Assembly: GCF_001519075.1 (NCBI RefSeq)
Contig: NZ_KQ954244.1
Coordinates: 1,009,934 to 1,073,933 of the forward strand
Reading direction: 5' to 3'
DNA from: Novosphingobium fuchskuhlense
GTDB taxonomy: Bacteria > Pseudomonadota > Alphaproteobacteria > Sphingomonadales > Sphingomonadaceae
DNA: 64,000 nt
Part shown: one piece after another, positions 1 to 64,000 of the stretch
Layout: each line of letters starts with the position of its first letter
Numbering within the stretch: the stretch's first letter is position 1
Translations under genes and position numbers: made by a program
The notes under the pieces: generated by a model
What the model was told of the DNA's origin: nothing
Seen by the model: only the letters and a program-made list of their open reading frames with translations
Database searches by the model: none

Positions 1-68
1 CCGGACCACAAGGACTTGCCCGCATGACCATCTGGGCCGCACGGCTGCACGCCGCCAAGGGCAGGACC

Positions 69-1256
69 ATGCTTCCTTCTCCCACACGCCGGGCTTCCCT
101 CGATCATCTGCGCCGCTTCGTGCCGCGTGCCGGTGCGTCCTACGCTGCCGGGCGCAATACTGATCCGGGGCCGGGGCGGCCCACCGCAGTGTCGCGCCTT
201 TCGCCTGCCGTGCGCTACCGGCTGGTGACCGAGCAGGACGTGGCGGCCGAAGTGCTCGGACGCCACAGCTTTGGCGCAGCGGGCAAGTTCATCCAGGAAG
301 TCTGCTGGCGGACGTACTGGAAGGGCTGGCTCGAATTGCGGCCCTCGGTCTGGCGTCGCTATCTGGTAGATCTCGATGCGGCGCGCGATGCCATGGGCGG
401 CAGTGCCGATCTGGCCCACGCCGTGGAGGGGCGCACCGGCATCGATTGCTTCGATGCCTGGGCACGTGAACTGGTGGAGACGGGCTACCTCCACAACCAC
501 GCGCGGATGTGGTTTGCTTCGATCTGGATCTTCACGCTGCGCCTGCCGTGGGCGCTGGGCGCGGATTTCTTCCTGCGCCACCTGATCGACGCGGATGCCG
601 CCAGCAACACGCTTTCATGGCGCTGGGTGGCGGGGCTGCAGACGGCGGGCAAGACCTATCTCGCGCGGGCGGACAACATCGCCCGCTACAGCGAGGGACG
701 CTTTGCGCCGCAGGGGCTTGCACAGGAAGCCGCAGCGCTGACCGAGCCGCCGGTCGGGCCGGCCGGGGTGCTCGCCGCACTTGCCCCACCCGATGGCGCG
801 GCGCCCAGCCTGCTGCTGGTGCATCACGAGGACTTGAACCCCGAATCGCTGTTTGCTGCCGATGCGCCGGTGCGGGGCGTGCTCGCGGTGTGCGATCCCG
901 CGCTGCTTTGGGGCGAGGCAGCGCGCCGCTATGTGGGGGAAGCCGCTGCCGACGCCGCGCCGCGAGCCGCTGCCCATCATCGCTGCAGCAGCATGCTGGC
1001 GGACCGGTTTGACGCCGAAACGGTGATCGCGGCTGCGCAGGCGGCTGGCGCGCGGCAGGTGCTGACACCCTATGCCCCGGTCGGTCCGGTCGCCGATGTG
1101 CTTGCAGCGCTGGAGCCGGAACTGGCCGCCGCTGGCCTCGTGCTGCGTCCGGTGCGGCGGCGCTGGGATGCCGCCCTGTGGCCCCATGCGCGGCGCGGCT
1201 TCTTTGCCTTCGATGCCGAGATCGAGGGGCACCTGCGCGCCGAGGGCATGCTGTGA
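69..1256 (+). CDS. Photolyase-like FAD-binding protein with permuted domains
   Basis: Predicted 395-aa member of the photolyase/cryptochrome superfamily; role unknown, possibly DNA repair or light sensing. The usual N-terminal alpha/beta antenna domain is absent and the protein starts directly in the FAD-binding helical domain. Visible blocks are RNTDPG then SRLSP, the WRTYWKGW block, [13 protein letters not shown] and [16 protein letters not shown]. After about residue 225 there is a second domain of about 165 aa that looks like the missing alpha/beta domain: strands LLLVHHEDL and [10 protein letters not shown], and an end [17 protein letters not shown] chose ATG 69, after a GGGCAGG site, because family members start near this point; ATG 24 in frame would add 15 residues. 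It ends in a GTGA overlap with the next photolyase gene. The FAD domain call is firm; the permutation is my reading. Confidence 0.85.
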
Positions 1257-2779
1257 CAAGGCCGCTGCAGGTCGTGTGGTTCAAGCGCGACCTGCGCATC
1301 GCGGATCATCGTCCGCTGGCTCTTGCCGCAGCGCAAGGACCGGTCCTGCCCCTGTATATTGCCGAGCCGGGACTCTGGGCCGAGGAGGATGCCTCCGCCC
1401 GGCAATGGGCCTTTGCCGCTGAAAGTCTGGTCGAATTGCAGGCAGCTCTGGCCGCGCTCGGTCAGCCGCTGAGTGTGGTACGGGGTGACGCGGTTTCGAT
1501 CCTGCGCAAGATCCACGCACGGCATGGCATCGCCGCGCTGTGGAGCCACGAGGAGACCGGCAATGGCTGGACCTATGCACGCGACAAGGCGGTCTCGGCA
1601 TGGGCGCACGAAGCCGGCGTTCCGTGGCACGAGGTGCCGCAGACCGGGGTGATCCGCCGCCTCAAGTCCCGCTACGGCTGGGCGCGGGCATGGGATCGCC
1701 GCATGGCCGAGCCGTTGACCGCGCCGCCAACAGCGTTGGAGCCGCTTGGCCGAGAGTGGCCCACCCGCATTCCCGCGGCGTCCGATCTCGGCCTCGCACC
1801 CGATCCCTGTCCCCACCGCCAGAGCGGTGGACGCGCGGCGGCCCTCGCCACGCTCGCCAGCTTTCTCGAAAAGCGCGGGCGCGATTATCGCTGGCAGATG
1901 TCGAGCCCGGTCACCGCCTTCGATGCAAGTTCGCGCCTTTCCCCGCACCTCACGTGGGGCACGCTTTCGATGCGCGAAGTGGCGCAGGCCAGCCAGGCGC
2001 GGCTGGGGGGGCTGCGCGCAGAGGAGAGCGCAGGCGCGCGCAGCTGGCGCGCTTCGATGATCTCGTTCACCGGCCGCCAGCACTGGCACTGCCATTTCAT
2101 GCAGAAGCTGGAGGATGAGCCGCGCCTCGAGTTTTCAAACCTCCACCCCGCCTACAATGGCCTCCGCCCCGATCTGCCCGATGCCGAGCGGCTGGTCGCC
2201 TGGTGCGAGGGGCGCACCGGCTATCCCTTTGTGGATGCCTGCCTGCGCGCGCTGGATGCCCACGGCTGGCTCAACTTCCGCATGCGTGCGATGCTCGTCT
2301 CGTTCGCCAGCTACCAGCTCTGGCTGCCCTGGCGCGCGACCGGGCTGCATCTCGCGCGGCAATTCGTCGATTATGAGCCGGGCATCCACTGGAGCCAGGT
2401 GCAGATGCAATCGGGCACCACGGGGATCAACACCATGCGCGTCTACAATCCCGTCAAGCAGGGCCACGATCAGGATCCGGAAGGGGTGTTCGTGCGCCGG
2501 TGGGTCCCTGAACTGGCGCAGGTGCCGGCCCCGCTGATCCACGAACCGTGGCGGTGGGACGGCGCGGCGGGCCTCGCCTATCCGCCGCCGATTGTCGATC
2601 ACGTGAAGGCCGCCGCAGCCGCGCGCGAGGCGCTGCATGGCGTGCGCAAGGGCGCGGGCCACCGCGTGACGGCCGGCCGGATCGCCGAGAAGCATGGCAG
2701 CCGCAAGGCCGGGATGCCGATGACGGGTCAGAAGTCGCGCCGCCGCGCGGCTACTTCGCAGCTGGCGCTTGATCTGTGA
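1253..2779 (+). CDS. Cryptochrome/deoxyribodipyrimidine photolyase family protein
   Basis: Flavoprotein of 508 aa in classical order. The N-terminal alpha/beta domain begins [13 protein letters not shown]. The FAD-binding helical domain contains [51 protein letters not shown] and [16 protein letters not shown]. Family members repair UV-induced pyrimidine dimers with blue light or act as light sensors; sequence alone does not say which. The start is the GTG at 1253, inside the stop of the upstream gene (GTGA), so the two genes are translationally coupled. The long N-terminal extension open upstream of this GTG is the shadow of the previous gene. The C-terminal tail is basic ([10 protein letters not shown]), which would suit DNA contact. 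Confidence 0.9.
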
Positions 2780-4296
2780 GCCGGCTCATTCTTGTGCTGG
2801 GCGATCAGCTCAGCCCTGCGCTGTCCTCCCTGCAGGCGGCGGACAAGGCGCGCGACCGCGTGCTGATGGTCGAAGTCAGCGAAGAGGCGACCTATGTCCG
2901 CCACCACAAGAAGAAGATCGCCTTCCTGTTCAGCGCCATGCGCCACTTTGCCGAGGAACTGCGCGCAGGCGGCTGGACGGTCGATTATGTGACGCTGGAC
3001 GCGCCCGGCAACACCGGCAGCTTCTCCGGCGAAGTTGCCCGCGCGGTGGCGAAGCATGGCCCCGAACGCATCCTCGTCACCGAAGCGGGCGAATGGCGCG
3101 TCGCGCAGATGATCGCAGGCTGGGAAGCGGCGCTGGGTCTGCCGGTAGAGGTTTTGCCCGATACGCGCTTCGTATGCCCGCTCCCGGTGTTCCGCGACTG
3201 GGCCGAAGGCCGCAAGGCCCTCAGGATGGAATACTTCTACCGCGAGATGCGGCGGCGCACCGGGCTCCTCATGGACGGCGACAAGCCCGCCGGCGGCGAG
3301 TGGAACTACGATGCGGAAAACCGCAAGGCCGCCGCGCCCGACCTGTTCATGCCGCGTCCGCCGGTTTTTGCGCCAGATGCGATCACGCAGGAAGTGATTG
3401 CGCTGGTCGCAGGCCGCTTTGGCAACCACTTCGGCGATCTCGAACCTTTCCAGTTCGCTGTCACCCGCACCGATGCCGAAGCCGCCTTCACGGCCTTCCT
3501 GCAGCGCGCATTGCCTCGCTTCGGCGACTATCAGGACGCCATGCTGGAGGGCGAGCCGTTCCTCTATCACGCCGTTATCGCACAGTATCTCAACTGTGGC
3601 CTGCTCGATCCGCTGGAGGTGTGCCGCGCGGTCGAGGCCGAATGGCGGGCAGGCCGTGTCCCCCTCAATGCCGCCGAAGGCTTCATCCGCCAGATCATCG
3701 GCTGGCGCGAATATGTGCGCGGGATCTACTGGCTGACGATGCCCGGCTACGAGAAGCGCAACTTCCTCGAACACACGCGCCCGCTGCCGGCCTTCTACTG
3801 GACGGCCGAGACGGATATGGCCTGCGTCCGCGCCGCTGTCACGCAGACGCGACAGCACGCCTATGCCCATCATATCCAGCGCCTGATGGTCACCGGCACG
3901 TTTGCGCTGCTCGCCGGGATCGACCCGCACGAACTCCACGAATGGTATCTCAGCGTCTATGCCGATGCCTATGAATGGGTAGAGCTGCCCAACACCGTCG
4001 GCATGAGCCAGTTCGCCGATGGCGGCCTGCTTGCTTCCAAGCCCTATGCCGCGAGCGGGGCCTATATCAACCGCATGTCGAACCACTGCGGCACCTGCCG
4101 CCATGATGTGAAGCAGCGCACTGGACCGGATGCCTGCCCGTTCAACCCGCTCTACTGGGACTTCATCGCGCGGCATCGCGAAAAGATCGGCGGCAATCCC
4201 CGTATGGCGCAGATGGTGCGGACGTATGACAAGTTCGCCGATGCGGAGAAGGCGCGGATTGCCGAGAGCGCGAAGGCGGTGCTGGCGAAGCTCTGA
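2776..4296 (+). CDS. FeS-BCP type (6-4) photolyase, PhrB-like
   Basis: Protein of 506 aa related to the bacterial iron-sulfur cryptochrome/photolyase group (deoxyribodipyrimidine photolyase-related proteins), whose studied member Agrobacterium PhrB repairs (6-4) photoproducts. The N-terminus reads [13 protein letters not shown], typical of the group. The four cysteines that hold the [4Fe-4S] cluster in PhrB are C350, C438, C441 and C454; this protein has cysteines at exactly those numbers (MACV, NHCGTC, DACPFNP). [16 protein letters not shown] and [17 protein letters not shown] are also characteristic. The GTG start lies inside the stop codon of the preceding photolyase gene (GTGA). Assignment to the family is strong; the substrate is inferred from PhrB. 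Confidence 0.93.
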
Positions 4297-4297
4297 C

Positions 4298-4316
4298 TGT
4301 TCGAAATTATCGAACA
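4298..4316. promoter_or_regulatory. 19-bp dyad TGTTCGA-N5-TCGAACA, possible operator
   Basis: Perfect 7-bp inverted repeat with a 5-bp AT-rich centre, directly after the photolyase stop and 57 bases before the dioxygenase start. The TTC-N9-GAA symmetry resembles LysR- or TetR-type operators. There is no T-run, so it is not a typical terminator. The factor that would bind is unknown. Confidence 0.4.
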
Positions 4317-4372
4317 CAGGCCCGCACATCTTCTGCCTGTTGCGAAAGGTCATGACCCCCTAAATTGGGTGC

Positions 4373-5209
4373 ATGAAACAGCCCGTCTTCTTCCTCTCGC
4401 ATGGCGGCGGCCCCTGGCCGTGGCTCGATGGTCCGTTCCGCGAGGGCTTTGCCTGGCTCGAGGCTTCTTTGAAGGCGCTCCCGGCGCAGCTGCCTGAACC
4501 GCCCCGTGCGGTGCTGGCCGTCTCGGGCCATTGGGAGGAGGCGGAATTCACCGTGTCCAGCGCCGCGCAGCCGGGCATGGTCTATGACTATTACGGCTTT
4601 CCCAAGCACACCTACCACATCTCCTATCCCGCACCCGGCGACCCGGCCTTGGCGGCGCGGGTGCGCGCGCTGGCGGCGGCTGCCGGGATCACTGTGGGCG
4701 ATGACCCTGCGCGCGGGTTCGATCACGGCACCTTCTCGATGATGCAGCCGATCCGCCCGCAAGCGGACCTCCCCGTCGTCAGCCTCTCGATGAAGGTGGG
4801 CTACGATCCCGCCGCGCATCTGGCGCTGGGCCGCGCGCTCGCGCCGCTGCGCGAGGAAGGCGTGGTAATCATGGGTTCCGGACTATCCTACCACAACTTG
4901 CGCATGTTCGACGCGCGCGCCGCCGAGCCTTCGCGCCAGTTCGACGGCTGGCTGCGGCATAGCCTGCTCGATCTGGACCCGGAGGCCCGCGCCGCTGCGC
5001 TGCTGCGCTGGGAACAGGCCCCCTATGCCCGAGTGACCCACCCGCGCGAGGATCACCTGATCCCGCTGATGGTCGCGGTGGGCGCCGCGGGCGGCGATCC
5101 GGGCGTGTGCATCTATTCCGAAAACGACCTGCGCGGCGGCATCACCGCCTCGGCCTATCGTTTCGGCGAGGACGTGACGCCGACGGGGTTCGACAAGCTC
5201 GCCGCCTAG
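4373..5209 (+). CDS. DODA/LigB-family extradiol ring-cleavage dioxygenase
   Basis: Cytosolic 278-aa protein of the class III extradiol dioxygenase superfamily, related to E. coli YgiD (4,5-DOPA dioxygenase). Candidate metal ligands are H10 in FFLSHGGGP, H53 in VSGHW and the histidines of THPREDHLIP near residue 225; DHGTFSMM carries H118. GSGLSYHNLRMF is the conserved block before the C-terminal third. These enzymes use Fe(II) or Zn(II) to open catechol-like rings; the natural substrate here is unknown. The ATG is preceded only by a weak GGGTG site. It may be transcribed with the photolyase genes (76-base gap) or from its own promoter near the dyad at 4298. Confidence 0.85.
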   Translation: MKQPVFFLSHGGGPWPWLDGPFREGFAWLEASLKALPAQLPEPPRAVLAVSGHWEEAEFTVSSAAQPGMVYDYYGFPKHTYHISYPAPGDPALAARVRALAAAAGITVGDDPARGFDHGTFSMMQPIRPQADLPVVSLSMKVGYDPAAHLALGRALAPLREEGVVIMGSGLSYHNLRMFDARAAEPSRQFDGWLRHSLLDLDPEARAAALLRWEQAPYARVTHPREDHLIPLMVAVGAAGGDPGVCIYSENDLRGGITASAYRFGEDVTPTGFDKLAA

Positions 5210-5218
5210 GTTTTGTTT

Positions 5219-5250
5219 CTAGGGCCAGTGGTTAGGGCCAGAGGCTAGGG
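5219..5250. repeat. 13-bp tandem repeat, about 2.5 copies
   Basis: Units CTAGGGCCAGTGG, TTAGGGCCAGAGG and a partial CTAGGG lie head to tail in the gap between two convergent genes. The last unit provides the TAG stop of the minus-strand DUF6671 gene. It may be simple slippage expansion. Confidence 0.7.
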
Positions 5251-6120
5251 ATTGCATGCCTCGCAGTGCATCGGATCGGCCGTTGCAGCGCGGACCGGGC
5301 GCTCCTCGGTGTATCCGCAGCCTTCGCAGGTCCAGACCTCGGCGCGGGTCTGCGGTGTCGGGCTGGCGCACCATGCACAGGGCAGCCCAGCGGCTCGTTT
5401 CGTGATCGCGAAGCCGGGCCAGGCGCAAATCGGGCAAAGGCTGCGCGAACGGCGCACAAGATCGAGCATCGCGCGCCTGATCGCGCGCATGCGGCGCGGA
5501 TTGCGGTGTGCGCGCATGTCGGTCTCGATATGCGCCTCGCCTGTCAGCGCGAGAATGCGGCCCAGTGCGGTGCTGAGGCTGGCCTCGGTGTCGATGGCCT
5601 TGAACAAGCCAAGCTGCGGCGCGGGCTTCCCGTCCGACACGCCCATCACGATCACGCCATGCGCGGGAAATCCGGCGCGTGCCGCAAAGGCGAGACCCGC
5701 CTCGATGTCAGCCACTGTCCGATGCGCGAAGTTGGTGGCCATCGTCGCGTGATGGCCAATCAGTTCACGGCCGCTCGCCCGGTCGATCAACAGCACGAGT
5801 TCCCTGTCCAGCGCGGCGAATGGCAGGCCCGGATGGGGGCCGAAGCTGCCTTCGCTGGCGATCCCCACCCGCGCTTCGGGATGCAGCCTGAAGGCCGCTG
5901 CAATCTTTGCGCGCGCCGCATCGCGCGGCGTTCCAGCCCGCTCGATCTCGCGGCTGAAGGTGCCGAAGGCATCGGTATCCAGCCCCGTTGCCACCGCCAC
6001 ATCGAGGCCCAGGAAGCGCCCGGCAAGGGGAGCGATTGCCCGCTCCTTGCCGTGCATCGTGGCCAGTATGGCTTGTGCCCCGTTGCAGAGATCGCCCCAG
6101 GGTGGGGGGAGGACCGCCAT
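5245..6120 (-). CDS. DUF6671 family protein with C-terminal zinc-ribbon cysteines
   Basis: Protein of 291 aa that I recognise as DUF6671, function not established. The body carries the family-like blocks ATMHGKE, GTFSREIER, SEGSFGPHP and DMRAHRNPRRM. The last 75 residues hold cysteine pairs (CPIC, CAWC, CEGC and CEAC), as expected for one or two zinc ribbons. Its ATG lies 3 bases after the dabA stop, so it is almost certainly the third gene of the dabB-dabA operon and made with the inorganic carbon transporter. That suggests, but does not prove, a role in using or regulating imported carbonate, or in maturing the zinc enzyme DabA. No signal peptide or membrane segment is visible. Confidence 0.8.
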   Translation of the reverse strand: MAVLPPPWGDLCNGAQAILATMHGKERAIAPLAGRFLGLDVAVATGLDTDAFGTFSREIERAGTPRDAARAKIAAAFRLHPEARVGIASEGSFGPHPGLPFAALDRELVLLIDRASGRELIGHHATMATNFAHRTVADIEAGLAFAARAGFPAHGVIVMGVSDGKPAPQLGLFKAIDTEASLSTALGRILALTGEAHIETDMRAHRNPRRMRAIRRAMLDLVRRSRSLCPICAWPGFAITKRAAGLPCAWCASPTPQTRAEVWTCEGCGYTEERPVRAATADPMHCEACNP

Positions 6121-6123
6121 GGC

Positions 6124-8532
6124 TCAGTTCGCCAGTTCTGTCGCCGCCTGGGCTGGTACGGCCTCGCCCATCGCTTCCCACTGGAGGTCGCCGGCATAGC
6201 GCCATGCCAGCTTGCCCGCGTCGTCGATGGCGAAGAGGTGCAGCCACGTGTTGTCGAACAGTGCGCGCACCCCGGCGTGCTTCTGGAGCACGGCGGTCAT
6301 CGCCTCGCGCGGGGCCTCAATGCAGACCGAGAGGCGCAGCGGCTCGTGCGTCAGCTTGTGCCCGTCGTGGACCGATTGCCACGGGAGCCCTGCCCGCAAG
6401 GGGCCGCCGTTGCCCTCGATCACGCCGATCCCGCCGACCACGTTGTGCAGCAGCTTGTTGCCGCCGCCAAACTGCTGCGGTGCCACGCTCGAGCCATAAT
6501 ACTGCAGGCTGATCCAGCTCGCGACGACGACCGGCGCGGTCATGATCAGCTCAAGCACACCGAAGCCCTCGTCGCGCCGCCAGACGTAGTCGTGGAGGAA
6601 GGCGCGGCCTTCGAGGTTCCGGCCTGCCGTGCGCATGCGCGGCGCGGCGATGAAGGCCTTGCACCCGGCCAGCGCCCATTCCGCCCGGGTTTCCGACCAG
6701 TCGCGGCTGCGCTTGATCACGCTCGCATCATCCTTGGCACGCGGAAGGCGCAGCGCGCGTTCGCTGCGGGTGAGCACGGCGGCGGCGGCCAGCCACTGCT
6801 CGGCCTGCGCGATGGCATCGCGGTGCGCGTCGGTGGACTGATCCTCGGTGTAGAGCGTCACCGCATCGGTCGTGGTATCGTGCAGCGCGGCGATGAACAG
6901 CGTCGTCTGCGGGATCACGATTCCCTTGTCGACGAGTCCGGCACGCACTTCGGGATCATTGAGCAGCCCGGCCAGCAGGCGCGCGTTGACCTCGCCCGAA
7001 TAGCCCCCGCAGGCGCCGCAGTGAAGGCCGCTGGCGTGCGGATTGTTGACGACATTGGCGCCGTGGCCAGCCAGCAGCACCAGCGGCGCGAAATCCGCGG
7101 TGAGCGACATTGCGCCGAGGATAGAGGCGGCCATGCCGACGCGGGTCGCCGCATCTGGTGCGGGATCGGCAAAGGGCTTGGGATCGCGCGGCGGCTTGTT
7201 GGCCTTGAGGCCGAGCGCGTCCTTGAGCAGCTTGCCGATATAGATCGGGCCCGCCGCCTCGACGAAGGCGAACGAGGAAACCGCCGCCAGCTTGAAGCGG
7301 CCCCAGGCCCGCGCCGCGCGGGCAGTGTGGCGGGCATCCGTGGCCCCTTCGCCGCCGGTGCGGCTGGTGAGCCCGGCATTGAGCAGCACCGGAAGGCGGT
7401 GTTCCCGGACATCCGAGGCAAAGCGCTGGTGCGAGGCAGTGAGGCCGAAGAACCCGGCAAAGCCCAGCGTCTGGATGCGCCGGTCGAGCGATTCCAGTGC
7501 GCGGCGGAACACCTCGGAGCGCACGTCGATGCAGAAGGCGGCCTGCAAGACAGGAGGCTGGCGTTCGAAGCCCTCCAGCGGCGCTGCCAGCGTTTCCGCC
7601 AGCGCCGATTGCCCGGCGCGTTCAGTCGCTTCCTGCAGGACCGCGTCGATGATCTGGTCCGCCGTCGGCGAGACCGGCTCTTCATGTGCAGCCAAGGCGG
7701 CGAGCCAGCCATGGCCGATCTCGGCGCCATATCGGGCGAGCAGGGCCTGTTCCCACAGCAGGCGGATGGTGAGGAAATCGGTGGTCGTCTGGTCGCTGCG
7801 TCCGGCCAGCTCGGCCTGCCACAGTTCGTAGCGCGCGACATGGGCCCAGCCGCCGAGCGTGACGAGCAGGCTGTGGAAGTAGGTTGCCAGAGCGGCGGTC
7901 GGCAGTTGCATCGCGGCGACCGCGCTTGCGAGCGCTTCGGCCGCGCGTTCAGGGGCATCGGCAACGAAGCTGCCGAAGCCGGCGAGGCCGGCGATCTCTG
8001 GCGTCAGGTCGTGGCTGGCGACGGCCTGCCACGCGGCATAGGCACCCTTGCCGCGTGGGGCGGCCCACAGCGCCTGGCCCTTGTCGAAATAGCCGCCCGC
8101 CCAGGCGCCGAAACGCTCGGCGATCACGCCGGGCCAGTCGATGCCCGAAGCCTTGGCGGCAAGGTCAGCCACCGTCGGCACAGCCGTGGCTGGTGCCGGA
8201 TCATGGGCGATGGCGGCCTGCAGCGCCGCCAGCGAATGCGGCTTGCCAGCGTGGGGCGAAGCGGCGAGGGCGGCGGCGAGATCCGCGTCGGTGATGGCCC
8301 CGCTGGCGATCCGGTCGCGGTACCACCGGCGCGGCATCGTCACCGGGGTGCCCGAAACGCGCGCCATGAGCGCGGCGGTTTCGGCAAGGGTAAGGCCGGT
8401 CTGGCCGAGCCAGGGGTTGACCGCGACGCTGGAGGCCAGCGGCCAGACCGGGGGAATGGCGCGGGCGGCGCCATCGGCGGCGACCTTGAGCTGCGCGAGC
8501 GTCTGGCTGTTGTCGGTGGGGATCAGGAGCAT
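6124..8532 (-). CDS. dabA: DabA, inorganic carbon transporter subunit (DUF2309/UPF0753)
   Basis: Protein of 802 aa, the cytoplasmic carbonic-anhydrase-like subunit of the DAB complex, which couples CO2 hydration to ion flow so that bicarbonate builds up in the cell. In Halothiobacillus DabA the zinc and catalytic residues are C351, D353, H524 and C539. The matching residues here are C334 and D336 (FCIDVRSE), H490 (LAGHG) and C505 (LHCGACGG), with the same 15-residue H-to-C spacing. The site therefore looks intact. The start is ATG 8532, after AAGGATC, 31 bases downstream of dabB; a longer open frame upstream is only dabB shadow. It is followed at once by the DUF6671 gene. Confidence 0.93.
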
Positions 8533-8563
8533 GGGAGTGATCCTTCGGGAGAGAGTGTGCAGC

Positions 8564-10141
8564 TCACGCAGGCCGCTTGAGAGTCCAGCCGCCGAGCATC
8601 CGGTCGAACAGGGCGTTGGCGTAGAGGCCGTTGGAGAGGTGGACGCGCAGGCCCGCTGCCGCCGGGTGGTAGGCCCACAGCGGGAACATCGACTGCGCCA
8701 CCGCGACAAGGCCGAAGCTCAGCACCGAGAGCACCATCAGCGTCCATTCGAGCGGACCCGGTGCGGGCGTGGCAGGCAGCGTCCCGGCGGTGAGCCAGAG
8801 CGCGAGGCCATGGAGCGTAAAGTAGCCGATCGAGGCGGCGACTGCGTAGACAGCCATCTTGCGGGTCAGCGCGCGCGGCGCGCTGTCGGCGAGGCCCTGG
8901 GCGAAAAGGTAGGCGACGCCGAAGATCAGGATGGCACCCAGTGCGACCGCCTGCGGCGACTTGTGGTGGAAGCCCGGAACCGCGTCGAAAGCAAAGCTCA
9001 TTACCGTGTAGATGGCGAGCGCCGCCAGGAACGCGCGGCCGACCGCCGCGGGGCGCGGGATGGCCACCGGCCCTGGGCGCCGCGCCGCCGCGATCTGCTC
9101 GACCGCACCGCCCGAGGCGAGGAAGGCATGCGCCTTGTAGAGCGAGTGCAGCACGATGTGCAGCAGCGCGAGGGGAAACAGCGCGAGGCCGCACTGCATG
9201 ATCATGAAGCCCATCTGGCCGACGGTCGACCAGGCGAGCGAAGTCTTGATTGCCGGCTGCGTGAGCATGACGAGCCCGCCGAACAGCGCGGTGAAGCCGC
9301 CGATCATGACGAGGACAGCAAGGACGCCGGGGGCAAGCAGCATGACATCGGCAAAGCGGATCAGCAGGAACCCGCCCGCGTTGATCACGCCCGCGTGGAG
9401 CAGCGCGGAAACCGGCGTGGGCGCTTCCATCACTTCGGTGAGCCAGCCGTGGAGCGGGAACTGCGCGGACTTGAGCAGGGCGGCAATCGCCAGCAGCCCG
9501 GCTGCGCCCATCGCGGCATATCCGCCCATGCCGGCATGGGCGGCGGCAAGGATCGCCGGCAGATCGGTCGTGCCATAGGCCTTGAGCATGAGGAGCGCGG
9601 CACCCAGCAGCGCGGCGTCACCGGCACGGGCGGTGACGAACTTCTTGCGCGCGGCGCGCTGGGCGGCGACCCGTTCCGGATAGAACAGCAGCAGCTTGTG
9701 GAGCGCGAGGCTGGTCGCGATCCAGGCACCGAGCAGCTGGACCAGCGAGCCGGCCGTGACCAGCAGCATGACCATGGCGAGCGTCGTTGCCAGCCAGGCC
9801 ATGAACACGCCGTAGCGCGTCTCGCCATCGAGGTAGACGCGGGCATAGCGCACCACGATCCAGCCGACGAAGCTGACCAGGAGCAGCATCACCCCGCTGA
9901 TAAGGTCGAGCCGGAAGGCCAGCAGTGGCAGCGCGGGGCTGGCCGCGAACAGGGGCAGCGTGGTCGCTCCGCCGCCGGCGAGCGCCACCATCGTGCCGCA
10001 GGACAGCGCCGCAGCCAGCAGGGCGAGCAGTTCGATTGCGCCAAGCGGGGCGCGACCGATGCGGCCGGGCCGCGCAAAGCCGAACGCAGCCGCGATCAGC
10101 AGGAGCGCGGGTGGGGCAAGGACCAGAAGGGGAAGGGACAT
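8564..10141 (-). CDS. dabB: DabB, proton-conducting membrane subunit (NuoL/MrpA-like)
   Basis: Membrane protein of 525 aa of the NADH-quinone oxidoreductase subunit L/antiporter family, with about 13-14 hydrophobic segments from residue 2 onward. The conserved core has the lysine and histidine helices: [35 protein letters not shown] (shown here by its key parts K, H and E) and [12 protein letters not shown]-like sequence [13 protein letters not shown]. Pairing with dabA defines it as DabB, which supplies proton or sodium flow to drive DabA. The start is ATG 10141 with GGAG 9 bases upstream. It is divergent from the LysR gene across about 108 bases that hold a LysR-type box. Confidence 0.9.
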
Positions 10142-10224
10142 CTTCGGGGCTCCACTGGAGGGGCACGCTTGTTGCCCCTCACCTAGCGAAACCGCAGATC
10201 AGCAAAAAATTCATTGTTTAGCCC

Positions 10225-10251
10225 ATACCGTTCGTTTTAAGTGAACGATAT
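10225..10251. promoter_or_regulatory. LysR-type operator dyad CGTTC-N9-GAACG
   Basis: Inverted repeat with 5-bp perfect inner arms (10229-10233 and 10243-10247), extending to 9-bp arms with one mismatch. It contains the T-N11-A signature of LysR boxes. It lies between divergent dabB and the LysR gene and covers the LysR start codon, as expected for an autoregulated regulator that also controls dabBA. Confidence 0.6.
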
Positions 10252-11146
10252 GGGTGAGCTCAATTACAACCATCTCCGCTATTTCTGGGCCGTCGCGCAG
10301 GACGGCAACCTCTCGCGGACGGCGGAACGGCTCCATGTCTCGCAGTCCGCGTTATCGGTGCAGATCCGCAAGCTCGAGGATCGTCTCGGTCATGCGCTGT
10401 TTGAACGTCGGGGCCGCGCGCTGCACCTGACCGAGGCGGGCCGCATCACGCTCGATCATGCCGAAGCGATCTTCGCGACCGGCGATGAACTGCTCGGCAC
10501 GCTCAAGGAAACCGGCGCGGCGCGGCAGGCGGTGCGGATCGGCGCGCTCGCCACACTTTCGCGCAATTTCCAGATCAGCTTCGTGGAACCGCTGCTGGCC
10601 CGCGCCGATATCGAAGTCGTGCTGCGCTCGGGCAGCCAGGCCGAGTTGCTCGGCGCTTTGCAGTCGCTCGGGCTCGATGCCATTCTCACCGATCAGGCTC
10701 CCGCCAGCGATGCGCTGACCCCCTTCATCGTCCATCGCCTGTCGGAGCAGCCGGTCAGCCTTGTCGGCGCACCGGCGTTGCTGGGCGAGACGCGCGCCGT
10801 GGCGGAGTTGCTGCGGGTGCATCCGGTGGTCCTGCCGGCTGCGGGCAGCGGCATGCGGGTCGGCTTCGATGCGCTCGTCGACCGGCTCGGCCTGCGCCCG
10901 CAGATCGCCGCGGAAGTGGATGACATGGCGATGATGCGCCTCATCGTGCGTGAGGGTCATGCGCTGGGGGTGCTCCCCCCGATCGCGGTGCGCGACGAAC
11001 TCGCCGACGGCACGCTCGCGGAGGCCGAAGCACTGCCGGGGATTGCCGAGACGTTTCTGGCCGTCACCACCCAGCGGCGGTTTCCCAATCCGGTGGTGCG
11101 TGACCTCATCGACCGGGCCATGCGCGACCGGTTCGACAACGCTTGA
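10250..11146 (+). CDS. LysR-family regulator, probable regulator of dabBA
   Basis: Protein of 298 aa. The N-terminal winged helix-turn-helix reads NYNHLRYFWAVAQDGNLSRTA followed by HVSQSALSVQIRKLE, the classic LysR recognition region, and the C-terminal 200 residues form the substrate-binding domain. The N-terminus resembles the NhaR-like branch. Divergent placement beside dabB and the dyad over its own start suggest that it controls the carbon uptake operon and itself; the effector could be a carbon metabolite (inference). I chose ATG 10250 (MGELNYN). GTG 10241 in frame is an alternative. Neither has a clear Shine-Dalgarno site, so translation may be leaderless. Confidence 0.85.
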   Translation: MGELNYNHLRYFWAVAQDGNLSRTAERLHVSQSALSVQIRKLEDRLGHALFERRGRALHLTEAGRITLDHAEAIFATGDELLGTLKETGAARQAVRIGALATLSRNFQISFVEPLLARADIEVVLRSGSQAELLGALQSLGLDAILTDQAPASDALTPFIVHRLSEQPVSLVGAPALLGETRAVAELLRVHPVVLPAAGSGMRVGFDALVDRLGLRPQIAAEVDDMAMMRLIVREGHALGVLPPIAVRDELADGTLAEAEALPGIAETFLAVTTQRRFPNPVVRDLIDRAMRDRFDNA

Positions 11147-11207
11147 ACGCGGCAGTGCTCCGCGATTCTCACACAGCCCCTGTCTATAATTGCAAATTCC
11201 GTTCAAG

Positions 11208-11290
11208 TTGACATTGATATTTATCAAAATAAAAATAAAATAAAAAACACTTAAATTAGATTAAATATTTCCCATCTCCTGCAAAGGAGG
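11208..11290 (+). promoter_or_regulatory. AT-rich promoter and full Shine-Dalgarno for the TauD-like gene
   Basis: TTGACA at 11208-11213 is a perfect -35 box, with a TAAAAA -10 candidate at 11230-11235 (16-bp spacing) inside a tract of almost pure A and T from 11214 to 11270. A TATAAT hexamer also sits at 11185-11190. AAAGGAGG at 11283-11290 is a full Shine-Dalgarno 10 bases before the ATG. This is the strongest set of expression signals in the window. Confidence 0.65.
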
Positions 11291-11300
11291 TGAGCCAATT

Positions 11301-12128
11301 ATGGCTTTTTATGATGTGAAGAGTGAGCAGTCTTCAGGTCTTGGCAAGCCGATCATGACGCTGGATCGAGGCGCTCTGGCCGATCTGCTGATCGGTGACC
11401 GGGATTGGCTGCTGACAAGGCTTGAAGACATGGAAGTTATTGTCGTCCGGCAGGCGTTCTGTCCGGAGCGGCCGCTGCGTTCGTTTGCAGACCGGCTTGA
11501 TGCCATGCTCCACGGACCGCTTGCCCCAGCACGCCTTCCAGTCCCCGAGGACTACCTCATCGTCGGCGATCCCAAGGTGTCCGCGCTCGCTGAATACGTG
11601 CGCAACGGCCACATCTCGGAAAGCGATCATGTGCTGGGCCATGCGCCCGGCGGCGTCTCCATCATGGCGATCCCGGGCATGGGCAGCAGTGCGGCACCGA
11701 CCGAGTTTGCCTGCACGGCAGCCGCGTGGGACGGCCTGATGCCCGCCGAACAGCGAGAGCTTGCGTCCCACACCGTGCTGCATGGTTTCTGGCACGACCG
11801 GCTTTACCACGAGCGGGAGCCGCGCCACGAGGCGCTGATGCAGTGGATGGCCCGGCAAAGCATGGAGTTGCCGCTGGTCCAGCCGCTCCCCGGCGGCCGC
11901 CATGGCCTGCTGCTCGATGATACGGCGATTCAGATCGCGGGCATCGAATTCCTGGAAAGCGAAGCCTTCCTCGGCGGTCTGCGTACGTGGGTGACGCAGC
12001 CTGCCTTCGTCTACCGGCACACTTGGCAACCGGGTGATCTGGTCATCTGGAACAGTGCTTCGGTGCTCTACCGCCAGCTTCCGCGTCCGGATAACCCGAT
12101 GTGGAAGATGGCGCAGGGCCGGCGCTGA
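11301..12128 (+). CDS. TauD/TfdA-like protein lacking catalytic iron ligands
   Basis: Protein of 275 aa with the fold pattern of TauD/TfdA 2-oxoglutarate dioxygenases: an LHGP-like block near residue 70, AIPGM and TEFACTAAAWDGL in the middle, and YRHTWQPGDLVIWNSASVLYRQ near the end. In active enzymes the iron is held by WHTD (HxD) and a distal histidine after the WDN strand (LHRA). Here the first site reads SESD and the second LYRQ, so both histidines are replaced and only the aspartate remains. It is therefore probably a non-catalytic or altered member. It sits alone between the LysR gene and a strong terminator, with exceptional promoter and ribosome-binding signals. A biological role cannot be stated. 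Confidence 0.7.
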   Translation: MAFYDVKSEQSSGLGKPIMTLDRGALADLLIGDRDWLLTRLEDMEVIVVRQAFCPERPLRSFADRLDAMLHGPLAPARLPVPEDYLIVGDPKVSALAEYVRNGHISESDHVLGHAPGGVSIMAIPGMGSSAAPTEFACTAAAWDGLMPAEQRELASHTVLHGFWHDRLYHEREPRHEALMQWMARQSMELPLVQPLPGGRHGLLLDDTAIQIAGIEFLESEAFLGGLRTWVTQPAFVYRHTWQPGDLVIWNSASVLYRQLPRPDNPMWKMAQGRR

Positions 12129-12158
12129 AGACGCCCTGATCCAGCGGAGGAGGCGGCA

Positions 12159-12192
12159 GCCCGGTCGGCCCTGAACCGACCGGGCGCTTTTT
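12159..12192 (+). terminator. Intrinsic terminator after the TauD-like gene
   Basis: A 10-bp perfect stem (GCCCGGTCGG with CCGACCGGGC), a 7-base loop, and a T-run (CTTTTTG). It ends the single-gene unit 11301-12128. Confidence 0.85.
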
Positions 12193-12276
12193 GTTGTCAT
12201 TTCGGTACCAACGGATCGGCACTTGTCAGCAAAGCTGCATCATTCGGAGTCGGAGAATCGGTCAGACTCTGCTCCT

Positions 12277-12294
12277 AGCCGTTACTAGACGGCT
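12277..12294. promoter_or_regulatory. 18-bp dyad AGCCGT-N6-ACGGCT upstream of the flavodoxin-fold gene
   Basis: Perfect 6-bp arms around TACTAG, 53 bases before the downstream ATG. It could be an operator or a leader hairpin; there is no T-run. Confidence 0.3.
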
Positions 12295-12346
12295 GCTTGT
12301 TTCAGGCCTGTCCAACCCTTCGCACCGCGCCGGAAGACCACTGCCG

Positions 12347-12949
12347 ATGAATGCACTTGCCCTCCTGCCTGCCGTACCCCCCCGCCAGGCCTGGATTCAA
12401 GCGCAGCTTGCTGGCGTTGTGGACCTGGTCGCGGATCATGTGCCTGAACTGGATGTGCGCTATCGCGATCTTGCGGGCCTCAAGGGGGGCGAAGTGGCCT
12501 GTCCGGACACGCTGGTGCGTGAGCTGGAGGAGGCTGAATTGCTGGTCATCGGCGCGCCAATTGGCCACCATCCGACGACGCCGGCCCTTGCCGAATGGTA
12601 TCGCCGCAGCCGCGCCAGCAAGGGCTTCGGCGCGCCGCTCTATGCGATGGGCCTGCATCCGGGATTGCAGGCCTGGTTCGCACAGGTGATCCGCGCCGAC
12701 CGGACGTTTCGTTACAGCGCGCGGGGCCCTGAAGGCCTGCTTACTGGCAAGAAGGCCATTGTGCTCGCCGCTCAGACCGGGCCCTGGCACAGCGAGGCGC
12801 TGACCACGCACCAGGTTCACTGCATCCACACCCAGCTGCGCTTCATGGGTATCGATGAGATCGCGACTATCGCATCCGACCGCGATGCCGATCCGGCGCG
12901 TCGTCCCCGCCGCTGGCAGGCGCGCCTGCCCCAGGCGCTCGCGGCCTGA
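12347..12949 (+). CDS. Flavodoxin-fold NAD(P)H dehydrogenase / azoreductase-like protein
   Basis: Protein of 200 aa resembling FMN-dependent NADH-azoreductases (AzoR family). Supporting blocks are DVRYRDLAGL, EAELLVIGAPIGHH, the substrate-side loop ARGPEGLLTGKKAIVLAAQTGPW and THQVHCIHTQLRFMGI. The usual N-terminal strand with a serine-rich FMN-phosphate loop is not recognisable; instead the protein opens ALLPAVPPRQAWIQAQL, so cofactor binding may be weakened or changed. The start is ATG 12347, with GGAAG 11 bases upstream; further upstream frame has no good start. It is convergent with guaA and has no obvious operon partner. Confidence 0.7.
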   Translation: MNALALLPAVPPRQAWIQAQLAGVVDLVADHVPELDVRYRDLAGLKGGEVACPDTLVRELEEAELLVIGAPIGHHPTTPALAEWYRRSRASKGFGAPLYAMGLHPGLQAWFAQVIRADRTFRYSARGPEGLLTGKKAIVLAAQTGPWHSEALTTHQVHCIHTQLRFMGIDEIATIASDRDADPARRPRRWQARLPQALAA

Positions 12950-12979
12950 GGCAGCGCGCGCGCCTGATCCGCAGCGCGA

Positions 12980-14554
12980 TCACTCCCACTCGATCGTGCC
13001 GGGCGGCTTCGAGGTGTAGTCGTAGACCACGCGGTTGATGCCCTTGACCTCGTTGACGATGCGCGTCGCCACTCGGCTGAGAAAGCCTGCATCGAAAGGA
13101 TAGATGTCGGCGGTCATGCCATCGGTCGAGGTGACGGCGCGCAGCGCACAGACGCTATCATATGTGCGGAAATCGCCCATCACGCCCACGGTCTTGACCG
13201 GCAGCAAAACCGCAAAAGCCTGCCAGATCGCATCGTAAAGCCCGGCGCTGCGGATCTCCTCGAGATAGATTGCGTCGGCCTTGCGCAGGATATCGCATTT
13301 CTCGCGCGTCACTTCGCCGGGGATGCGGATGGCCAGGCCCGGGCCGGGGAAAGGGTGACGGCCGACGAAGATTTCCGGCAGGCCCAGTTCGCGGCCCAGC
13401 GCGCGGACTTCGTCCTTGAACAGCTCGCGCAAGGGTTCGACGAGCTTCATGTTCATCCGCTCGGGCAGTCCGCCGACGTTGTGGTGGCTCTTGATCGTCA
13501 CCGAAGGTCCGCCGGTGAACGAGACGCTCTCGATCACGTCGGGATAGAGCGTGCCCTGCGCAAGGAAATCGGCGCCGCCCACCTGCTTCGCCTCGGCCTC
13601 GAACACGTCGATGAAGGTCTTGCCGATGAACTTGCGCTTGGCTTCGGGGTCGGTGACGCCCGCTAGGCCGCCCAGGAACAGCGCCGAAACGTCCTTGTGG
13701 ACGAGCGGAATGTTGTAATGATTGCGGAACAGGCTCACGACCTGCTCGGCCTCGCCCATTCGCATGAGGCCGTGATCGACGAAAACGCAGGTGAGCTGAT
13801 CGCCGATCGCTTCGTGGATGAGCACCGCTGCAACGGCCGAATCGACACCGCCCGAAAGTCCGCAGATCACGCGGCTGTCGCCCACCTGCTCGCGAATTTC
13901 GGCGATCTTGGTCTTGCGAAACTCCGCCATGGTCCAATCGCCGGCGCACCCGCAGACGTGGCGCACAAAGTTGGCGATGAGTTTGCCGCCATCGGGCGTG
14001 TGGACCACTTCGGGGTGGAACTGGGTTCCGTAATAGCGCTTCTCGTCGTTCGCGACGACGGCGAAGTGCGCGCCATCGGACATCGCGACGGTGCGGAAGC
14101 CGGGCGCGAACTGCGTCACCTTGTCCTCGTGGCTCATCCACACCTGGTGGCGCTCGCCAACGGCCCAGAGCCCGTCGAACAGCACGCAGGGTTCGGTCAC
14201 CGTCAGGAAGGTGCGACCGAATTCACCGGAGTCGCCGGGTTCGACCGTGCCGCCAAGCTGATGGCTCATCACTTGCTGGCCGTAGCAGATGCCAAGGATG
14301 GGCAGGCCGCTGTCGAACAGCACCTGCGGCGCGCGCGGGCTGCCTTCGGCGGGCACGCTGGCCGGGGAGCCGGAGAGAATGATGCCCTTGGGCTTCATCC
14401 GGTGGAAGGCGGCTTCGGCCTGGGTGAACGGGGCGATCTCGGAGTAGACACCCGCCTCACGGACACGGCGCGCGATCAACTGAGTGACCTGGCTGCCGAA
14501 GTCGACGATCAGGATGGACTCCGGCAGGCTCGATTCTGAAGGCTGTGTGCTCAT
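12980..14554 (-). CDS. guaA: GMP synthase (glutamine-hydrolysing)
   Basis: Cytosolic enzyme of 524 aa that converts XMP to GMP using ATP and glutamine, the last step of GMP synthesis. The N-terminal class I glutamine amidotransferase domain has the nucleophile C90 in GICYGQQ and the FHPEVVHT histidine/glutamate pair. The ATP pyrophosphatase domain follows with [12 protein letters not shown], and the C-terminal dimerisation domain ends in the family tail [11 protein letters not shown] 14554 (MSTQPSE) is the start that gives the usual length; the longer frame has no support. The 5' region is AT-rich and shared with a divergent small gene. Confidence 0.97.
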
Positions 14555-14897
14555 GACAGGCGGATAATGGGCAGCGCCGCACCTGTCCAGCGAGGGCGGA
14601 AAAAAGGCGGAGAATGCGATTGCGCACTGTGCATCTGGTTTATAAAATGTTTTAGTATTGAAATATTCGTGCTTCCCCAAAGGGCATTGGATCGGAAAAG
14701 CCTGATATTTCAATATATCAGTAGTGAATCAGGATTGGTTGCGTATATTGCAACTGTACTTGCCTCGTTCGCACTTGCAGCACGCGTCGGAAAGGCTATT
14801 TGCGCCCTCGTTCCAAACGCACTGCGCAATCCACCACCCTGCCGGCGCGAGAAGAACGGGAGAGGTCCCCTGAAAGAGCCCAAAACAGGAGGACACT
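14555..14897. promoter_or_regulatory. AT-rich divergent regulatory region, guaA / 27-aa peptide gene
   Basis: About 340 bases without a standard gene. From 14636 to 14760 it is much more AT-rich than its surroundings. It contains TTTATAAA (14639-14646), usable as a -10 box on either strand, a dyad CTGATAT-N6-ATATCAG (14702-14721), and TTGC-N7-GCAA (14739-14753). These are likely promoter/operator elements for guaA on the minus strand and the peptide gene on the plus strand. No tRNA or riboswitch pattern is seen. Confidence 0.5.
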
Positions 14898-14981
14898 ATG
14901 CGTAATATCACTTCGGCCATCGTTTCGCTCGTTCTGGCTGCTGGCATCAGCGGCATGTTCTTCGGCGCCACGCTCGTCTGA
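14898..14981 (+). CDS. Small 27-aa hydrophobic membrane peptide
   Basis: Short open frame of 27 codons plus stop, beginning MRNITSAIVSL and ending FFGATLV. It has an ideal AGGAGG Shine-Dalgarno 6 bases before the ATG, one charged residue (R2) and a continuous hydrophobic stretch long enough for one membrane helix. It is followed by two hairpins, the second a near-perfect terminator, so it looks like a complete one-gene transcription unit. Possible roles are a small membrane protein, a type I toxin-like peptide or a leader peptide for gluQ 112 bases downstream; the codons show no enrichment in Glu or Gln that would point to attenuation. I do not recognise the family. Confidence 0.6.
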   Translation: MRNITSAIVSLVLAAGISGMFFGATLV

Positions 14982-15000
14982 GCGCGTTGACGTGAGCGTT

Positions 15001-15017
15001 ATCCCGCAGGACGGGAT
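15001..15017 (+). other. Hairpin ATCCCG-N5-CGGGAT in the 3' UTR of the small peptide gene
   Basis: Perfect 6-bp stem without a T-run, 19 bases after the peptide stop and just upstream of the terminator. It may stabilise or structure the short transcript. Confidence 0.4.
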
Positions 15018-15025
15018 TCCACCGG

Positions 15026-15065
15026 AAAACGGCTGCCTTACCCTTTAAGGCAGCCGTTTTTGTTT
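15026..15065 (+). terminator. Strong intrinsic terminator after the 27-aa peptide gene
   Basis: Perfect 15-bp stem (AAAACGGCTGCCTTA with its complement), a 5-base loop CCCTT and a TTTTTGTTTT tail. Its A-rich 5' arm lets it act on both strands. gluQ begins 29 bases later. Confidence 0.9.
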
Positions 15066-15093
15066 TCGGGCCGTGCGGCTAAAGCTGGCGCGC

Positions 15094-15948
15094 ATGACCG
15101 GTCCGATCATCACCCGCTTTGCGCCCAGTCCGAATGGCCCGCTGCATCTGGGCCATGCCTATGCCGCCATCGTCGCCCACGATCGCGCCGCGCAGTCAGG
15201 CGGGCGTTTTCTCCTGCGCATCGAAGATATCGACGGCGCGCGCAGCCGATCGGAACTCGCGGACGAATTTCGCGCCGACCTCGCCTGGCTTGGTCTGGCG
15301 TTTGAGGAGGTCCCTGCCCAGTCGACCCGTATTGAACGCTACCGCGAGGCAGCAAACAATCTGCGCGCGATGGGCCTCCTCTATCCGTGCCGCTGCACCC
15401 GCGCCGAAGTGGCCGCTGCCGCCACCCTCCATGGGCCGGACGGGCCGATCTATCCCGGCACCTGCCTGCGCAATCCGCCTCTGGCGTGCCCCGATCCGGT
15501 CTGGCGGCTCGACGTCGAGCAGGCGTCCGAACTGGCGGGACCGCTAACCTGGTTCGATGAACGCCGCGGACCGCAGGGTGCGCGTCCAGCCATGCTCGGC
15601 GATGTCGTGATCTGGCGCCGCGATGCGCCGGCCAGCTATCATCTTGCCGCCACGCTCGATGATGCCGAGGACGGCGTGACCGTGGTCACGCGCGGGGCCG
15701 ACCTGTTTGCCGCGACGCATATCCACCGTCTGCTGCAAGTCCTGCTCGGCCTTCCCGAGCCGCGCTGGCATCATCACCCGCTGCTTACCGGCCCTGATGG
15801 CCGCAAGCTCGCCAAGCGCCGGGACGCACCCTCGCTCGCGGATCGCCGCCGCGCCGGGGAGGATGGCCGCGCGCTGGCGGAAGCCCTGCGCGCTACCCGC
15901 TTTGACACTGGTGTTTCGCTCGATGACAGCCTAGACCTTGCGCCATGA
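15094..15948 (+). CDS. gluQ: Glutamyl-Q tRNA(Asp) synthetase
   Basis: Protein of 284 aa that activates glutamate and attaches it to queuosine in the anticodon of tRNA-Asp. It is a truncated class I glutamyl-tRNA synthetase core without an anticodon-binding domain. Visible motifs are RFAPSPNGPLHLGHA (HIGH-type HLGH at 18-21), the LLRIEDID strand, a zinc-site start CRCTRAE, and the KMSKS-like KLAKR near residue 240. ATG 15094 gives the canonical N-terminus; a GTG at 15073 is in frame but less likely. Its stop overlaps the next gene (ATGA). It lies just after a strong terminator, so it needs its own promoter or readthrough. Confidence 0.93.
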   Translation: MTGPIITRFAPSPNGPLHLGHAYAAIVAHDRAAQSGGRFLLRIEDIDGARSRSELADEFRADLAWLGLAFEEVPAQSTRIERYREAANNLRAMGLLYPCRCTRAEVAAAATLHGPDGPIYPGTCLRNPPLACPDPVWRLDVEQASELAGPLTWFDERRGPQGARPAMLGDVVIWRRDAPASYHLAATLDDAEDGVTVVTRGADLFAATHIHRLLQVLLGLPEPRWHHHPLLTGPDGRKLAKRRDAPSLADRRRAGEDGRALAEALRATRFDTGVSLDDSLDLAP

Positions 15949-16181
15949 CATTGCTCCTTGTTCCCGTGATCCTCATCCTGATGGGGCTTACCGTCTGGTC
16001 ACTCCTGCGCGGCATCGGCGCTTTCCTCAGCACCACCAAGGCTGATCTGGAAGGCGACGGCACGCGCGCAACCGAAATGCAGCTGCTGCAGAACAAGATG
16101 ATGTTCAACCGCATCAAGTATCAGGGTCTTGCCGTGGCCGTGGTCGCGGTGCTGCTGCTGTTCACCCACGGCGGCCGCTGA
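15945..16181 (+). CDS. HIG1 domain / twin transmembrane protein
   Basis: Small 78-aa inner membrane protein with two hydrophobic helices (about 3-20 and 58-74) and the family loop QLLQNKMMFNRIKYQG between them. Bacterial HIG1-domain proteins are linked by homology to mitochondrial respiratory supercomplex factors; their function in bacteria is not well established. The ATG overlaps the gluQ stop (ATGA), and a GTG-started adenosyltransferase gene follows 13 bases later, so the three are probably one operon. Confidence 0.85.
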   Translation: MTLLLVPVILILMGLTVWSLLRGIGAFLSTTKADLEGDGTRATEMQLLQNKMMFNRIKYQGLAVAVVAVLLLFTHGGR

Positions 16182-16194
16182 ACCCACCCGTCTC

Positions 16195-16770
16195 GTGGTC
16201 AAGCTCAACAAGATTTACACGCGCACCGGCGATGACGGCACGACGGGCCTCGTCGACGGCTCGCGCCGCGCCAAGCACGATCTGCGGCTCGAGGCGATCG
16301 GCGAGGTGGATGAACTCAACAGCATGGTCGGTTTCGCCGCGCTTGCGCTCGAGGCCGATCGCGCTGCCCCGCTGCGGCGAATTCAGAACGACCTGTTCGA
16401 TCTCGGCGCCGATCTTGCGACACCGCTGGGCGATATCGGCGGGGCCGATTTCACGCCTTCCGAAATGGTGCTGCGCATCGTCCCGGCCCAGCCCGAACGG
16501 CTCGAGGCGGAAATCGATGCGCTCAACGCCCAGCTTCCGCCGCTGACCAGTTTCATCCTGCCCGGCGGCAGCGAAGGCGCGGCGCGCGTCCATCTCGCCC
16601 GCACCATCACCCGCCGCGCCGAGCGCGCGGCCACCGCGCTTGCCGCTTCGGAGCCGGTGAATCCCGCGGCGCTCGCTTATCTCAACCGGCTTTCGGACTA
16701 TTTCTTTGTCCTCGCCCGCGCGATCAATGCCGGCAAGGATCCGCTGTGGGTGCCTGGCGCCTCGCGCTAG
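16195..16770 (+). CDS. PduO-type cob(I)alamin adenosyltransferase
   Basis: Cytosolic enzyme of 191 aa that makes adenosylcobalamin from cob(I)alamin and ATP. The N-terminal ATP loop TRTGDDGTTGL starts at residue 9, followed by GEVDELNSMVGFA, FILPGGS and the C-terminal block RLSDYFFVLARAIN, all typical of the PduO family. The start is GTG 16195 (MVKLNKIY); upstream frame is shadow of the HIG1 gene. In many alphaproteobacteria this gene is followed by etfB, etfA and a hydroxybutyryl-CoA dehydrogenase. Here the etf pair is missing and the dehydrogenase follows after 84 bases. Confidence 0.93.
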   Translation: MVKLNKIYTRTGDDGTTGLVDGSRRAKHDLRLEAIGEVDELNSMVGFAALALEADRAAPLRRIQNDLFDLGADLATPLGDIGGADFTPSEMVLRIVPAQPERLEAEIDALNAQLPPLTSFILPGGSEGAARVHLARTITRRAERAATALAASEPVNPAALAYLNRLSDYFFVLARAINAGKDPLWVPGASR

Positions 16771-16854
16771 CCGATCCTCTCAATTCCGCAGCTTCCCTCG
16801 CGCGCCAATCCCCACTAGTCAGCGCGCAAAGTGCATTCACGGGGGGTTCGTTTC

Positions 16855-17724
16855 ATGCAGACAATTGCAGTCATCGGCGCAGGGCAGATGGGTTCGGGCA
16901 TCGCCCAGGTTGCGGCCGCCTCGGGCAAGAGCGTGCTGCTTTCGGATATCTCGCTCGCCGTGGCAGAAGCCGCGCACGGCAAGATCGAGAAAGGCCTGAT
17001 GAAGCTGGCCGAGCGGGGCAAGATCCCTGCCGAAGACGCGGTCGCCACCGTATCGCGGATAACCCCTGTCGGCGACTACGCCCGCCTTGGTGAGGCTGAT
17101 CTCGTGATCGAGGCGGCGACCGAGCGCGAGGACATCAAGCACAAGATCTTCGAGGCAGCGGGCAAGCATCTCGGCGCCAGCGCGATCATGGCTACCAACA
17201 CTTCGTCGATCCCGATCACCCGCATGGCGGTTTCCTCACCCGATCCCGCGCGCTTTATCGGCATCCACTTCTTCAATCCCGTGCCCCTGATGAAGCTGGT
17301 CGAAGTCATCCCCGGCCTTGCCACCTCGGTGAGCACGATCGAGGCCGTCCGAGGCTTCGTCGCCGATATCGGCAAGGAAATCGTGCTCTCGCAGGATGAG
17401 CCGGGCTTCATCGTCAACCGCATCTTCGTCCCCTTCATCAACGAAGCGGCTTTCGTGCTGGGGTCTGGCACCGGTTCGATCCTGGATATCGACAAGGGTG
17501 TGAAGCTGGGGCTCAATCATCCGATGGGCCCGCTTGAACTGGCGGACTTCATCGGGCTCGATACCCTGCTCGAGATCATGAAGATCTACCTCGCCTCGAC
17601 CGGGGACCCGAAGTACCGCCCCGCGCCGCTGCTGCAGAAGTATGTCGAGGCCGGCTGGCTCGGCCGCAAGTCGGGCCGCGGCTTCTACGACTACAGCGGC
17701 GAGGTTCCTGTCCCGACCCGCTGA
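16855..17724 (+). CDS. 3-hydroxybutyryl-CoA dehydrogenase
   Basis: NAD(P)-dependent enzyme of 289 aa that interconverts 3-hydroxybutyryl-CoA and acetoacetyl-CoA, in fatty acid, butanoate or polyhydroxybutyrate metabolism. The Rossmann loop GAGQMG is at residues 8-13. ATNTSSIPIT and GIHFFNPVPLMKLVE carry the catalytic serine and histidine, and the C-terminal domain has DEPGFIVNRI, LGLNHPMGPLELADFIGLD and GRGFYDY. The start is ATG 16855 (MQTIAV), with a GGGGGG stretch upstream. It fits with the scoAB genes elsewhere in the window, which act on acetoacetyl-CoA. Confidence 0.95.
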   Translation: MQTIAVIGAGQMGSGIAQVAAASGKSVLLSDISLAVAEAAHGKIEKGLMKLAERGKIPAEDAVATVSRITPVGDYARLGEADLVIEAATEREDIKHKIFEAAGKHLGASAIMATNTSSIPITRMAVSSPDPARFIGIHFFNPVPLMKLVEVIPGLATSVSTIEAVRGFVADIGKEIVLSQDEPGFIVNRIFVPFINEAAFVLGSGTGSILDIDKGVKLGLNHPMGPLELADFIGLDTLLEIMKIYLASTGDPKYRPAPLLQKYVEAGWLGRKSGRGFYDYSGEVPVPTR

Positions 17725-17739
17725 TCTGCCGGATCGGCG

Positions 17740-18084
17740 TTACGGGCTGTCGGCACCGTCGGCAGGCGCATCGTCGGTGTCGTCCGCCGCAAAGGGGGCA
17801 GGTCGGCGCGAAGGGTCTACCAGGTCCTCGCGTCCCGGCGTGCCGTCGCGCACGCGGTCCGGGCTGGAAGGATCGTAGCCCTGATCGTCGATGCTGCGGC
17901 GGCGGTCGTCTTCCGCCCATTTGCGGAATTGGCCTTCGCGCGCTTCGCGGCTGGTCTGGCTTTCGCTCTGCGTGCTGGTCAGCCATGCACCGGCGCCGGT
18001 GGTGGTGAACATGATGGCGCTCGCCGCCATGAACAGGGCCCAGATCAGGGCGTACCAGCGGCTGCGGAAGAGCAGTTCGTACAC
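17740..18084 (-). CDS. Hypothetical single-span membrane protein with acidic tail
   Basis: Protein of about 114 aa that I do not recognise. It has one clear membrane helix near the N-terminus (WYALIWALFMAASAIMF), followed by a polar, Arg/Asp/Pro-rich tail of about 80 residues ending DDAPADGADSP, probably disordered. The start is uncertain: GTG 18084 (VYELLFRSRW) places the helix right after a short N-terminus and is chosen here, while a TTG at 18147 would add 21 residues. It is convergent with the dehydrogenase gene and divergent from the nuclease gene. Confidence 0.6.
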   Translation of the reverse strand: MYELLFRSRWYALIWALFMAASAIMFTTTGAGAWLTSTQSESQTSREAREGQFRKWAEDDRRRSIDDQGYDPSSPDRVRDGTPGREDLVDPSRRPAPFAADDTDDAPADGADSP

Positions 18085-18178
18085 GGTTCGAAGATCCGTC
18101 CAGTTGCGCCCGCGTGGTGTACCGACCGCGTGGTTAAGGAAGATCAAAGCGGTCCGAAACGGATGTAAATACCCTATG

Positions 18179-18226
18179 ATATCTCACTAAGATATTGTTC
18201 TGTAGGTAATTTTCGGAATAGAACAA
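18179..18226. promoter_or_regulatory. AT-rich promoter region with two dyads upstream of the nuclease gene
   Basis: Two inverted repeats, ATATC-N7-GATAT (18179-18195) and TTGTTCT-N18-AGAACAA (18195-18226), share a base at 18195 in an AT-rich patch between the divergent membrane-protein and nuclease genes. No textbook -35/-10 pair is clear. Confidence 0.35.
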
Positions 18227-18253
18227 AGCGGGAAAATAGACCACTCCCGGGGC

Positions 18254-18715
18254 ATGACGCACAAGCCTCACGCCCTCCCGCTGGCCGTACTGGCCGCCTT
18301 GGTCCCCGGCAGTCTCGCGCTGCCCGCATGGGGCGCCGCCTCGCCTGCACCGTCTGACCGCGAGGCCGCGATCTTCTCCCGCTGCGAGGGGCCGGCGCGG
18401 GTCACCTGCGTCGTCGATGGTGACACGTTCTGGTACCGCGGCCTCAAGATCCGCATTGCCGATATAAACGCGCCCGAACTGGGGCATCCCTCCTGCGCGA
18501 GCGAAGCGCGGCTGGCGGAAGCGGCGACGCGGCGGCTGACCGACCTCCTCAATGCCGGGCCCTTCACTCTTGCGATCGATGGGCGCGAGACGGATCGCTA
18601 TGGCCGCGCGCTGCGCGTGGTGCGGCGCGGCGGACGCAGTCTCGGCGAGGTTCTGGAACGCGAAGGCCTCGCCGAACACTGGCACGGCCGCCGCGGGGAC
18701 TGGTGCGCGGTCTGA
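18254..18715 (+). CDS. Secreted thermonuclease family (SNase-like) protein
   Basis: Protein of 153 aa with an N-terminal signal peptide (hydrophobic LPLAVLAALVPGSLALPA, probable cleavage after AWGA) and a staphylococcal-nuclease-like domain: VVDGDTFWYRGLKIRIADINAPELG, then GRETDRYGRALRVV and a short C-terminus EHWHGRRGDWCAV. The DGDT loop and the arginine of RIADINAPE match the calcium- and phosphate-binding core. The predicted role is a periplasmic or extracellular nuclease. CRT/CVV cysteines may form a disulfide. It stands alone, divergent from the hypothetical membrane protein. Confidence 0.85.
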   Translation: MTHKPHALPLAVLAALVPGSLALPAWGAASPAPSDREAAIFSRCEGPARVTCVVDGDTFWYRGLKIRIADINAPELGHPSCASEARLAEAATRRLTDLLNAGPFTLAIDGRETDRYGRALRVVRRGGRSLGEVLEREGLAEHWHGRRGDWCAV

Positions 18716-18789
18716 TCCGGAAGGGTCGCTTCGGTTACAGCACCGGCCCGGTTTCGCCTCACAGCGCGCGGGGGCCCTGGCGCTGCAAG

Positions 18790-19425
18790 CTAGGCTGCGC
18801 GCAGTCCGCTGACCCCCATTGCACCGCGATCCTGCGCCGAAAGCCCGTCGAATGCGGCATCGATGATCCGCGCCAGTTTCTCCTCGGTCAGGCGATCCAT
18901 CAGGATGCCCATGACGCCGATATTGCAATAGGGTGCGACCATCTGGTTGATCAGGCTGAGCGCCATGTCGATCTCCAGCCCGGCAAAGAAGCCTTCGCCC
19001 ATCGCCTCGGCAATGATCATGCTGAGGTAGTGATCGGCAAGGTCGACATAGCTGCGTACCTGCTCGAAATATTCGTTGCCCAGCTCGACGTACATTCCGT
19101 GCGCCACCGGGTCGGCCCGATAGGCATCGCGCATCATCACGAAGCGGCGTGCGAAGAATTCGTACATCTTGCGGCGGGGCGGGAGATCGCAGGCGACCAC
19201 GTCCTCCATGATCGCAACCTTGGGCCGGAACCAGTATTCCGCCACGGCCTCCAGCAGCGCCTCGCGGCTTTCGAAATAGCGTTGCACTTGCGCGGGTGAC
19301 ATCCCCGCCCGCAGCGCGACTTCCTGCATCGTCAGCGCCTGCCCGCCGCGCTCTTCGATCAGTGCGCAGGTCATCTCGACCAGGCGGGCCCGTGCGGCTT
19401 CGATATCGGACTGCGCGGGGGGCAT
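18790..19425 (-). CDS. TetR/AcrR-family transcriptional regulator
   Basis: Protein of 211 aa. The N-terminal helix-turn-helix reads ALIEERGGQALTMQEVALRAGMSPAQVQRYFESREALLEA (recognition part AGMSPAQVQRYF), followed by an alpha-helical ligand domain. The start is ATG 19425 (MPPAQSD); an in-frame ATG at 19459 would lie inside the putative operator at 19449-19468, which favours the shorter form. It faces the 5'-nucleotidase lipoprotein gene across 126 bases, so it may regulate itself and that gene. The ligand is unknown. Confidence 0.85.
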   Translation of the reverse strand: MPPAQSDIEAARARLVEMTCALIEERGGQALTMQEVALRAGMSPAQVQRYFESREALLEAVAEYWFRPKVAIMEDVVACDLPPRRKMYEFFARRFVMMRDAYRADPVAHGMYVELGNEYFEQVRSYVDLADHYLSMIIAEAMGEGFFAGLEIDMALSLINQMVAPYCNIGVMGILMDRLTEEKLARIIDAAFDGLSAQDRGAMGVSGLRAA

Positions 19426-19448
19426 GTTATGATCCTGTCGCCGGGAAG

Positions 19449-19468
19449 GCCTAAAGGTCATACTAGGC
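19449..19468. promoter_or_regulatory. 20-bp dyad GCCTA-N10-TAGGC, possible TetR operator
   Basis: Perfect 5-bp arms in the divergent gap between the TetR gene and the metallophosphatase gene, 24 bases upstream of the TetR start. Position and symmetry suit a TetR-family operator; not tested. Confidence 0.4.
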
Positions 19469-19551
19469 ATTGCCCCGGCCGGTTTCAATTCCGCGGCGGG
19501 CAATTGATCGAGTCCGGATCGGCGCTGGTCGGGGCGGAAGGAGAACGAACA

Positions 19552-21351
19552 ATGGCACTGCCGGGCAACCTCCAACCCTTGCGCGTGCTGGCCGCCTCGC
19601 TGGCGCTCTCCATGCTGCTGTCCGCCTGCGCCGCGCAGCGTGGGGGCGCGGGCGTGGCTTTCGCTCCGGCACCGGGTCCGGGGCCGGCCGCGCCGGTCGA
19701 AGTGGCCGTGCTCGCCTTCAACGACTTCCACGGCAATCTCGAACCGCCGCGCCAGAGCGTCGGCATGCCCGACGGGCAGGGCGGCACGGCGCAAGTCCCT
19801 GCCGGCGGTGCGGCCTGGCTCGCCACTGCGCTGGATGCCCTGCGCGCCCGGCACCCCCTCTCGCTCACCGTGGCGGCGGGCGATCTCATCAGCGCCTCGC
19901 CGCTCGCCTCCTCGCTGTTCCTCGACGAGCCGTCGATCGAAGTGCTGAGCCGGCTCGGCCTCGATTATGCAGCCGTCGGCAATCACGAGTTCGATCGCGG
20001 CACGCGCGAGCTGCAGCGCATGCAGGCGGGCGGCTGCGAGAAGCTCACCGCGCGCGAGCCGTGCCAGCTCGAACGCTTCGCGGGCGCGCGCTTCCGCTAT
20101 CTCGCTGCCAGCACTTTGACCGCCAGCGGCACCCCGCTCTTTCCCGCCAGTGCGATCCGCACGTTCGGAAGCGGTGCGGCACAAGTGAAGATCGGCGTGA
20201 TCGGTCTGACGCTGCGGGGCACGCCGATGCTCGTCAATCCGGCGGGAATCGCCGAGGTGACCTTCGCCGACGAGGCGGACACCATAAACGCCGAAGTGCC
20301 GAAATTGAAAGCGCAGGGTGCCGATGCCATCGTCGTCTTGATCCACCAAGGCGGCAAGCAGACGGGCGCACCTGATCCCAATGGCTGCACCGGGTTGGCC
20401 GGAGAGATCGAGCCGATCCTCGCCCGCCTTGCGGCCGGGGTCGATCTGGTCGTCTCCGGACACACGCATGCCGACTATATCTGCGAAATGCCGACCGCAG
20501 ATCCGGCGCGTCCCGTCCTCCTCACCAGCGCGGGGCTCTATGGCAAGGAACTGACCGAGATCACGCTCAGCATCGATCCAGCCGCCCACCGCGTGATCAC
20601 GCGCCATGCGCGCAACCTGATCGTCCAATCGCAGGCCTTCACCTCGGCGAGGGGGCCAGTGGCGCTCTCGCCGCTCGTTCCCGGCTATGCGCCGCGCGCG
20701 GATATCGCGGCCTATGTCCAGCGCTATGTCGATGCCTCGAAGGCCTACGCGACGCGTCCGGTGGGCAAACTTTCTGGTCCGGCTGACCGCGGCGAAGCGC
20801 CGGCCGGCAGCACCGGCGGGCCGCTTGCCCATCTCATCGCCGACGCGCAATTGGCTGCAACCAGGAGTGCGGGAGCGCAGATCGCGTTCATGAACCCCTA
20901 CGGCGTGCGCGCCGCGCTGGTCCCGGCGGCAGACGGTACGATCACCTTCGGCGACCTCTATCTCGTCCAGCCCTTCGGCAATGCGCTTGTCACCGAAACG
21001 CTGAGCGGGGCCGAAATCAAGGCCGCGCTTGAGCAGGGCTTCGATGCAGTGGGTCCGGAGCAGGTTCTCGCGCCCTCTGCGGGGCTCGTCTATCGGTATG
21101 ATCGCCGCCAACCGGTGGGCAGCCGCATCGTGGCGATCACGCTAAACGGCAAGCCGCTTGATTCCACCGCCAGCTACCGGGTGACAACGAACGGCTTCCT
21201 CGCGCTCGGTGGCGACGGTTTCACGGTGTTCAAGGCGGGCCGCGGTCAGGTCACCGGGCCAAGCGATATCGAGGCGTTCGAAGCTCTGTTCCGCAGCAAG
21301 ACGATGATCGATGTGCCAGGTGATGCGCGGACCATCGACGCGGGCGGTTGA
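19552..21351 (+). CDS. 5'-nucleotidase / metallophosphoesterase lipoprotein
   Basis: Exported lipoprotein of 599 aa with lipobox LLSAC (Cys26). The calcineurin-like metallophosphoesterase domain is intact: FNDFHGNLE (metal ligands D, H), AGDLISAS, GNHEFDRG and SGHTHADY. The C-terminal 5'-nucleotidase domain follows, with APAGSTGGPLAHLIADA, FMNPYGVRA and TNGFLALGGDGFTVFKAG. It probably hydrolyses extracellular or periplasmic nucleotides for phosphate and nucleoside recovery. ATG 19552 has GGAG about 10 bases upstream and gives a proper signal peptide; the 41 extra codons open upstream have no start support. Confidence 0.92.
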   Translation: MALPGNLQPLRVLAASLALSMLLSACAAQRGGAGVAFAPAPGPGPAAPVEVAVLAFNDFHGNLEPPRQSVGMPDGQGGTAQVPAGGAAWLATALDALRARHPLSLTVAAGDLISASPLASSLFLDEPSIEVLSRLGLDYAAVGNHEFDRGTRELQRMQAGGCEKLTAREPCQLERFAGARFRYLAASTLTASGTPLFPASAIRTFGSGAAQVKIGVIGLTLRGTPMLVNPAGIAEVTFADEADTINAEVPKLKAQGADAIVVLIHQGGKQTGAPDPNGCTGLAGEIEPILARLAAGVDLVVSGHTHADYICEMPTADPARPVLLTSAGLYGKELTEITLSIDPAAHRVITRHARNLIVQSQAFTSARGPVALSPLVPGYAPRADIAAYVQRYVDASKAYATRPVGKLSGPADRGEAPAGSTGGPLAHLIADAQLAATRSAGAQIAFMNPYGVRAALVPAADGTITFGDLYLVQPFGNALVTETLSGAEIKAALEQGFDAVGPEQVLAPSAGLVYRYDRRQPVGSRIVAITLNGKPLDSTASYRVTTNGFLALGGDGFTVFKAGRGQVTGPSDIEAFEALFRSKTMIDVPGDARTIDAGG

Positions 21352-21354
21352 GGC

Positions 21355-21858
21355 CTAGCCGAACAGCCAGCGCCCGAGCAGGCGATGGAAGGGAAAGGTC
21401 AGCGCGCCTGCGGTCAGCAGGCCGCCGATCACCAGCCCGCGCACGGTCCTGCGATGTGCGGCATGGTTGTGCGCGCGCGCGGTGATAACGAGGCGCGGGG
21501 TCTGTACCGCCACGAAGGCGGAAAGCAGATGGATCACGCTGAAATGGCCGTGGTTGGTTTCGAGGATCCAGAAGCTGTCCACCGCCGAAATGAACATCGC
21601 TCCCGCCCAGATATATCCCAGCCGTCGATGCAGCCGCGTTCCCCGCCTCTGCCACAGGATCACCGGGGTCAAGGTGAGGGCGATGATCACGGTCAGCAGA
21701 TGGAGCCAGACCGCCGGCGGCACCATGCCCCAGCCGGCATGGCCGCGCGCGATGGCGGCCAGTGCGGCGGCGAGCAGGGCGAGCGCGGCCCAGCCGAGGG
21801 CGCGCTCCAGCCGGTCCGGGGAAAGCGGCTTGGACGGTTTCAGCGTTTGGGAGGCCAT
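21355..21858 (-). CDS. DUF2306 membrane protein
   Basis: Protein of 167 aa with four hydrophobic segments and the DUF2306 pattern RGTRLHRRLGYIWAGAM, SFWIL, FSVIHLLSAFVAV and NHAAHRRTVRGL. Function is not established. The start is ATG 21858, which overlaps the end of the upstream DUF1295 gene by 19 bases, so it is the last gene of a three-gene overlapping unit. It is convergent with the nucleotidase gene (3-base gap). Confidence 0.75.
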   Translation of the reverse strand: MASQTLKPSKPLSPDRLERALGWAALALLAAALAAIARGHAGWGMVPPAVWLHLLTVIIALTLTPVILWQRRGTRLHRRLGYIWAGAMFISAVDSFWILETNHGHFSVIHLLSAFVAVQTPRLVITARAHNHAAHRRTVRGLVIGGLLTAGALTFPFHRLLGRWLFG

Positions 21859-22625
21859 GGAATGAACCCTGATGTGCGGCGGACATATTCGGCATAGTCG
21901 GGTCGGCGCTGGACGAGGCCCTTTTCGAGCAGCGGCTTGCCCGACCAGCGGGTGAGGGTGAACGTCAGGAAAACCGGCCCCGCCACCGAGGCCAGCGCCA
22001 CCGGCAGGCCTGCGTCGCTCGCTGCCAGCCAGATTCCCCACCACACGCAAGTGTCGCCGAAGTAGTTGGGATGGCGGGTGTAGCGCCACAATCCGGTATC
22101 AAGCACTTTGCCCTTGCTGGCAGGATCGGCGCGGAAACGGGTGAGTTGGGCATCGCCGATGGTTTCGAACGCGAAACCGATCAGCCACAGCGCGCCGCCG
22201 GCGAGGGCCAGCGGGCCGATCCCGGCATTGCCGGAGGCCAGCACACCGAGCTGCGCGGGCAGGCAGGTTACATAGAGCAGCACAGCCTGGATCGCGAAGA
22301 CCTGCGCTGCAGCCCGACCATATTTGCCGGCCTTGCGCGCCTTGCCGAGCATCCGGGCATAGCGCACGTCCTCGCCATGCGCGCGCCAGCGGGTATAAAG
22401 ATGCCAGCCCAGCCGCGCCCCCCAGATCACCGCCATCGCCGCGATCAGGCTGGCGCGCGGGCCCTTTTCCGCCGCCTGTGCCCAGGCCGAAGCCGCAAGC
22501 ACGGCCATCGCCGCGCCCCACACCGCGTCGATGAAGCTCACGTCGCCAATCTTGGCGGCCGTGCGCGCCAGCAGCGCCATCATGACCGCCAGCGCGATCG
22601 CGTTGATCAGCAATCCCTCAAGCAT
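21840..22625 (-). CDS. DUF1295 / steroid 5-alpha-reductase-like membrane protein
   Basis: Integral membrane protein of 261 aa with about six helices, matching DUF1295. The C-terminal signature is GLWRYTRHPNYFGDTCVWWGIWL, shared with isoprenylcysteine methyltransferases and 5-alpha reductases, which bind NADPH or SAM there. The substrate is probably lipid-like. ATG 22625 overlaps the end of the upstream acyltransferase gene by 8 bases; a TTG at 22640 is an alternative. Confidence 0.85.
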   Translation of the reverse strand: MLEGLLINAIALAVMMALLARTAAKIGDVSFIDAVWGAAMAVLAASAWAQAAEKGPRASLIAAMAVIWGARLGWHLYTRWRAHGEDVRYARMLGKARKAGKYGRAAAQVFAIQAVLLYVTCLPAQLGVLASGNAGIGPLALAGGALWLIGFAFETIGDAQLTRFRADPASKGKVLDTGLWRYTRHPNYFGDTCVWWGIWLAASDAGLPVALASVAGPVFLTFTLTRWSGKPLLEKGLVQRRPDYAEYVRRTSGFIPWPPKR

Positions 22626-23244
22626 CGAACATCCCTGCAAAGTCCTTGATTCCGCGCTCCGGATGCTTCGGCGTCACGCTCTGGTAGATCTCGGCCACTT
22701 GCTGCATATCTGCCTTGTAATCCCCCGTTGGCATGATTGCCGGGCCCAGCCCGCCAACCTTGCGGCCATAATCCATCAGCCCCACCACCATGGGAACCCC
22801 GGCGCCGAGGGCAATGTGATAGAATCCCGTGCGCCACTGGTTGACCGCGCTGCGCGTCCCTTCGGGCGCGATGGTGAGGGCAAAGTGCTCGCGCCGCGCG
22901 AACTCGGCGATCATCGCATCGACCACATTGTGCCGTGCCGACCGGTCGATCGAAATGCCGCCCATGTCGTGCATGAAGCCGCCCATCGGCCAGCGGAACA
23001 GGCTGTCCTTGGCCATGAAATGCGCGTCGATCCCCAGTTCGTTGACGAGGCCGAGGAAGTAGACGAAATCCCAGTTCGAGGTGTGCGGCGCGGCGATGAT
23101 CACATAGCGACCGCCTGCCGGAGGCGCGCCAATCGCTCTCCAGCCCTGCATCCGGTAAAACCCGAGGAGCGCGCGCTTCACCACGCGCGAGGGCAGGCTC
23201 GCCTGCCCGCTCTCCCTGTCCCGCGCAACCGTTCCTGCGTACAT
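22618..23244 (-). CDS. PlsC-like lysophospholipid acyltransferase
   Basis: Protein of 208 aa with acyltransferase motif I HTSNWD (HX4D, residues 54-59) and motif III EGTR (128-131). It has no long hydrophobic helix, so it probably associates with the inner membrane. It presumably transfers an acyl chain to a lysophospholipid or similar lipid. First gene of the overlapping acyltransferase-DUF1295-DUF2306 unit; ATG 23244. It is divergent from the MarR-efflux operon. Confidence 0.85.
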   Translation of the reverse strand: MYAGTVARDRESGQASLPSRVVKRALLGFYRMQGWRAIGAPPAGGRYVIIAAPHTSNWDFVYFLGLVNELGIDAHFMAKDSLFRWPMGGFMHDMGGISIDRSARHNVVDAMIAEFARREHFALTIAPEGTRSAVNQWRTGFYHIALGAGVPMVVGLMDYGRKVGGLGPAIMPTGDYKADMQQVAEIYQSVTPKHPERGIKDFAGMFDA

Positions 23245-23355
23245 CCGCCGCTCTCCCCCAAGGCTTTGTCTAGCGAGGCGGAGAGAGCTTGTCGAAGGGG
23301 AACCAGCCCGGAGCGGACTTGCCCTTTTGGCCTGCCCTTATAGGCTGCATTGACT

Positions 23356-23375
23356 ATAATAAGCACAGTTATTAT
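23356..23375. promoter_or_regulatory. MarR operator candidate ATAATAA-N6-TTATTAT
   Basis: Perfect 7-bp inverted repeat, 11-30 bases before the MarR start and overlapping a TTGACT/TATAAT-like promoter. Size and position match MarR-family autoregulatory sites. Confidence 0.6.
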
Positions 23376-23385
23376 GTGCGTGCCT

Positions 23386-23862
23386 ATGCAGAACAACATC
23401 GCTTTCCTGACCTCCGATGTCAGCCGCCTGCTGCGCAAGCGCTTCGACGTGGTCAGCCGCCGCTTCGGTGTCACCGGCCCGCAGTGGCGCATGCTTGCCG
23501 CGCTGCGCCGCACTCCCGGAATCAACCAGGGCGCACTCGCGCAGTGGCTGGAGGTGGAAGCGATCACCGCCGGTCGCATGATCGACCGGCTGGAAAAGTC
23601 CGGCATGGTCGAGCGCCGCGCCGATCCCAATGATCGCCGCGCCTGGCGCCTGTTCCTCACCGATGCCGCCACGCCCCTGCTCGACGAGCTGTTCATCTGC
23701 GCTACCGATGTCTTCGAGGAAGCACAGCAGGGCTTTACGCCTGCCGAGCGCGACCTGCTGCTGGCGCTGCTGGAGCGTGTACGCGCCAACCTGCTCGAGG
23801 AAACCCCGCTCGAAAAGGTCCCCGAAACACCACTGGCGGAAGGAGCGCTTGCCCATGGCTGA
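23386..23862 (+). CDS. MarR-family transcriptional regulator of an efflux operon
   Basis: Protein of 158 aa with the winged helix: GVTGPQWRMLAAL, QGALAQWLEVEAITAGRMIDRLEKSGMVERRADPNDRRAWRLFLT (wing DPNDRR). It probably represses the emrAB-like genes that follow and itself through the dyad at 23356, releasing in response to a toxic small molecule. The start could be ATG 23386 (MQNNIAF) or ATG 23374, which adds MCVP; neither has a clear Shine-Dalgarno. Its stop overlaps the next gene by 8 bases. Confidence 0.88.
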   Translation: MQNNIAFLTSDVSRLLRKRFDVVSRRFGVTGPQWRMLAALRRTPGINQGALAQWLEVEAITAGRMIDRLEKSGMVERRADPNDRRAWRLFLTDAATPLLDELFICATDVFEEAQQGFTPAERDLLLALLERVRANLLEETPLEKVPETPLAEGALAHG

Positions 23863-24925
23863 GGCCGATCCCTTCAAGCCCGTCGAGGCGGAACGCAGCG
23901 CGAGCGAGCGCCGCCGGGCGACCCGCAACAAGCGGCTGCGCCTTGCCGCCATGCTCGTCGTGCCCGCGCTGATCGTGGGCGGTGTGCTGTTCTGGTGGTT
24001 CGGCAGCCCGGGCGAGGTCTCGACCGACAACGCCTATGTGAAGCAGGACATTGTCTCGATCGCGGGCGAGGTGAACGGCCTCGTGGTCGCCGTCAACGTG
24101 CGCGAGAACCAGCCGGTCAAGGCGGGGGACGTGCTCTTCCGCATCGATCCCGCCAGCTATGAGGTCGCCATCCGCCAGGCCGATGCGCAGATTGCCAGCG
24201 CTCAGGCGCGGGTGACGGCGCTGCAGGCCGATGTTGGCGCCAACGCCGCCGATGTTGCCGGTGCGCGCGATGATCTGGCTCTCGCCGAAGCGCAATATGC
24301 ACGGGAGAAGGCTCTGCTCGATCGGGGTTTCAACACCCGCGCGCGCATGGACGAGGCGCAGCACGCTGTTGCGGCCGCGCGCGACCGGCTCGCCTCGATC
24401 GGCGCCGAAGTCGAAAAGGCGCAGGCGCAGCTCGCCACTGGTGCGCAAGTGCCGGGGCTCAATCCGCAAGTCGCCGCCGCGCAGGCCCTGCGGGCCAAAG
24501 CATCGGTCGATCTGGCACGCACCGTGGTGCGGGCGCCGGTCTCGGGCCGTGTCACGCAAGTCTCGCGTCTGCAGATCGGGCAGATGGTGTTCACCGGCGT
24601 GCCGATGCTCTCCATCGTGCGCGAAGGCGGCGCGCGGGTGGAGGCGAACTTCAAGGAAACCGACCTTGCACGCATGCGCCCTGGCCAGCCTGCCGAAGTG
24701 AAGCTCGATGCCTATCCCGGGCTCAAGCTCAAGGGCCACGTTGACAGCATCGGTGCGGGCACCGGCTCCGAATTTTCGGTTCTCCCCGCGCAGAACGCCA
24801 CCGGTAACTGGGTCAAGGTTACCCAGCGCGTGCCGGTGCGCATCGCCATCGATTCGGCCAGCGGAGATCGTCCGCTCATCGCCGGCCTCAGCGCGAACGT
24901 GACGGTGCATGTCGGCAGCAAGTAA
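23855..24925 (+). CDS. EmrA-like HlyD-family membrane fusion protein
   Basis: Protein of 356 aa with a basic cytoplasmic N-terminus, one membrane helix (about 32-50, MLVVPALIVGGVLFWWF), and the TDNAYVKQDIVSIAGEVNG lipoyl/barrel start of EmrA proteins. A coiled-coil hairpin follows (ARVTALQADVGANAAD onward), then the second barrel half VVRAPVSGRV. It bridges the inner membrane transporter to an outer membrane channel. The start is ATG 23855 with GGAAGGAG upstream. No outer membrane TolC gene is next to it. Confidence 0.92.
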   Translation: MAEADPFKPVEAERSASERRRATRNKRLRLAAMLVVPALIVGGVLFWWFGSPGEVSTDNAYVKQDIVSIAGEVNGLVVAVNVRENQPVKAGDVLFRIDPASYEVAIRQADAQIASAQARVTALQADVGANAADVAGARDDLALAEAQYAREKALLDRGFNTRARMDEAQHAVAAARDRLASIGAEVEKAQAQLATGAQVPGLNPQVAAAQALRAKASVDLARTVVRAPVSGRVTQVSRLQIGQMVFTGVPMLSIVREGGARVEANFKETDLARMRPGQPAEVKLDAYPGLKLKGHVDSIGAGTGSEFSVLPAQNATGNWVKVTQRVPVRIAIDSASGDRPLIAGLSANVTVHVGSK

Positions 24926-26462
24926 CGCCCAGCAACCCACGATGCGGGTGAACCATCGCCCGCTGCTGTTCACCGCGGTGATGGCGGCGATGGTGATGCA
25001 GGTGCTCGATACCACCATTGCCAACGTGGCGCTGCCCCACATGGAAGCCTCGCTCTCGGCGACGCAGGAAACCATCAGCTGGGTGCTGACCAGCTATGTG
25101 CTGGCCTCCGCCGTGGCGCTGCCGCTCGGCGGCTGGCTGGTTGATCGGTTCGGCATCCGTGCGGTGTTCACGCTGTCGGTCGTGGCCTTCACGGTTGCGT
25201 CGATCCTCTGCGGCCTTGCTCAAAACCTTGGTCAGATGGTGGCGTTCCGCATCATCCAGGGGATCGGTGGCGCGTTCCTCTCGCCTTTCGCGCAGACCGT
25301 GATGCTCAATGCCAGCACCGCGCAGGAACGGCCCAAGATGATGGCGCTGTTCACGCAGGGCGTGATGCTCGGCCCCATCGCCGGGCCGCTGCTCGGCGGC
25401 TACATCACCGAAAGCTATTCGTGGCGCTGGGTGTTTTTCATCAACGTGCCCATCGGCATTGCTTCGGGCTGCGTGCTGTGGTGGCTCCTGCCGCGCCAGC
25501 CCGCCATCCGTCGCCCGATCGACATGACCGGCTGGGTGCTTGTCGCGCTTGCGCTCGCCTCGTTCCAGCTCATGCTCGATCGCGGCCCCTCGCAGGACTG
25601 GTTCGGCAGCGGCGAGGTGGTGACCTACGCCGTGGTCTGGGCCTGCACCGCGTGGATGGCCACGGTCCACCTCGTCACGGCCAAGCGCCCGCTGTTTCCG
25701 GGCCGCCTGTTCGCCGACGCCAATTTCGTTGCCAGCCTGATCTTCATGTTCCTCATCGGCTGCGTGATGATGGCGGTGCTCGCCCTGCTGCCGGGCCTGC
25801 TCCAGGGCATCTATGGCTATCCGGCGGTTGATGCCGGCTGGCTGCTCGCACCCCGCGGCCTTGGCCTTCTTGCCTCGATCACGCTGCTCGGGCGCTGGAT
25901 CACGAAGATCGACCCGCGCATCGCGCTCACCATCGGCATGGGCCTCTCGGGCTGGTCGCTCTGGCTGATGGCCGGTTGGTCGCCCGATATGCCGATGACG
26001 CCGATCTTCCTGACCGGATTGCTGCAGGGGGTGGGCATCAGCTTCACCATCATGCCGGTCAATCTCATTGCGTTTGCCACCCTGCCACCCGAACTGCGCA
26101 CCGACGCGGCGGGCCTCACCAACCTGATGCGCTCGATCGGCGCTTCGATCGGCATTGCCGTCTGCACGTTCATGCTCGCGCGGGGCGTACAGGTTAATCA
26201 CGCAGAGATGGCGGCGCGGGTCACGCGGATGAGCGTGCCCTTCGATCTCGATCGCATCACCACCTTTGGCGGCGTATCCGAGGCCGGGATGCGGGTAGTC
26301 GATGGCATGGTCAACAAGCAGGCGGCGATGATCGGCTACCTCAACGATTTCTACATGATGGCGCTGCTGTGCTGGGCTGCGATCCCCGTGCTGTTCTTCG
26401 TCAAGGCCGGCCAGCCCGCTGCGCGAGGCGCGCCGCAGATGGCGCCGGCCTCCGATCACTAA
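24909..26462 (+). CDS. EmrB-like DHA2 family drug efflux transporter (14 TM)
   Basis: Inner membrane proton/drug antiporter of 517 aa. The major facilitator pattern is clear: MQVLDTTIANVALPHM (motif D1), WVLTSYVLASAVALPLGGWLVDRFG (motif A), RIIQGIGGAF (motif B) and LGPIAGPLLGGYI (motif C), with about 14 helices. Its start overlaps the EmrA gene by 17 bases. With the adaptor it should pump hydrophobic toxic compounds from the cytoplasm. Confidence 0.93.
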   Translation: MSAASNAQQPTMRVNHRPLLFTAVMAAMVMQVLDTTIANVALPHMEASLSATQETISWVLTSYVLASAVALPLGGWLVDRFGIRAVFTLSVVAFTVASILCGLAQNLGQMVAFRIIQGIGGAFLSPFAQTVMLNASTAQERPKMMALFTQGVMLGPIAGPLLGGYITESYSWRWVFFINVPIGIASGCVLWWLLPRQPAIRRPIDMTGWVLVALALASFQLMLDRGPSQDWFGSGEVVTYAVVWACTAWMATVHLVTAKRPLFPGRLFADANFVASLIFMFLIGCVMMAVLALLPGLLQGIYGYPAVDAGWLLAPRGLGLLASITLLGRWITKIDPRIALTIGMGLSGWSLWLMAGWSPDMPMTPIFLTGLLQGVGISFTIMPVNLIAFATLPPELRTDAAGLTNLMRSIGASIGIAVCTFMLARGVQVNHAEMAARVTRMSVPFDLDRITTFGGVSEAGMRVVDGMVNKQAAMIGYLNDFYMMALLCWAAIPVLFFVKAGQPAARGAPQMAPASDH

Positions 26463-26502
26463 GCGGTTGCTGGCGGGGCGAGCGAGGTCTATCGGCGATG
26501 GC

Positions 26503-26925
26503 ATGGCGCTGATTTCGAACCCGAAGCTCGCGTGGATCTTGCGCTGCGGCTGGCAGGGCAAGTGCCCGCGCTGCGGCAAAGGACATATGTTCGCCGGATG
26601 GCTGAAGCTCGCCAGAACCTGCGGCCATTGCGGCCTCGACTACAGCTATGCGCAGACCGACGATGGCCCCGCCTTTTTCGCCCTGTGTATCACCGCGTTC
26701 CCGCTCGTCTTCGTGGTGGTTTATGTGCAGGTCAAGTTCGATCCGCCGTGGTGGGTCCACGTGTTCACCTCGCTGCCGATCCTGCTGCTCGGCTGCATTG
26801 CCTCAATGCGGCCGTTCAAAGGCTGGCTCGCCGCCTCGCAATATGTGAACAAGGCGGTCGAGGCGGGCACCGAAGGCCTCTGGGCCGATCTCAATGCGCG
26901 CGAAAAGACGGACGATCTGGCTTAA
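26503..26925 (+). CDS. DUF983 family membrane protein
   Basis: Protein of 140 aa matching DUF983: an N-terminal zinc-ribbon-like part CPRCGKG and CGHCGLDYSYAQTDDGPAFF, then two membrane helices (about 57-77 and 84-104). Function is unknown. The start is ATG 26503 (MALISNP); the frame upstream to 26467 (TTG) is less likely. Its stop shares bases with the stop of the convergent GST gene. Confidence 0.85.
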   Translation: MALISNPKLAWILRCGWQGKCPRCGKGHMFAGWLKLARTCGHCGLDYSYAQTDDGPAFFALCITAFPLVFVVVYVQVKFDPPWWVHVFTSLPILLLGCIASMRPFKGWLAASQYVNKAVEAGTEGLWADLNAREKTDDLA

Positions 26926-27605
26926 GCCTTGCGATAGTCCGCCGTAATCGCGCCGCAGGAGAGCAGCTCTTCCTCGTGACTCACCTCACGCCAGGTCTCC
27001 GCCAGCGCGGCGGTTTCCCATTCCTGCATGGCAGGGTGGGCGATCACGCGATCCACCCATGCCCGACCCTCACCCACATCAAGGCCATAGGTGCGGATGC
27101 GGTATGCGACCGGCGCATAGAAGGCGTCGAGCACGCTGAGCGCCTCACCCGCCAGCCACGGCCCGCCAAAGCGCGCAAGGCCCTCCTCGAGGATCTCGCG
27201 CACGCGTGCCACGTCGCGCACCAGCGCCTCGCGCATCGGGCGCGGCTGGACGCGCACGCCCACGTTCATCGTGCAATCATTGCGCAGCGCCGAAAAGCCG
27301 CCGTGCATCTCGGTAACGGCGCTCTGCGCAAAGGCGCGCGCGGCGGGATCCTGCGGCCACACGCCCTCGTGCCGGTCCGCAAGGTACAGCACGATGCCCA
27401 ACGAATCCCATACCTTCGTCTCATCGTCGAGCAGGACCGGTACCTGGCCCGTGGGTGAGAACGCGCGGAACTCATCATAGTTCGAAGGCTTGGTGAACGG
27501 CTCGATGCGGTCCTCAAAGGGAATGCCCAGCCCCTTCATCAGCACCCACGGGCGAAGCGACCAGCTCGAATAATTCCGGTTGGCGGTGATGAGGGTATAG
27601 CTCAC
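26922..27605 (-). CDS. Glutathione S-transferase family protein
   Basis: Cytosolic 227-aa GST. The N-terminal thioredoxin-like domain starts LITANRNYSSWSLRPW with a serine cluster that likely activates glutathione; VPVLLDDETKVWDSLGI gives the cis-proline and the glutathione-binding D/S pair. The C-terminal helical domain contains GGPWLAGEALSVLDAFYAPV. The start is GTG 27605, 4 bases after the scoB stop, so it may be co-transcribed as the last gene of scoA-scoB-GST. A second, related GST is at 36465. Confidence 0.9.
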   Translation of the reverse strand: MSYTLITANRNYSSWSLRPWVLMKGLGIPFEDRIEPFTKPSNYDEFRAFSPTGQVPVLLDDETKVWDSLGIVLYLADRHEGVWPQDPAARAFAQSAVTEMHGGFSALRNDCTMNVGVRVQPRPMREALVRDVARVREILEEGLARFGGPWLAGEALSVLDAFYAPVAYRIRTYGLDVGEGRAWVDRVIAHPAMQEWETAALAETWREVSHEEELLSCGAITADYRKA

Positions 27606-27609
27606 GGCG

Positions 27610-28269
27610 CTACTCCGCGTAATGCGCCGTGGTCTTGGCGCGCAGGTCCTCGGCGCTCACGCCCGGCGCAAGCTCGATCAGCTTGAACGGCGAGGCGTGG
27701 TCCGCCCGCGCGAAAACGGCAAGATCGGTGATCACCATGTCGACCACGCCCTTGCCGGTCAGCGGCAGGGTGCAAGCCGGGATGAACTTGGGGCTGCCGT
27801 CCTTGGCGCAATGCTCCATTACCACGATGATCTTCTTGACGCCCGCGACAAGATCCATCGCGCCGCCCATGCCCTTGATCATCTTGCCGGGGACCATCCA
27901 GTTGGCGATGTCGCCGTTCTCGGCGACTTCCATCGCGCCCAGCACGGTAAGGTCGATATGCCCGCCGCGGATCATCGCGAAGCTCTGCGCGCTGTCGAAA
28001 TAGGCCGATTGCGGCAGTTCGCTGATCGTTTGCTTGCCCGCGTTGATGAGATCGGCGTCTTCCTCTCCCGCGAGCGGGAAGGGCCCGATACCGAGCATGC
28101 CGTTCTCGCTCTGCAGCGTCACGGTCATGCCTTCGGGAATGTGGTTCGCCACCAGCGTCGGGATGCCGATGCCAAGGTTCACGTAGAAGCCGTCCTGCAG
28201 CTCACGCGCGGCGCGGGCGGCCATCTGGTCGCGGGTCCAGCCCGTGGTCAGTCCATCATGCTTGGTCAT
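27610..28269 (-). CDS. scoB: 3-oxoacid CoA-transferase subunit B
   Basis: Protein of 219 aa, the catalytic subunit of a succinyl-CoA:3-ketoacid CoA transferase, which activates acetoacetate with CoA. The active-site motif QSENGMLG holds the catalytic glutamate; [16 protein letters not shown] and [13 protein letters not shown] are conserved. Its ATG overlaps the scoA stop (ATGA), giving tight translational coupling. With the hydroxybutyryl-CoA dehydrogenase at 16855 it points to ketone body or polyhydroxybutyrate metabolism. Confidence 0.95.
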
Positions 28270-28979
28270 CAGCCGACATCCGTGTTGCGAACCGTGCGGA
28301 ACTCGATCTTCTTCTCATAGGGCGAACCCACGATCATGCGCTGGACGTAGACGCCCGGCAGGTGGATCGCATCGGGATCGAGGCTGCCGGTCGGGACCAA
28401 TTCCTCAACCTCGACCACGCAGACCTTGCCGCAGGTTGCCGCCGGCACGTTGAAGTTGCGCGCGGTCTTGCGGAACACGACATTGCCCGTCTCGTCTGCC
28501 TTCCACGCCTTCACCAGCGCCAGATCAGCGAAGATGCCTTCCTCGAGGATGTAGTCCTGCCCGCGGAAGCTCTTCACTTCCTTGCCCTCGGCCACCAGAG
28601 TGCCGACGCCCGTCTTGGTATAGAAGCCCGGAATGCCGGCGCCGCCAGCGCGCATGCGCTCGGCGAGCGTGCCCTGCGGGCAGAATTCCACCTCGAGTTC
28701 GCCGGCAAGATACTGGCGCTCGAATTCCTTGTTCTCGCCCACATAGCTGGCGATCATCTTCTTTACCTGCCGGGTGCGCAGCAGCTTGCCGATGCCTTCG
28801 TTGTCGATCCCGGCGTTGTTGCTGGCGAACGTGAGGTCCCTGACCCCGCTCTCGCGCACCGCATCGATGAGACGCTCGGGGATGCCGCAAAGGCCAAAGC
28901 CCCCGCAGGCGATCAGCAGGCCATCCTTGAGCAACCCATCAAGAGCGCTGGCGGCATCGGGATATAGCTTCTTGGCCAC
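28269..28979 (-). CDS. scoA: 3-oxoacid CoA-transferase subunit A
   Basis: Protein of 236 aa that partners the adjacent subunit B. Conserved blocks are [67 protein letters not shown] and [14 protein letters not shown] 28979 ([11 protein letters not shown]) is chosen because AGGAG lies about 10 bases upstream and it matches family length; GTG 29006 would add nine residues. Confidence 0.95.
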
Positions 28980-29033
28980 GCGAATCCGGCTCCTTCTGTC
29001 AGTCACGCTTCTCTAGCGAACGGACGCGCGATG

Positions 29034-29690
29034 TCACCCCAGCGCCAGCCCCAGCAGGGCCGAAAGATCGCCAAGCGCCTGTTCGCCGCTCGTCACCTTG
29101 ATCGCGTGCATGCCCAGCTTTGCCGCCGGTTTGCAGTTCACGCCCAGATCATCGAGGTAGACGCAGTCCGCCGGTTCCAGCCCCAGTTTCTCGCACATCA
29201 TCAGATAGATGCGCGGATCGGGTTTGCGCACGCCGGCCTTGCTGCTCTCGATCACATGCTCGAAGCGGGCGAAGATCTGCTCCAGCGCATCGCTGTGGTC
29301 ATCGCTGCGGGCAAGTCCGGCTCCGTGGCCCGTCGGCACGTTGTTGGTGATGCAGGCAATCCGGTACCCGGCGGCTGTGAGCTGATCCAGCGCGCGCACC
29401 AGTGCGGGGCGCACCGTGCCTGCCAGCACCGCCAGCACATCCGCGCCCGCAAGGTCATGCCCCGCCGCGCGGGCTTCGGCGGCAAACAGCGCATCGAACT
29501 CCGCCGCGCCGATCTCCGCGCGTTCGAACTTTGCCCAGGCATTGTCGTCAGGATTGGCCGCGTTGACCCGGCGGACGAAATCCTGCGGCAGGCCGCGCGC
29601 CGCCTCGAGCCGGTTGAACGATTCGAACGGAGACGAGGTGATCACGCCGCCAAAATCGAAGACCACCGCTGCAAAAGTCCGCTCCGTCAC
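29034..29690 (-). CDS. HAD-IA family hydrolase
   Basis: Cytosolic 218-aa haloacid dehalogenase-like hydrolase. Motif I is VVFDFGGVI, with the nucleophile aspartate and a glycine in place of the second aspartate, as in several YihX/epoxide-hydrolase-type relatives. Motif II is ITNN, the lysine region is KAGVRKPDPRIY and motif IV is YLDDLGVN. Likely a small-molecule phosphatase; substrate unknown. GTG 29690 has GGAGAGG directly upstream. It is divergent from the universal stress protein gene. Confidence 0.88.
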   Translation of the reverse strand: MTERTFAAVVFDFGGVITSSPFESFNRLEAARGLPQDFVRRVNAANPDDNAWAKFERAEIGAAEFDALFAAEARAAGHDLAGADVLAVLAGTVRPALVRALDQLTAAGYRIACITNNVPTGHGAGLARSDDHSDALEQIFARFEHVIESSKAGVRKPDPRIYLMMCEKLGLEPADCVYLDDLGVNCKPAAKLGMHAIKVTSGEQALGDLSALLGLALG

Positions 29691-29760
29691 CCTCTCCGCT
29701 CCCTCATCCTCGCGCCCTTTCGCGCATAGCGGTCGCCGCGCCGCGCGCAAGGGCGGGGAT

Positions 29761-29774
29761 TTGACATGGATCAT
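29761..29774 (+). promoter_or_regulatory. FixK/FNR-like box TTGAC-N4-ATCAT
   Basis: Matches 8 of 10 conserved positions of the FNR/FixK consensus TTGAT-N4-ATCAA and has the TGGATCA right half common in alphaproteobacterial FixK/FnrL sites. It lies 62-75 bases upstream of the universal stress protein start, a sensible position for low-oxygen activation. Confidence 0.55.
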
Positions 29775-29835
29775 TGGGCTTCGGTCCGGATCGGGTCTAG
29801 TGGTATCCGCGTAGCCAAGCCCAAGGAGAACCCCC

Positions 29836-30615
29836 ATGCGCTCCATTCTTTGCCCAGCCGACACTGCCGAAACGCTCGACGACCGGGTTGAAACTGCGCT
29901 TGCGCTGGCGCGGGCCCTGCGCGGCCACGTCACGTTCCAGATTGCGACTCCGTTTGCCCAGATGGCGCTGTGGGAGCCTTTCGGCGGCGCTGCGCTTTCG
30001 GCCGAAGTGATCAATGAAGTGCGTGCGGCGGATGAGCAACTCGCCAGGGACCTCGATGCGCGGCTTTCCCGTGATGACGTTGCGTTCGATGTCGTCCTCA
30101 CCGATCAGGGTCGGGTCGAAGGCGTGGCCGCCGCCGCGCGCTTCACCGATCTGGTCGTTGCCAGCCTCGATGATCCGGCGCTCGAGGAAATCGCGCTCGG
30201 CTCGCGCTGTCCGGTGCTCGCGCTGCCGCGCGGTGTCCCGCTGCTCGCGTTCGACAAGCCGGTGCTCCTGGCCTGGGACGGTGGGCACGAGGCGGCCGCC
30301 GCGATGCGCGCGGCGCTGCCGCTGCTCACACTCTTCAGCGCGGTCCACATCCTCATGGTCCGCGAACACGAGGACAGCTTCCCGGCGCGTGACGCGGCCT
30401 GCTACCTCTCGCGCCACGATATCCATGCCGAAGTCCATGAAGTGGAACGGCACGGTGCGATTGCCGCCACGATTGCCGAAACGGCGCAGGAACTCGGCGC
30501 GGGGCTCATCGTTATGGGCTTGTTCGGCAAGAGCCGCCTGCGCGAATTGCTTCTCGGCGGCGTGTCGCGTGCGCTGCTCGACAGCTCGAAGGTGCCCCTG
30601 CTCCTCGCGCATTGA
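29836..30615 (+). CDS. Universal stress protein, tandem UspA domains
   Basis: Protein of 259 aa with two UspA-like halves. The first (1-135) begins MRSILCPADTAE but lacks a recognisable ATP loop. The second (about 140-259) carries GLFGKSRLRELLLGGVSRALL, a near match to the G-x2-G-x9-G(S/T) ATP motif, and ends VPLLLAH. Such proteins help cells survive stress and energy limitation. AAGGAG stands just before the start. The FixK/FNR-like box upstream suggests induction at low oxygen. Confidence 0.88.
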   Translation: MRSILCPADTAETLDDRVETALALARALRGHVTFQIATPFAQMALWEPFGGAALSAEVINEVRAADEQLARDLDARLSRDDVAFDVVLTDQGRVEGVAAAARFTDLVVASLDDPALEEIALGSRCPVLALPRGVPLLAFDKPVLLAWDGGHEAAAAMRAALPLLTLFSAVHILMVREHEDSFPARDAACYLSRHDIHAEVHEVERHGAIAATIAETAQELGAGLIVMGLFGKSRLRELLLGGVSRALLDSSKVPLLLAH

Positions 30616-30857
30616 GGCCGTCGGCCTTCCCCTTGGGGCATGCTGCAGTGCAATGTTCGGGGTCACCAGGTTTTGGCATTGCGGGTGCGGCAAGGAGTCA
30701 TGGCGCTGTAATGACGGCCAAACTTCGGGTTTCTCGGCTCTGAAGGCCATGCCTGTTGCAAAAAGTGCAACCGTTGTGGCCCATTTCGCACTTGCGAACA
30801 GGGGGTGATGGTTGCATATCAAAATGGCCTTTCAGGCATCCTCTCCCAAAACTTTCA

Positions 30858-30887
30858 GGCCCGGTTGGCAACGACCGGGCCTTTTTT
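30858..30887 (+). terminator. Intrinsic terminator upstream of rpmH
   Basis: Perfect 8-bp stem GGCCCGGT/ACCGGGCC, 8-base loop and six Ts. It is 243 bases after the universal stress protein stop, so it may end that transcript or a separate small RNA. Confidence 0.8.
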
Positions 30888-30943
30888 CTGTCAACGCTAT
30901 CAGGTTGGGCTGGGCCGGAAAGCCCTCACCACTGCCGCAGAGC

Positions 30944-30972
30944 TTGACTGCGAGAGCCTCGCAGCGTATCGG
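30944..30972 (+). promoter_or_regulatory. Probable promoter of the rpmH operon
   Basis: TTGACT, 17-bp spacer, TATCGG; the predicted start near 30979 leaves a leader of about 65 bases before rpmH. The -10 box is a poor match, so this is a moderate call. Confidence 0.4.
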
Positions 30973-31043
30973 CCCGCTCCTGATTCCGGGCTGCGCCATG
31001 CGCTGGCCTCGGGCAAACCGATTCGAACGAAAAGAGCAAACCG

Positions 31044-31178
31044 ATGAAGCGCACTTTCCAGCCCAGCAACCTCGTGCGTGCCCGCCGCCACGGCTTCCGC
31101 GCCCGCACGGCCACTGTCGGCGGCCGCAAGGTCCTTCGTGCCCGCCGTGCGCGCGGCCGCAAGAAGCTGTCGGCCTGA
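31044..31178 (+). CDS. rpmH: 50S ribosomal protein L34
   Basis: Complete 44-aa basic protein beginning [18 protein letters not shown] and ending [10 protein letters not shown], matching bacterial L34 along its whole length. It is a component of the large ribosomal subunit. It heads the classic rpmH-rnpA-yidD-yidC order. Its TGA stop overlaps the likely CTG start of rnpA (CTGA). Confidence 0.98.
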
Positions 31179-31612
31179 TCACTGAGGCACCTGCCGCGCC
31201 CGCAGCACCTGCGGCGGGCCAGCGGCTCGGTATCATCGCGAAACGCGCCGATTTTCTCGCCGCGAACACTGGAATCCGGGTCGCAAGGCCCGGTTTCGTG
31301 CTTTTGGTGAACCCGCTGGCGCGGCCTGATGGCTTGCAACGCTTCGGGGTCACTGTCACCAAGCGCATCGGAAACGCGGTCGCGCGCAACCGTATGAAGC
31401 GGCGCCTGCGTGCGCTGGCCCGGGACGTGCTGCCATTGCGGGGTATCGCCGGAGCAGACCATGTCCTGATCGGCCGGGAAAACGGGATCGAGCGTGACTT
31501 CGACCTGCTGCGTCAGGAGCTAGAGGCGGCCCTCGGCCGCGCCGCTGCGGGCAAGGGCGATCCGCCGCGCAAGCCCGGTACCAGAGGCAAGCCGAAGGGG
31601 CGCGGCAAGTGA
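31175..31612 (+). CDS. rnpA: Ribonuclease P protein component
   Basis: Protein of about 145 aa that assists the RNase P RNA in maturing tRNA 5' ends. The family signature is [28 protein letters not shown], preceded by [25 protein letters not shown]. No ATG, GTG or TTG lies between the rpmH stop and this conserved start. The best candidate is CTG 31175, inside the rpmH stop codon (CTGA), the same 4-base overlap style seen at neighbouring genes; ATC 31178 is a further option. The proline/alanine-rich residues 5-14 would be a short extension. The stop overlaps yidD (GTGA). Confidence 0.92.
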
Positions 31613-31821
31613 TCCGCCGCCTGCTGATCATTCTGGTGCGGCTCTGGCAGCTCGGTCCGTCCGTGCTCCTGCCGCCGTCCTGCCGCTTTAGTCCGTCCTG
31701 CTCGCACTATGCGATCGAGGCGCTCGGCCGGCACGGTGCGATTAAGGGTGGTTGGCTGACGGTGAAGCGGCTATTGCGCTGCCATCCCTGGGGCGGCCAC
31801 GGCCACGATCCTGTTCCTTAG
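31609..31821 (+). CDS. yidD: Membrane protein insertion efficiency factor YidD
   Basis: Protein of 70 aa with the family pattern [46 protein letters not shown], in which the cysteines and the RCHPW motif are conserved. It assists YidC/Sec-dependent insertion at the inner membrane. The start is GTG 31609, overlapping the rnpA stop. Confidence 0.95.
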
Positions 31822-31872
31822 GCCGGTGCCTCAAGGCGCATTCGGCACCAAAGATTTACGACGCGAGGCAGA

Positions 31873-33699
31873 GTGGAAAATCAGCGCAATGTGATCCTGG
31901 CGATGGTGCTCATGGCCCTCATGCTCGTCGGCTGGGACTTGGGCATGCGGTACTATTACCCGCCCGCGCCCAAGCCTGCTGCCGGCGCCACCGCCGCAGC
32001 GGCGCCCGGTGCCCCTGCGCCCGCGCCCACGCTCAAGCCCACCCGCGAAGGCGGTCTGCAGGCCCCCGCTGACATCGCGCTCGAAAAGCATGAACTCGCA
32101 GCCGCGCTTGCCGCCGGTCACCGCGTCACCGTCGACGCGCCGGGGCTCAAGGGTTCGATCAATCTCGTGGGCGGCCTGGTCGATGACCTCACGCTCGCCC
32201 GCCACCGCGAAACGCTCGACAAGAACAGTCCGCCGGTGCGTCTGTTCTCGCCCCCCGGCACGCCGGAACAGCACTATGCCCAGCTCGGCTGGGTTGGCCA
32301 GAACGGCGCCGCCGCGCCGGGGCCGGACACGCTCTGGCAGGCCGATGGTGCGAAGCTCACCCCCGCCACGCCGGTGACCCTGCGCTGGACCAGCCCCACC
32401 GGCCAGACTTACGCGCTGCGCTATGCGATCGATGCGGACTACATGATCACGGTGACGCAGTCGGTCAGCAATGCCGGTACGGCTCCGGTGCAGATCAAGC
32501 CCTTTGCGCTCGTCAACCGCACTGATCGTACCGCGAGTATCGACACGTGGAACGTCCATTCGGGCCCGATCGCCGCGTTCGATGGCGCCGTGACGTTCGC
32601 CAACAACTATTCCGACGTGAAGACCGCTGGCACGGTCAGCCCGGCAGGCACGGCGAACTGGATCGGCTTCACCGATATCTACTGGCTTTCCGCGCTGATC
32701 CCCGACACGGCGAACGGCGCCGCGCAGCCCAAGGGCGATTTTCGCAACGTCGGCCCCGATATCTTCCGCGCCGATCTCATCTATCCGGTGGCCACCGTCG
32801 CCCCCGGGCAGACCGCGACACAGACCGTGCGTCTTTTCGCCGGTGCCAAGGAAAACAACGTCCTCGAAGCCTATGAGAAGCAGGGCGCGACCAACCTTTC
32901 GCTCTCGATCGACTGGGGCTGGTTCCGCTGGTTCGAGAAGCCGATCTTCTGGCTGCTCGATTCGCTGTTCCGCGCGGTGCACAACTTCGGCCTCGCGATC
33001 ATCCTGCTCACGCTGATCGTGCGCGGCATGATGTTCCCGGTGGCACAGCGCCAGTTCGCCTCGATGGCCGCAATGCGTGCTATCCAGCCCAAGCTCAAGG
33101 TCATCCAGGAACGCTTCAAGGACGACAAGCAGAAGCAGCAGCAAGAGATCATGGCGCTCTACAAGGCGGAAGGGGTCAACCCGCTCGCCGGCTGCCTGCC
33201 GATCTTCCTGCAGATCCCGGTGTTCTTCGCGCTCTACAAGGTGCTCGTGCTCACCATCGAGATGCGCCACCAGCCCTTCGTCGGCTGGATCAAGGACCTG
33301 TCCGCACCTGATCCGCTGCATGTGCTCAACCTGTTCGGCCTGCTCCCGTTCACCCCGCCGGCCTTCCTCGCCATCGGCGTGCTGGCGATCCTGCTCGGCA
33401 TCACGATGTGGGCGCAGTTCAAGCTGCAACCTGCGGCGATGGACCCGGCGCAGCAGCAGGTCATGGCGCTGATGCCGTGGATGATGATGTTTGTGATGGC
33501 GCCCTTCGCGGCGGGCCTGCTGATCTACTGGATCACCTCGAACCTGCTCACCATCGCGCAGCAGAAGTATCTCTACAGCAAGCACCCGCAGCTTAAGGCG
33601 CAGGCCAGCAAGGACCAGCTCGATATCGACCGCGTGGTTGCCCGCGAGCAGAAGGCGCAGGACCCCAAGGGCGGGCCGCGCAAGCCCAAAGCGCGATGA
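31873..33699 (+). CDS. yidC: Membrane protein insertase YidC
   Basis: Protein of 608 aa. It has an N-terminal membrane helix (about 8-24), a proline/alanine-rich linker, a large periplasmic beta domain to about residue 350, and the C-terminal insertase core of five helices. The core has the usual features AIILLTLIVRGMMFPVAQRQFASMAAM, YKAEGVNPLAGCLPIFLQIPVFFALYKVL and WMMMFVMAPFAAGLLIYWITSNLLTIAQQ. The arginine at the start of the core (IVRGMM) is the conserved groove charge. GTG 31873 has GAGG upstream. The stop overlaps engB (ATGA). Confidence 0.97.
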   Translation: MENQRNVILAMVLMALMLVGWDLGMRYYYPPAPKPAAGATAAAAPGAPAPAPTLKPTREGGLQAPADIALEKHELAAALAAGHRVTVDAPGLKGSINLVGGLVDDLTLARHRETLDKNSPPVRLFSPPGTPEQHYAQLGWVGQNGAAAPGPDTLWQADGAKLTPATPVTLRWTSPTGQTYALRYAIDADYMITVTQSVSNAGTAPVQIKPFALVNRTDRTASIDTWNVHSGPIAAFDGAVTFANNYSDVKTAGTVSPAGTANWIGFTDIYWLSALIPDTANGAAQPKGDFRNVGPDIFRADLIYPVATVAPGQTATQTVRLFAGAKENNVLEAYEKQGATNLSLSIDWGWFRWFEKPIFWLLDSLFRAVHNFGLAIILLTLIVRGMMFPVAQRQFASMAAMRAIQPKLKVIQERFKDDKQKQQQEIMALYKAEGVNPLAGCLPIFLQIPVFFALYKVLVLTIEMRHQPFVGWIKDLSAPDPLHVLNLFGLLPFTPPAFLAIGVLAILLGITMWAQFKLQPAAMDPAQQQVMALMPWMMMFVMAPFAAGLLIYWITSNLLTIAQQKYLYSKHPQLKAQASKDQLDIDRVVAREQKAQDPKGGPRKPKAR

Positions 33700-34358
33700 G
33701 TGAACTGACCGAATCGGAGGCCGCAGCCCGCGCGGAAATGGAAGAGCGTGCCCGGCGGTTGTTTGCCGGGCCGATCACCTTTCTCAAGTCCGCACCCGCC
33801 CTGAAGTTCCTGCCCGATCCCACGGTGCCCGAGATCGCCTTTTCGGGGCGCTCGAACGTGGGCAAGTCCTCGCTGCTCAACGCGCTCACGGGCCGCAACT
33901 CGCTGGCGCGCACTTCGGTCACGCCAGGCCGCACGCAGGAACTCAATTTCTTCGATGTCGCCGAGCCGGTCCAGATGCGGCTGGTCGACATGCCCGGCTA
34001 CGGATTTGCCAAGGCGCCGCCGAGCGTCACCGAGCAGTGGAAGCGCCTCGTGCGCGATTTCCTGCGTGGCCGCGTCGTGCTCAAGCGCACGCTGCTGCTG
34101 ATTGACGCGCGGCACGGCATCAAGCCGGTCGACGAGGACATGATGCAGATGCTTGACGAGGCCGCAGTCGGTTACCGCGTCGTGCTGACCAAAGCGGACA
34201 AGATCAAGGCCAGTGAACTTGCCGCCACTGTCGCCGCGACCGAGGTGGCCGCGCGCAAGCGCACTGCCGCCTATCCGCAGATCCACGTCACCTCTTCGGA
34301 ACTCAAGATGGGCATTCCCGAACTGCGTGCCGCCATCCTGGAAGATGCGGCGATCTAG
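33696..34358 (+). CDS. engB: Ribosome biogenesis GTP-binding protein EngB/YsxC
   Basis: GTPase of 220 aa needed for 50S subunit assembly. The P-loop GRSNVGKS is at 51-58, with TPGRTQELNFF (switch I), DMPGYGFAKAP (G3) and LTKADKI (G4). ATG 33696 overlaps the yidC stop, so it ends the rpmH-rnpA-yidD-yidC-engB operon. It is convergent with the GGDEF-EAL gene. Confidence 0.96.
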   Translation: MSELTESEAAARAEMEERARRLFAGPITFLKSAPALKFLPDPTVPEIAFSGRSNVGKSSLLNALTGRNSLARTSVTPGRTQELNFFDVAEPVQMRLVDMPGYGFAKAPPSVTEQWKRLVRDFLRGRVVLKRTLLLIDARHGIKPVDEDMMQMLDEAAVGYRVVLTKADKIKASELAATVAATEVAARKRTAAYPQIHVTSSELKMGIPELRAAILEDAAI

Positions 34359-34367
34359 GTCCCGGCT

Positions 34368-36329
34368 CTAGGCCGCCCGGCTCGATTGCCGCTCCAACAA
34401 CACATCCAGCGCCACTGGCCGCTCGATGAAGTAGCCCTGCGCATAGTGGAAGCCCGCCAGAGTCGCTTCCATCAGCTGCATTTCGGTCTCGATCCCCTCG
34501 AACACGCATTCGAGGTTGAGCGAACGCGTGAGGTTGAAGATCGCGCGCACCAGCCGCCGTCCCTCCGCATCATCCAGCCGCAGTGCGAAGCTGCGGTCGA
34601 TCTTGATGATGTCGATGGGCAGCATGTGCAGCGTGCTGAGGCTGGAATAGCCGGTCCCGAAATCGTCGAGCGCGATCTTTGCCCCGCAGGCGCGCAATTG
34701 CTCCAGCGCGGCACGAGCCGCATCGAAATCGCAGATCAGAGATGTTTCTGTGATCTCGAACACTAGCCGCTGCGCATCAATACCGCTGCGGGCAATCCGT
34801 TCGATCAGCGCGGCCACCGTGCCGGGATCGGTGATATCGGTCGGGGCCAGATTGAATGACAGCCGCTGGTCCGATGGCAGGCGCGCGAAGTCCGTCAGCA
34901 CCCGGTCGAACGCCGCGAGGGTCACAGTGCGGGCCATGCCGAGCCGTTCCGCGGCCGAAAACAGCAACTCCGCCGGTACCGCCCCGATCATCGGCGATTC
35001 CCAGCGCGCCAGCGCTTCCACGCCCACCATGGTCAATGAACGGGTGCGCATGATCGGCTGGTAGACCATCGCCAGCTCGCGCTTCAGGTCTGCACTGTGG
35101 AGGGCCGCTTCCAGCGCCTGCTCGGACCGGATGATGCGCTCCAGTTCCGAGGAAAAACGCACGATGCCTCCGCGCCGCGCCTTCTTGGCATGATAGAGCG
35201 CAAAGTCGGCGCGGTCGAACAGGTCATGCGCCGAAGTCCCTGCCTCGGGCCAGGCGGCCAGCCCGCCCGAGCAACCGACCGAGACGACAATGTCGCCCAG
35301 CGGCACCGCTTGCTGCACGCGCTCGCACAGCCATGCACCCTTCGCTTCGGCCGTTTCCAGTGATCCCTCGATGATCAGCCCGAATTCGTCGCCGCCCAGC
35401 CTCGCGATCACGCAGTCGGGACCGCTTGCTGTCTGCAGGCGCTCGCCGATCACCTGCAGCAGGCGGTCGCCTTCGGCGTGGCCATGGACATCGTTGATCG
35501 GCTTGAAGCGGTCGAGGTCGATCACGCCGATCGTGAAGGGCGACGCCGGTTCGCCGCGTGCAAGCAGCGCATCGAGCCGCGCGAAGAAATAGCGGCGATT
35601 GGGCAGGCCGGTCAGTGGATCGGAATGCGCGAGCCGCGCGTTCTCTTCCGCCAGATGCTGTGCCTGTGCCCGCTCGTGCTGAAGCGCCGCGCGTGAATCT
35701 TCGAGCGCGGTGAACGATCCGAAGGAATCGCGCAGAACCTTGAGCACGACCACGCCGACCATCAGGATGTTGAGCGCCATCGAACCCATGGTCACCGTGC
35801 CGCGCGCCAGGCAATAGGTAAGAAACACGCCCAGCACCGTGTAGCAGACAAGGTGCGCCGCGCGTGGCAGGTAGGTGAGGCAGAAGATGCAACCCATCAC
35901 CGTGATCGCCACGAATACCGTGACATGGCCGTGCTGGTCGCCGGTGCCATATTGGTCAAGCGCAAGCGCCCACGTGACGAACAGGACCGACAGCAGCGTT
36001 GCCATGATCTCGGTCCGCCGCAGTATCCGCCGCGCGCTTTCAAGCGTGACCGCGCCCTCGTCGACCGGCTGCAGCCAATGCATGAGCCGGATCAGGCAGG
36101 CACCGATCAGGATCACTGGAAGTTCAACCGAGAGCCAGCGCGGCGCACTCACGTGATGCGTATAGGCCAGCGCTGCCGCGTTCATCGTCAGGATGAGGTA
36201 CATCGGCGGCATCTGCTGGCGCAGGCGGAGAACCTGTTCAACAGGTAGCGGCCGCCGTCCGGCCGCCTCGCCGGGAAAGCCGTCATGCCCGCCGGGCCGT
36301 TTTTCAGAGGCGTGTGCCTTCAAACCCAT
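34368..36329 (-). CDS. Membrane GGDEF-EAL cyclic-di-GMP protein
   Basis: Inner membrane signalling protein of 653 aa. The N-terminal part has about five hydrophobic helices (roughly 42-195) without a known sensor domain, then a short coiled linker. The diguanylate cyclase domain has an intact GGDEF at 312-316 and no obvious RxxD inhibitory site just upstream. The phosphodiesterase domain has an intact EAL at 438-440, plus NLAPTDI, EITET and DDFGTGYSSLSTLHMLPIDIIKIDRSF (loop 6 and lysine). Both activities could be present. ATG 36329 gives the longest form; M43 is a possible later start. Confidence 0.92.
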   Translation of the reverse strand: MGLKAHASEKRPGGHDGFPGEAAGRRPLPVEQVLRLRQQMPPMYLILTMNAAALAYTHHVSAPRWLSVELPVILIGACLIRLMHWLQPVDEGAVTLESARRILRRTEIMATLLSVLFVTWALALDQYGTGDQHGHVTVFVAITVMGCIFCLTYLPRAAHLVCYTVLGVFLTYCLARGTVTMGSMALNILMVGVVVLKVLRDSFGSFTALEDSRAALQHERAQAQHLAEENARLAHSDPLTGLPNRRYFFARLDALLARGEPASPFTIGVIDLDRFKPINDVHGHAEGDRLLQVIGERLQTASGPDCVIARLGGDEFGLIIEGSLETAEAKGAWLCERVQQAVPLGDIVVSVGCSGGLAAWPEAGTSAHDLFDRADFALYHAKKARRGGIVRFSSELERIIRSEQALEAALHSADLKRELAMVYQPIMRTRSLTMVGVEALARWESPMIGAVPAELLFSAAERLGMARTVTLAAFDRVLTDFARLPSDQRLSFNLAPTDITDPGTVAALIERIARSGIDAQRLVFEITETSLICDFDAARAALEQLRACGAKIALDDFGTGYSSLSTLHMLPIDIIKIDRSFALRLDDAEGRRLVRAIFNLTRSLNLECVFEGIETEMQLMEATLAGFHYAQGYFIERPVALDVLLERQSSRAA

Positions 36330-36464
36330 GGGGCCTTATGGCCTGCCCGGCCTTGTCCCCGCGTTGCCTGCACCCTCCGCGCGAATGCGCCGGGACCCAC
36401 TAGAAAAAACTAACCTTCCCGCCCGCCTCGACACCACAGCGGCGACGGCTTAGGCATACCGGTC

Positions 36465-37133
36465 ATGAAGCTCGTGATCGGCAACCGTTCTTATTCCAGC
36501 TGGTCGCTGCGCGGCTGGCTGGCAGCCCGCCAGTCCGGTCTTGCCTTCGAGACGCAAGTGATCCCGCTCTATGGCGAGGGCTGGGAAGCAACCAAAACTG
36601 CCATTCCCGAGCTGGCCCCCGCGCTAGGCAAGGTGCCGGTGCTCTGGGACAACGATGTCGTGGTGTGGGACAGCTTCGCCATTCTCGAATACCTGGCGGA
36701 CAAGGTGGGACGCGACCGGTACTGGCCCAAAGCGGACGATGCACGCGGCATGGCCCGCGCGATGGTCGCTGAAATGCATGCGGGCTTTGCCGCTATGCGC
36801 GGTGAACTGCCGTTCAACTTGCGCATGGCGCCGACCGCCACGCCGCTCACCCCCGCCGTGCGCGCCGATGTCGAACGCATCCTGACCCTTTGGGCGCAGG
36901 CCCGTGCCCGCTTTGCGCAAGGCGGGCCATTCCTGTTCGGCACTTTCAGCGCGGCGGATATTGTGTTTGCGCCAGTCGTGGTGCGGCTGCGCCAATATGG
37001 GGTGCCGGTGCCGGGCTTCGCCGCGACCTATATGGACGCGGTGTGGGAACACGAATGGCTCGAAGCCTGGCGCGCCGCTGCCGAAGCAGAGCCATGGGCG
37101 ATCCCGCATTTCGATGCGGCGGCAAAGACCTGA
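36465..37133 (+). CDS. Glutathione S-transferase family protein
   Basis: Protein of 222 aa. The N-terminal domain begins VIGNRSYSSWSLRGW, the same serine-rich start as the GST at 26922, and has LGKVPVLWDNDVVVWDSFAILEYLA. The helical C-terminal domain includes GPFLFGTFSAADIVFAPVVVRL. Likely conjugates glutathione to electrophiles or acts as a reductase; substrate unknown. It stands alone; convergent with the cupin gene. Confidence 0.9.
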   Translation: MKLVIGNRSYSSWSLRGWLAARQSGLAFETQVIPLYGEGWEATKTAIPELAPALGKVPVLWDNDVVVWDSFAILEYLADKVGRDRYWPKADDARGMARAMVAEMHAGFAAMRGELPFNLRMAPTATPLTPAVRADVERILTLWAQARARFAQGGPFLFGTFSAADIVFAPVVVRLRQYGVPVPGFAATYMDAVWEHEWLEAWRAAAEAEPWAIPHFDAAAKT

Positions 37134-37148
37134 GATCGGTCCGAATGG

Positions 37149-37613
37149 TCAGCGGATTCTGTCGCTCTCATAGGGCGTGCCGTCCTTGCGGAAATAGCTG
37201 TCGCCGGTGAACATCATGTCGATGTCGGAATAGCCGCCGTTGCCGTCATGATCGCCCGCTGCCGCTGCGATCAGCACGCAGTCCGCAGTTGAAACGTTGC
37301 GCAGGCAGTGCCCATTGCGCTCGCCTGCCGGAAAGCTGGCGCAATCGCCCGCGCGCATCAGATGCACCCCACTATCGTCGACAAGCTCGGCCTCGCCCGA
37401 AAGGATCACGACGAACTCGTCCTCGGCGTCGTGCCAGTGGCGCTGCGATGACCATGCGCCGGGCTTGAGCACGACATGGCTTACCCTGAGGTGCGTCAGC
37501 CCGCTCGCCGGGCCGAGCCGCCGATACCAGCGCCCCTGAACCTGCTCGTCAAACGGGGCAGGATAGCCGGTGCGGTTGGTCTGGGGAATGACATCCATGT
37601 CGAGCCTGGGCAT
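37149..37613 (-). CDS. Cupin domain protein
   Basis: Protein of 154 aa with both cupin motifs: SSQRHWHDAEDEFVVILSGEAELV (metal ligands H, H and E) and RAGDCASFPAGERNGHCLRN (second histidine). The end FTGDSYFRKDGTPY resembles cupins that are fused or linked to sugar or carboxylate metabolism. Function unknown. The start is ATG 37613 (MPRLDMDV); the frame upstream is dapE shadow. It is divergent from dapE with a 44-base gap. Confidence 0.82.
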   Translation of the reverse strand: MPRLDMDVIPQTNRTGYPAPFDEQVQGRWYRRLGPASGLTHLRVSHVVLKPGAWSSQRHWHDAEDEFVVILSGEAELVDDSGVHLMRAGDCASFPAGERNGHCLRNVSTADCVLIAAAAGDHDGNGGYSDIDMMFTGDSYFRKDGTPYESDRIR

Positions 37614-37657
37614 TCGGGGTCCTTTCTTCGTCGCAGTCTCTGGTCTAACGCGGCTCC

Positions 37658-38803
37658 ATGTCCATGCCCAGCGATGTCCTTGCCCGCACGTCCGCACTGA
37701 TCGAGGCGCCCAGTGTCACCCCTGCCACCGGCGCAGTGTTTGATGATCTGGAGTCCATGCTCGCACCACTCGGCTTTGCCGTTCACCGCTTCATTGCAGG
37801 GGAGCCGCCTGAAGGCCCGGTTGAGAACCTGTTCGCGATCCGTCAGGGCCCGCCAGGCAGCCGCCACTTCGCCTTTGCCGGGCACCTTGATGTCGTGCCG
37901 CCGGGCGAGGGCTGGTCGAGCCCGCCGTTTGCCGCCGAGGTGCGGGAGCTTCCCGGCGGGAGGGTGCTTTACGGGCGCGGCGCTGTCGACATGAAGGGCG
38001 CGATTGCGGCTATGGTCTGCGCTGTGGAGCAGATCCCCGTCGAGGCCGGAACGGTGAGCTTCATCATCACCGGCGATGAGGAGGGCCCCGCCAAGTACGG
38101 GACGGTGCCGCTGATCGCGCATATCCGCGATCTGGGCGAAGTGCCGGACTTCTGCCTGGTGGGCGAGCCGACTTCGGTGCACCGGCTGGGCGATATGGTG
38201 AAGATAGGGCGCCGCGGCTCGGTCAATATCTGGCTGACGGCCAAGGGCGCGCAGGGCCATGTCGCCTATCCGCACCTTGCCGACAATCCGATCCCGCGCC
38301 TTGTCGCGCTGCTCGCGGAACTCGATGCGCTGGTGCTCGACGAGGGGAGCGCGTGGTTCCAGCCCTCGAACCTCGAGATCACCGATCTCGAAGTCGGCAA
38401 CCGCGCCACCAATGTGATCCCGGCGGAAGCCCGCGCGCGGCTTTCGATCCGCTACAACGATCACCACACCGGGCAGGCGCTGGTTGACCGCGTCACAGAG
38501 ATCGCGGCCAGGCACCGCACCGAAGTGCGCGCGACCCTGCACGGCGAGGCCTTCATCACGCTCCCCGGCGCGCAGTCCGCACTGGTTGCAGCGGCGGTCG
38601 AGGCCGAAACCGGCATCAATCCCGAACTCTCAACTACTGGCGGCACGTCCGACGCCCGCTTCCTTCGCGCGCTGTGCCCGGTGATCGAGTTCGGCCTCAC
38701 CAACGCGACGATGCACAAGACCGACGAGGCGGTGGCGGTGGAGGACCTCGAAGTCCTCGTGCGCATTTATCGCCGCATCGCCGAAGCGGCATTGCGAAGT
38801 TAG
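37658..38803 (+). CDS. dapE: Succinyl-diaminopimelate desuccinylase
   Basis: Zinc enzyme of 381 aa (M20 peptidase family) in the succinylase route to diaminopimelate and lysine. Candidate metal and catalytic residues are H76 and D78 (AGHLDVVP), D111 (GRGAVDMKGA), E141/E142 (TGDEEGPAKYGT), E170 (VGEPTS) and the late histidine in NATMHKTDE. The dimerisation/lid domain (about 185-300) has GRRGSVNIWLTAKGAQGHVAYPHLADNP. It probably leads a small unit with the lipoprotein gene that follows 5 bases later. Confidence 0.96.
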   Translation: MSMPSDVLARTSALIEAPSVTPATGAVFDDLESMLAPLGFAVHRFIAGEPPEGPVENLFAIRQGPPGSRHFAFAGHLDVVPPGEGWSSPPFAAEVRELPGGRVLYGRGAVDMKGAIAAMVCAVEQIPVEAGTVSFIITGDEEGPAKYGTVPLIAHIRDLGEVPDFCLVGEPTSVHRLGDMVKIGRRGSVNIWLTAKGAQGHVAYPHLADNPIPRLVALLAELDALVLDEGSAWFQPSNLEITDLEVGNRATNVIPAEARARLSIRYNDHHTGQALVDRVTEIAARHRTEVRATLHGEAFITLPGAQSALVAAAVEAETGINPELSTTGGTSDARFLRALCPVIEFGLTNATMHKTDEAVAVEDLEVLVRIYRRIAEAALRS

Positions 38804-38808
38804 CGGGC

Positions 38809-39495
38809 GTGAAAGTGGCCCGATACCTGATCCTCATGGCGCTGGGCCTGCTGGCTGCCTGCGATGGCAAGGTCGATGCCGTGCGCTACCGCTTGACGGT
38901 GATGGTGCAGACCCCCGAAGGCGTGCGCACCGGCTCGGGCGTGATCGAGACCGGCGTTCAAAAGCTGGCTGTGGGTACAGGGTTCGAAGGCATCGACTTT
39001 CCGCTCAAGGGCGAGGCTGTTGCGGTAGACCTACCCGACAGCAGAGTGCTTGTGGCACTACTTGCCGGGGCGCAGAATCCGTACGCCGGCACCAAAGACT
39101 ACTTTCGAGACGTTTTTGCGAACGCCATGAGGCACGGCGCGGCTTCCACGCCGCCGCTGCCGAGGCAGTTTGGCGGTTGGGAAACGGCCGAAGCGCACGC
39201 GGCCCTGCGTGGCATCAGGCCACGGCTGACCCTGCCGGTCGAGGACTATCCACTGCTCGTCACGTTTGGTGATCCGGCCGACCCGAGAACCGTTCGCCGG
39301 GTCGCGCCCGATGATTTCACCTCTGCCTTCGGCCCGGGCTACGCGCTGCGTTCGATCACCCTCACGGTTACGGACGAACCTGTTTCGCGCGTGCTGGTGA
39401 AGCGGCTGCCGTGGGTGCCTGAGGCTAACAAGCGGGTGAATGCGGACGCAGGGCTCGGGGCGGGCGATTTCCAGCCGCTGTTCACGGCAGACTGA
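38809..39495 (+). CDS. Hypothetical lipoprotein
   Basis: Protein of 228 aa with a short basic start, a hydrophobic stretch and lipobox LLAAC (Cys18). The mature part starts with a beta-rich YRLTVMVQTPEGVRTGSGVIE block; I have the impression of similar proteins in other sphingomonads but do not know a function. GTG 38809 is chosen because it gives the signal peptide; GTG 38815 is possible. It follows dapE by 5 bases, so the two are likely co-transcribed. Confidence 0.72.
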   Translation: MKVARYLILMALGLLAACDGKVDAVRYRLTVMVQTPEGVRTGSGVIETGVQKLAVGTGFEGIDFPLKGEAVAVDLPDSRVLVALLAGAQNPYAGTKDYFRDVFANAMRHGAASTPPLPRQFGGWETAEAHAALRGIRPRLTLPVEDYPLLVTFGDPADPRTVRRVAPDDFTSAFGPGYALRSITLTVTDEPVSRVLVKRLPWVPEANKRVNADAGLGAGDFQPLFTAD

Positions 39496-39505
39496 CGCAG
39501 CTGCG

Positions 39506-40093
39506 TTACCGCGCTTTCCTCAGCACGATATAGACCGCGCCGTCGCCGCCATGGCGCGGCTGGGCTGGTCGCACCGAGGCGATGCGCCCCGCTTGCGGGC
39601 TTGCGGCCAGCCAGTCAAGCAGTCTGGCACGGATCGCACCGCGCTTGTCGCCCGGTTCCAGGTGGTTGGGTAGCCCGTTTTCCGCCACCGGGCGGTGCTT
39701 GCCCGCGATCAGCAGGATCACCCGTGCGCCCATCGCCAGGGCCTGCTCGATCCCGCCGTTCAGTCGGCTGTGCGCCAAGGCGATGGAAAGACCGTGAAGG
39801 TCGATTGTCACATCGGGCTGGAGCGGTCCGCGCGTCAGCTTGCGCTCCCAGCTCGAATCGAGCCCGCCAGCGGTGAGGGGACGCACCGGGGTGGCCGCCG
39901 CCACCGGCTCCGAGCGCGGCGGGGGCACGCGGCCTTTGACGCGCTTGGGCGGCAGGGGCGGCGGCTCGTTCTGCGCCGCAGTTGATGCGATGGCAGGCAC
40001 GGGACGTTTGGGATGGATCGGGGTTACCGTCGCTGCGACCCGCCGCCACAAGGCGGCTTCCTCGGGGCTCAGCCCTCGTGGGGGCGCTCTCAT
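39506..40093 (-). CDS. Smr domain protein
   Basis: Protein of 195 aa: a proline- and arginine-rich N-terminal half, then a Smr domain with TIDLHGLSIALAHSRLNGGI, ILLIAGKHRP and RHGGDGAVYIVLRK. Smr domains act as nucleases in RNA quality control or DNA processing. Its ATG overlaps the mltA stop (ATGA). Last gene of the Tim44-like-mltA-Smr unit. Confidence 0.9.
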   Translation of the reverse strand: MRAPPRGLSPEEAALWRRVAATVTPIHPKRPVPAIASTAAQNEPPPLPPKRVKGRVPPPRSEPVAAATPVRPLTAGGLDSSWERKLTRGPLQPDVTIDLHGLSIALAHSRLNGGIEQALAMGARVILLIAGKHRPVAENGLPNHLEPGDKRGAIRARLLDWLAASPQAGRIASVRPAQPRHGGDGAVYIVLRKAR

Positions 40094-41289
40094 TGCCTGC
40101 CCAGGCGGGCCAGAGTGCCCTTTGGCAGCAGGATCAGCGCTTGCCCCTGCGCACGCATGCCGCCGGCGATGGCGCGCGCTTGATCGCCCGCACCCCAGAA
40201 GCTGTCGAACCGGTTGGGCCCCTTGATCGCCCCGCCGGTATCCTGCGCCACCCAGAGCCCGCTGATGCCGCCATCACCCTGCAGCCAGACGGGCGCGCCC
40301 AGCGGCACGAAGGCCGGGTCGGCCGCCAGTGTGGTGCGCGGGGCAATCGGCACGCCCAGCGCGCCCACCGTGTCCTGCCCCGTCCGCTCGCGGAAGAACA
40401 CATAGCTCTGGTTCTGCCGCATCAGCGCGGCCCCTTCGGCCGGATGCTCGTGAATATAACGCAGAATGCCCTGCATCGAGCCGGGATACTGCCCCGGCCC
40501 GCTGCCGATCAGCCCCTGCGCGCGCATCACGCTGCCGATGCCGGTATACTGGTACCCGTTCTGCCCGGCAAAGCCGAGCCGCAGCACGGTGCCGTCCGGC
40601 GCGCGCAGGCGGCCCGAACCCTGCACTTGCAGGAAGAACAGTTCGGCCCGGTCCGCCACCCAGGCAATCTCCAGCCCCTTGCCTGCCAGTGCGCCGTTCT
40701 CGATTGCGGCGCGATCGAAATAGGGCACGAAGCGCCCGGTCTCGTCATAGCGGCCAAGCGGCATCGTGCCATCGGGCTGCGGCGGCGCGTCGCCGGGGCG
40801 GGCGCGGACAAGATCGGGCGGCAGGGCGAAGACCGGCACGTCAAAGCCCGGCTGGCGGGTACGCACGCCGGCGATCTCGGGCTCATAGTAGCCGGTGACC
40901 AGCGCCTCGCCGCGCGCCACGGTTGCGGTCTCGAAATAGCGGGTGAAGAAGCCTCTGGCGTCCTCCGCCGGCCATGCAGCGGCGGCCGCGCAGGCCGGGG
41001 CCCAGTCTTCCGGCCGGGTGAGGCCGCTCGTATCGCTGCGCCGGATCAGGCGCGGACAACTTGCGGCAAAGGCACTCAGGGCGGTGCGGGCATTGCTCTC
41101 GCTGAAGCCGAGGCCTGCTGCCATGGGGCCCGGGCGCGTGCCGATCAGGGCCGCATTGGGCGCCCGGGGCGGCACCGGTGGCACCGGGGCGCCTTCTGGA
41201 ATGAGCGGAATGCAGCCCGAAAGCAGCGCGGGTGCCAGCACGGCGAGCCAGGCCGGCGCACCGGCCCGTCGTGCCCGCCTTACCGTCAC
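40090..41289 (-). CDS. mltA: Membrane-bound lytic murein transglycosylase A
   Basis: Outer membrane lipoprotein of 399 aa (lipobox LLSGC, Cys26) that cleaves the glycan chains of peptidoglycan to 1,6-anhydro products. The MltA domain (VTGYYEPEI, VQGSGRL, GQNGYQYTGIG) is followed by the 3D domain with AQDTGGAIKGPNRFDSFWG, which holds the catalytic aspartate. GTG 41289 follows the Tim44-like gene stop by 5 bases. Confidence 0.95.
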   Translation of the reverse strand: MTVRRARRAGAPAWLAVLAPALLSGCIPLIPEGAPVPPVPPRAPNAALIGTRPGPMAAGLGFSESNARTALSAFAASCPRLIRRSDTSGLTRPEDWAPACAAAAAWPAEDARGFFTRYFETATVARGEALVTGYYEPEIAGVRTRQPGFDVPVFALPPDLVRARPGDAPPQPDGTMPLGRYDETGRFVPYFDRAAIENGALAGKGLEIAWVADRAELFFLQVQGSGRLRAPDGTVLRLGFAGQNGYQYTGIGSVMRAQGLIGSGPGQYPGSMQGILRYIHEHPAEGAALMRQNQSYVFFRERTGQDTVGALGVPIAPRTTLAADPAFVPLGAPVWLQGDGGISGLWVAQDTGGAIKGPNRFDSFWGAGDQARAIAGGMRAQGQALILLPKGTLARLGRQ

Positions 41290-41294
41290 GGTGA

Positions 41295-41969
41295 TCAGCC
41301 CTCGTCGGTCTCGTCGACGACCCAGTCCGGATCGCGCGCGGTGAGATCGCGCGAGAAGGTCCAGACGTCGCGGGTCTCGATCGCATCGTCGAGCGAGCCT
41401 GCCACCACGGCGCCGCTGGCATCACGGGTGACCGAGGCGACATCGGCGACGAAGCTGACGGTGATGCGGGCCCGCGGCGCGGTGTAGCTCGCATCGACGA
41501 TACGCGCTTCCTCGATGCGGATCAGCTTTGCCGTGATTGCCTCGCCAGCAGCAGCGCGCGCGTCGATGGCTTCGGCAAAGCCGGCATAGACGTCGCTGTC
41601 GCACAGCTGCGAAAGGTCTTCCTTGTCGCCGCGCCAGAAGGCCTCAAGCACCATGCCATAGGCACCGCGCGCGCCGGCCAGGAACTGGCCGACATCGAAC
41701 CGGCGGTCCGCGCCAATGATCGCCCGTACGCCGGCTTCGGCGCGGGAATCGAGTTGGCTATCCTGCGGCAGAGGCAGCGCGCGGGGAGCAGTCGCGGTCT
41801 TTTCGGGCAGACGCGGCGGCAGGCTGCGCGGCGTGCTGGCGGGATCGGGCTGCTCTACCCGGCGACGCAGTGGCTCCTCGTTCTGTTCGGGCCGGCGGCC
41901 GAGCACGGCATAGAGTCGCAGGCCCAGGAATGCTGCGATCATCGCGAGAATCACAATTTCAACAATCAC
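41295..41969 (-). CDS. Tim44/TimA family adaptor protein
   Basis: Protein of 224 aa with one N-terminal membrane helix (about 2-22), a proline-rich linker and a C-terminal Tim44-like NTF2-fold domain (FLAGARGAYGMVLEAFWRGDKEDLSQL onward). Alphaproteobacterial TimA is related to the mitochondrial import motor subunit Tim44 and has been linked to membrane/protein quality functions. The start is GTG 41969 (MIVEIVIL). It faces secB across 284 bases, a common arrangement in this group. Confidence 0.88.
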   Translation of the reverse strand: MIVEIVILAMIAAFLGLRLYAVLGRRPEQNEEPLRRRVEQPDPASTPRSLPPRLPEKTATAPRALPLPQDSQLDSRAEAGVRAIIGADRRFDVGQFLAGARGAYGMVLEAFWRGDKEDLSQLCDSDVYAGFAEAIDARAAAGEAITAKLIRIEEARIVDASYTAPRARITVSFVADVASVTRDASGAVVAGSLDDAIETRDVWTFSRDLTARDPDWVVDETDEG

Positions 41970-42253
41970 AAGGCCACATCCTGCTCAATCGGGCGGCATC
42001 GGGGCTGCGGTGTCCCGGTCGCTGCCAAGTCATCATCGTGCCCTATGTGGTTACGAAATACAAATGAACAACGCGTGGATGGCACCCGGTTTGGGTTCCG
42101 GAGACGGATTTTCGCCTGCCTATTGGTGCACTGCCCGCCACCGGGGCCCGGCCGCACTGCTACGCAAGCGCGATTGCCCCATTCCCCGGCAGATGCTAGG
42201 CGCGCGCCAATCCGAACCGACCCGTTCCAACCCATCCGCATGAAAGCACCATC

Positions 42254-42793
42254 ATGGCCGAAGAAGGCGATATCATCACCCCGCTCGATCTCGATGCAGC
42301 CCCTGGCGCAGACGGCCCTGCCCCCAACGGCGAGGATACCAGCCCCGCGATCGGCCTGATCTCGCAATACATCAAGGATCTCTCGGTCGAGAACCCCAAC
42401 GCGCCGGAGAGCTTCAGCTGGGCCGAAGCGCCCGAGGTCTCGGTCGATTTCAACATCGGCGCGCGCCCGGTCGGGCCCGATCTCCACGAGATCGAAATGA
42501 AGATCACCGCCACCTCGCGCGCGCCGCAAGGTATCGTGATGGCGATCGAGCTGGTCTACGGCGCGCTGATCGGCATGCGCAATGTGACCGAAGACATGGC
42601 GCACCCGTTCCTCTTCGCCGAAGGTCCGCGCCTCGTGTTCCCGTTTGCCCGCCGCATCATCGCCGACGCCTCGCGCGATGCCGGCTTTGCGCCGCTGCTG
42701 CTCGAACCGATCGATTTCAACGGCCTCTACCTTGCCCAGCTGCAGCAGCAACAGGCCGAGCAGCTGGCCGCCGGCACGGCCGGGCAGGCCTGA
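42254..42793 (+). CDS. secB: Protein-export chaperone SecB
   Basis: Protein of 179 aa, a tetrameric cytosolic chaperone that keeps preproteins unfolded and hands them to SecA. Conserved strands are YIKDLSVENPNAPESF, VDFNIGARPVGPDLHEIEMKITATS and the C-terminal PLLLEPIDFNGLYLAQL block. The N-terminal 30 residues are acidic and longer than in E. coli. It precedes murJ by 43 bases. Confidence 0.96.
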   Translation: MAEEGDIITPLDLDAAPGADGPAPNGEDTSPAIGLISQYIKDLSVENPNAPESFSWAEAPEVSVDFNIGARPVGPDLHEIEMKITATSRAPQGIVMAIELVYGALIGMRNVTEDMAHPFLFAEGPRLVFPFARRIIADASRDAGFAPLLLEPIDFNGLYLAQLQQQQAEQLAAGTAGQA

Positions 42794-42836
42794 TCCGGGG
42801 CACGGTCATGGCATTCCGCGCCATGAAGCCGCGGCC

Positions 42837-44414
42837 ATGAACCTTTTGAAGGCGACCGGCACGATTGGCGGGCTCACGCTCGCCAGCCGTGTTCTGGGCC
42901 TGGTGCGCGACAGCCTGTTCGCCCGCTATGTCGGGGCAGGCTTTGCGTCCGATGCGTTCCTCGTCGCCTTCCGCCTGCCCAACATGTTCCGCGCCCTCTT
43001 TGCCGAGGGCGCGTTCGCCTCGGCCTTCATTCCGATGTTCAACCGCAAGGTGGGCGATCCCGAAGGGCAGGGCTTGCCCGACGGGCTCGATTTCGCCGAG
43101 CGCGCGCTTGCCGTGCTGCTGCCGGTGCTGATCGTGATGACAGTGCTGCTCGAGGTCTTGGCCTGGCCCGTCACGCTGGTTCTGTCAGGCCAGTTCAACG
43201 GCGTCAGCGCCGATCAGTTCGCCTTCGCGGTCTCGCTCTCGCGCATGACGATCCCCTATCTCATGCTCATCAGCCTCGTTTCGCTGTGCGGGGGCATCCT
43301 CAATTCGCTCCACAAGTTCTGGGTCAACGCGGCCGCGCCGATCCTGCTGAACCTGACGCTGATCGCGGCCCTGCTGCTGTTCCATTCGGCTGATCCGATG
43401 GTCACCGCGCGCAATCAGGCCATCGGCGTTTCGGTTTCGGGCGCGCTCCAGCTCGCGTGGCTGGTCTGGGCCTGCCGCCGCGCCGGGGTCAGCCTGCGCC
43501 TGCGCCTGCCGCGCCTCGATGCCGACGTGAAGCGGCTGATGGCGCTGATCTGGCCTGCCGCTGCCGGGGCCGGTGCCGTGCAGATCAACCTCGTCATTTC
43601 CACCGCACTCGCGGCCTCGCTCCTCGCGCATGGCTCGGTGACCTACATCTACATGGCGGACCGGCTGAACCAGCTCCCGCTGGGCCTCATCGGCATCGGG
43701 CTTGGCACGGTGCTGCTGCCCACGATCTCGCGCCAGCTCGGCGGTGGGGATGAAGCGGCCGCGATGGAGACCCAGAACCGCGGGCTCGAACTCGCCCTGT
43801 TGCTTACGCTTCCCGCCACCGTTGCGCTCGTGCTCTGCGGCGAACCCATCGCGGCCGCACTGTTCGGCTATGGGCGCTTCACGCCGCAGGACGCGCACTT
43901 CACCGCGCAGGCGCTCGCCGCCTTTTCGATCGGCCTGCCCAGCTACATCCTCGTGAAAGTGCTCACGCCGGGCTATTATGCGCGGCAGGATACCGTCACC
44001 CCGGTGCGCTATGCCACGATCTCGATGGGGGTGAACCTTGTCCTCAATCTGGCGCTGATCCTGCCGCTGCAGCATGCCGGGCCGCCGCTCGCGACGGCCA
44101 TTGCCTCCACCGTCAACGTGGCGATGCTCTACCGCACCCTCGTGGCGCGCGGGCAGTTCACCACCGATGCGCGCCTGCGCCGCCGCGTCCCCCGCCTTGC
44201 GCTTGCCGCGCTGGCCATGGGCGCCGTGCTCTGGGCCGGGCAGGGCCTTCTCATGCCCTATGTCCACGGCACGTGGCTCGTACGCTTCCTGACGCTCGCG
44301 GTGCTGGTCTCGGCGGGCGGGCTCGTCTATGGGCTTGCCGCCATCCTGCTTGGCGCCTTCTCGAAGGCCGATCTTCAGCTTCTCCTGCGCCGCAAGCGCG
44401 CCCCATCAGAGTGA
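42837..44414 (+). CDS. murJ: Lipid II flippase MurJ
   Basis: Inner membrane protein of 525 aa with about 14 helices of the MOP superfamily, which flips lipid II for peptidoglycan synthesis. The MurJ blocks [40 protein letters not shown] and [24 protein letters not shown] are present, with the conserved arginines. ATG 42837 is the family start; the upstream frame is secB shadow. Its stop overlaps a GTG that could be an alternative trpS start. Confidence 0.96.
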
Positions 44415-44422
44415 ACCCGTCC

Positions 44423-45442
44423 ATGCGTATCGTCTCGGGCATCCAGCCCACCGGCAATCTCCATCTCGGCAACTATCTGGGCGCGATCCGGAACTGGGTG
44501 GCGATGCAGGACGAATGGACCGCGCAGGGGCACGAATGCCTCTATTTCCTCGCCGATCTCCACGCGATCTCGATGCCGCACGATCCTGCCGCGCTGACGG
44601 CGGGCACGCGCGAGATGGTCGCCGCGCTGGTGGCTTGCGGGATCGATCCCAACCGGTCGATCCTGTTCAACCAGACGCAGGTTCCCGCCCATGCGGAGCT
44701 GCAATGGCTGCTCACCGGCACCGCCCGCATGGGCTGGCTGAATCGGATGACGCAGTGGAAGGACAAGGCCGGCAAGAACCGCGAAGGCGCCTCTGTCGCG
44801 CTGTTCACCTATCCGGTGCTGCAGGCGGCGGACGTGCTGCTCTATCAGGCGACACACGTGCCGGTGGGCGAGGACCAGAAGCAGCACCTCGAACTTGCGC
44901 GCGATATCGCACAGAAGTTCAACAATGATTTCGCTTCCGAGGATGCCCCCGTCTTCACCCAGCCCGAGGCGATCATCCCGCCCGAAGCCGCCCGCATCAT
45001 GAGCCTGCGCGACGGATCGGCAAAGATGTCGAAGTCCGATCCTTCCGACATGAGCCGGATCAACCTGACCGACGATGCCGACGCGATCATGCAGAAGGTG
45101 CGCAAGGCCAAGACCGATCCCGAGCCGCTGCCGGGTGAGCTGGATGGCCTCAAGGAACGGCCCGAGGCGGCGAACCTCGTCGGCATCTATGCGGCGATGG
45201 CCGGAATCTGCCAGGCCGATGTGCTCGCGCAATTCGGCGGGCAGGGCTTCGGCGCGTTCAAGCCGGCGCTGGGCGAACTGCTGGTGGAAAAGCTCGCCCC
45301 GATCACCGCGCGCTACCGCGACCTGCGCAGCGATACCGCCGCGCTCGATGCCATTCTCGCCGATGGCGCGGCGCGCGCCCGCACGCTTGCCGCACCGACC
45401 CTGGCACGCGCCTATGCCGCGCTGGGGCTGCTCAGGGGGTAG
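44423..45442 (+). CDS. trpS: Tryptophanyl-tRNA synthetase
   Basis: Class I synthetase of 339 aa. The HIGH-type motif is [12 protein letters not shown] and the KMSKS motif is AKMSKSDPS, near residue 200; [18 protein letters not shown] and [14 protein letters not shown] are TrpRS hallmarks. ATG 44423 gives the standard N-terminus [14 protein letters not shown] 44411 in the murJ stop codon would add four residues and translational coupling. Last gene of secB-murJ-trpS. Confidence 0.96.
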
Positions 45443-45519
45443 TCCCCTCTTCCCGTGTGAGCGGTGTGCTGCGGGGGTGTAACAAATTGCATCAGATTGG
45501 CCCTTTTGTGCTGAAATCG

Positions 45520-45533
45520 CCCGCAATTGCGGG
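45520..45533. other. 14-bp perfect palindrome CCCGCAATTGCGGG after trpS
   Basis: Self-complementary site 78 bases after the trpS stop, followed by GTTTCTG. It could be a weak terminator stem without a real loop or a protein-binding site. Confidence 0.3.
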
Positions 45534-45651
45534 GTTTCTGCTCCATCGTTCAACGGCCATTCAGCACCTGACGCGCAACCCATTCCCATGCTACCAATGC
45601 GCCGGTGCTGGCTGACAGGGGAGCCGGACCCGCACCTAGGAGTCGCCGGAT

Positions 45652-46353
45652 ATGAACTTTGATCCCATGCGCAATCGCTTCGCCATGCTGGCAGCACCGC
45701 TGCTGCTTACACTCGGCGCGTGCGCTGCCCCCTTCAATGCCAACGTCTCGCGCTTCCAGGCCGAATTGCCGGCGCCGGCTGGCCAGAGCTTCGCGATTGT
45801 CCCGCAGGACCCGCGCAACGCCGGCGGCCTCGAATTCTCGCAGTACGCCAGCCTCGTCGCCGCCCAGCTGCAGAAGGTGGGCTATGTGCCCGCCACCAGC
45901 CCGCAGGCGGCCGATCTTGTCGTCCAGTTCGACTACGGCGTCGACAAGGGGCGTGACAAGCTGCGCACCACCGGCTTCGGCGATCCCTACTGGGGCGGCT
46001 GGTACGGTCCGGGCTGGGGCCCGGGCTATGGTGGCTGGGGTCCGGGCTGGGGTGGCTTCGGCCGCCGCGGCTTCGGCGGCCCCTGGGGCTACGGCTTCTA
46101 CGATCCGTTTTTCTATAACGGCTACAACAACGTCGATGTCGTGACCGTCTACACCAGCGGCATCGATATGAAGATCGACCGCCGCGCAGATGGCAAACGC
46201 CTGTTCGAAGGCAAGGCCGAGGCGGCTTCCACCTCGAACCGCCTGCCCTATCTCGTGCCCAATCTGGTCGAGGCGATGTTCACCGGCTTCCCCGGCCACA
46301 GCGGCGAGACGGTCAAGATCTCGATCGCGCCTGAAAAGAAGAAGAAGGGCTGA
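45652..46353 (+). CDS. DUF4136 lipoprotein with Gly/Trp/Tyr-rich insert
   Basis: Protein of 233 aa with lipobox LGAC (Cys24) and a DUF4136 domain (QSFAIVPQDPRNAGGLEFSQYASLVAAQLQKVGY; C-terminal LFEGKAEAAS and LPYLVPNLVEAMFTGFPG). Between residues 112 and 155 lies a low-complexity insert made of GW, GP and GYGG units, which may be a flexible or adhesive segment at the cell envelope. AGGAG precedes the ATG. Function unknown. Confidence 0.85.
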   Translation: MNFDPMRNRFAMLAAPLLLTLGACAAPFNANVSRFQAELPAPAGQSFAIVPQDPRNAGGLEFSQYASLVAAQLQKVGYVPATSPQAADLVVQFDYGVDKGRDKLRTTGFGDPYWGGWYGPGWGPGYGGWGPGWGGFGRRGFGGPWGYGFYDPFFYNGYNNVDVVTVYTSGIDMKIDRRADGKRLFEGKAEAASTSNRLPYLVPNLVEAMFTGFPGHSGETVKISIAPEKKKKG

Positions 46354-46372
46354 TTGCCCGCAGCGGTGGGGT

Positions 46373-46843
46373 TCAGCCGGGCAGGGCCGCCAGCCCGCCG
46401 GTTGAGCCAAACCCGCCTTCTCCGCGCGCGGTCTCGTCCAGCGATTCGACTTCCAGCCAGCTTGCCCGCGTTACTGGCGCAAGCACGAGCTGCGCCACGC
46501 GGTCGCCCCGGCGGATGGAGAACGTCTCCGCGCCGAGATTGATCATGATGACCTTGAGCTCGCCGCGATAGTCGCTGTCGATGGTCCCAGGCGTGTTGGG
46601 CACCGTCACCCCGTGCTTCAGCGCCAGCCCCGAACGCGGGCGCACCTGGATCTCGAAGCCTTCGGGAATCGCCATGGCAAGGCCCGTCGCCACCGCATGG
46701 CGCGCACCAGGTGCAAGATCGACATCCTCCGCCGAGACAACATCCATCCCCGCCGCGCCCGCCGTCGCGTAAGCGGGCAGGGGCAGGTCCTCGTTGCCCG
46801 GCAGGCGCTTGACCATCACGGGCACGGGTTCAGCTGAGTGCAT
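46373..46843 (-). CDS. dut: dUTP diphosphatase
   Basis: Trimeric enzyme of 156 aa that turns dUTP to dUMP. The five motifs can be followed: [38 protein letters not shown] (catalytic aspartate), [11 protein letters not shown] and the C-terminal GFGSTG P-loop-like arm. ATG 46843 overlaps the end of coaBC by 14 bases, the usual coaBC-dut coupling in alphaproteobacteria. Confidence 0.96.
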
Positions 46844-48023
46844 CGGCAATCCTCTCGACCAGCGCGGCAGCGACCGCGTCCTTGGGCATTTCGGGCAGGC
46901 TCTCCACCCCCTCCGCGCGCACGATGTGCACTGCATTGAGGTGGCCCCCCATGACATCGCCCGAAACGTCGTTCGCCACGATCCAGTCCGCACCCTTGCG
47001 GGCGAGCTTGGCCTTGGCGTGCGTGACCACGTTCTCGGTTTCTGCGGCAAAGCCCACCAGCAGGCGCGGGCGTTCGGGGGACGCGCCCAGCCGCGCCAGA
47101 ATATCCGGGTTCTCGGTCAGGTGCAGCGGCGGCACCGCGCCCGAACCATCTTTCTTGAGCTTCTGGCCGGCCTCAGTCGCAACCCGCCAGTCTGCCACTG
47201 CGGCCACCATCACCGCGACATCGGCGGGCAGCGCGGCAGCGACAGCTGCGGCCATTTCGCGCGCGCTTTCCACATCGACGCGCGTCACGCCCGGCGGTGT
47301 CGGCAAGGTTACCGGCCCCGCGACCAGCGTGACCCGCGCGCCCATCCGCGCCGCCGCCGCTGCAATCGCGAAGCCCTGCTTCCCACTGGAGCGGTTGGCG
47401 ATATAGCGCACCGGATCAATCGGTTCGTGCGTTGGCCCTGCCGTCACCAGCATGTGCTTGCCGGCCAGCGCCCCGGTCGGCCCGCCGCCCAGCTTCGCGG
47501 CAATCGCCGCAAGGATCGCAGGCGGTTCGGGCAAGCGCCCTGGGCCGAATTCGCCGCAGGCCATGGGCCCCGCATCGGGCTCGATCACGTCGATCCCGTC
47601 GGCGCGCAAAGTCGTGACGTTGCGGCGGGTCGCGGGATGCTCCCACATCCGCACGTTCATCGCCGGCACGGCGAGCACCGGCTTGTCGGTCGCCAGCAGC
47701 AGCGTCGTTGCCAGATCATCTGCGATCCCTGCCGCCATCTTCGCCATGAGATCCGCCGTTGCCGGGCAGACCACCACGAGATCGGCATTCCGCGAAAGCT
47801 GGATGTGGCCCATCCTGGCCTCGGCATCGAGGTCCCACAGCGTGGTGTGGACCTCGTTTTCGCTCAGCGCGGCGAGCGTCATCGGGGTCACGAACTGCGC
47901 CCCGCTCTTCGTCAGCACGCAGGTGACCGCGCCGCCCTCGCGCCGGATCAGGCGCACGAGTTCGCTGGCCTTGTAGGCCGCGATGCCGCCGCCGATGATG
48001 AGGAGGATGCGCTTGCCGAGCAT
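46830..48023 (-). CDS. coaBC: Bifunctional phosphopantothenoylcysteine decarboxylase / phosphopantothenate-cysteine ligase
   Basis: Protein of 397 aa for two steps of coenzyme A synthesis. The flavin decarboxylase domain (1-180) has [32 protein letters not shown] and PAMNVRMW. The ligase domain has [29 protein letters not shown] and GFAAETENV. The start is ATG 48023. In relatives this gene commonly sits right after ubiB; here a DUF4345 gene and an acyltransferase gene lie between. Confidence 0.96.
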
Positions 48024-48133
48024 GGCCGCGCTTGTGCAATGGCGCGTGTCCTTGCGCAATCGTTTTGCTGCACTGCCCTTGCGTCCGCACGTCCACTGGC
48101 CCACGCTGGAACAAACACAAGGAACCCCGAGCG

Positions 48134-48538
48134 ATGCGCCTGATCCTGACTGCTCTGATCTTCCTCGTCGGGATGTTCGACCTCTCGATGGCGGGCTCCT
48201 TCCTGCTTACCCCGCAATCCACCGCGTCGGGCGCGGTCTTCGGCGTTGCCCCCATCGGCACCGCCGGCCTCTCGACCATTCGCGGCGACATGACGTCGTT
48301 CTTCGGCGTCGGCGCGGTGTGCATGATGTGGGGGGCGTGGCGGCGCAATGCGGATTTGCTGCTCGTCCCTGCGCTGCTCTTCGGCACCACGCTGTTCGGC
48401 CGTGCGGTCAATCTGGCCGTGGTTGGTGCCTATCCCGGCTGGCCGATGCCGATGGCGGTCGAGGCCGGACATGTCGTTCTGGCGCTCGCGGCGTGGCGCC
48501 TGCTGCCGCACCACAAGATCGCCGAGATCGCGGGTTAG
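48134..48538 (+). CDS. DUF4345-like small membrane protein
   Basis: Protein of 134 aa with four hydrophobic segments, resembling DUF4345: STIRGDMTSFFGVGAVCMMWG and FGRAVNLAVVGAYPG. Function unknown. ATG 48134 has AAGGAA about 12 bases upstream. Its stop overlaps the convergent acyltransferase stop by 4 bases. Confidence 0.75.
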   Translation: MRLILTALIFLVGMFDLSMAGSFLLTPQSTASGAVFGVAPIGTAGLSTIRGDMTSFFGVGAVCMMWGAWRRNADLLLVPALLFGTTLFGRAVNLAVVGAYPGWPMPMAVEAGHVVLALAAWRLLPHHKIAEIAG

Positions 48539-49653
48539 GCCGGGGCAGTACGTCCCGCCCGGCCTTTGCCCGCCAGCTTCAGCACCAGCTTCTGCGCCGG
48601 CCGCTCGAACCAGCGGTGCGAGGCAAAGCCTGCCAGCACGCTGAGGCCGACAAAGAACAGCAGGAACGCGGGCTGCCGGGCGATCCCGCGCGAACCCAGC
48701 ATGCCATCGATCAACAGCACCAGCGCGAGCTGGAGCGGGAAGTGCCAGAGGTAGACCCCGTAGGACGCATCGCCGAGGTGCCGCGCCGCCGCCAGCTTGT
48801 CATTCCGGTCCGCCGTGTCGATCGCCAGCACGGCCAGCAGCGCCGCAAACGTGCCCAGCAGCGTTGCCGCATCGCCCCAGTGCCAATGGAGCCCCAGCCA
48901 CAGCGCCGCCCCGGTAAGCAGCCCCGCGAGCGCCGCGAGCACGCCCGCGCGCAGCCCGCCCTTCAGCGCCGCGCCATAGACCGCCGCGCCGCCGAAGAAG
49001 TACCCGATGCAGGTGAACACGGGGCCGTCCGGCGCCTTCAGGAAAAACAGCGCGAGCGCCATCACCGCCGCCGTCAGCGCCAGCACGGTAGGCGATTTGC
49101 GCAGGCCCGGCAGCAGCAGCCAGAACGCCGCATAGGCCAGGATCTCGGTCGAGAGCGACCACGATGGCCCGTTGAACGATTGGTCCGCCTGCCAGCCCCA
49201 GTAATGCGCGAGCCCCAGGCTCAGCAGGAAATGCTTCAGGTCCTGATGGTGGTAGATGAATTCGGTGCCGTTCACCCCGCTGTAGGCCGCCTGCAGCACG
49301 GCCACGAGCACCAGCGTCAGCAGGTGCAGCGGCCACAGCCGCGCCACCCGTGCCAGCCAGAACCGCCCGCGCGCGCCTGCGTCCGCAAGGTACACATGCG
49401 CGAAGACAAAGCCCGAAACCGCCCAGAAATACTGCACCGCGACGTGGCCATAGTCGAACAGCCACCACAGCTCGGGATAGAGCGGCGAGACCTTGGGCCG
49501 GTTCACATGGAACTGGTAGTCCACCGGGGGCACGAAGAAATGCTGGTAGTGCCAGAAGAGCACCGCGCAGGCCGCCAGCAGGCGCGAGAGGTCGAGCGCG
49601 TTGAAGTGCCGCTTGGGCAAGCGCAGGCCGGGCAGGGGAGGGGACTTCGCCAC
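48535..49653 (-). CDS. Acyltransferase 3 family membrane protein
   Basis: Integral membrane protein of 372 aa with about ten helices. The family marks are RHFNALDLSRLLAACAVLFWHY near the N-terminus (catalytic histidine), AVSGFVFAHVY, RLWPLHLLTL and WSLSTEILAYAAFW. Such proteins O-acetylate or succinylate sugars of exopolysaccharide, O-antigen or glucans. GTG 49653 begins 1 base after the ubiB stop and is chosen; TTG 49671 is an alternative. No glycosyltransferase genes are nearby to show its substrate. Confidence 0.88.
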   Translation of the reverse strand: MAKSPPLPGLRLPKRHFNALDLSRLLAACAVLFWHYQHFFVPPVDYQFHVNRPKVSPLYPELWWLFDYGHVAVQYFWAVSGFVFAHVYLADAGARGRFWLARVARLWPLHLLTLVLVAVLQAAYSGVNGTEFIYHHQDLKHFLLSLGLAHYWGWQADQSFNGPSWSLSTEILAYAAFWLLLPGLRKSPTVLALTAAVMALALFFLKAPDGPVFTCIGYFFGGAAVYGAALKGGLRAGVLAALAGLLTGAALWLGLHWHWGDAATLLGTFAALLAVLAIDTADRNDKLAAARHLGDASYGVYLWHFPLQLALVLLIDGMLGSRGIARQPAFLLFFVGLSVLAGFASHRWFERPAQKLVLKLAGKGRAGRTAPA

Positions 49654-49654
49654 A

Positions 49655-51208
49655 TCAGCCCCACGGGCCAAGCAGGATCACCCCGGCGCTCGCAGCTGCG
49701 CCGATCACGGCGGCAGCACCATAGCCCAGCCACTTGAGCCCGCGGCCATCCCCGATCAGTGCGATCGGCGGCAGCGGCGGATCCTCCGGCGCGCCGCCCT
49801 TGGGCGGGAAGCGTTCCTCCACGCGGCGCACCAGATCGGGCAGGCCGAGCAGCGTCTTCACGTTGGCGCGGATGCGCTCGGCAATCGCGGCTTCTGGCCC
49901 CAGCTCGTCGCGGATCCACTCGCGCACATAGGGCGCGGCGACTTCCCACATGTTGATCGAAGGGTCGAGCTGGGTGGCGATGCCTTCGACCATCACCATC
50001 GTCTTCTGCAGCAACAGCAGGTGCGGCTGGGTCTGCATGTCGAAATCGCGGGTGATCGCAAACAGCCCGTCGAGCATCTGGCCGACCGATAGCTCACTCA
50101 CCGGCTTGCCGCGCATCGGTTCGCCCACCGCGCGCAGGGCCGTCGCGAACTCGTCGACTGAATGATAGCTCGGCACGTATTGCGCCTCGAAATGGATTTC
50201 GGCGACGCGGGTGTAGTTGCCCGTGGTCAGGCCATAGAGGATTTCCGCCAGCCATTGCCGTGCGCGCCGGTCGATCCGGCCCATGATACCGAAGTCGATC
50301 GCGGTGATCGTGCCGTCGGCTTCGATGAACAGGTTGCCCTGGTGCATGTCCGCATGAAAAAACCCGCCGCTGATCGCCTGATTGAGGAAAGCGAGCACCA
50401 GCCGGCTCGCAAGCGCCTTACGATCATGGCCGGCAGCATCGATCGCCGCGTTGTCGCTGATCTTGATGCCGTCGATCCAGTCGAGCGTCATCACCCGGCC
50501 GTTGGTGCGGTCCCAGTCGATCGAGGGCACACGGTAGCCGGGAAAGGCATGCATCTGCTCGGCAAGTTCCGAGGCCGAGGCCGCCTCGCGGCGCAAGTCC
50601 AGCTCGCGCAAGGTCCAGCGCTTGAAGTTGGCGATCACCATGCGCGGCCTGAGGCGCGAGGCCTCGCCGCCGAACGATTCGAGATGCGCCGCCGCCCATT
50701 CGTATGTCGCGATATCGGCGGCGAACTTCTCGCGCACGCCGGGGCGCAGCACTTTCACCGCCACCTTGCGCCCGTCGGTCGTCACCGCGCGGTGGACCTG
50801 CGCCACCGAAGCCGCGCCCACGGGTTCTTCCTCGAACGCGCGGAACAGCGCTTCCAGCGGACGTTCGAACGTCGATTCGATCTCGTGCCGAATCTGCGAG
50901 AACGCTACCGGAGGCAGCTTGTCCTGCAGCTTGAGGAGGTTTTCCGCCGGCCCCGGTCCGACCAGATCGGGCCGTGTCGCCAGCGTCTGCCCCAGCTTGA
51001 TTGCTGCCGGGCCAATCGCGCGAAAGGCCCCGGCGTAGTCCCGCTCGCGCCCCTTGCCGGTCAGCGAAATCCAGCGCGCGACCTTGACCAGCCGGCGCAC
51101 CGGTGCGGGGGTATTTGCATCGTTCTCGATGCCGATCAGCGCGCCATGCCGGGCAAGCGTGATGCCCCAGCCCAGCAGGCGGCGGATATGGGTGATGTGC
51201 CGAGCCAA
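49655..51208 (-). CDS. ubiB: UbiB, ubiquinone biosynthesis protein kinase-like
   Basis: Membrane-associated ADCK/UbiB-family protein of 517 aa required for ubiquinone synthesis. Family features are KLGQTLATRPDLVG (the KxGQ motif), ASVAQVHRAV (alanine-rich loop), FFHADMHQGNLFIEADGTITAIDFGIMGRID (catalytic loop and DFG), and two C-terminal hydrophobic helices that anchor it. TTG 51208 (MARHITHIRR) is the only plausible start; it lies 10 bases after the ubiE stop. Confidence 0.94.
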   Translation of the reverse strand: MARHITHIRRLLGWGITLARHGALIGIENDANTPAPVRRLVKVARWISLTGKGRERDYAGAFRAIGPAAIKLGQTLATRPDLVGPGPAENLLKLQDKLPPVAFSQIRHEIESTFERPLEALFRAFEEEPVGAASVAQVHRAVTTDGRKVAVKVLRPGVREKFAADIATYEWAAAHLESFGGEASRLRPRMVIANFKRWTLRELDLRREAASASELAEQMHAFPGYRVPSIDWDRTNGRVMTLDWIDGIKISDNAAIDAAGHDRKALASRLVLAFLNQAISGGFFHADMHQGNLFIEADGTITAIDFGIMGRIDRRARQWLAEILYGLTTGNYTRVAEIHFEAQYVPSYHSVDEFATALRAVGEPMRGKPVSELSVGQMLDGLFAITRDFDMQTQPHLLLLQKTMVMVEGIATQLDPSINMWEVAAPYVREWIRDELGPEAAIAERIRANVKTLLGLPDLVRRVEERFPPKGGAPEDPPLPPIALIGDGRGLKWLGYGAAAVIGAAASAGVILLGPWG

Positions 51209-51218
51209 GATGTGGGCC

Positions 51219-51971
51219 TTAGATCTTCCAGCCCGAATGGATGGCCACGGCCCCGCCCAGGATCGGCTCGACCTTGGTGTGGCGGAAGCCGGCGCTGCGG
51301 ATCATCCCCTCGAACTCGCGCATCTTGGGGAAGCGGCGGATCGATTCGATCAGGTAACGGTACGATTCCGAATCGCCTGCAATCATCTGCCCCAGCTGCG
51401 GCACGATCCGGTGCGAATAGAAATCATAGACTTCGGCAAATCCCGGCCATTCGGTCGTCGAGAATTCGAGGACGAAGAACCGCCCGCCGGGCTTCAGTAC
51501 GCGGTGCGCCTCGGCCAGGGCCTTGTCGATCCGCGTCACGTTGCGGATGCCGAAGGCAATCGTATAGGCGTTGAATTCCCGGTCGCCGAAGGTCAGTTCC
51601 TCGGCGTTCTGGCGCGACCACGCCAGCCCCTGAATGCCCTGCTTTTCCGCGCGCTCGATGCCCACATCGAGCATGTCTTGGTTGATGTCCGAAACCGTGA
51701 TCGCCGCACCATGCCGCGCCATGCGGAAGGCGATGTCGCCGGTGCCGCCCGCCATGTCGAGGATCGTTTCGCCCTCGCGCGGCTTTACCCGGCGCACGAA
51801 GCGGTCTTTCCAGAGCCGGTGCATCCCCGCCGACATGGCATCGTTCATCCGGTCGTAGCTCTTGGCGACGGAGGAAAATACCGCGCCCACGCGCTCGGTC
51901 TTTTCCTCGGGGGTTACCTCCTCATAGCCGAAGGAGACGGTTTCGGGCTCGCCAGCGGTTGCGTCAGTCAT
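51219..51971 (-). CDS. ubiE: Demethylmenaquinone/ubiquinone methyltransferase UbiE
   Basis: SAM-dependent C-methyltransferase of 250 aa in ubiquinone synthesis. The signature is SYDRMNDAMSAGMHRLWKDRFV, the SAM loop is LDMAGGTGDIAFR, and AYTIAFGIRNV and GGRFFVLEFSTTEWPGFAEVYDFYSHRIVPQLG complete it. ATG 51971 is chosen; the long upstream frame is mutM shadow. Divergent from mutM (60-base gap). Confidence 0.96.
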   Translation of the reverse strand: MTDATAGEPETVSFGYEEVTPEEKTERVGAVFSSVAKSYDRMNDAMSAGMHRLWKDRFVRRVKPREGETILDMAGGTGDIAFRMARHGAAITVSDINQDMLDVGIERAEKQGIQGLAWSRQNAEELTFGDREFNAYTIAFGIRNVTRIDKALAEAHRVLKPGGRFFVLEFSTTEWPGFAEVYDFYSHRIVPQLGQMIAGDSESYRYLIESIRRFPKMREFEGMIRSAGFRHTKVEPILGGAVAIHSGWKI

Positions 51972-52031
51972 ACTTCGCGCCTTTACGGGGGAATTGCCGC
52001 AACCGCAAAGCCTGTTAGGGGCAATCGTATC

Positions 52032-52844
52032 ATGCCCGAACTGCCAGAGGTAGAAACCACCGTCCGCGGCCTTGCCCATGTCCTTGATGGACAGGTTATC
52101 GCACGTATCGAGACCCGCCGCGCAGACCTGCGCCGCCCGTTTCCGCCTCAATTGGTGCAGGCACTCACTGGCGCGCGCGTCACGGGCCTCTCGCGGCGTG
52201 CGAAGTACGGCCTCATCCACGTCGATCGCGGGCAGACCATGGTCTTCCACCTTGGCATGAGCGGGCGCTGGCGAATCGATCCGGACGCAATCGGCAAGCA
52301 CGACCATCTCGTGCTCGAAACGGGCGCGGGGCGAACGCTCGCGCTCAACGATGCCCGCCGCTTCGGCTCGGTCGATCTGGTTGATACCGATGCACTGGAG
52401 GCATGGCCGCAATTCGCAGCGATGGGTCCGGAACCACTGGGCCCCGGGCTGACCCCCGGCCACCTCGCCAAGGCCTTCGATGGCCGGTTTGCCGCCGTGA
52501 AGCTGCTCCTTCTGGATCAGCAGATCGTGGCGGGTCTCGGCAACATCTACGTCTGCGAGGCGCTCCACCGGGCGAAGATCCACCCCGAGCGCGAGGCGGG
52601 CAAGGTCAGCCGCGCTGCGCTGACCCGTCTGGTGCCGGAAATCCGCGCGGTGCTCGAAGAAGCGATTCGCGCCGGCGGCTCCACCTTGCGCGATTATGTG
52701 CGCCCTGATGGGGAACTCGGCTATTTCGCCAAGGACTGGCGCGTCTACGGGCGCGAAGGCGATCCCTGCGCTTGCGGTAGGCCGGTGAACCGGATCGTGC
52801 AGGGCGGGCGCTCCACCTTCTTCTGCGCGCGCTGCCAGAAATAG
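52032..52844 (+). CDS. mutM: Formamidopyrimidine-DNA glycosylase
   Basis: Bifunctional glycosylase/lyase of 270 aa that removes 8-oxoguanine and formamidopyrimidines. The N-terminus PELPEVETTVRGL carries the catalytic proline and glutamate; the K of RRAKYGL and the helix-two-turn-helix KLLLLDQQIVAGLGNIYVCEALHRAKIHP follow. The C-terminal zinc finger is CACGRPV to FFCARCQK, with four cysteines. ATG 52032. Confidence 0.96.
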   Translation: MPELPEVETTVRGLAHVLDGQVIARIETRRADLRRPFPPQLVQALTGARVTGLSRRAKYGLIHVDRGQTMVFHLGMSGRWRIDPDAIGKHDHLVLETGAGRTLALNDARRFGSVDLVDTDALEAWPQFAAMGPEPLGPGLTPGHLAKAFDGRFAAVKLLLLDQQIVAGLGNIYVCEALHRAKIHPEREAGKVSRAALTRLVPEIRAVLEEAIRAGGSTLRDYVRPDGELGYFAKDWRVYGREGDPCACGRPVNRIVQGGRSTFFCARCQK

Positions 52845-52917
52845 CAGGAAGGGAAATCGGCCTCTTGCGCGCCGTCGCTGGGCTGGCCAATCTCTCCGCA
52901 AAAGGGAGAGAACGCAC

Positions 52918-53889
52918 ATGAAGACCCGCATCACCGAATTGTTCGGTATCGAGCACCCGATCATCCAGGGCGGCATGCACTATGTCGGCTTTGCCGAAAT
53001 GGCCGCCGCCGTCTCGAACGCGGGCGGGCTCGGCATCATCACCGGCCTCACGCAGAAGACCGCTGCCGATCTCGCCAACGAAATCGCGCGCTGCAAGGAC
53101 ATGACCGACAAGCCCTTCGGCGTGAATCTCACCTTCCTGCCCACGGTCAACTCGCCCGATTATCCGGGCTACATCCGTACGATCATCGAAGGCGGGGTGA
53201 AGATCGTCGAAACCGCGGGCAACAACCCCGCGCCGTTCTTGCCCTATTTCAAGGACGCCGGGATCAAGGTGATCCACAAGTGCACCTCGGTGCGCCACAG
53301 CGTGAAGGCGCAGAACGTCGGCTGCGATGCGATCTCTGTCGATGGCTTCGAATGCGGCGGCCACCCGGGTGAGGACGATATCCCGAACTTCATCCTGCTT
53401 CCCCGTGCGGCCGAAGAGCTCACGATTCCCTTTGTCGCCTCGGGCGGCATGGCCGATGGCCGCAGCCTCGTCGCCGCGCTGGCGCTGGGCGCGGAAGGCA
53501 TCAACATGGGCACGCGCTTCATCGCCACCAAGGAAGCGCCGGTGCATGAAAAGGTGAAGCAGGCGCTTGTTGCCGCATCGGAACTCGACACACGCCTTGT
53601 CATGCGCCCGCTGCGAAATACAGAGCGCGTGCTGACCAATGCTGCGGTCGAACGCCTGCTCGAAAAGGAACGCCGCCTTGGGCCGGACATCAAGTTCGAA
53701 GACATCATCGAGGAAGTCGCGGGCGTCTACCCGCGCATCATGATGGACGGGGAAATGGAAGCTGGCGCGTGGAGCTGCGGCATGGTCGCCGGCCTGATCC
53801 ACGATATCCCGACCTGCAAGGAGCTGATCGACCGGATCATGGCGCAGGCGAACAGCATCATCCGCGAGCGACTGGCGGGGATGGTCTGA
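52918..53889 (+). CDS. Nitronate monooxygenase / 2-nitropropane dioxygenase-like
   Basis: FMN-dependent TIM-barrel protein of 323 aa. Motifs are HPIIQGGMHYVGFAEMAAAVSNAGGLGIIT, GFECGGHPGEDD (catalytic-region histidine) and ASGGMADGRSLVAALALGAEGINMGTRF (FMN phosphate site). It may detoxify nitronates; some relatives act elsewhere, including in fatty acid pathways. AAAGGGAGAG precedes the ATG. A shared terminator separates it from the convergent acyl-CoA dehydrogenases. Confidence 0.9.
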   Translation: MKTRITELFGIEHPIIQGGMHYVGFAEMAAAVSNAGGLGIITGLTQKTAADLANEIARCKDMTDKPFGVNLTFLPTVNSPDYPGYIRTIIEGGVKIVETAGNNPAPFLPYFKDAGIKVIHKCTSVRHSVKAQNVGCDAISVDGFECGGHPGEDDIPNFILLPRAAEELTIPFVASGGMADGRSLVAALALGAEGINMGTRFIATKEAPVHEKVKQALVAASELDTRLVMRPLRNTERVLTNAAVERLLEKERRLGPDIKFEDIIEEVAGVYPRIMMDGEMEAGAWSCGMVAGLIHDIPTCKELIDRIMAQANSIIRERLAGMV

Positions 53890-53893
53890 CACG

Positions 53894-53930
53894 AAAAAGC
53901 CCTCTCCCCGCCGAGGGGAGAGGGCTTTTT
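53894..53930. terminator. Bidirectional intrinsic terminator
   Basis: Perfect 16-bp stem (AAAAAGCCCTCTCCCC and its complement) with a 5-base loop. Five As at one end and five Ts at the other let it serve both the nitronate monooxygenase and the convergent acyl-CoA dehydrogenase operon. Confidence 0.92.
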
Positions 53931-53950
53931 CGTCCCGCTGTCCGGCAGCC

Positions 53951-55081
53951 TCAAGCCGCCAGTGTCAGGTCCTCGAACCGGCCAAGGTGGAAGTCCGCCG
54001 AGCCGAACTGGTTCTCGATCATCGTGCCGCGCTTGAAGTAATGGCCGATGGCGAGCTCGACGGTGATGCCGATGCCACCGTGGGTCTGGATCGCGTTCTG
54101 CCCCACGAAATTGATCGAGCGCGCGACTTTGGCCTTGGCGAGGCTCACCGCCGCCTTGCGCTCGGCCGCCGGCAGATCGAGCTTGAGCGTGCCCATCAGC
54201 GCCATCGAGGCGATCTGTTCCATTTCGACGAACATGTCGGCCATGCGGTGCTGCAGCACCTGGAACTTGCCGATCGGCTGGCCGAACTGCTTGCGCTGCT
54301 TGATGTAGTCAAGCGTGCCCTCGTGCAGCTTGCGGCTCACTCCGCAGGCCTCGCCGCAGATTGCCATGGTGGCTTCGTCGGCCAGCAGCTCGATGAGGTC
54401 GATCCCGCCGGGGACATGCGCGTCACCCGGAATCGCCACGTTCTCGAAGTAGATTTCGCTGGCCTGGAAGCCGTCGACGGTGGGGTAATCCCGCCGCACA
54501 ATGCCGGGCAGGCTGGCGTCGATCAGGAACAGCTCCACGCCATCGCGCTCCCGCACGGACCCGCCGGTGCGCGCCGTCACCAGAAGATGCGTCGCCCACG
54601 GCGCGGCATAGACCACCGCCTTATGGCCAGAGAGCACATAGCCCGCGCCGTCCGCCTTGGCGGTGGTACGGATGTTGGCGAGGTCATAGCGGCCCTGCGG
54701 TTCGGCATAGGCGAAGGCGAGCACGGCATTGCCCGCGATGATCTCGGGGATCACGGCATCGGCCATGGCGGCCGGCGCACGCTTCATCGCGCCGCCGCCG
54801 ATGACGACGGTCTGGAGGTAAGGCTCGATCGCGATGACCTTGCCCAGCTCTTCCATCATGATCATGTTCTCGAGCGCGCCGCCGCCAAGGCCGCCATGCT
54901 CTTCGGCGAAGGGCGCGCCCAGAATGCCGAGCTCGGTCGCCAGCGCGCGCCAGATGCCCGGATCGCGGCCTTCGGGGCGCAGCAGCATCTTCTTGCGCGT
55001 CTCGAAATCATAGGTGTCGGCCAGAAAGCGCGCGAGCGTGTCACGCAGCATGTCCTGCGTTTCGGTGTAGCTGAAATCCAT
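53951..55081 (-). CDS. Acyl-CoA dehydrogenase (second subunit of a pair)
   Basis: FAD enzyme of 376 aa. N-terminal MDFSYTETQDMLRDTLARFL, FAEEHGGLGGG and the middle strand FAYAEPQGRYD are in order; the C-terminal helices contain YIKQRKQFGQPIGKFQVLQHRMADM and QTHGGIGITVE. The usual C-terminal YGGSxEIQ block is replaced by NQFGSADFHLGRFE. Such divergent copies often form a heteromeric enzyme with a neighbour. It lies 64 bases after the other dehydrogenase gene. The acyl substrate is unknown. Confidence 0.9.
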   Translation of the reverse strand: MDFSYTETQDMLRDTLARFLADTYDFETRKKMLLRPEGRDPGIWRALATELGILGAPFAEEHGGLGGGALENMIMMEELGKVIAIEPYLQTVVIGGGAMKRAPAAMADAVIPEIIAGNAVLAFAYAEPQGRYDLANIRTTAKADGAGYVLSGHKAVVYAAPWATHLLVTARTGGSVRERDGVELFLIDASLPGIVRRDYPTVDGFQASEIYFENVAIPGDAHVPGGIDLIELLADEATMAICGEACGVSRKLHEGTLDYIKQRKQFGQPIGKFQVLQHRMADMFVEMEQIASMALMGTLKLDLPAAERKAAVSLAKAKVARSINFVGQNAIQTHGGIGITVELAIGHYFKRGTMIENQFGSADFHLGRFEDLTLAA

Positions 55082-55145
55082 TGTCCTCAAGTCCCGCTTC
55101 AGGGCCGCCGCGTCGTTATCCCCGCGCGGCGGCCTCCCTTTTCAC

Positions 55146-56339
55146 TCAGAGCCCCAGCACCATCTTGGCGATGATATTGCGCTGGATCTCGTTCGAACCG
55201 CCGTAGATCGTTGTCTTGCGGGTGTTGAAATAGGTCGGTGCGGCGCGGTGCGCGTAGTCCGGCCCGATCGGGTGCTCGTTATCGCCATCGCCAAAACCAC
55301 GGAAATAGGGCGCGCCATAGTGGCCGACCGCTTCCAGCGTCAGCTCGGTCAGCCGCTGCTGGATTTCCGAACCCTTGATCTTGAGCAGGCTCGATTCCGG
55401 CCCCGGGCCCTTGCCGGCACTTTCGCCTGCAAGGCTGCGCAGCTCGGTGAACTCAAGGGCAGTCAGGTCCATCTCCAGTTCGGCGATCTTGCGCTTGAAG
55501 AAGGCGTTGGCGATCAGCGGCTTGTCGCCATCCATCTCGGCCCGCGCGATGGTTTTCACCTTTTCGATGCCGCGCTTCGAGGCTGCCACGCCCGCGATCC
55601 CGGTGCGCTCGTGCGCCAGCAGGAACTTGGCGCAGGTCCAGCCCTTGTTCTCTTCATAGACGCGGTTCTCGACCGGTACGCGCACATCTTCCAGCCAGAC
55701 TTCGTTGACTTCGTGCTCACCGCCCAGCGTGATGATCGGGCGCACGGTGATGCCCGGCGTCTTCATGTCGATCAGCAGGAACGAGATACCCTCCTGCTGC
55801 TTGGCATCGGGATCGGTGCGGACGAGGAAGAAGCCCCAGTCGGCATGCTGCGCCATCGTCGTCCAGGTCTTCTGGCCGTTGACGACATAATGGTCACCAT
55901 CACGCACTGCCTTGGTGCGCAGCGAGGCAAGGTCGCTGCCCGAACCCGGCTCCGAATAGCCCTGGCACCACCAGTCCTCGCCCGAAAGGATGCGGGGGAG
56001 GTACTTGGCCTTCTGCTCTGCCGTGCCGAAGGTGTAGATCACCGGGCCGACCATCGAGAGGCCGAAGGGCATCAGGCGGATGCAGTCCGCGCGCGCGGTT
56101 TCTTCCGACCAGATGTAGCGCTGCGTCGCGGTCCAGCCGGTGCCGCCGTATTCCACCGGCCATGCGGGGGCGACCCAGCCCTTCTTCGCCAGCACCTTGT
56201 GCCAGGAGAGGAAGTCTTCCTTCGAAAGCTCGTCGCCCTCGTCCTGCTTGCCGCGCAGTTCAGCCGGATAGTTCTCGGCGATGAACGTACGCACTTCCTG
56301 CTGGAAGGCGAGGTCCTCGGGGCTGAAATCAAGATGCAT
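55146..56339 (-). CDS. Acyl-CoA dehydrogenase (first subunit of a pair)
   Basis: FAD enzyme of 397 aa. It has WPVEYGGTGW, the FAD-binding GYSEPGSGSDLASLRTKA and QKTWTTMAQHADWGFFLVRTD, and the C-terminal TIYGGSNEIQRNIIAKMVLGL. Together with the second gene it resembles two-gene alpha2beta2 acyl-CoA dehydrogenases used for bulky substrates such as steroid or branched acyl-CoAs (inference). ATG 56339 has GGGAGAG just upstream. A LiuR-like dyad lies 103 bases before the start. Confidence 0.92.
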   Translation of the reverse strand: MHLDFSPEDLAFQQEVRTFIAENYPAELRGKQDEGDELSKEDFLSWHKVLAKKGWVAPAWPVEYGGTGWTATQRYIWSEETARADCIRLMPFGLSMVGPVIYTFGTAEQKAKYLPRILSGEDWWCQGYSEPGSGSDLASLRTKAVRDGDHYVVNGQKTWTTMAQHADWGFFLVRTDPDAKQQEGISFLLIDMKTPGITVRPIITLGGEHEVNEVWLEDVRVPVENRVYEENKGWTCAKFLLAHERTGIAGVAASKRGIEKVKTIARAEMDGDKPLIANAFFKRKIAELEMDLTALEFTELRSLAGESAGKGPGPESSLLKIKGSEIQQRLTELTLEAVGHYGAPYFRGFGDGDNEHPIGPDYAHRAAPTYFNTRKTTIYGGSNEIQRNIIAKMVLGL

Positions 56340-56710
56340 GGTGCTCTCCCTTTTCAGTTCAGGGGCTTGGCTGCCCGTGATGTGGCGGGACTCGGGCGCG
56401 CGCGAGGCGGAACCGGTCTGCTCACCCCTCCATCCTTCCACTTTACGTAAACGTCAAGAGGCGCATTGTGCCGCTCCACCGTGTGCACTTCCCCCCTTCA
56501 CCTGCCATCCCCTGCCAGTGGCTGCGGCCCAGGGCACTGCGGCCAGAAAGCCACGGTCCTGCCTTGAGGGGCAAGGATCGATTCAATCGCTTGCATTTCT
56601 GCTTGCAGTTCACCGCGGGTTTTGCCAGAGCAGCAGGACGTAAGCGGGTCGGTCTATCGATTCGCGGCGTCCGCACGCACAAAAGTGCTCGCAACCGGGG
56701 AGGAAGACCT
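56340..56710. other. 371-base divergent region, acyl-CoA dehydrogenase / TonB receptor
   Basis: No gene seen. It contains the LiuR-like site at 56442-56457, the small palindrome CGATT-C-AATCG at 56579-56589, and two copies of ATCGATTC (56577-56584 and 56656-56663) that may be operators for the TonB receptor operon. GAGGAAG before the GTG at 56711 is the receptor's ribosome-binding site. Confidence 0.5.
56442..56457 (-). promoter_or_regulatory. LiuR-like operator TTTACGTAAACGTCAA
   Basis: Sixteen bases with a perfect TTTACGTAAA palindrome followed by CGTCAA. From memory this resembles the sites described for the MerR-family regulator LiuR of branched-chain amino acid and acyl-CoA catabolism in proteobacteria. 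On the minus strand the same bases give a TTGACG -35 box. It lies upstream of the acyl-CoA dehydrogenase pair. Confidence 0.45.
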
Positions 56711-59254
56711 GTGAAGCCATCCGTAATTCAATCGTGTGCATCCGTCCTTGCGCTGGCCGTCGCCGGCCTCGCGGCGCCCGTGCATGCGCAGTCCGCCGCG
56801 CCTGCCGCCGCTGCCGCAACCGACGCGCCGGCCGATACGCTGAGCGAAATCGTCGTTACCGCCTCGACCGGCACCAAGAGCAAGCTCGACAGCTCGGTCT
56901 CGATCTCGTCGGTCGATGCCGCGATCATCAACAACTTCCGCCCGATGTCGGAAGGCGATCTGCTTCGCCTGCTGCCGGGTCTTCAGCCCAACGTTTCGGG
57001 CCCTGGCGGTAACGGCAACTTCGCCGTGCGCGGTCTGCCTGTCGCCACCGGCGGTGCCACCTTCGTCCAGCTGCAGGAAGATGGCCTGCCCACCGTCCTG
57101 TTCGGTGATATCCAGTTCGGCAACAACGACTACTGGACCAAGTCGAGCCCGATCGACGCGCGCGTCGATGCGATCCGCGGCGGCACTGCCGCGACGCTCG
57201 CCAGCCAGGCTCCGGGCGCGGTGATCAACTACATCAGCAAGACCGATCGCAGCGAAGGCGGCTACATCCAGGTCGAGCGCAACCTGAGCTACGACTACAC
57301 CCGCGCCAGCTTCCGTTTCTCGGCCGGCATCGACGACAAGACCCACCTCAACATCGGCGGCTACTACGGTGCCGGGGATGGTCCGTGGCACTCGGGCTAC
57401 AACCTGTCGAAGTCGTACCTGATCAAGGGCAACGTGACCCGCGAATTCGATGACAACCGCGGCTTCTTCCGCCTCTATTTCAAGGCGCAGGACACGCAGG
57501 AGCCCAACACACAGGGCGGCATCGCCTGCGGCAATCTCAGCGGCGGCAAGGTTTCCGGCCTCTCGGCCTGCCCGGGCTTCGATCCGCGCCGCGCGTCGAA
57601 CTTCTCGGTCTACAACACCAACATCAACTACGTCGATTTCGACAGCCGCGGTCTTGCCAGCACGCCGCTCAACGGCATCACGACCAAGGCCCAGTCGCTT
57701 CAGGCGCAGCTGCACTACAAGTTCGACAACGGCATCACCGTCGACAACAACGCCCGCTACACCAGCATGAGCGGCGGGTTCTCGTCTAACTTCCTGAGCG
57801 TTGCTCCGCTCTCGGGCCTGATCGGTTCGACCAAGAACGGCAAGACCGTGGCCCGTGCGGTCTACGGCGCCGGTCCGGACAAGGGCAAGGATGTCGCCGA
57901 AGCGTTCTACAACAACAACGTCTCGGTCTACACCCGGATCCGCGATGTCGGCAGCTTCGTCAACGACGCCAAGCTCAACTGGCAGGGTGATCTTGGTGCG
58001 GTGAAGGCCAACCTGACCGCCGGCTGGTTCTACATGAACCAGAAGATCGCCATGGATTGGCATCCGAACCAGTTCAACGCTTCGCTGACTCCGGCTGCTG
58101 CTCCGATCGATCTGCTCGATTCCGCCGGCAACCTGCTCAGCGCGAACGGTTTCACCGGCTACAACAACAACTGGGGCGGCTGCTGCGCCCGCACCTACGA
58201 CTACACGTTCACCGACAACGCGCCCTACGCTGACTTCATCTTCGACGTGGGCAAGTTCGAGCTCGACGCCTCGGTCCGTCACGACATCAACAAGGGTTCG
58301 GGTTCGGGCATCAACGCCAATCCCGTCACCGGCGATGCCGTCACCAACTTCATCACCACCAACGCGGTGAACCCTGTGACCGGCGCATCGCAGTCGGTGA
58401 CCCTGCCGTACTACCTGCCCGATGGTGCGCGCGAGAACATCAACTACACCAAGCAGACCACCTCTTGGTCGGTCGGTGCCAGCTTCAAGCCGGCGGACAA
58501 CCTCAACCTGTTCGTCCGCGCCTCGAAGGGTGTCCGCGCCAACGCCGATCGTCTGACGTTCAACGGCTACTTCAACGCCAACGGCACGCTCAACGACAAG
58601 GGCAACGCTGCGGTCTCGAACAACGTCTATCAGTATGAAATCGGCCTGAAGAACCGCGGCGACATCGGCGGCGCGCGCTACACGGTCGAACTGACGGCGT
58701 ATCACAGCCACTTCAACATCACGACCTACGAGCTCAGCCAGACGATCTGCCCGATCGTCACCGGCAGCCCGACGACCTTCACCTGCATCGTCTCGGACAA
58801 GTACAAGACGACCGGCGCGGAGTTCTACGGCACGCTCAGCGCGGGCGGCTTCAGCCTCCTTGCGAACATGACCTACAACAAGTCGAAGAAGCAGCCCTCG
58901 GCTCCGGGGTCGGTGTTCTCGCGGTCGAACAACATTCCCGACCTCTCGTACACCTTCGCTGCCAACTACGACTTCAGCGACTTGGTCTCGCTCGGCGCCA
59001 ACATCACCGGCGTGACCAGCACGCTGGATGGTGCTGGCAACGAGTGGCCGGGTGGCAGCGTGGTCGGCGCGAACATCAAGGTTCGCCCGCTCAAGAACCT
59101 GGAGTTGGGCCTCAATGCCTACAACCTGTTCGACAAGCTGACCCCGCTCGGGCCGGCCGGCACGGACTTCAACGCGGGTGGCGGCAAGTTCGTCGGCGGC
59201 ATTTCGCCGGTGCTCGGCCGCAACATCAACGCTTCGGTCCGCTTCAGCTTCTGA
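56711..59254 (+). CDS. TonB-dependent outer membrane receptor
   Basis: Outer membrane transporter of 847 aa. It has a signal peptide (residues 1-26, ending PVHA), a TonB-box-like SEIVVTA near residue 45, a plug domain (NNFRPMSEGDLLRLLPGLQPNVSGPGGNGNFAVRGLP to VINYISKTD) and a 22-strand-type barrel ending in SVRFSF with a terminal phenylalanine. The start is GTG 56711. The setting with a LacI regulator and fructokinase suggests uptake of a fructose-containing sugar such as sucrose, by analogy with SuxA-type receptors. It uses many Asn/Tyr/Thr codons with C at the third position, as expected for a highly expressed barrel. Confidence 0.92.
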   Translation: MKPSVIQSCASVLALAVAGLAAPVHAQSAAPAAAAATDAPADTLSEIVVTASTGTKSKLDSSVSISSVDAAIINNFRPMSEGDLLRLLPGLQPNVSGPGGNGNFAVRGLPVATGGATFVQLQEDGLPTVLFGDIQFGNNDYWTKSSPIDARVDAIRGGTAATLASQAPGAVINYISKTDRSEGGYIQVERNLSYDYTRASFRFSAGIDDKTHLNIGGYYGAGDGPWHSGYNLSKSYLIKGNVTREFDDNRGFFRLYFKAQDTQEPNTQGGIACGNLSGGKVSGLSACPGFDPRRASNFSVYNTNINYVDFDSRGLASTPLNGITTKAQSLQAQLHYKFDNGITVDNNARYTSMSGGFSSNFLSVAPLSGLIGSTKNGKTVARAVYGAGPDKGKDVAEAFYNNNVSVYTRIRDVGSFVNDAKLNWQGDLGAVKANLTAGWFYMNQKIAMDWHPNQFNASLTPAAAPIDLLDSAGNLLSANGFTGYNNNWGGCCARTYDYTFTDNAPYADFIFDVGKFELDASVRHDINKGSGSGINANPVTGDAVTNFITTNAVNPVTGASQSVTLPYYLPDGARENINYTKQTTSWSVGASFKPADNLNLFVRASKGVRANADRLTFNGYFNANGTLNDKGNAAVSNNVYQYEIGLKNRGDIGGARYTVELTAYHSHFNITTYELSQTICPIVTGSPTTFTCIVSDKYKTTGAEFYGTLSAGGFSLLANMTYNKSKKQPSAPGSVFSRSNNIPDLSYTFAANYDFSDLVSLGANITGVTSTLDGAGNEWPGGSVVGANIKVRPLKNLELGLNAYNLFDKLTPLGPAGTDFNAGGGKFVGGISPVLGRNINASVRFSF

Positions 59255-59294
59255 CCGCTGAAGCCTGCCCGAAAGGGTGAGGTGACTGACAAAT

Positions 59295-59333
59295 GGGGTG
59301 GGCGCGGCAAGAGTTCCGCACCCACCCCTTTTT
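59295..59333 (+). terminator. Intrinsic terminator between receptor and halogenase genes
   Basis: A 13-bp stem (GGGGTGGGCGCGG against CCGCACCCACCCC, one mismatch), an 8-base loop and five Ts. It lies 40 bases after the receptor stop, so downstream genes would be read at a lower level. Confidence 0.85.
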
Positions 59334-59390
59334 GCGTAAGGAATGGCCCATGCCGGCAAACGGCAGGGCGCAGCGGAAGGGAATGCTCTG

Positions 59391-60905
59391 GTGAACGAAG
59401 GCGATCGTCGGATCCGTTCGGTGCTCGTGGTTGGCGGCGGTTCGGCCGGCTGGATGTCGGCGGCCATGCTTGCCACGATGCTCAAGCGCGACTGCAGGAT
59501 CACGCTCGTCGAATCCGACGAGATCGGCATCGTCGGAGTGGGCGAGGCGACCATTCCCCCCATCCGCCTGTTCAACGAAACACTCGGCATCAGCGAGGCG
59601 GATTTCATCCGCGAGACGCGCGGCACCTTCAAGCTGGGTATCGAATTCGTCGACTGGGGTTCGGTCGGCAGTCGCTATTTCCACCCGTTCGGCCCCCACG
59701 GCCGCAATTTCGATATGGTGCCGCTGCACCAGTACTGGCTGAAGACGCGCGAGGAGCCGGGCGCCTTCCCGCTCGACGAGCTGTCGATGGCCTGGCAGAT
59801 CGCGCGCGCCGGCCGCATGGCCCGGCCCGTGCCCGATCAGCGCTCGCTGCTGTCCACCTTCGATTATGCCTATCACTTCGACGCCTCGCTCTATGCGGCG
59901 TTCCTGCGCCGCCATGCCGAGGCGCGCGGCGTCACCCGCGTCGAAGGCAAGATCGGCGACGTCACGCTGAACGGCGAGACCGGCATCGTCGAAAGCGTCA
60001 CCCTCGAAGACGGCCGCACGCTGGAGGCTGATCTCTTCATCGACTGCTCGGGCCTGCGCGCGCTGCTCATCGAAGGCGCGCTGAAGACCGGGTTCGAAGA
60101 CTGGAGCCACTGGCTCCCCTGTGACCGCGCCGTCGCCATGCCCTGCGCCAATGCTGGACCGCCCACGCCCTATACCCGCTCCACCGCGCGCGAGGCCGGC
60201 TGGCAGTGGCGCATCCCGCTCCAGCACCGCATCGGCAACGGATACGTCTATTCCAGCCCGTTCCTCGAGGACGACAAGGCTGCGGAGCTTCTCACCTCGC
60301 GTCTCGATGGTGAAGCGCTCGGCGACCCTCGCTTCGTGCGCTTCCGCACCGGGCGGCGCAAGCTCCACTGGAACCGCAATGTCGTCGCCGTCGGCCTTTC
60401 CAGCGGCTTCCTCGAGCCCCTCGAATCGACCTCGATCCACCTCATCCAGGCCAATATCTCCAAGCTCATCGGCCTGTTCCCGGACCGGGATTTCGATCCC
60501 GCCACGATCGATGAATTCAACCGCATCGCCCATGCCGAGACCGACCGCATCCGCGATTTTCTGATCCTGCACTACAAGCTCACGCAACGGCAGGACCACG
60601 AACTGTGGCGCTACGTCTCGTCGATGGACGTGCCTGATACGCTCGCACTCAAGCTGGAGCATTTCCGCCGCCACGGCCGCCTCATCGCGCGCGAGATGGA
60701 CCTGTTTGCGCCCGCTTCGTGGCTGGCGGTGCACATTGGCCAGCACAACTATCCCGAAGGGCTCGATCCCCTCATCGCCCACCGCGGGATCGACGCGCGT
60801 GATTACCTCGCCAAGCTGCGAGCGGGCATGGCGGCCGAAGCAGCGAAGCTGCCCAGCCACGAGGCCTATATCGCCGGCCTGATCGGCGCCCCCGCGGCGG
60901 CCTGA
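59391..60905 (+). CDS. Tryptophan halogenase-family flavoprotein
   Basis: Protein of 504 aa in the FADH2-dependent halogenase family. The FAD loop is GGGSAGW (16-21 region). The catalytic lysine is K81 in GTFKLGIEF (PrnA K79), WQWRIP is at 271-276 (PrnA W272/W274), and E345/S346 sit in LEPLEST (PrnA E346/S347). All key halogenation residues are therefore present. Similar genes are frequent beside TonB receptors in sphingomonads and caulobacters, where the true substrate is unknown. GTG 59391 with GGAAGG upstream is preferred; ATG 59343 would add 16 residues and has its ribosome site too close. Confidence 0.9.
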   Translation: MNEGDRRIRSVLVVGGGSAGWMSAAMLATMLKRDCRITLVESDEIGIVGVGEATIPPIRLFNETLGISEADFIRETRGTFKLGIEFVDWGSVGSRYFHPFGPHGRNFDMVPLHQYWLKTREEPGAFPLDELSMAWQIARAGRMARPVPDQRSLLSTFDYAYHFDASLYAAFLRRHAEARGVTRVEGKIGDVTLNGETGIVESVTLEDGRTLEADLFIDCSGLRALLIEGALKTGFEDWSHWLPCDRAVAMPCANAGPPTPYTRSTAREAGWQWRIPLQHRIGNGYVYSSPFLEDDKAAELLTSRLDGEALGDPRFVRFRTGRRKLHWNRNVVAVGLSSGFLEPLESTSIHLIQANISKLIGLFPDRDFDPATIDEFNRIAHAETDRIRDFLILHYKLTQRQDHELWRYVSSMDVPDTLALKLEHFRRHGRLIAREMDLFAPASWLAVHIGQHNYPEGLDPLIAHRGIDARDYLAKLRAGMAAEAAKLPSHEAYIAGLIGAPAAA

Positions 60906-60910
60906 GGCGC

Positions 60911-62299
60911 ATGGCGGACCCCTTCGATGCCGAACTGTGGCGCGACAAGGCACGGGGTCTTCGCGCGGCGCAGGATATGCTCCGCGCGGATAGTGCTATC
61001 CAGGAAGCGGCGCGCCTTGCCCCGTCCGATCCGCTCACCGCCTTCCTGCGCGCCCAATCGGCCTACGAGCTCGGCCATCCTGCTGCCGCCCTCTTCGCCG
61101 AGGCGGTCCGGCTCTGGCCGGAAAACCCCGATGTCCTGCGCAACCACGCGCTCGCGCTCGCCGCGGAAGGCCGGCAGGTCGAAGCGGAAGCCGTGCTGGC
61201 GCGCGCGCTGGCGGCGCGGCCCGATTGGCTTGATGGCCAGCGCGTGCTTGCCAGCCTGCGCTACAGCCACGGCGATGCGGAGAGCTACGATGCGGGCTTT
61301 GCCGAGGCGGTCCGCGCGCAGCCGCGCCATCAGGGGCTCTGGCTCGGCTGGTTCACCTTGCGCGCGCAGCAGCGCGATTGGCCCGCCGCGCTGCGCATCC
61401 TCGATGAGGCTGCCCACCACCTTGGCGAGACCCGCCAGCTTGCCGTCGCCCGGGCTTTCCTTGCCAGCGAGAGCGGCGATCTGGCCGAGGCGCAGGCGCA
61501 GCTTGCGGCGCTGACCGGCGCTGACGACGCGTTTCTCGTCCTCTGCCGCATCCGCACAGCTCTGCGTGCAGGCCAGCCGGAACGCGCCCGCGATCTGGCC
61601 CTGCCGCTCACGGGCACTCACCTTGCCGGGCAGGTCTGGCCCTATCTCTCGACCGCTTGGCGGCTGCTTGCCGATCCCCTGGCGGCATGGCTCGACGGGG
61701 ATCCCGTGCTTCACGGCGTGCTTGATCCCGGCCTCTCCGCGGCGGAACTCGGCGAACTCGCCATGCTTCTGCGCCAGCTGCATACGGCATCGCTGCCCTA
61801 TGCCGAACAGTCGGTGCGCCATGGTACCCAGACCGACCGCTCCATCCTGCTACGCCATGAACCGCTTCTGGGCAGCGTCCGCACCCGGCTGATGGAGGCG
61901 CTGCGCGATCATGTCGCTGCCCTGCCGCTGCCCGATCCGCGCGGCCCCATGCCCCATCCAACCCTCGGACGCCCGCGTGGCGGCTTGCAGATCTCGGGCA
62001 GCTGGTCGGTGCGCCTTGGCGCTGGAGGCTTCAACGTCACGCACAGCCACCCGGTCGGCTGGCTCTCGGCGGTGCTCTATGTCGCGCTGCCCGGGGATCC
62101 CGGCCCGGCTCCGGCTGGGGCGCTCCAGCTCGGCGCGCCGCCGCCTGAGCTCGGTGTCAGCCTCCCGCCCTATGCGGTCATACCCCCGCGCACGGGCCAG
62201 CTTGTGGTCTTCCCCTCGATCCTGTGGCATGGCACCTATCCGTTCGCAGCGGGAGAACGGCTCAACATCGCCTTCGATGTGGTTCCCACCTCCGCCTGA
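60911..62299 (+). CDS. TPR-repeat protein with C-terminal 2OG-Fe(II) oxygenase domain
   Basis: Protein of 462 aa, 5 bases after the halogenase gene. Residues 1-260 are alanine-rich helical TPR-like repeats (for example AFLRAQSAYELGHPAAALFAEAVRLWPENP). The C-terminal 110 residues match the putative 2OG-Fe(II) oxygenase group: SWSVRLGAGGFNVTHSHPVGWLSAVLYVALP with H378/H380, and PRTGQLVVFPSILWHGTYPF with H440, then ERLNIAFDV. It probably hydroxylates a protein or small molecule brought in by the TPR part; the partner is unknown. Confidence 0.82.
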   Translation: MADPFDAELWRDKARGLRAAQDMLRADSAIQEAARLAPSDPLTAFLRAQSAYELGHPAAALFAEAVRLWPENPDVLRNHALALAAEGRQVEAEAVLARALAARPDWLDGQRVLASLRYSHGDAESYDAGFAEAVRAQPRHQGLWLGWFTLRAQQRDWPAALRILDEAAHHLGETRQLAVARAFLASESGDLAEAQAQLAALTGADDAFLVLCRIRTALRAGQPERARDLALPLTGTHLAGQVWPYLSTAWRLLADPLAAWLDGDPVLHGVLDPGLSAAELGELAMLLRQLHTASLPYAEQSVRHGTQTDRSILLRHEPLLGSVRTRLMEALRDHVAALPLPDPRGPMPHPTLGRPRGGLQISGSWSVRLGAGGFNVTHSHPVGWLSAVLYVALPGDPGPAPAGALQLGAPPPELGVSLPPYAVIPPRTGQLVVFPSILWHGTYPFAAGERLNIAFDVVPTSA

Positions 62300-62314
62300 G
62301 GACACCGCGAAACC

Positions 62315-63313
62315 ATGAACGCCCCGAAGACTCTCAAGGAACTCGCCGAGATCGCCGGTGTCACCAGCGGCACGGTCTCGCGCGCGCTCTCGGGTTCGAA
62401 CCTCGTCACGCCGGCCACGCGCGACATGATCGTGGCGCTCGCCCGCCAGCACGGGTTCACTCCCAACGCCACCGCACGCAACTTGCGCATGCGCAAGACC
62501 AACACCATCGGCGTGGTCATTCCGCTCGGCCACGAAGTGCGGCAGAACATTTCCGATCCGTTCTTCATCACCCTGCTTGGCCTGCTCGCGGACAAGCTGA
62601 CCGCGCGCGGCTACAGTCTGCTCCTCTCGCGCGTGGTGCCCACGGACGAGGACTGGCTGCTCAAGCTCGCGCGGTCCGGCCAGTCGGACGGGATCATCGT
62701 GATCGGCCAGTCCGACCAGTCCGCCGTACTCGACCGCGTGGCCGAACTCTATCGCCCGCTCGTCGTCTGGGGCTCGCACATTGCCGGCCAGGCCCATTGC
62801 TCGGTGGGGTCGGACAATTTCCGCGGCGGCGCACTTGCCGCGCAGCATCTTATCGAACGCGGTTGCCGTAACATCGTGTTCTTTGGCGATCCGCGCGCGA
62901 TCGAGATCGGCCAGCGCCTCGAAGGCTGCCGTTCGGTGGTAGAAAAGGCCGGCATTCCCTTCGGCATTGTGCCCACGCATCTTGTCGCGGACGAGGCCCA
63001 GAGCGAGATTGGCAAGTATTTCCGTGCGAAGGCTCACCGTCCGGACGGGGTCGTCGCCGCATCCGACGTCATCGCCGTCACTGCCCTACGCGTCCTTACC
63101 GAACAGGGTCTGTCAGTGCCCGCTGACGTGAAGGTGATCGGCTACGATGGTCTGCAGTTGGGCGAGCACACCATGCCCCCGCTCACCACGATCGCGCAGG
63201 ATCTGGAGCAGGGCGCCGATAGCCTGGTGAGCAGCGTGGTCCAGCGCATCGCGGGGGAAGAGATCCACTCTGTCATCCTCCAGCCCCGCCTCCTGGTGCG
63301 CCAGTCTACCTGA
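62315..63313 (+). CDS. LacI-family transcriptional regulator
   Basis: Protein of 332 aa. The DNA-binding head reads TLKELAEIAGVTSGTVSRALSGSNLVTPATRDMI, with hinge NATARNLRMRKTNTIGVVIP, followed by a periplasmic-binding-like sugar domain (GSDNFRGGALAAQHLIERG, IGYDGLQLGEHTMPPLTTI). It likely represses the receptor-halogenase-oxygenase genes and perhaps the fructokinase, with a sugar as inducer. It follows the TPR gene by 15 bases and overlaps the convergent fructokinase stop by 8 bases. Confidence 0.92.
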   Translation: MNAPKTLKELAEIAGVTSGTVSRALSGSNLVTPATRDMIVALARQHGFTPNATARNLRMRKTNTIGVVIPLGHEVRQNISDPFFITLLGLLADKLTARGYSLLLSRVVPTDEDWLLKLARSGQSDGIIVIGQSDQSAVLDRVAELYRPLVVWGSHIAGQAHCSVGSDNFRGGALAAQHLIERGCRNIVFFGDPRAIEIGQRLEGCRSVVEKAGIPFGIVPTHLVADEAQSEIGKYFRAKAHRPDGVVAASDVIAVTALRVLTEQGLSVPADVKVIGYDGLQLGEHTMPPLTTIAQDLEQGADSLVSSVVQRIAGEEIHSVILQPRLLVRQST

Positions 63314-64000
63314 GGTCGAGGGCGAGGGCGAGGGCACCCAGCAGGCCCGCGTTGTCACCCAGCCCGGGCGGCACGATCAACTCGTCGATCTTGCCCACGG
63401 TATAGCCGCCGTTCGCCGTCTGCGCCTCGGTGCGGATCAGATCGAGCAGGCCTTGCGTTGCTGTCACCCCGCCACCCAGCACGATGCGCGCGGGCTCCAT
63501 GATGGTCTGGAACGTCGCCAGCGCGCGGCCGATATACCACGCGATGATGCGCTTGCCGGGATGCCCCTCGGGCAGCTCCGAAAGCGACTGGCCCCACCGC
63601 GCGATCACCGCCGGGCCGCAGGCAAGCCCTTCGAGGCAATCGCCGTGGAACGGGCAGGTCCCCACAAAGTCGAGGTCCTCGGGATGGCGCGGCATCCGGA
63701 TATGGCCCATTTCCGGGTGCGAAAGCCCGCGCAGCAGATGTCCATCGCTGCAGAAGCCCCCGCCGATCCCGGTGCCGATGGTGAGGTAGAGCACTGAACC
63801 TAGATCGGCGCCCGCACCCCACAGTGCTTCTGCAAGCGCCGCGCCGTTCACGTCGGTATCGATCGCCACCGGCACGCCGAAGCGTTCTTTGAACGGCGCG
63901 ATCAGGCTTGCCCCGCTCCAGTGCGGCTTGGGCGTCGGGCGCACACAGCCGAAGGCGGGTGAGCCCGGATCTAGATCGAGCGGCCCGAACGAGGCGATCC
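63306..64000 (-). CDS. Fructokinase (ROK family), 5' end outside the window
   Basis: The visible 230 residues continue through the window edge, so the N-terminus and ATP loop start are missing. DTDVNGAALAEALWGAG has the catalytic aspartate, LTIGTGIGGG the phosphate loop, and HPEDLDFVGTCPFHGDCLEGLACGPA the zinc site (His and cysteines) typical of bacterial ROK fructokinases. It phosphorylates fructose to fructose 6-phosphate. Its presence beside the TonB receptor and LacI gene supports a sucrose- or fructan-type substrate for the locus. Confidence 0.9.
   Translation of the reverse strand, partial: IASFGPLDLDPGSPAFGCVRPTPKPHWSGASLIAPFKERFGVPVAIDTDVNGAALAEALWGAGADLGSVLYLTIGTGIGGGFCSDGHLLRGLSHPEMGHIRMPRHPEDLDFVGTCPFHGDCLEGLACGPAVIARWGQSLSELPEGHPGKRIIAWYIGRALATFQTIMEPARIVLGGGVTATQGLLDLIRTEAQTANGGYTVGKIDELIVPPGLGDNAGLLGALALALDLR

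Follow-up and report, generated by a model that had tools for sequence, protein, structure and literature searches.

Gene organization at the end of the window

The window analysed here, a stretch of 64,000 nucleotides from Novosphingobium fuchskuhlense, ends in a group of five genes. A TonB-dependent receptor (TBDT) of the raffinose-type clade (56711-59254, plus strand; PF07715, PF00593, tree and AlphaFold model) is followed on the same strand by a flavin-dependent halogenase (FDH) of the BrvH/Xcc4156 subgroup (59343-60905; PF04820 and nearest PDB chains), a protein with a TPR superhelix and a 2OG-Fe(II)-oxygenase domain (60911-62299; PF13759 and AlphaFold model) and a LacI-family regulator (62315-63313; PF00356 and PF13377). 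The fifth, a ROK-family sugar kinase and probable fructokinase, lies on the minus strand (63306-64000) and continues beyond the window end. It is whole on the contig (13240-14112 of the widened region L006), and the full gene matches PF00480 at 199 bits. Profile matches therefore recovered all five genes named in the preliminary description. On the contig past the ROK kinase, on the same strand, are genes for GH68, galactokinase, GalT, GH36 and an MFS carrier.

The gaps between the longest open reading frames of the TBDT, FDH, oxygenase and LacI genes are 88, 5 and 15 bp, so that these four genes are likely to form a single operon. None of these gaps has room for a RiPP-like precursor gene, and biosynthetic partner genes were recognized neither at the locus nor in the relatives inspected. 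The cluster has the components of a carbohydrate utilization locus with a TBDT (CUT), namely TBDT, LacI, MFS, GH68, GH36, ROK, GalK and GalT. Judged by gene content, it looks like a utilization cluster for sucrose and raffinose-family oligosaccharides; the earlier label of a sugar locus holds and is narrowed to these sugars by the flank. The sugar steps encoded are ordinary hydrolysis and phosphorylation. A TBDT, a carrier, a LacI-type regulator and a sucrose enzyme are shared with the sux sucrose CUT locus of Xanthomonas (SuxA/B/C/R), which the available text describes as a TBDT, an inner-membrane sugar carrier, a LacI-type regulator and a sucrose enzyme. The TBDT is also shared with Caulobacter SucA, described in the text available as a sucrose TBDT. 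The word "halogenase" is absent from the main text of the sux and SucA papers. A 20-bp near-palindrome 5' of the MFS gene, with 10 bp in common with the TBDT upstream region, was considered as a shared operator and discarded, the chance of such a match being about 0.2.

The receptor starts with GTG, preceded by a GGAGG-like site, and has 847 residues. It matches PF00593 at 66 bits and PF07715 at 35 bits. The structures nearest to its AlphaFold model (pLDDT 82) are siderophore receptors, FoxA and FhuA among them. It should be mentioned that the structural neighbours (siderophore, cobalamin and similar receptors) are uninformative on the sugar.

The halogenase and the oxygenase

The FDH matches PF04820 at 623 bits. 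Its longest reading frame starts at 59343, the true start may be near 59391, and residue numbers are counted here from 59388. Among solved FDHs it is closest in sequence to BrvH (6frl, 499 bits) and Xcc4156 (6y1w, 450 bits), the other comparisons giving 487 bits for 9luq and 312 bits for PrnA; BrvH from Brevundimonas BAL3 and Xcc4156 from X. campestris are also the closest characterized enzymes. The alignment with BrvH spans nearly the full length with few gaps, and the local alignments to PrnA and RebH stop at residues 426-428. The motifs are K82, E346, S347, WQWRIP and GGGSAG; we take K82 to correspond to PrnA K79, and E346 and S347 to be numbered identically in PrnA. With PrnA and RebH the enzyme shares PF04820, the FAD motif, the catalytic Lys and Glu and WxWxIP.

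The preliminary description had all PrnA-type catalytic residues in place. This stands for the Lys, the Glu, GxGxxG and WxWxIP, but not for the second halide-site residue, which is Ser349 (in ESTS) and not Gly. Of 145 related FDH rows, 142 have the catalytic Lys, 142 the catalytic Glu and 128 a Ser at the second halide position. This position is non-Gly in all three closely related enzymes: Ser here and in BrvH, and Asn in Xcc4156. According to the available text of PMC7336383, the residue is Ser in BrvH and Gly in most FDHs. PrnA and RebH act on free tryptophan and belong to antibiotic clusters, whereas the locus FDH has Ser349 for Gly and neighbours for sugar use instead of a secondary-metabolite cluster. 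In the parts of PMC5945002 and PMC7336383 available, BrvH/Xcc-type FDHs are studied as biocatalysts with the native substrate unknown; BrvH and Xcc4156 have open substrate sites and do not accept free Trp. Larger substrates are suggested in the former (PMC5945002), and the idea of a peptide substrate is repeated in the latter (PMC7336383).

The oxygenase scores 66.7 bits against PF13759 (curated cut-off, 27). Residues H378-S-H380, H440 and R450 are invariant in all 46 rows. They form an HxH...H...R motif and not the standard HxD/E...H...R of 2OG-Fe(II) oxygenases at large, so that the 2OG-oxygenase chemistry of the TPR protein is a prediction only. In the AlphaFold model (pLDDT 94), a TPR superhelix is joined to the oxygenase domain. 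AspH gave the best full-length Foldseek rows, with whole-chain TM-scores of only about 0.3. The nearest structures to the oxygenase domain are 3bvc (Z 16.6) and 2rg4 (Z 16.3), and the PHD2 and P4H-EF-Tu rows have Z of about 14. The modelled architecture resembles that of protein hydroxylases such as AspH, in which a TPR domain also stands ahead of the oxygenase domain; the difference is that the domain here is of the PF13759 type with HxH. By eye, no signal peptide was visible on the FDH or the oxygenase.

Association of the halogenase with receptor clades

Twenty-six raffinose-clade receptors were gathered by receptor sequence alone, and their regions were then widened. An FDH gene lies within 2.5 kb of 25 of them, which makes FDH their most constant neighbour. 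The counts within 9 kb were FDH 25, LacI 24, GH68 22, GH36 21, TPR-oxygenase 19, ROK 19 and MFS 16; they are biased to close neighbours, since a region extends some 8.7 kb from its receptor, and less where a contig ends. FDH persists in these loci while GH36, GalT, ROK and MFS vary. The TPR-oxygenase is missing near seven of the 26 receptors. The only receptor of the clade lacking a nearby FDH is that of Novosphingobium capsulatum, in which the receptor is on one contig and an FDH (75% identical), directly followed by the oxygenase, is on another. The apparent FDH loss at this locus was considered as evidence against a need for the enzyme and set aside, since the pair is present elsewhere in the genome. 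In the sister sucrose-type clade, none of 21 widened receptors has an FDH within 2.5 kb or an adjacent oxygenase; GH68 accompanies 18 of them, and LacI is near 17.

The association was also seen from the side of the halogenase. Among the best 80 FDH relatives in named genomes, 69 are alongside a TonB receptor, which belongs to the family studied here in 39 cases and to a different TBDT family in 30. The earlier statement that halogenases recur beside TBDTs in sphingomonads and caulobacters therefore holds, and extends across Alpha-, Beta- and Gammaproteobacteria. In Xanthomonas, N-acetylglucosamine (nix) genes are reportedly located near such halogenases. The remaining 11 loci gave no TBDT match with sequence queries or a home-made TBDT profile; two of them sit on contigs shorter than 6 kb, and the N. 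capsulatum pair accounts for a third. For eight of the 11 (all but L100, L118 and L134), the genes called in the neighbourhood of the FDH were inspected by eye and revealed no TBDT. An 877-residue reading frame in one of the 11 (L107) resembles topoisomerase I by eye, and some of these FDHs are in maltose loci (L105 and L122, for example). An FDH clade of 60 rows contains 55 of the 56 FDHs nearest raffinose-type receptors, a result that leans on loci chosen by FDH similarity. PF04820 enzymes above the cut-off occur in 134 of the 199 genomes that were searched from the window's own family. In the host genome, all four FDH clusters (five FDHs) adjoin a TBDT, and the genome has 47 Plug matches in total. 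Because Lys and Glu are kept in nearly all related rows and every host FDH cluster is TBDT-adjacent despite so few Plug matches, the halogenase-receptor observation exceeds chance. Compared with BrvH and Xcc4156 as described, the locus FDH is tied to one receptor clade and paired with a TPR-oxygenase.

In 26 loci carrying all five genes, the partial correlations of distances were 0.50 for receptor-FDH, 0.47 for FDH-oxygenase and 0.72 for LacI-GH68, and the other seven gene pairs ranged from -0.18 to 0.26; gene adjacency can inflate such correlations. Ten loci have the oxygenase gene between those of the receptor and the FDH, and there the values were 0.37 for receptor-FDH and 0.00 for receptor-oxygenase. 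The distances co-vary as a chain of receptor, FDH and oxygenase, even with the oxygenase gene in between.

Possible tailoring of the receptor

The clade-specific partnership, the retention of the pair when unlinked and the co-varying distances favour the receptor as the target. The preliminary description had listed a receptor among the possible substrates; these three observations uphold the partnership, and the modification itself we infer. We tentatively propose, as a reading that is quite possible but falls somewhat short of probable, that the FDH and the oxygenase are a dedicated pair tailoring the TBDT polypeptide before export. In the proposed scheme, the locus, linked to LacI, would handle sucrose and raffinose-family oligosaccharides, and its TBDT would be served by two partner enzymes acting in the cytosol on the receptor polypeptide ahead of export. 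Halogenation by the FDH, probably with bromine, would fall on an aromatic residue of the receptor. The prime candidates are W142, which lies in the plug, and W488, which lies in a long loop presumed to be extracellular. The oxygenase might hydroxylate a neighbouring residue (N139, Y141 or N485) or share a segment with the FDH. Such a mark may tune sugar binding or gating, or conceal the receptor from TBDT-using phages and toxins.

The candidate sites, N139/Y141/W142 in the plug and N485/W488 in the long loop (numbered from 56711), differ between the raffinose-type and sucrose-type clades. The Trp signature was considered as proof of modification and rejected, leaving the sites as candidates: it amounts to one tree split, W142 is replaced by Phe in four of 56 FDH-type receptors, and maltose-type receptors keep the loop Trp in two genomes with no FDH match (G046 and G129). 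The loop Trp is absent from maltose-type receptors in three genomes (G001, G095 and G108), and position 488 is also Trp in two of 21 sucrose-type receptors. Alpha-galactoside genes divide along the same receptor-tree split, and the signature, as a sequence pattern resting on that split, could be explained by sucrose versus raffinose binding.

Peptide Trp is a substrate of other FDHs. SrpI is a peptide-Trp brominase according to the available text of PMC10858898, and SrpI and MibH, as far as the sources at hand describe them, both act on peptide Trp, as proposed here. They differ in working in RiPP pathways on short precursors, whereas the target suggested here is a receptor of 847 residues and no precursor gene was recognized. 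A role of FDHs in virus-receptor redox has been floated in the accessible part of PMC11337851. No title or abstract opening found in the open-licence PubMed Central literature joins an FDH and a TBDT as a system.

It is rather unlikely, though to be taken seriously, that both enzymes act on a small aromatic compound made on sugar induction, such as an indole-type signal, a plant aromatic or a defence compound, with the receptor merely co-regulated or serving as importer. Free indole is halogenated in vitro by BrvH and Xcc4156, as stated in the available text of PMC5945002 and PMC7336383, and the 11 of 80 FDH loci with no TBDT match, some of them maltose loci, would fit this. Against it, biosynthetic partners are lacking among the genes recognized, the FDH follows a receptor clade and co-varies with the receptor, and the oxygenase is modelled as built like peptide hydroxylases. 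Direct modification of the sugar cargo, which the preliminary description had also raised, has gene context in its favour; known FDHs, however, direct hypohalous acid at electron-rich aromatics, so that this target is chemically unlikely. The locus enzymes simply hydrolyse and phosphorylate sugars, no evidence at the locus points to a sugar target, and we give this idea hardly any credence.

If the receptor is marked, the mark might block TBDT-docking phages or protein toxins instead of tuning uptake. Some TBDTs, FhuA for example, serve phages as receptors; the matches of the receptor model include T5 pb5-FhuA structures, and an abundant, induced receptor would make a target. Phage-driven traits, however, are usually gained and lost repeatedly, whereas in the order searched nearly every receptor of the clade has an adjacent FDH (25 of 26), which makes a purely defensive mark unlikely. 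We regard as less likely still a different protein target, which may be the LacI regulator or an exported protein other than the receptor, such as the cell-surface protein raised in the preliminary description. LacI is encoded in the likely operon itself, and 24 of the 26 raffinose-clade receptors have it nearby; however, the FDH-LacI partial correlation is only 0.26 against 0.50 for FDH-receptor, and FDH is adjacent to none of the sucrose-type receptors, 17 of 21 of which have LacI nearby. The intermixing of clade receptors of Alpha-, Beta- and Gammaproteobacteria in the tree, with a locus that seems mobile as a unit, could suggest that the FDH is a passive passenger without a role there. This is very improbable in view of its retention while GH36, GalT, ROK and MFS vary, the N. 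capsulatum pair kept though unlinked, and the conserved catalytic residues.

The tailoring of receptors may not be restricted to this clade. Oxygenase relatives that have no FDH are near other TBDTs in 13 of the 14 loci widened; TPR-Asp/Asn hydroxylases accompany them in eight and TPR-sulfotransferases in seven. As a more speculative extension, held with less confidence than the proposal for this locus, proteobacterial outer-membrane nutrient receptors might routinely be tailored by neighbouring enzyme kits: a halogenase with a 2OG oxygenase for raffinose- and maltose-type receptors, and TPR-hydroxylases with a TPR-sulfotransferase for others. The link between FDH and a receptor clade converts the open substrate question into proteomics on named residues. 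If the proposal is true, the native substrate of BrvH-type FDHs would be found, and these receptors would be the first bacterial transport proteins recognized as a halogenated class. Receptor tailoring, if real, would be a new layer of control over nutrient uptake.

Organization of the locus

The final 7.3 kb of the window (C1:1009934-1073933 of a 3.97-Mb genome) contains genes for a TonB-dependent receptor (TBDT; 56711-59254, + strand), a flavin-dependent halogenase (FDH; 59343-60905, +), an oxygenase with a 2OG-Fe(II) domain (PF13759) behind TPRs (60911-62299, +), and a LacI regulator (62315-63313, +), followed by the end of a ROK kinase gene (from 63306, − strand). All five genes were thus located, and the sugar locus noticed in the preliminary description stands. 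Because the gaps between the first four genes are 88, 5, and 15 bp, these genes are likely to form one operon. Beyond the window edge, on the minus strand, are GH68, galactokinase, GalT, a GH36 α-galactosidase, and an MFS carrier. This gene set is as expected for the predicted use of raffinose-family oligosaccharides and sucrose. Among the matches listed, the nearest named relative of the locus is from Novosphingobium sediminis (FDH identity of 93%). A near-palindrome, TGATTCACTCGATTGAATCA, lies upstream of the MFS gene (fetched region L010, 1458 onward, minus strand), and part of it recurs upstream of the receptor gene; it is a possible LacI operator.

Genes accompanying each receptor type

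As earlier loci had been picked via the FDH, a search with the receptor only was made in 199 family genomes and 396 order genomes (overlapping sets). It gave 26 receptors of the clade containing the window receptor (raffinose-type): 8 were assigned by tree, and 18 later ones by an E-value of ≤1.6e-147 plus motif. Within 9 kb of these were FDH (25), LacI (24), GH68 (22), GH36 (21), oxygenase (19), ROK (19), MFS (16), GH32 (12), GalK (9), and GalT (9); distant genes are under-counted, since the regions stop about 8.7 kb from the receptor or earlier at contig ends, whereas the FDH and oxygenase, both close to the receptor, are unaffected. Only one receptor, L233 in genome G429, lacked an adjacent FDH; it agrees with Novosphingobium capsulatum (L064, genome G498) in both coordinates and score. 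The FDH of N. capsulatum, 75% identical to that of the window, is directly followed by the oxygenase; no TBDT was found near this pair, which sits on a different contig from the receptor. The two genes have been relocated as a unit, remaining co-present with the receptor in the genome.

The sister, sucrose-type clade was represented by 21 widened loci (19 assigned by tree and two by motif). An FDH was near one of these receptors, 5.2 kb away and of a different FDH group, and none was within 2.5 kb; neither oxygenase nor GH36 was near any of the 21. GH68 and ROK (18 each) and MFS and LacI (17 each) were common. The FDH was also absent from the 1.5-kb flanks of the lower-scoring loci looked at, 22 from the family search and nine from the order search, which overlap the 21. 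Therefore, the FDH tracks the receptor clade, not sucrose use as such. The α-galactoside genes also track the raffinose-type clade, so that receptor cargo and FDH are inseparable by this test.

All four FDH clusters of the host genome (five FDHs) adjoin a TBDT. Among the best 80 FDH relatives in named genomes, from at least 568 confirmed, 39 were with the raffinose-type receptor family and 30 with another TBDT group (mostly maltose-type); 11 had neither group nearby by the queries used. The FDH was the next detected gene on the receptor strand in 60 cases (median gap of 151 bp), a count in which some loci were entered twice and the 26 receptor-selected loci are included. Of the best 30 maltose-type receptor matches in the family, one stopped at a contig edge, and FDH was adjacent in 27 of the 29 judgeable. 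The oxygenase was present in 26 of the 39 raffinose-type loci and DUF6445 (PF20043) in 13 of the 30 others. The pattern HxD...H...R occurs in all 14 DUF6445 rows; therefore, this may be a 2OG oxygenase family. DUF6445 adjoins the FDH in L098, L112, L113, L115-L117, L119, L121, L124-L127, L130, and L139, with a maltose-type TBDT in 13 of the 14.

The second locus of the host genome (L007, 3760-13727) encodes a TBDT, an FDH, SapC (PF07277), a further FDH, and a LacI-like regulator. In L132 and L134-L138, from Caulobacter, Oceanicaulis, Robiginitomaculum, Gilvimarinus, and an uncultured sphingomonad, between two and four FDH genes are arranged in tandem; a large TBDT is alongside except in L134, a short contig.

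Oxygenase relatives were present in 128 of the 199 family genomes. The matches listed included 29 outside loci, of which 20 (the best 16 and four more) were widened. Six of the 20 carry an FDH and are of the same kind as the window locus. A TBDT is near 13 of the 14 FDH-less loci (L045 and L048-L060), 11 by Pfam and two by similarity; a TPR-Asp/Asn hydroxylase is found in eight and a TPR-sulfotransferase in seven, some by similarity only. This means that enzymes of protein-modifying build recur beside TBDTs, and these loci are possible receptor-tailoring kits.

The two enzymes and candidate receptor sites

The solved structures closest to the window FDH are BrvH (6frl; 499 bits), 9luq (487), and Xcc4156 (6y1w; 450), with PrnA lower (312). 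The window FDH retains the catalytic Lys and Glu, each of which is kept in 142 of 145 related rows. Its halide site has Ser; Gly is reported for most FDHs. Papers on BrvH and Xcc4156 report halogenation of indole, not tryptophan, and an open site with the native substrate unknown and a peptide conceivable (PMC5945002, PMC7336383). A small-molecule role of the FDH and oxygenase is the main rival explanation, and is considered rather unlikely.

The AlphaFold model of the oxygenase (pLDDT 94) has a TPR superhelix followed by a mostly β domain. The TPR protein hydroxylase AspH tops its Foldseek rows, with a TM of only about 0.3 over the whole chain. In a second structural alignment, 3bvc (Z 16.6) and 2rg4 (Z 16.3) lead, both on the oxygenase domain, followed by many TPR proteins and then, near Z 14, the prolyl hydroxylases PHD2 and P4H with EF-Tu. 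His378, His380, His440, and Arg450 are invariant in 46 of 46 relatives. However, the motif is HxH instead of the usual HxD/E, and activity is therefore not assured.

In 56 FDH-type receptors, Asn139 and Tyr141 of the plug (residues counted from 56711) are invariant, and Trp142 is present in 52 (Phe in four). Asn485 and Trp488, invariant as well, are in a long loop that is presumed to be extracellular, given how the strands are arranged in the model. Receptors of the sucrose type (21) have Ala/Ser139, Phe142 (all 21), Gly/Ser/Ala485, and mostly Phe488 (18; Trp in two, Thr in one). The other TBDT group commonly has a loop LT[DS]PxGW, its Trp being present in 56 of 65 rows. These five residues are regarded only as candidates, because the differences between the raffinose- and sucrose-type receptors represent a single split of the receptor tree and, among five genomes in which no FDH was matched, the loop Trp of the nearest other-group receptor is missing in three but retained in two. 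Vicinal cysteines, Cys491-Cys492, lie just past Trp488 (residues 488-492, 58172-58186) and are retained in most receptors of both clades.

Co-variation of receptor and halogenase

Pairwise distances were compared for 26 loci having all five genes, after removal of five near-duplicates. The partial correlations were 0.50 for receptor-FDH, 0.47 for FDH-oxygenase, and 0.72 for LacI-GH68; the remaining seven ranged from −0.18 to 0.26. When two-thirds of the loci were drawn 1000 times, the raw correlation for receptor-FDH was higher than that for receptor-LacI in 99.9% of the draws and higher than that for receptor-GH68 in 98.4%. As neighbouring genes share history, the 10 loci in which the oxygenase gene intervenes between receptor and FDH were analysed apart: partial correlations were 0.37 for receptor-FDH, 0.00 for receptor-oxygenase, and 0.72 for FDH-oxygenase. 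The FDH tree, whose set leans toward loci chosen by FDH similarity, agrees with this: one 60-row clade takes in 55 of the 56 FDHs nearest raffinose-type receptors. Its other members are three FDHs without a TBDT nearby and two from Asticcacaulis (L089 and L095), which are near a different TBDT.

The preliminary description proposed that the halogenase and oxygenase may modify a receptor, its sugar cargo, or a cell-surface protein; these comparisons strengthen the link to the receptor. The favoured explanation is a putative modification of the receptor polypeptide, although this is held tentatively, at somewhat less than even probability.
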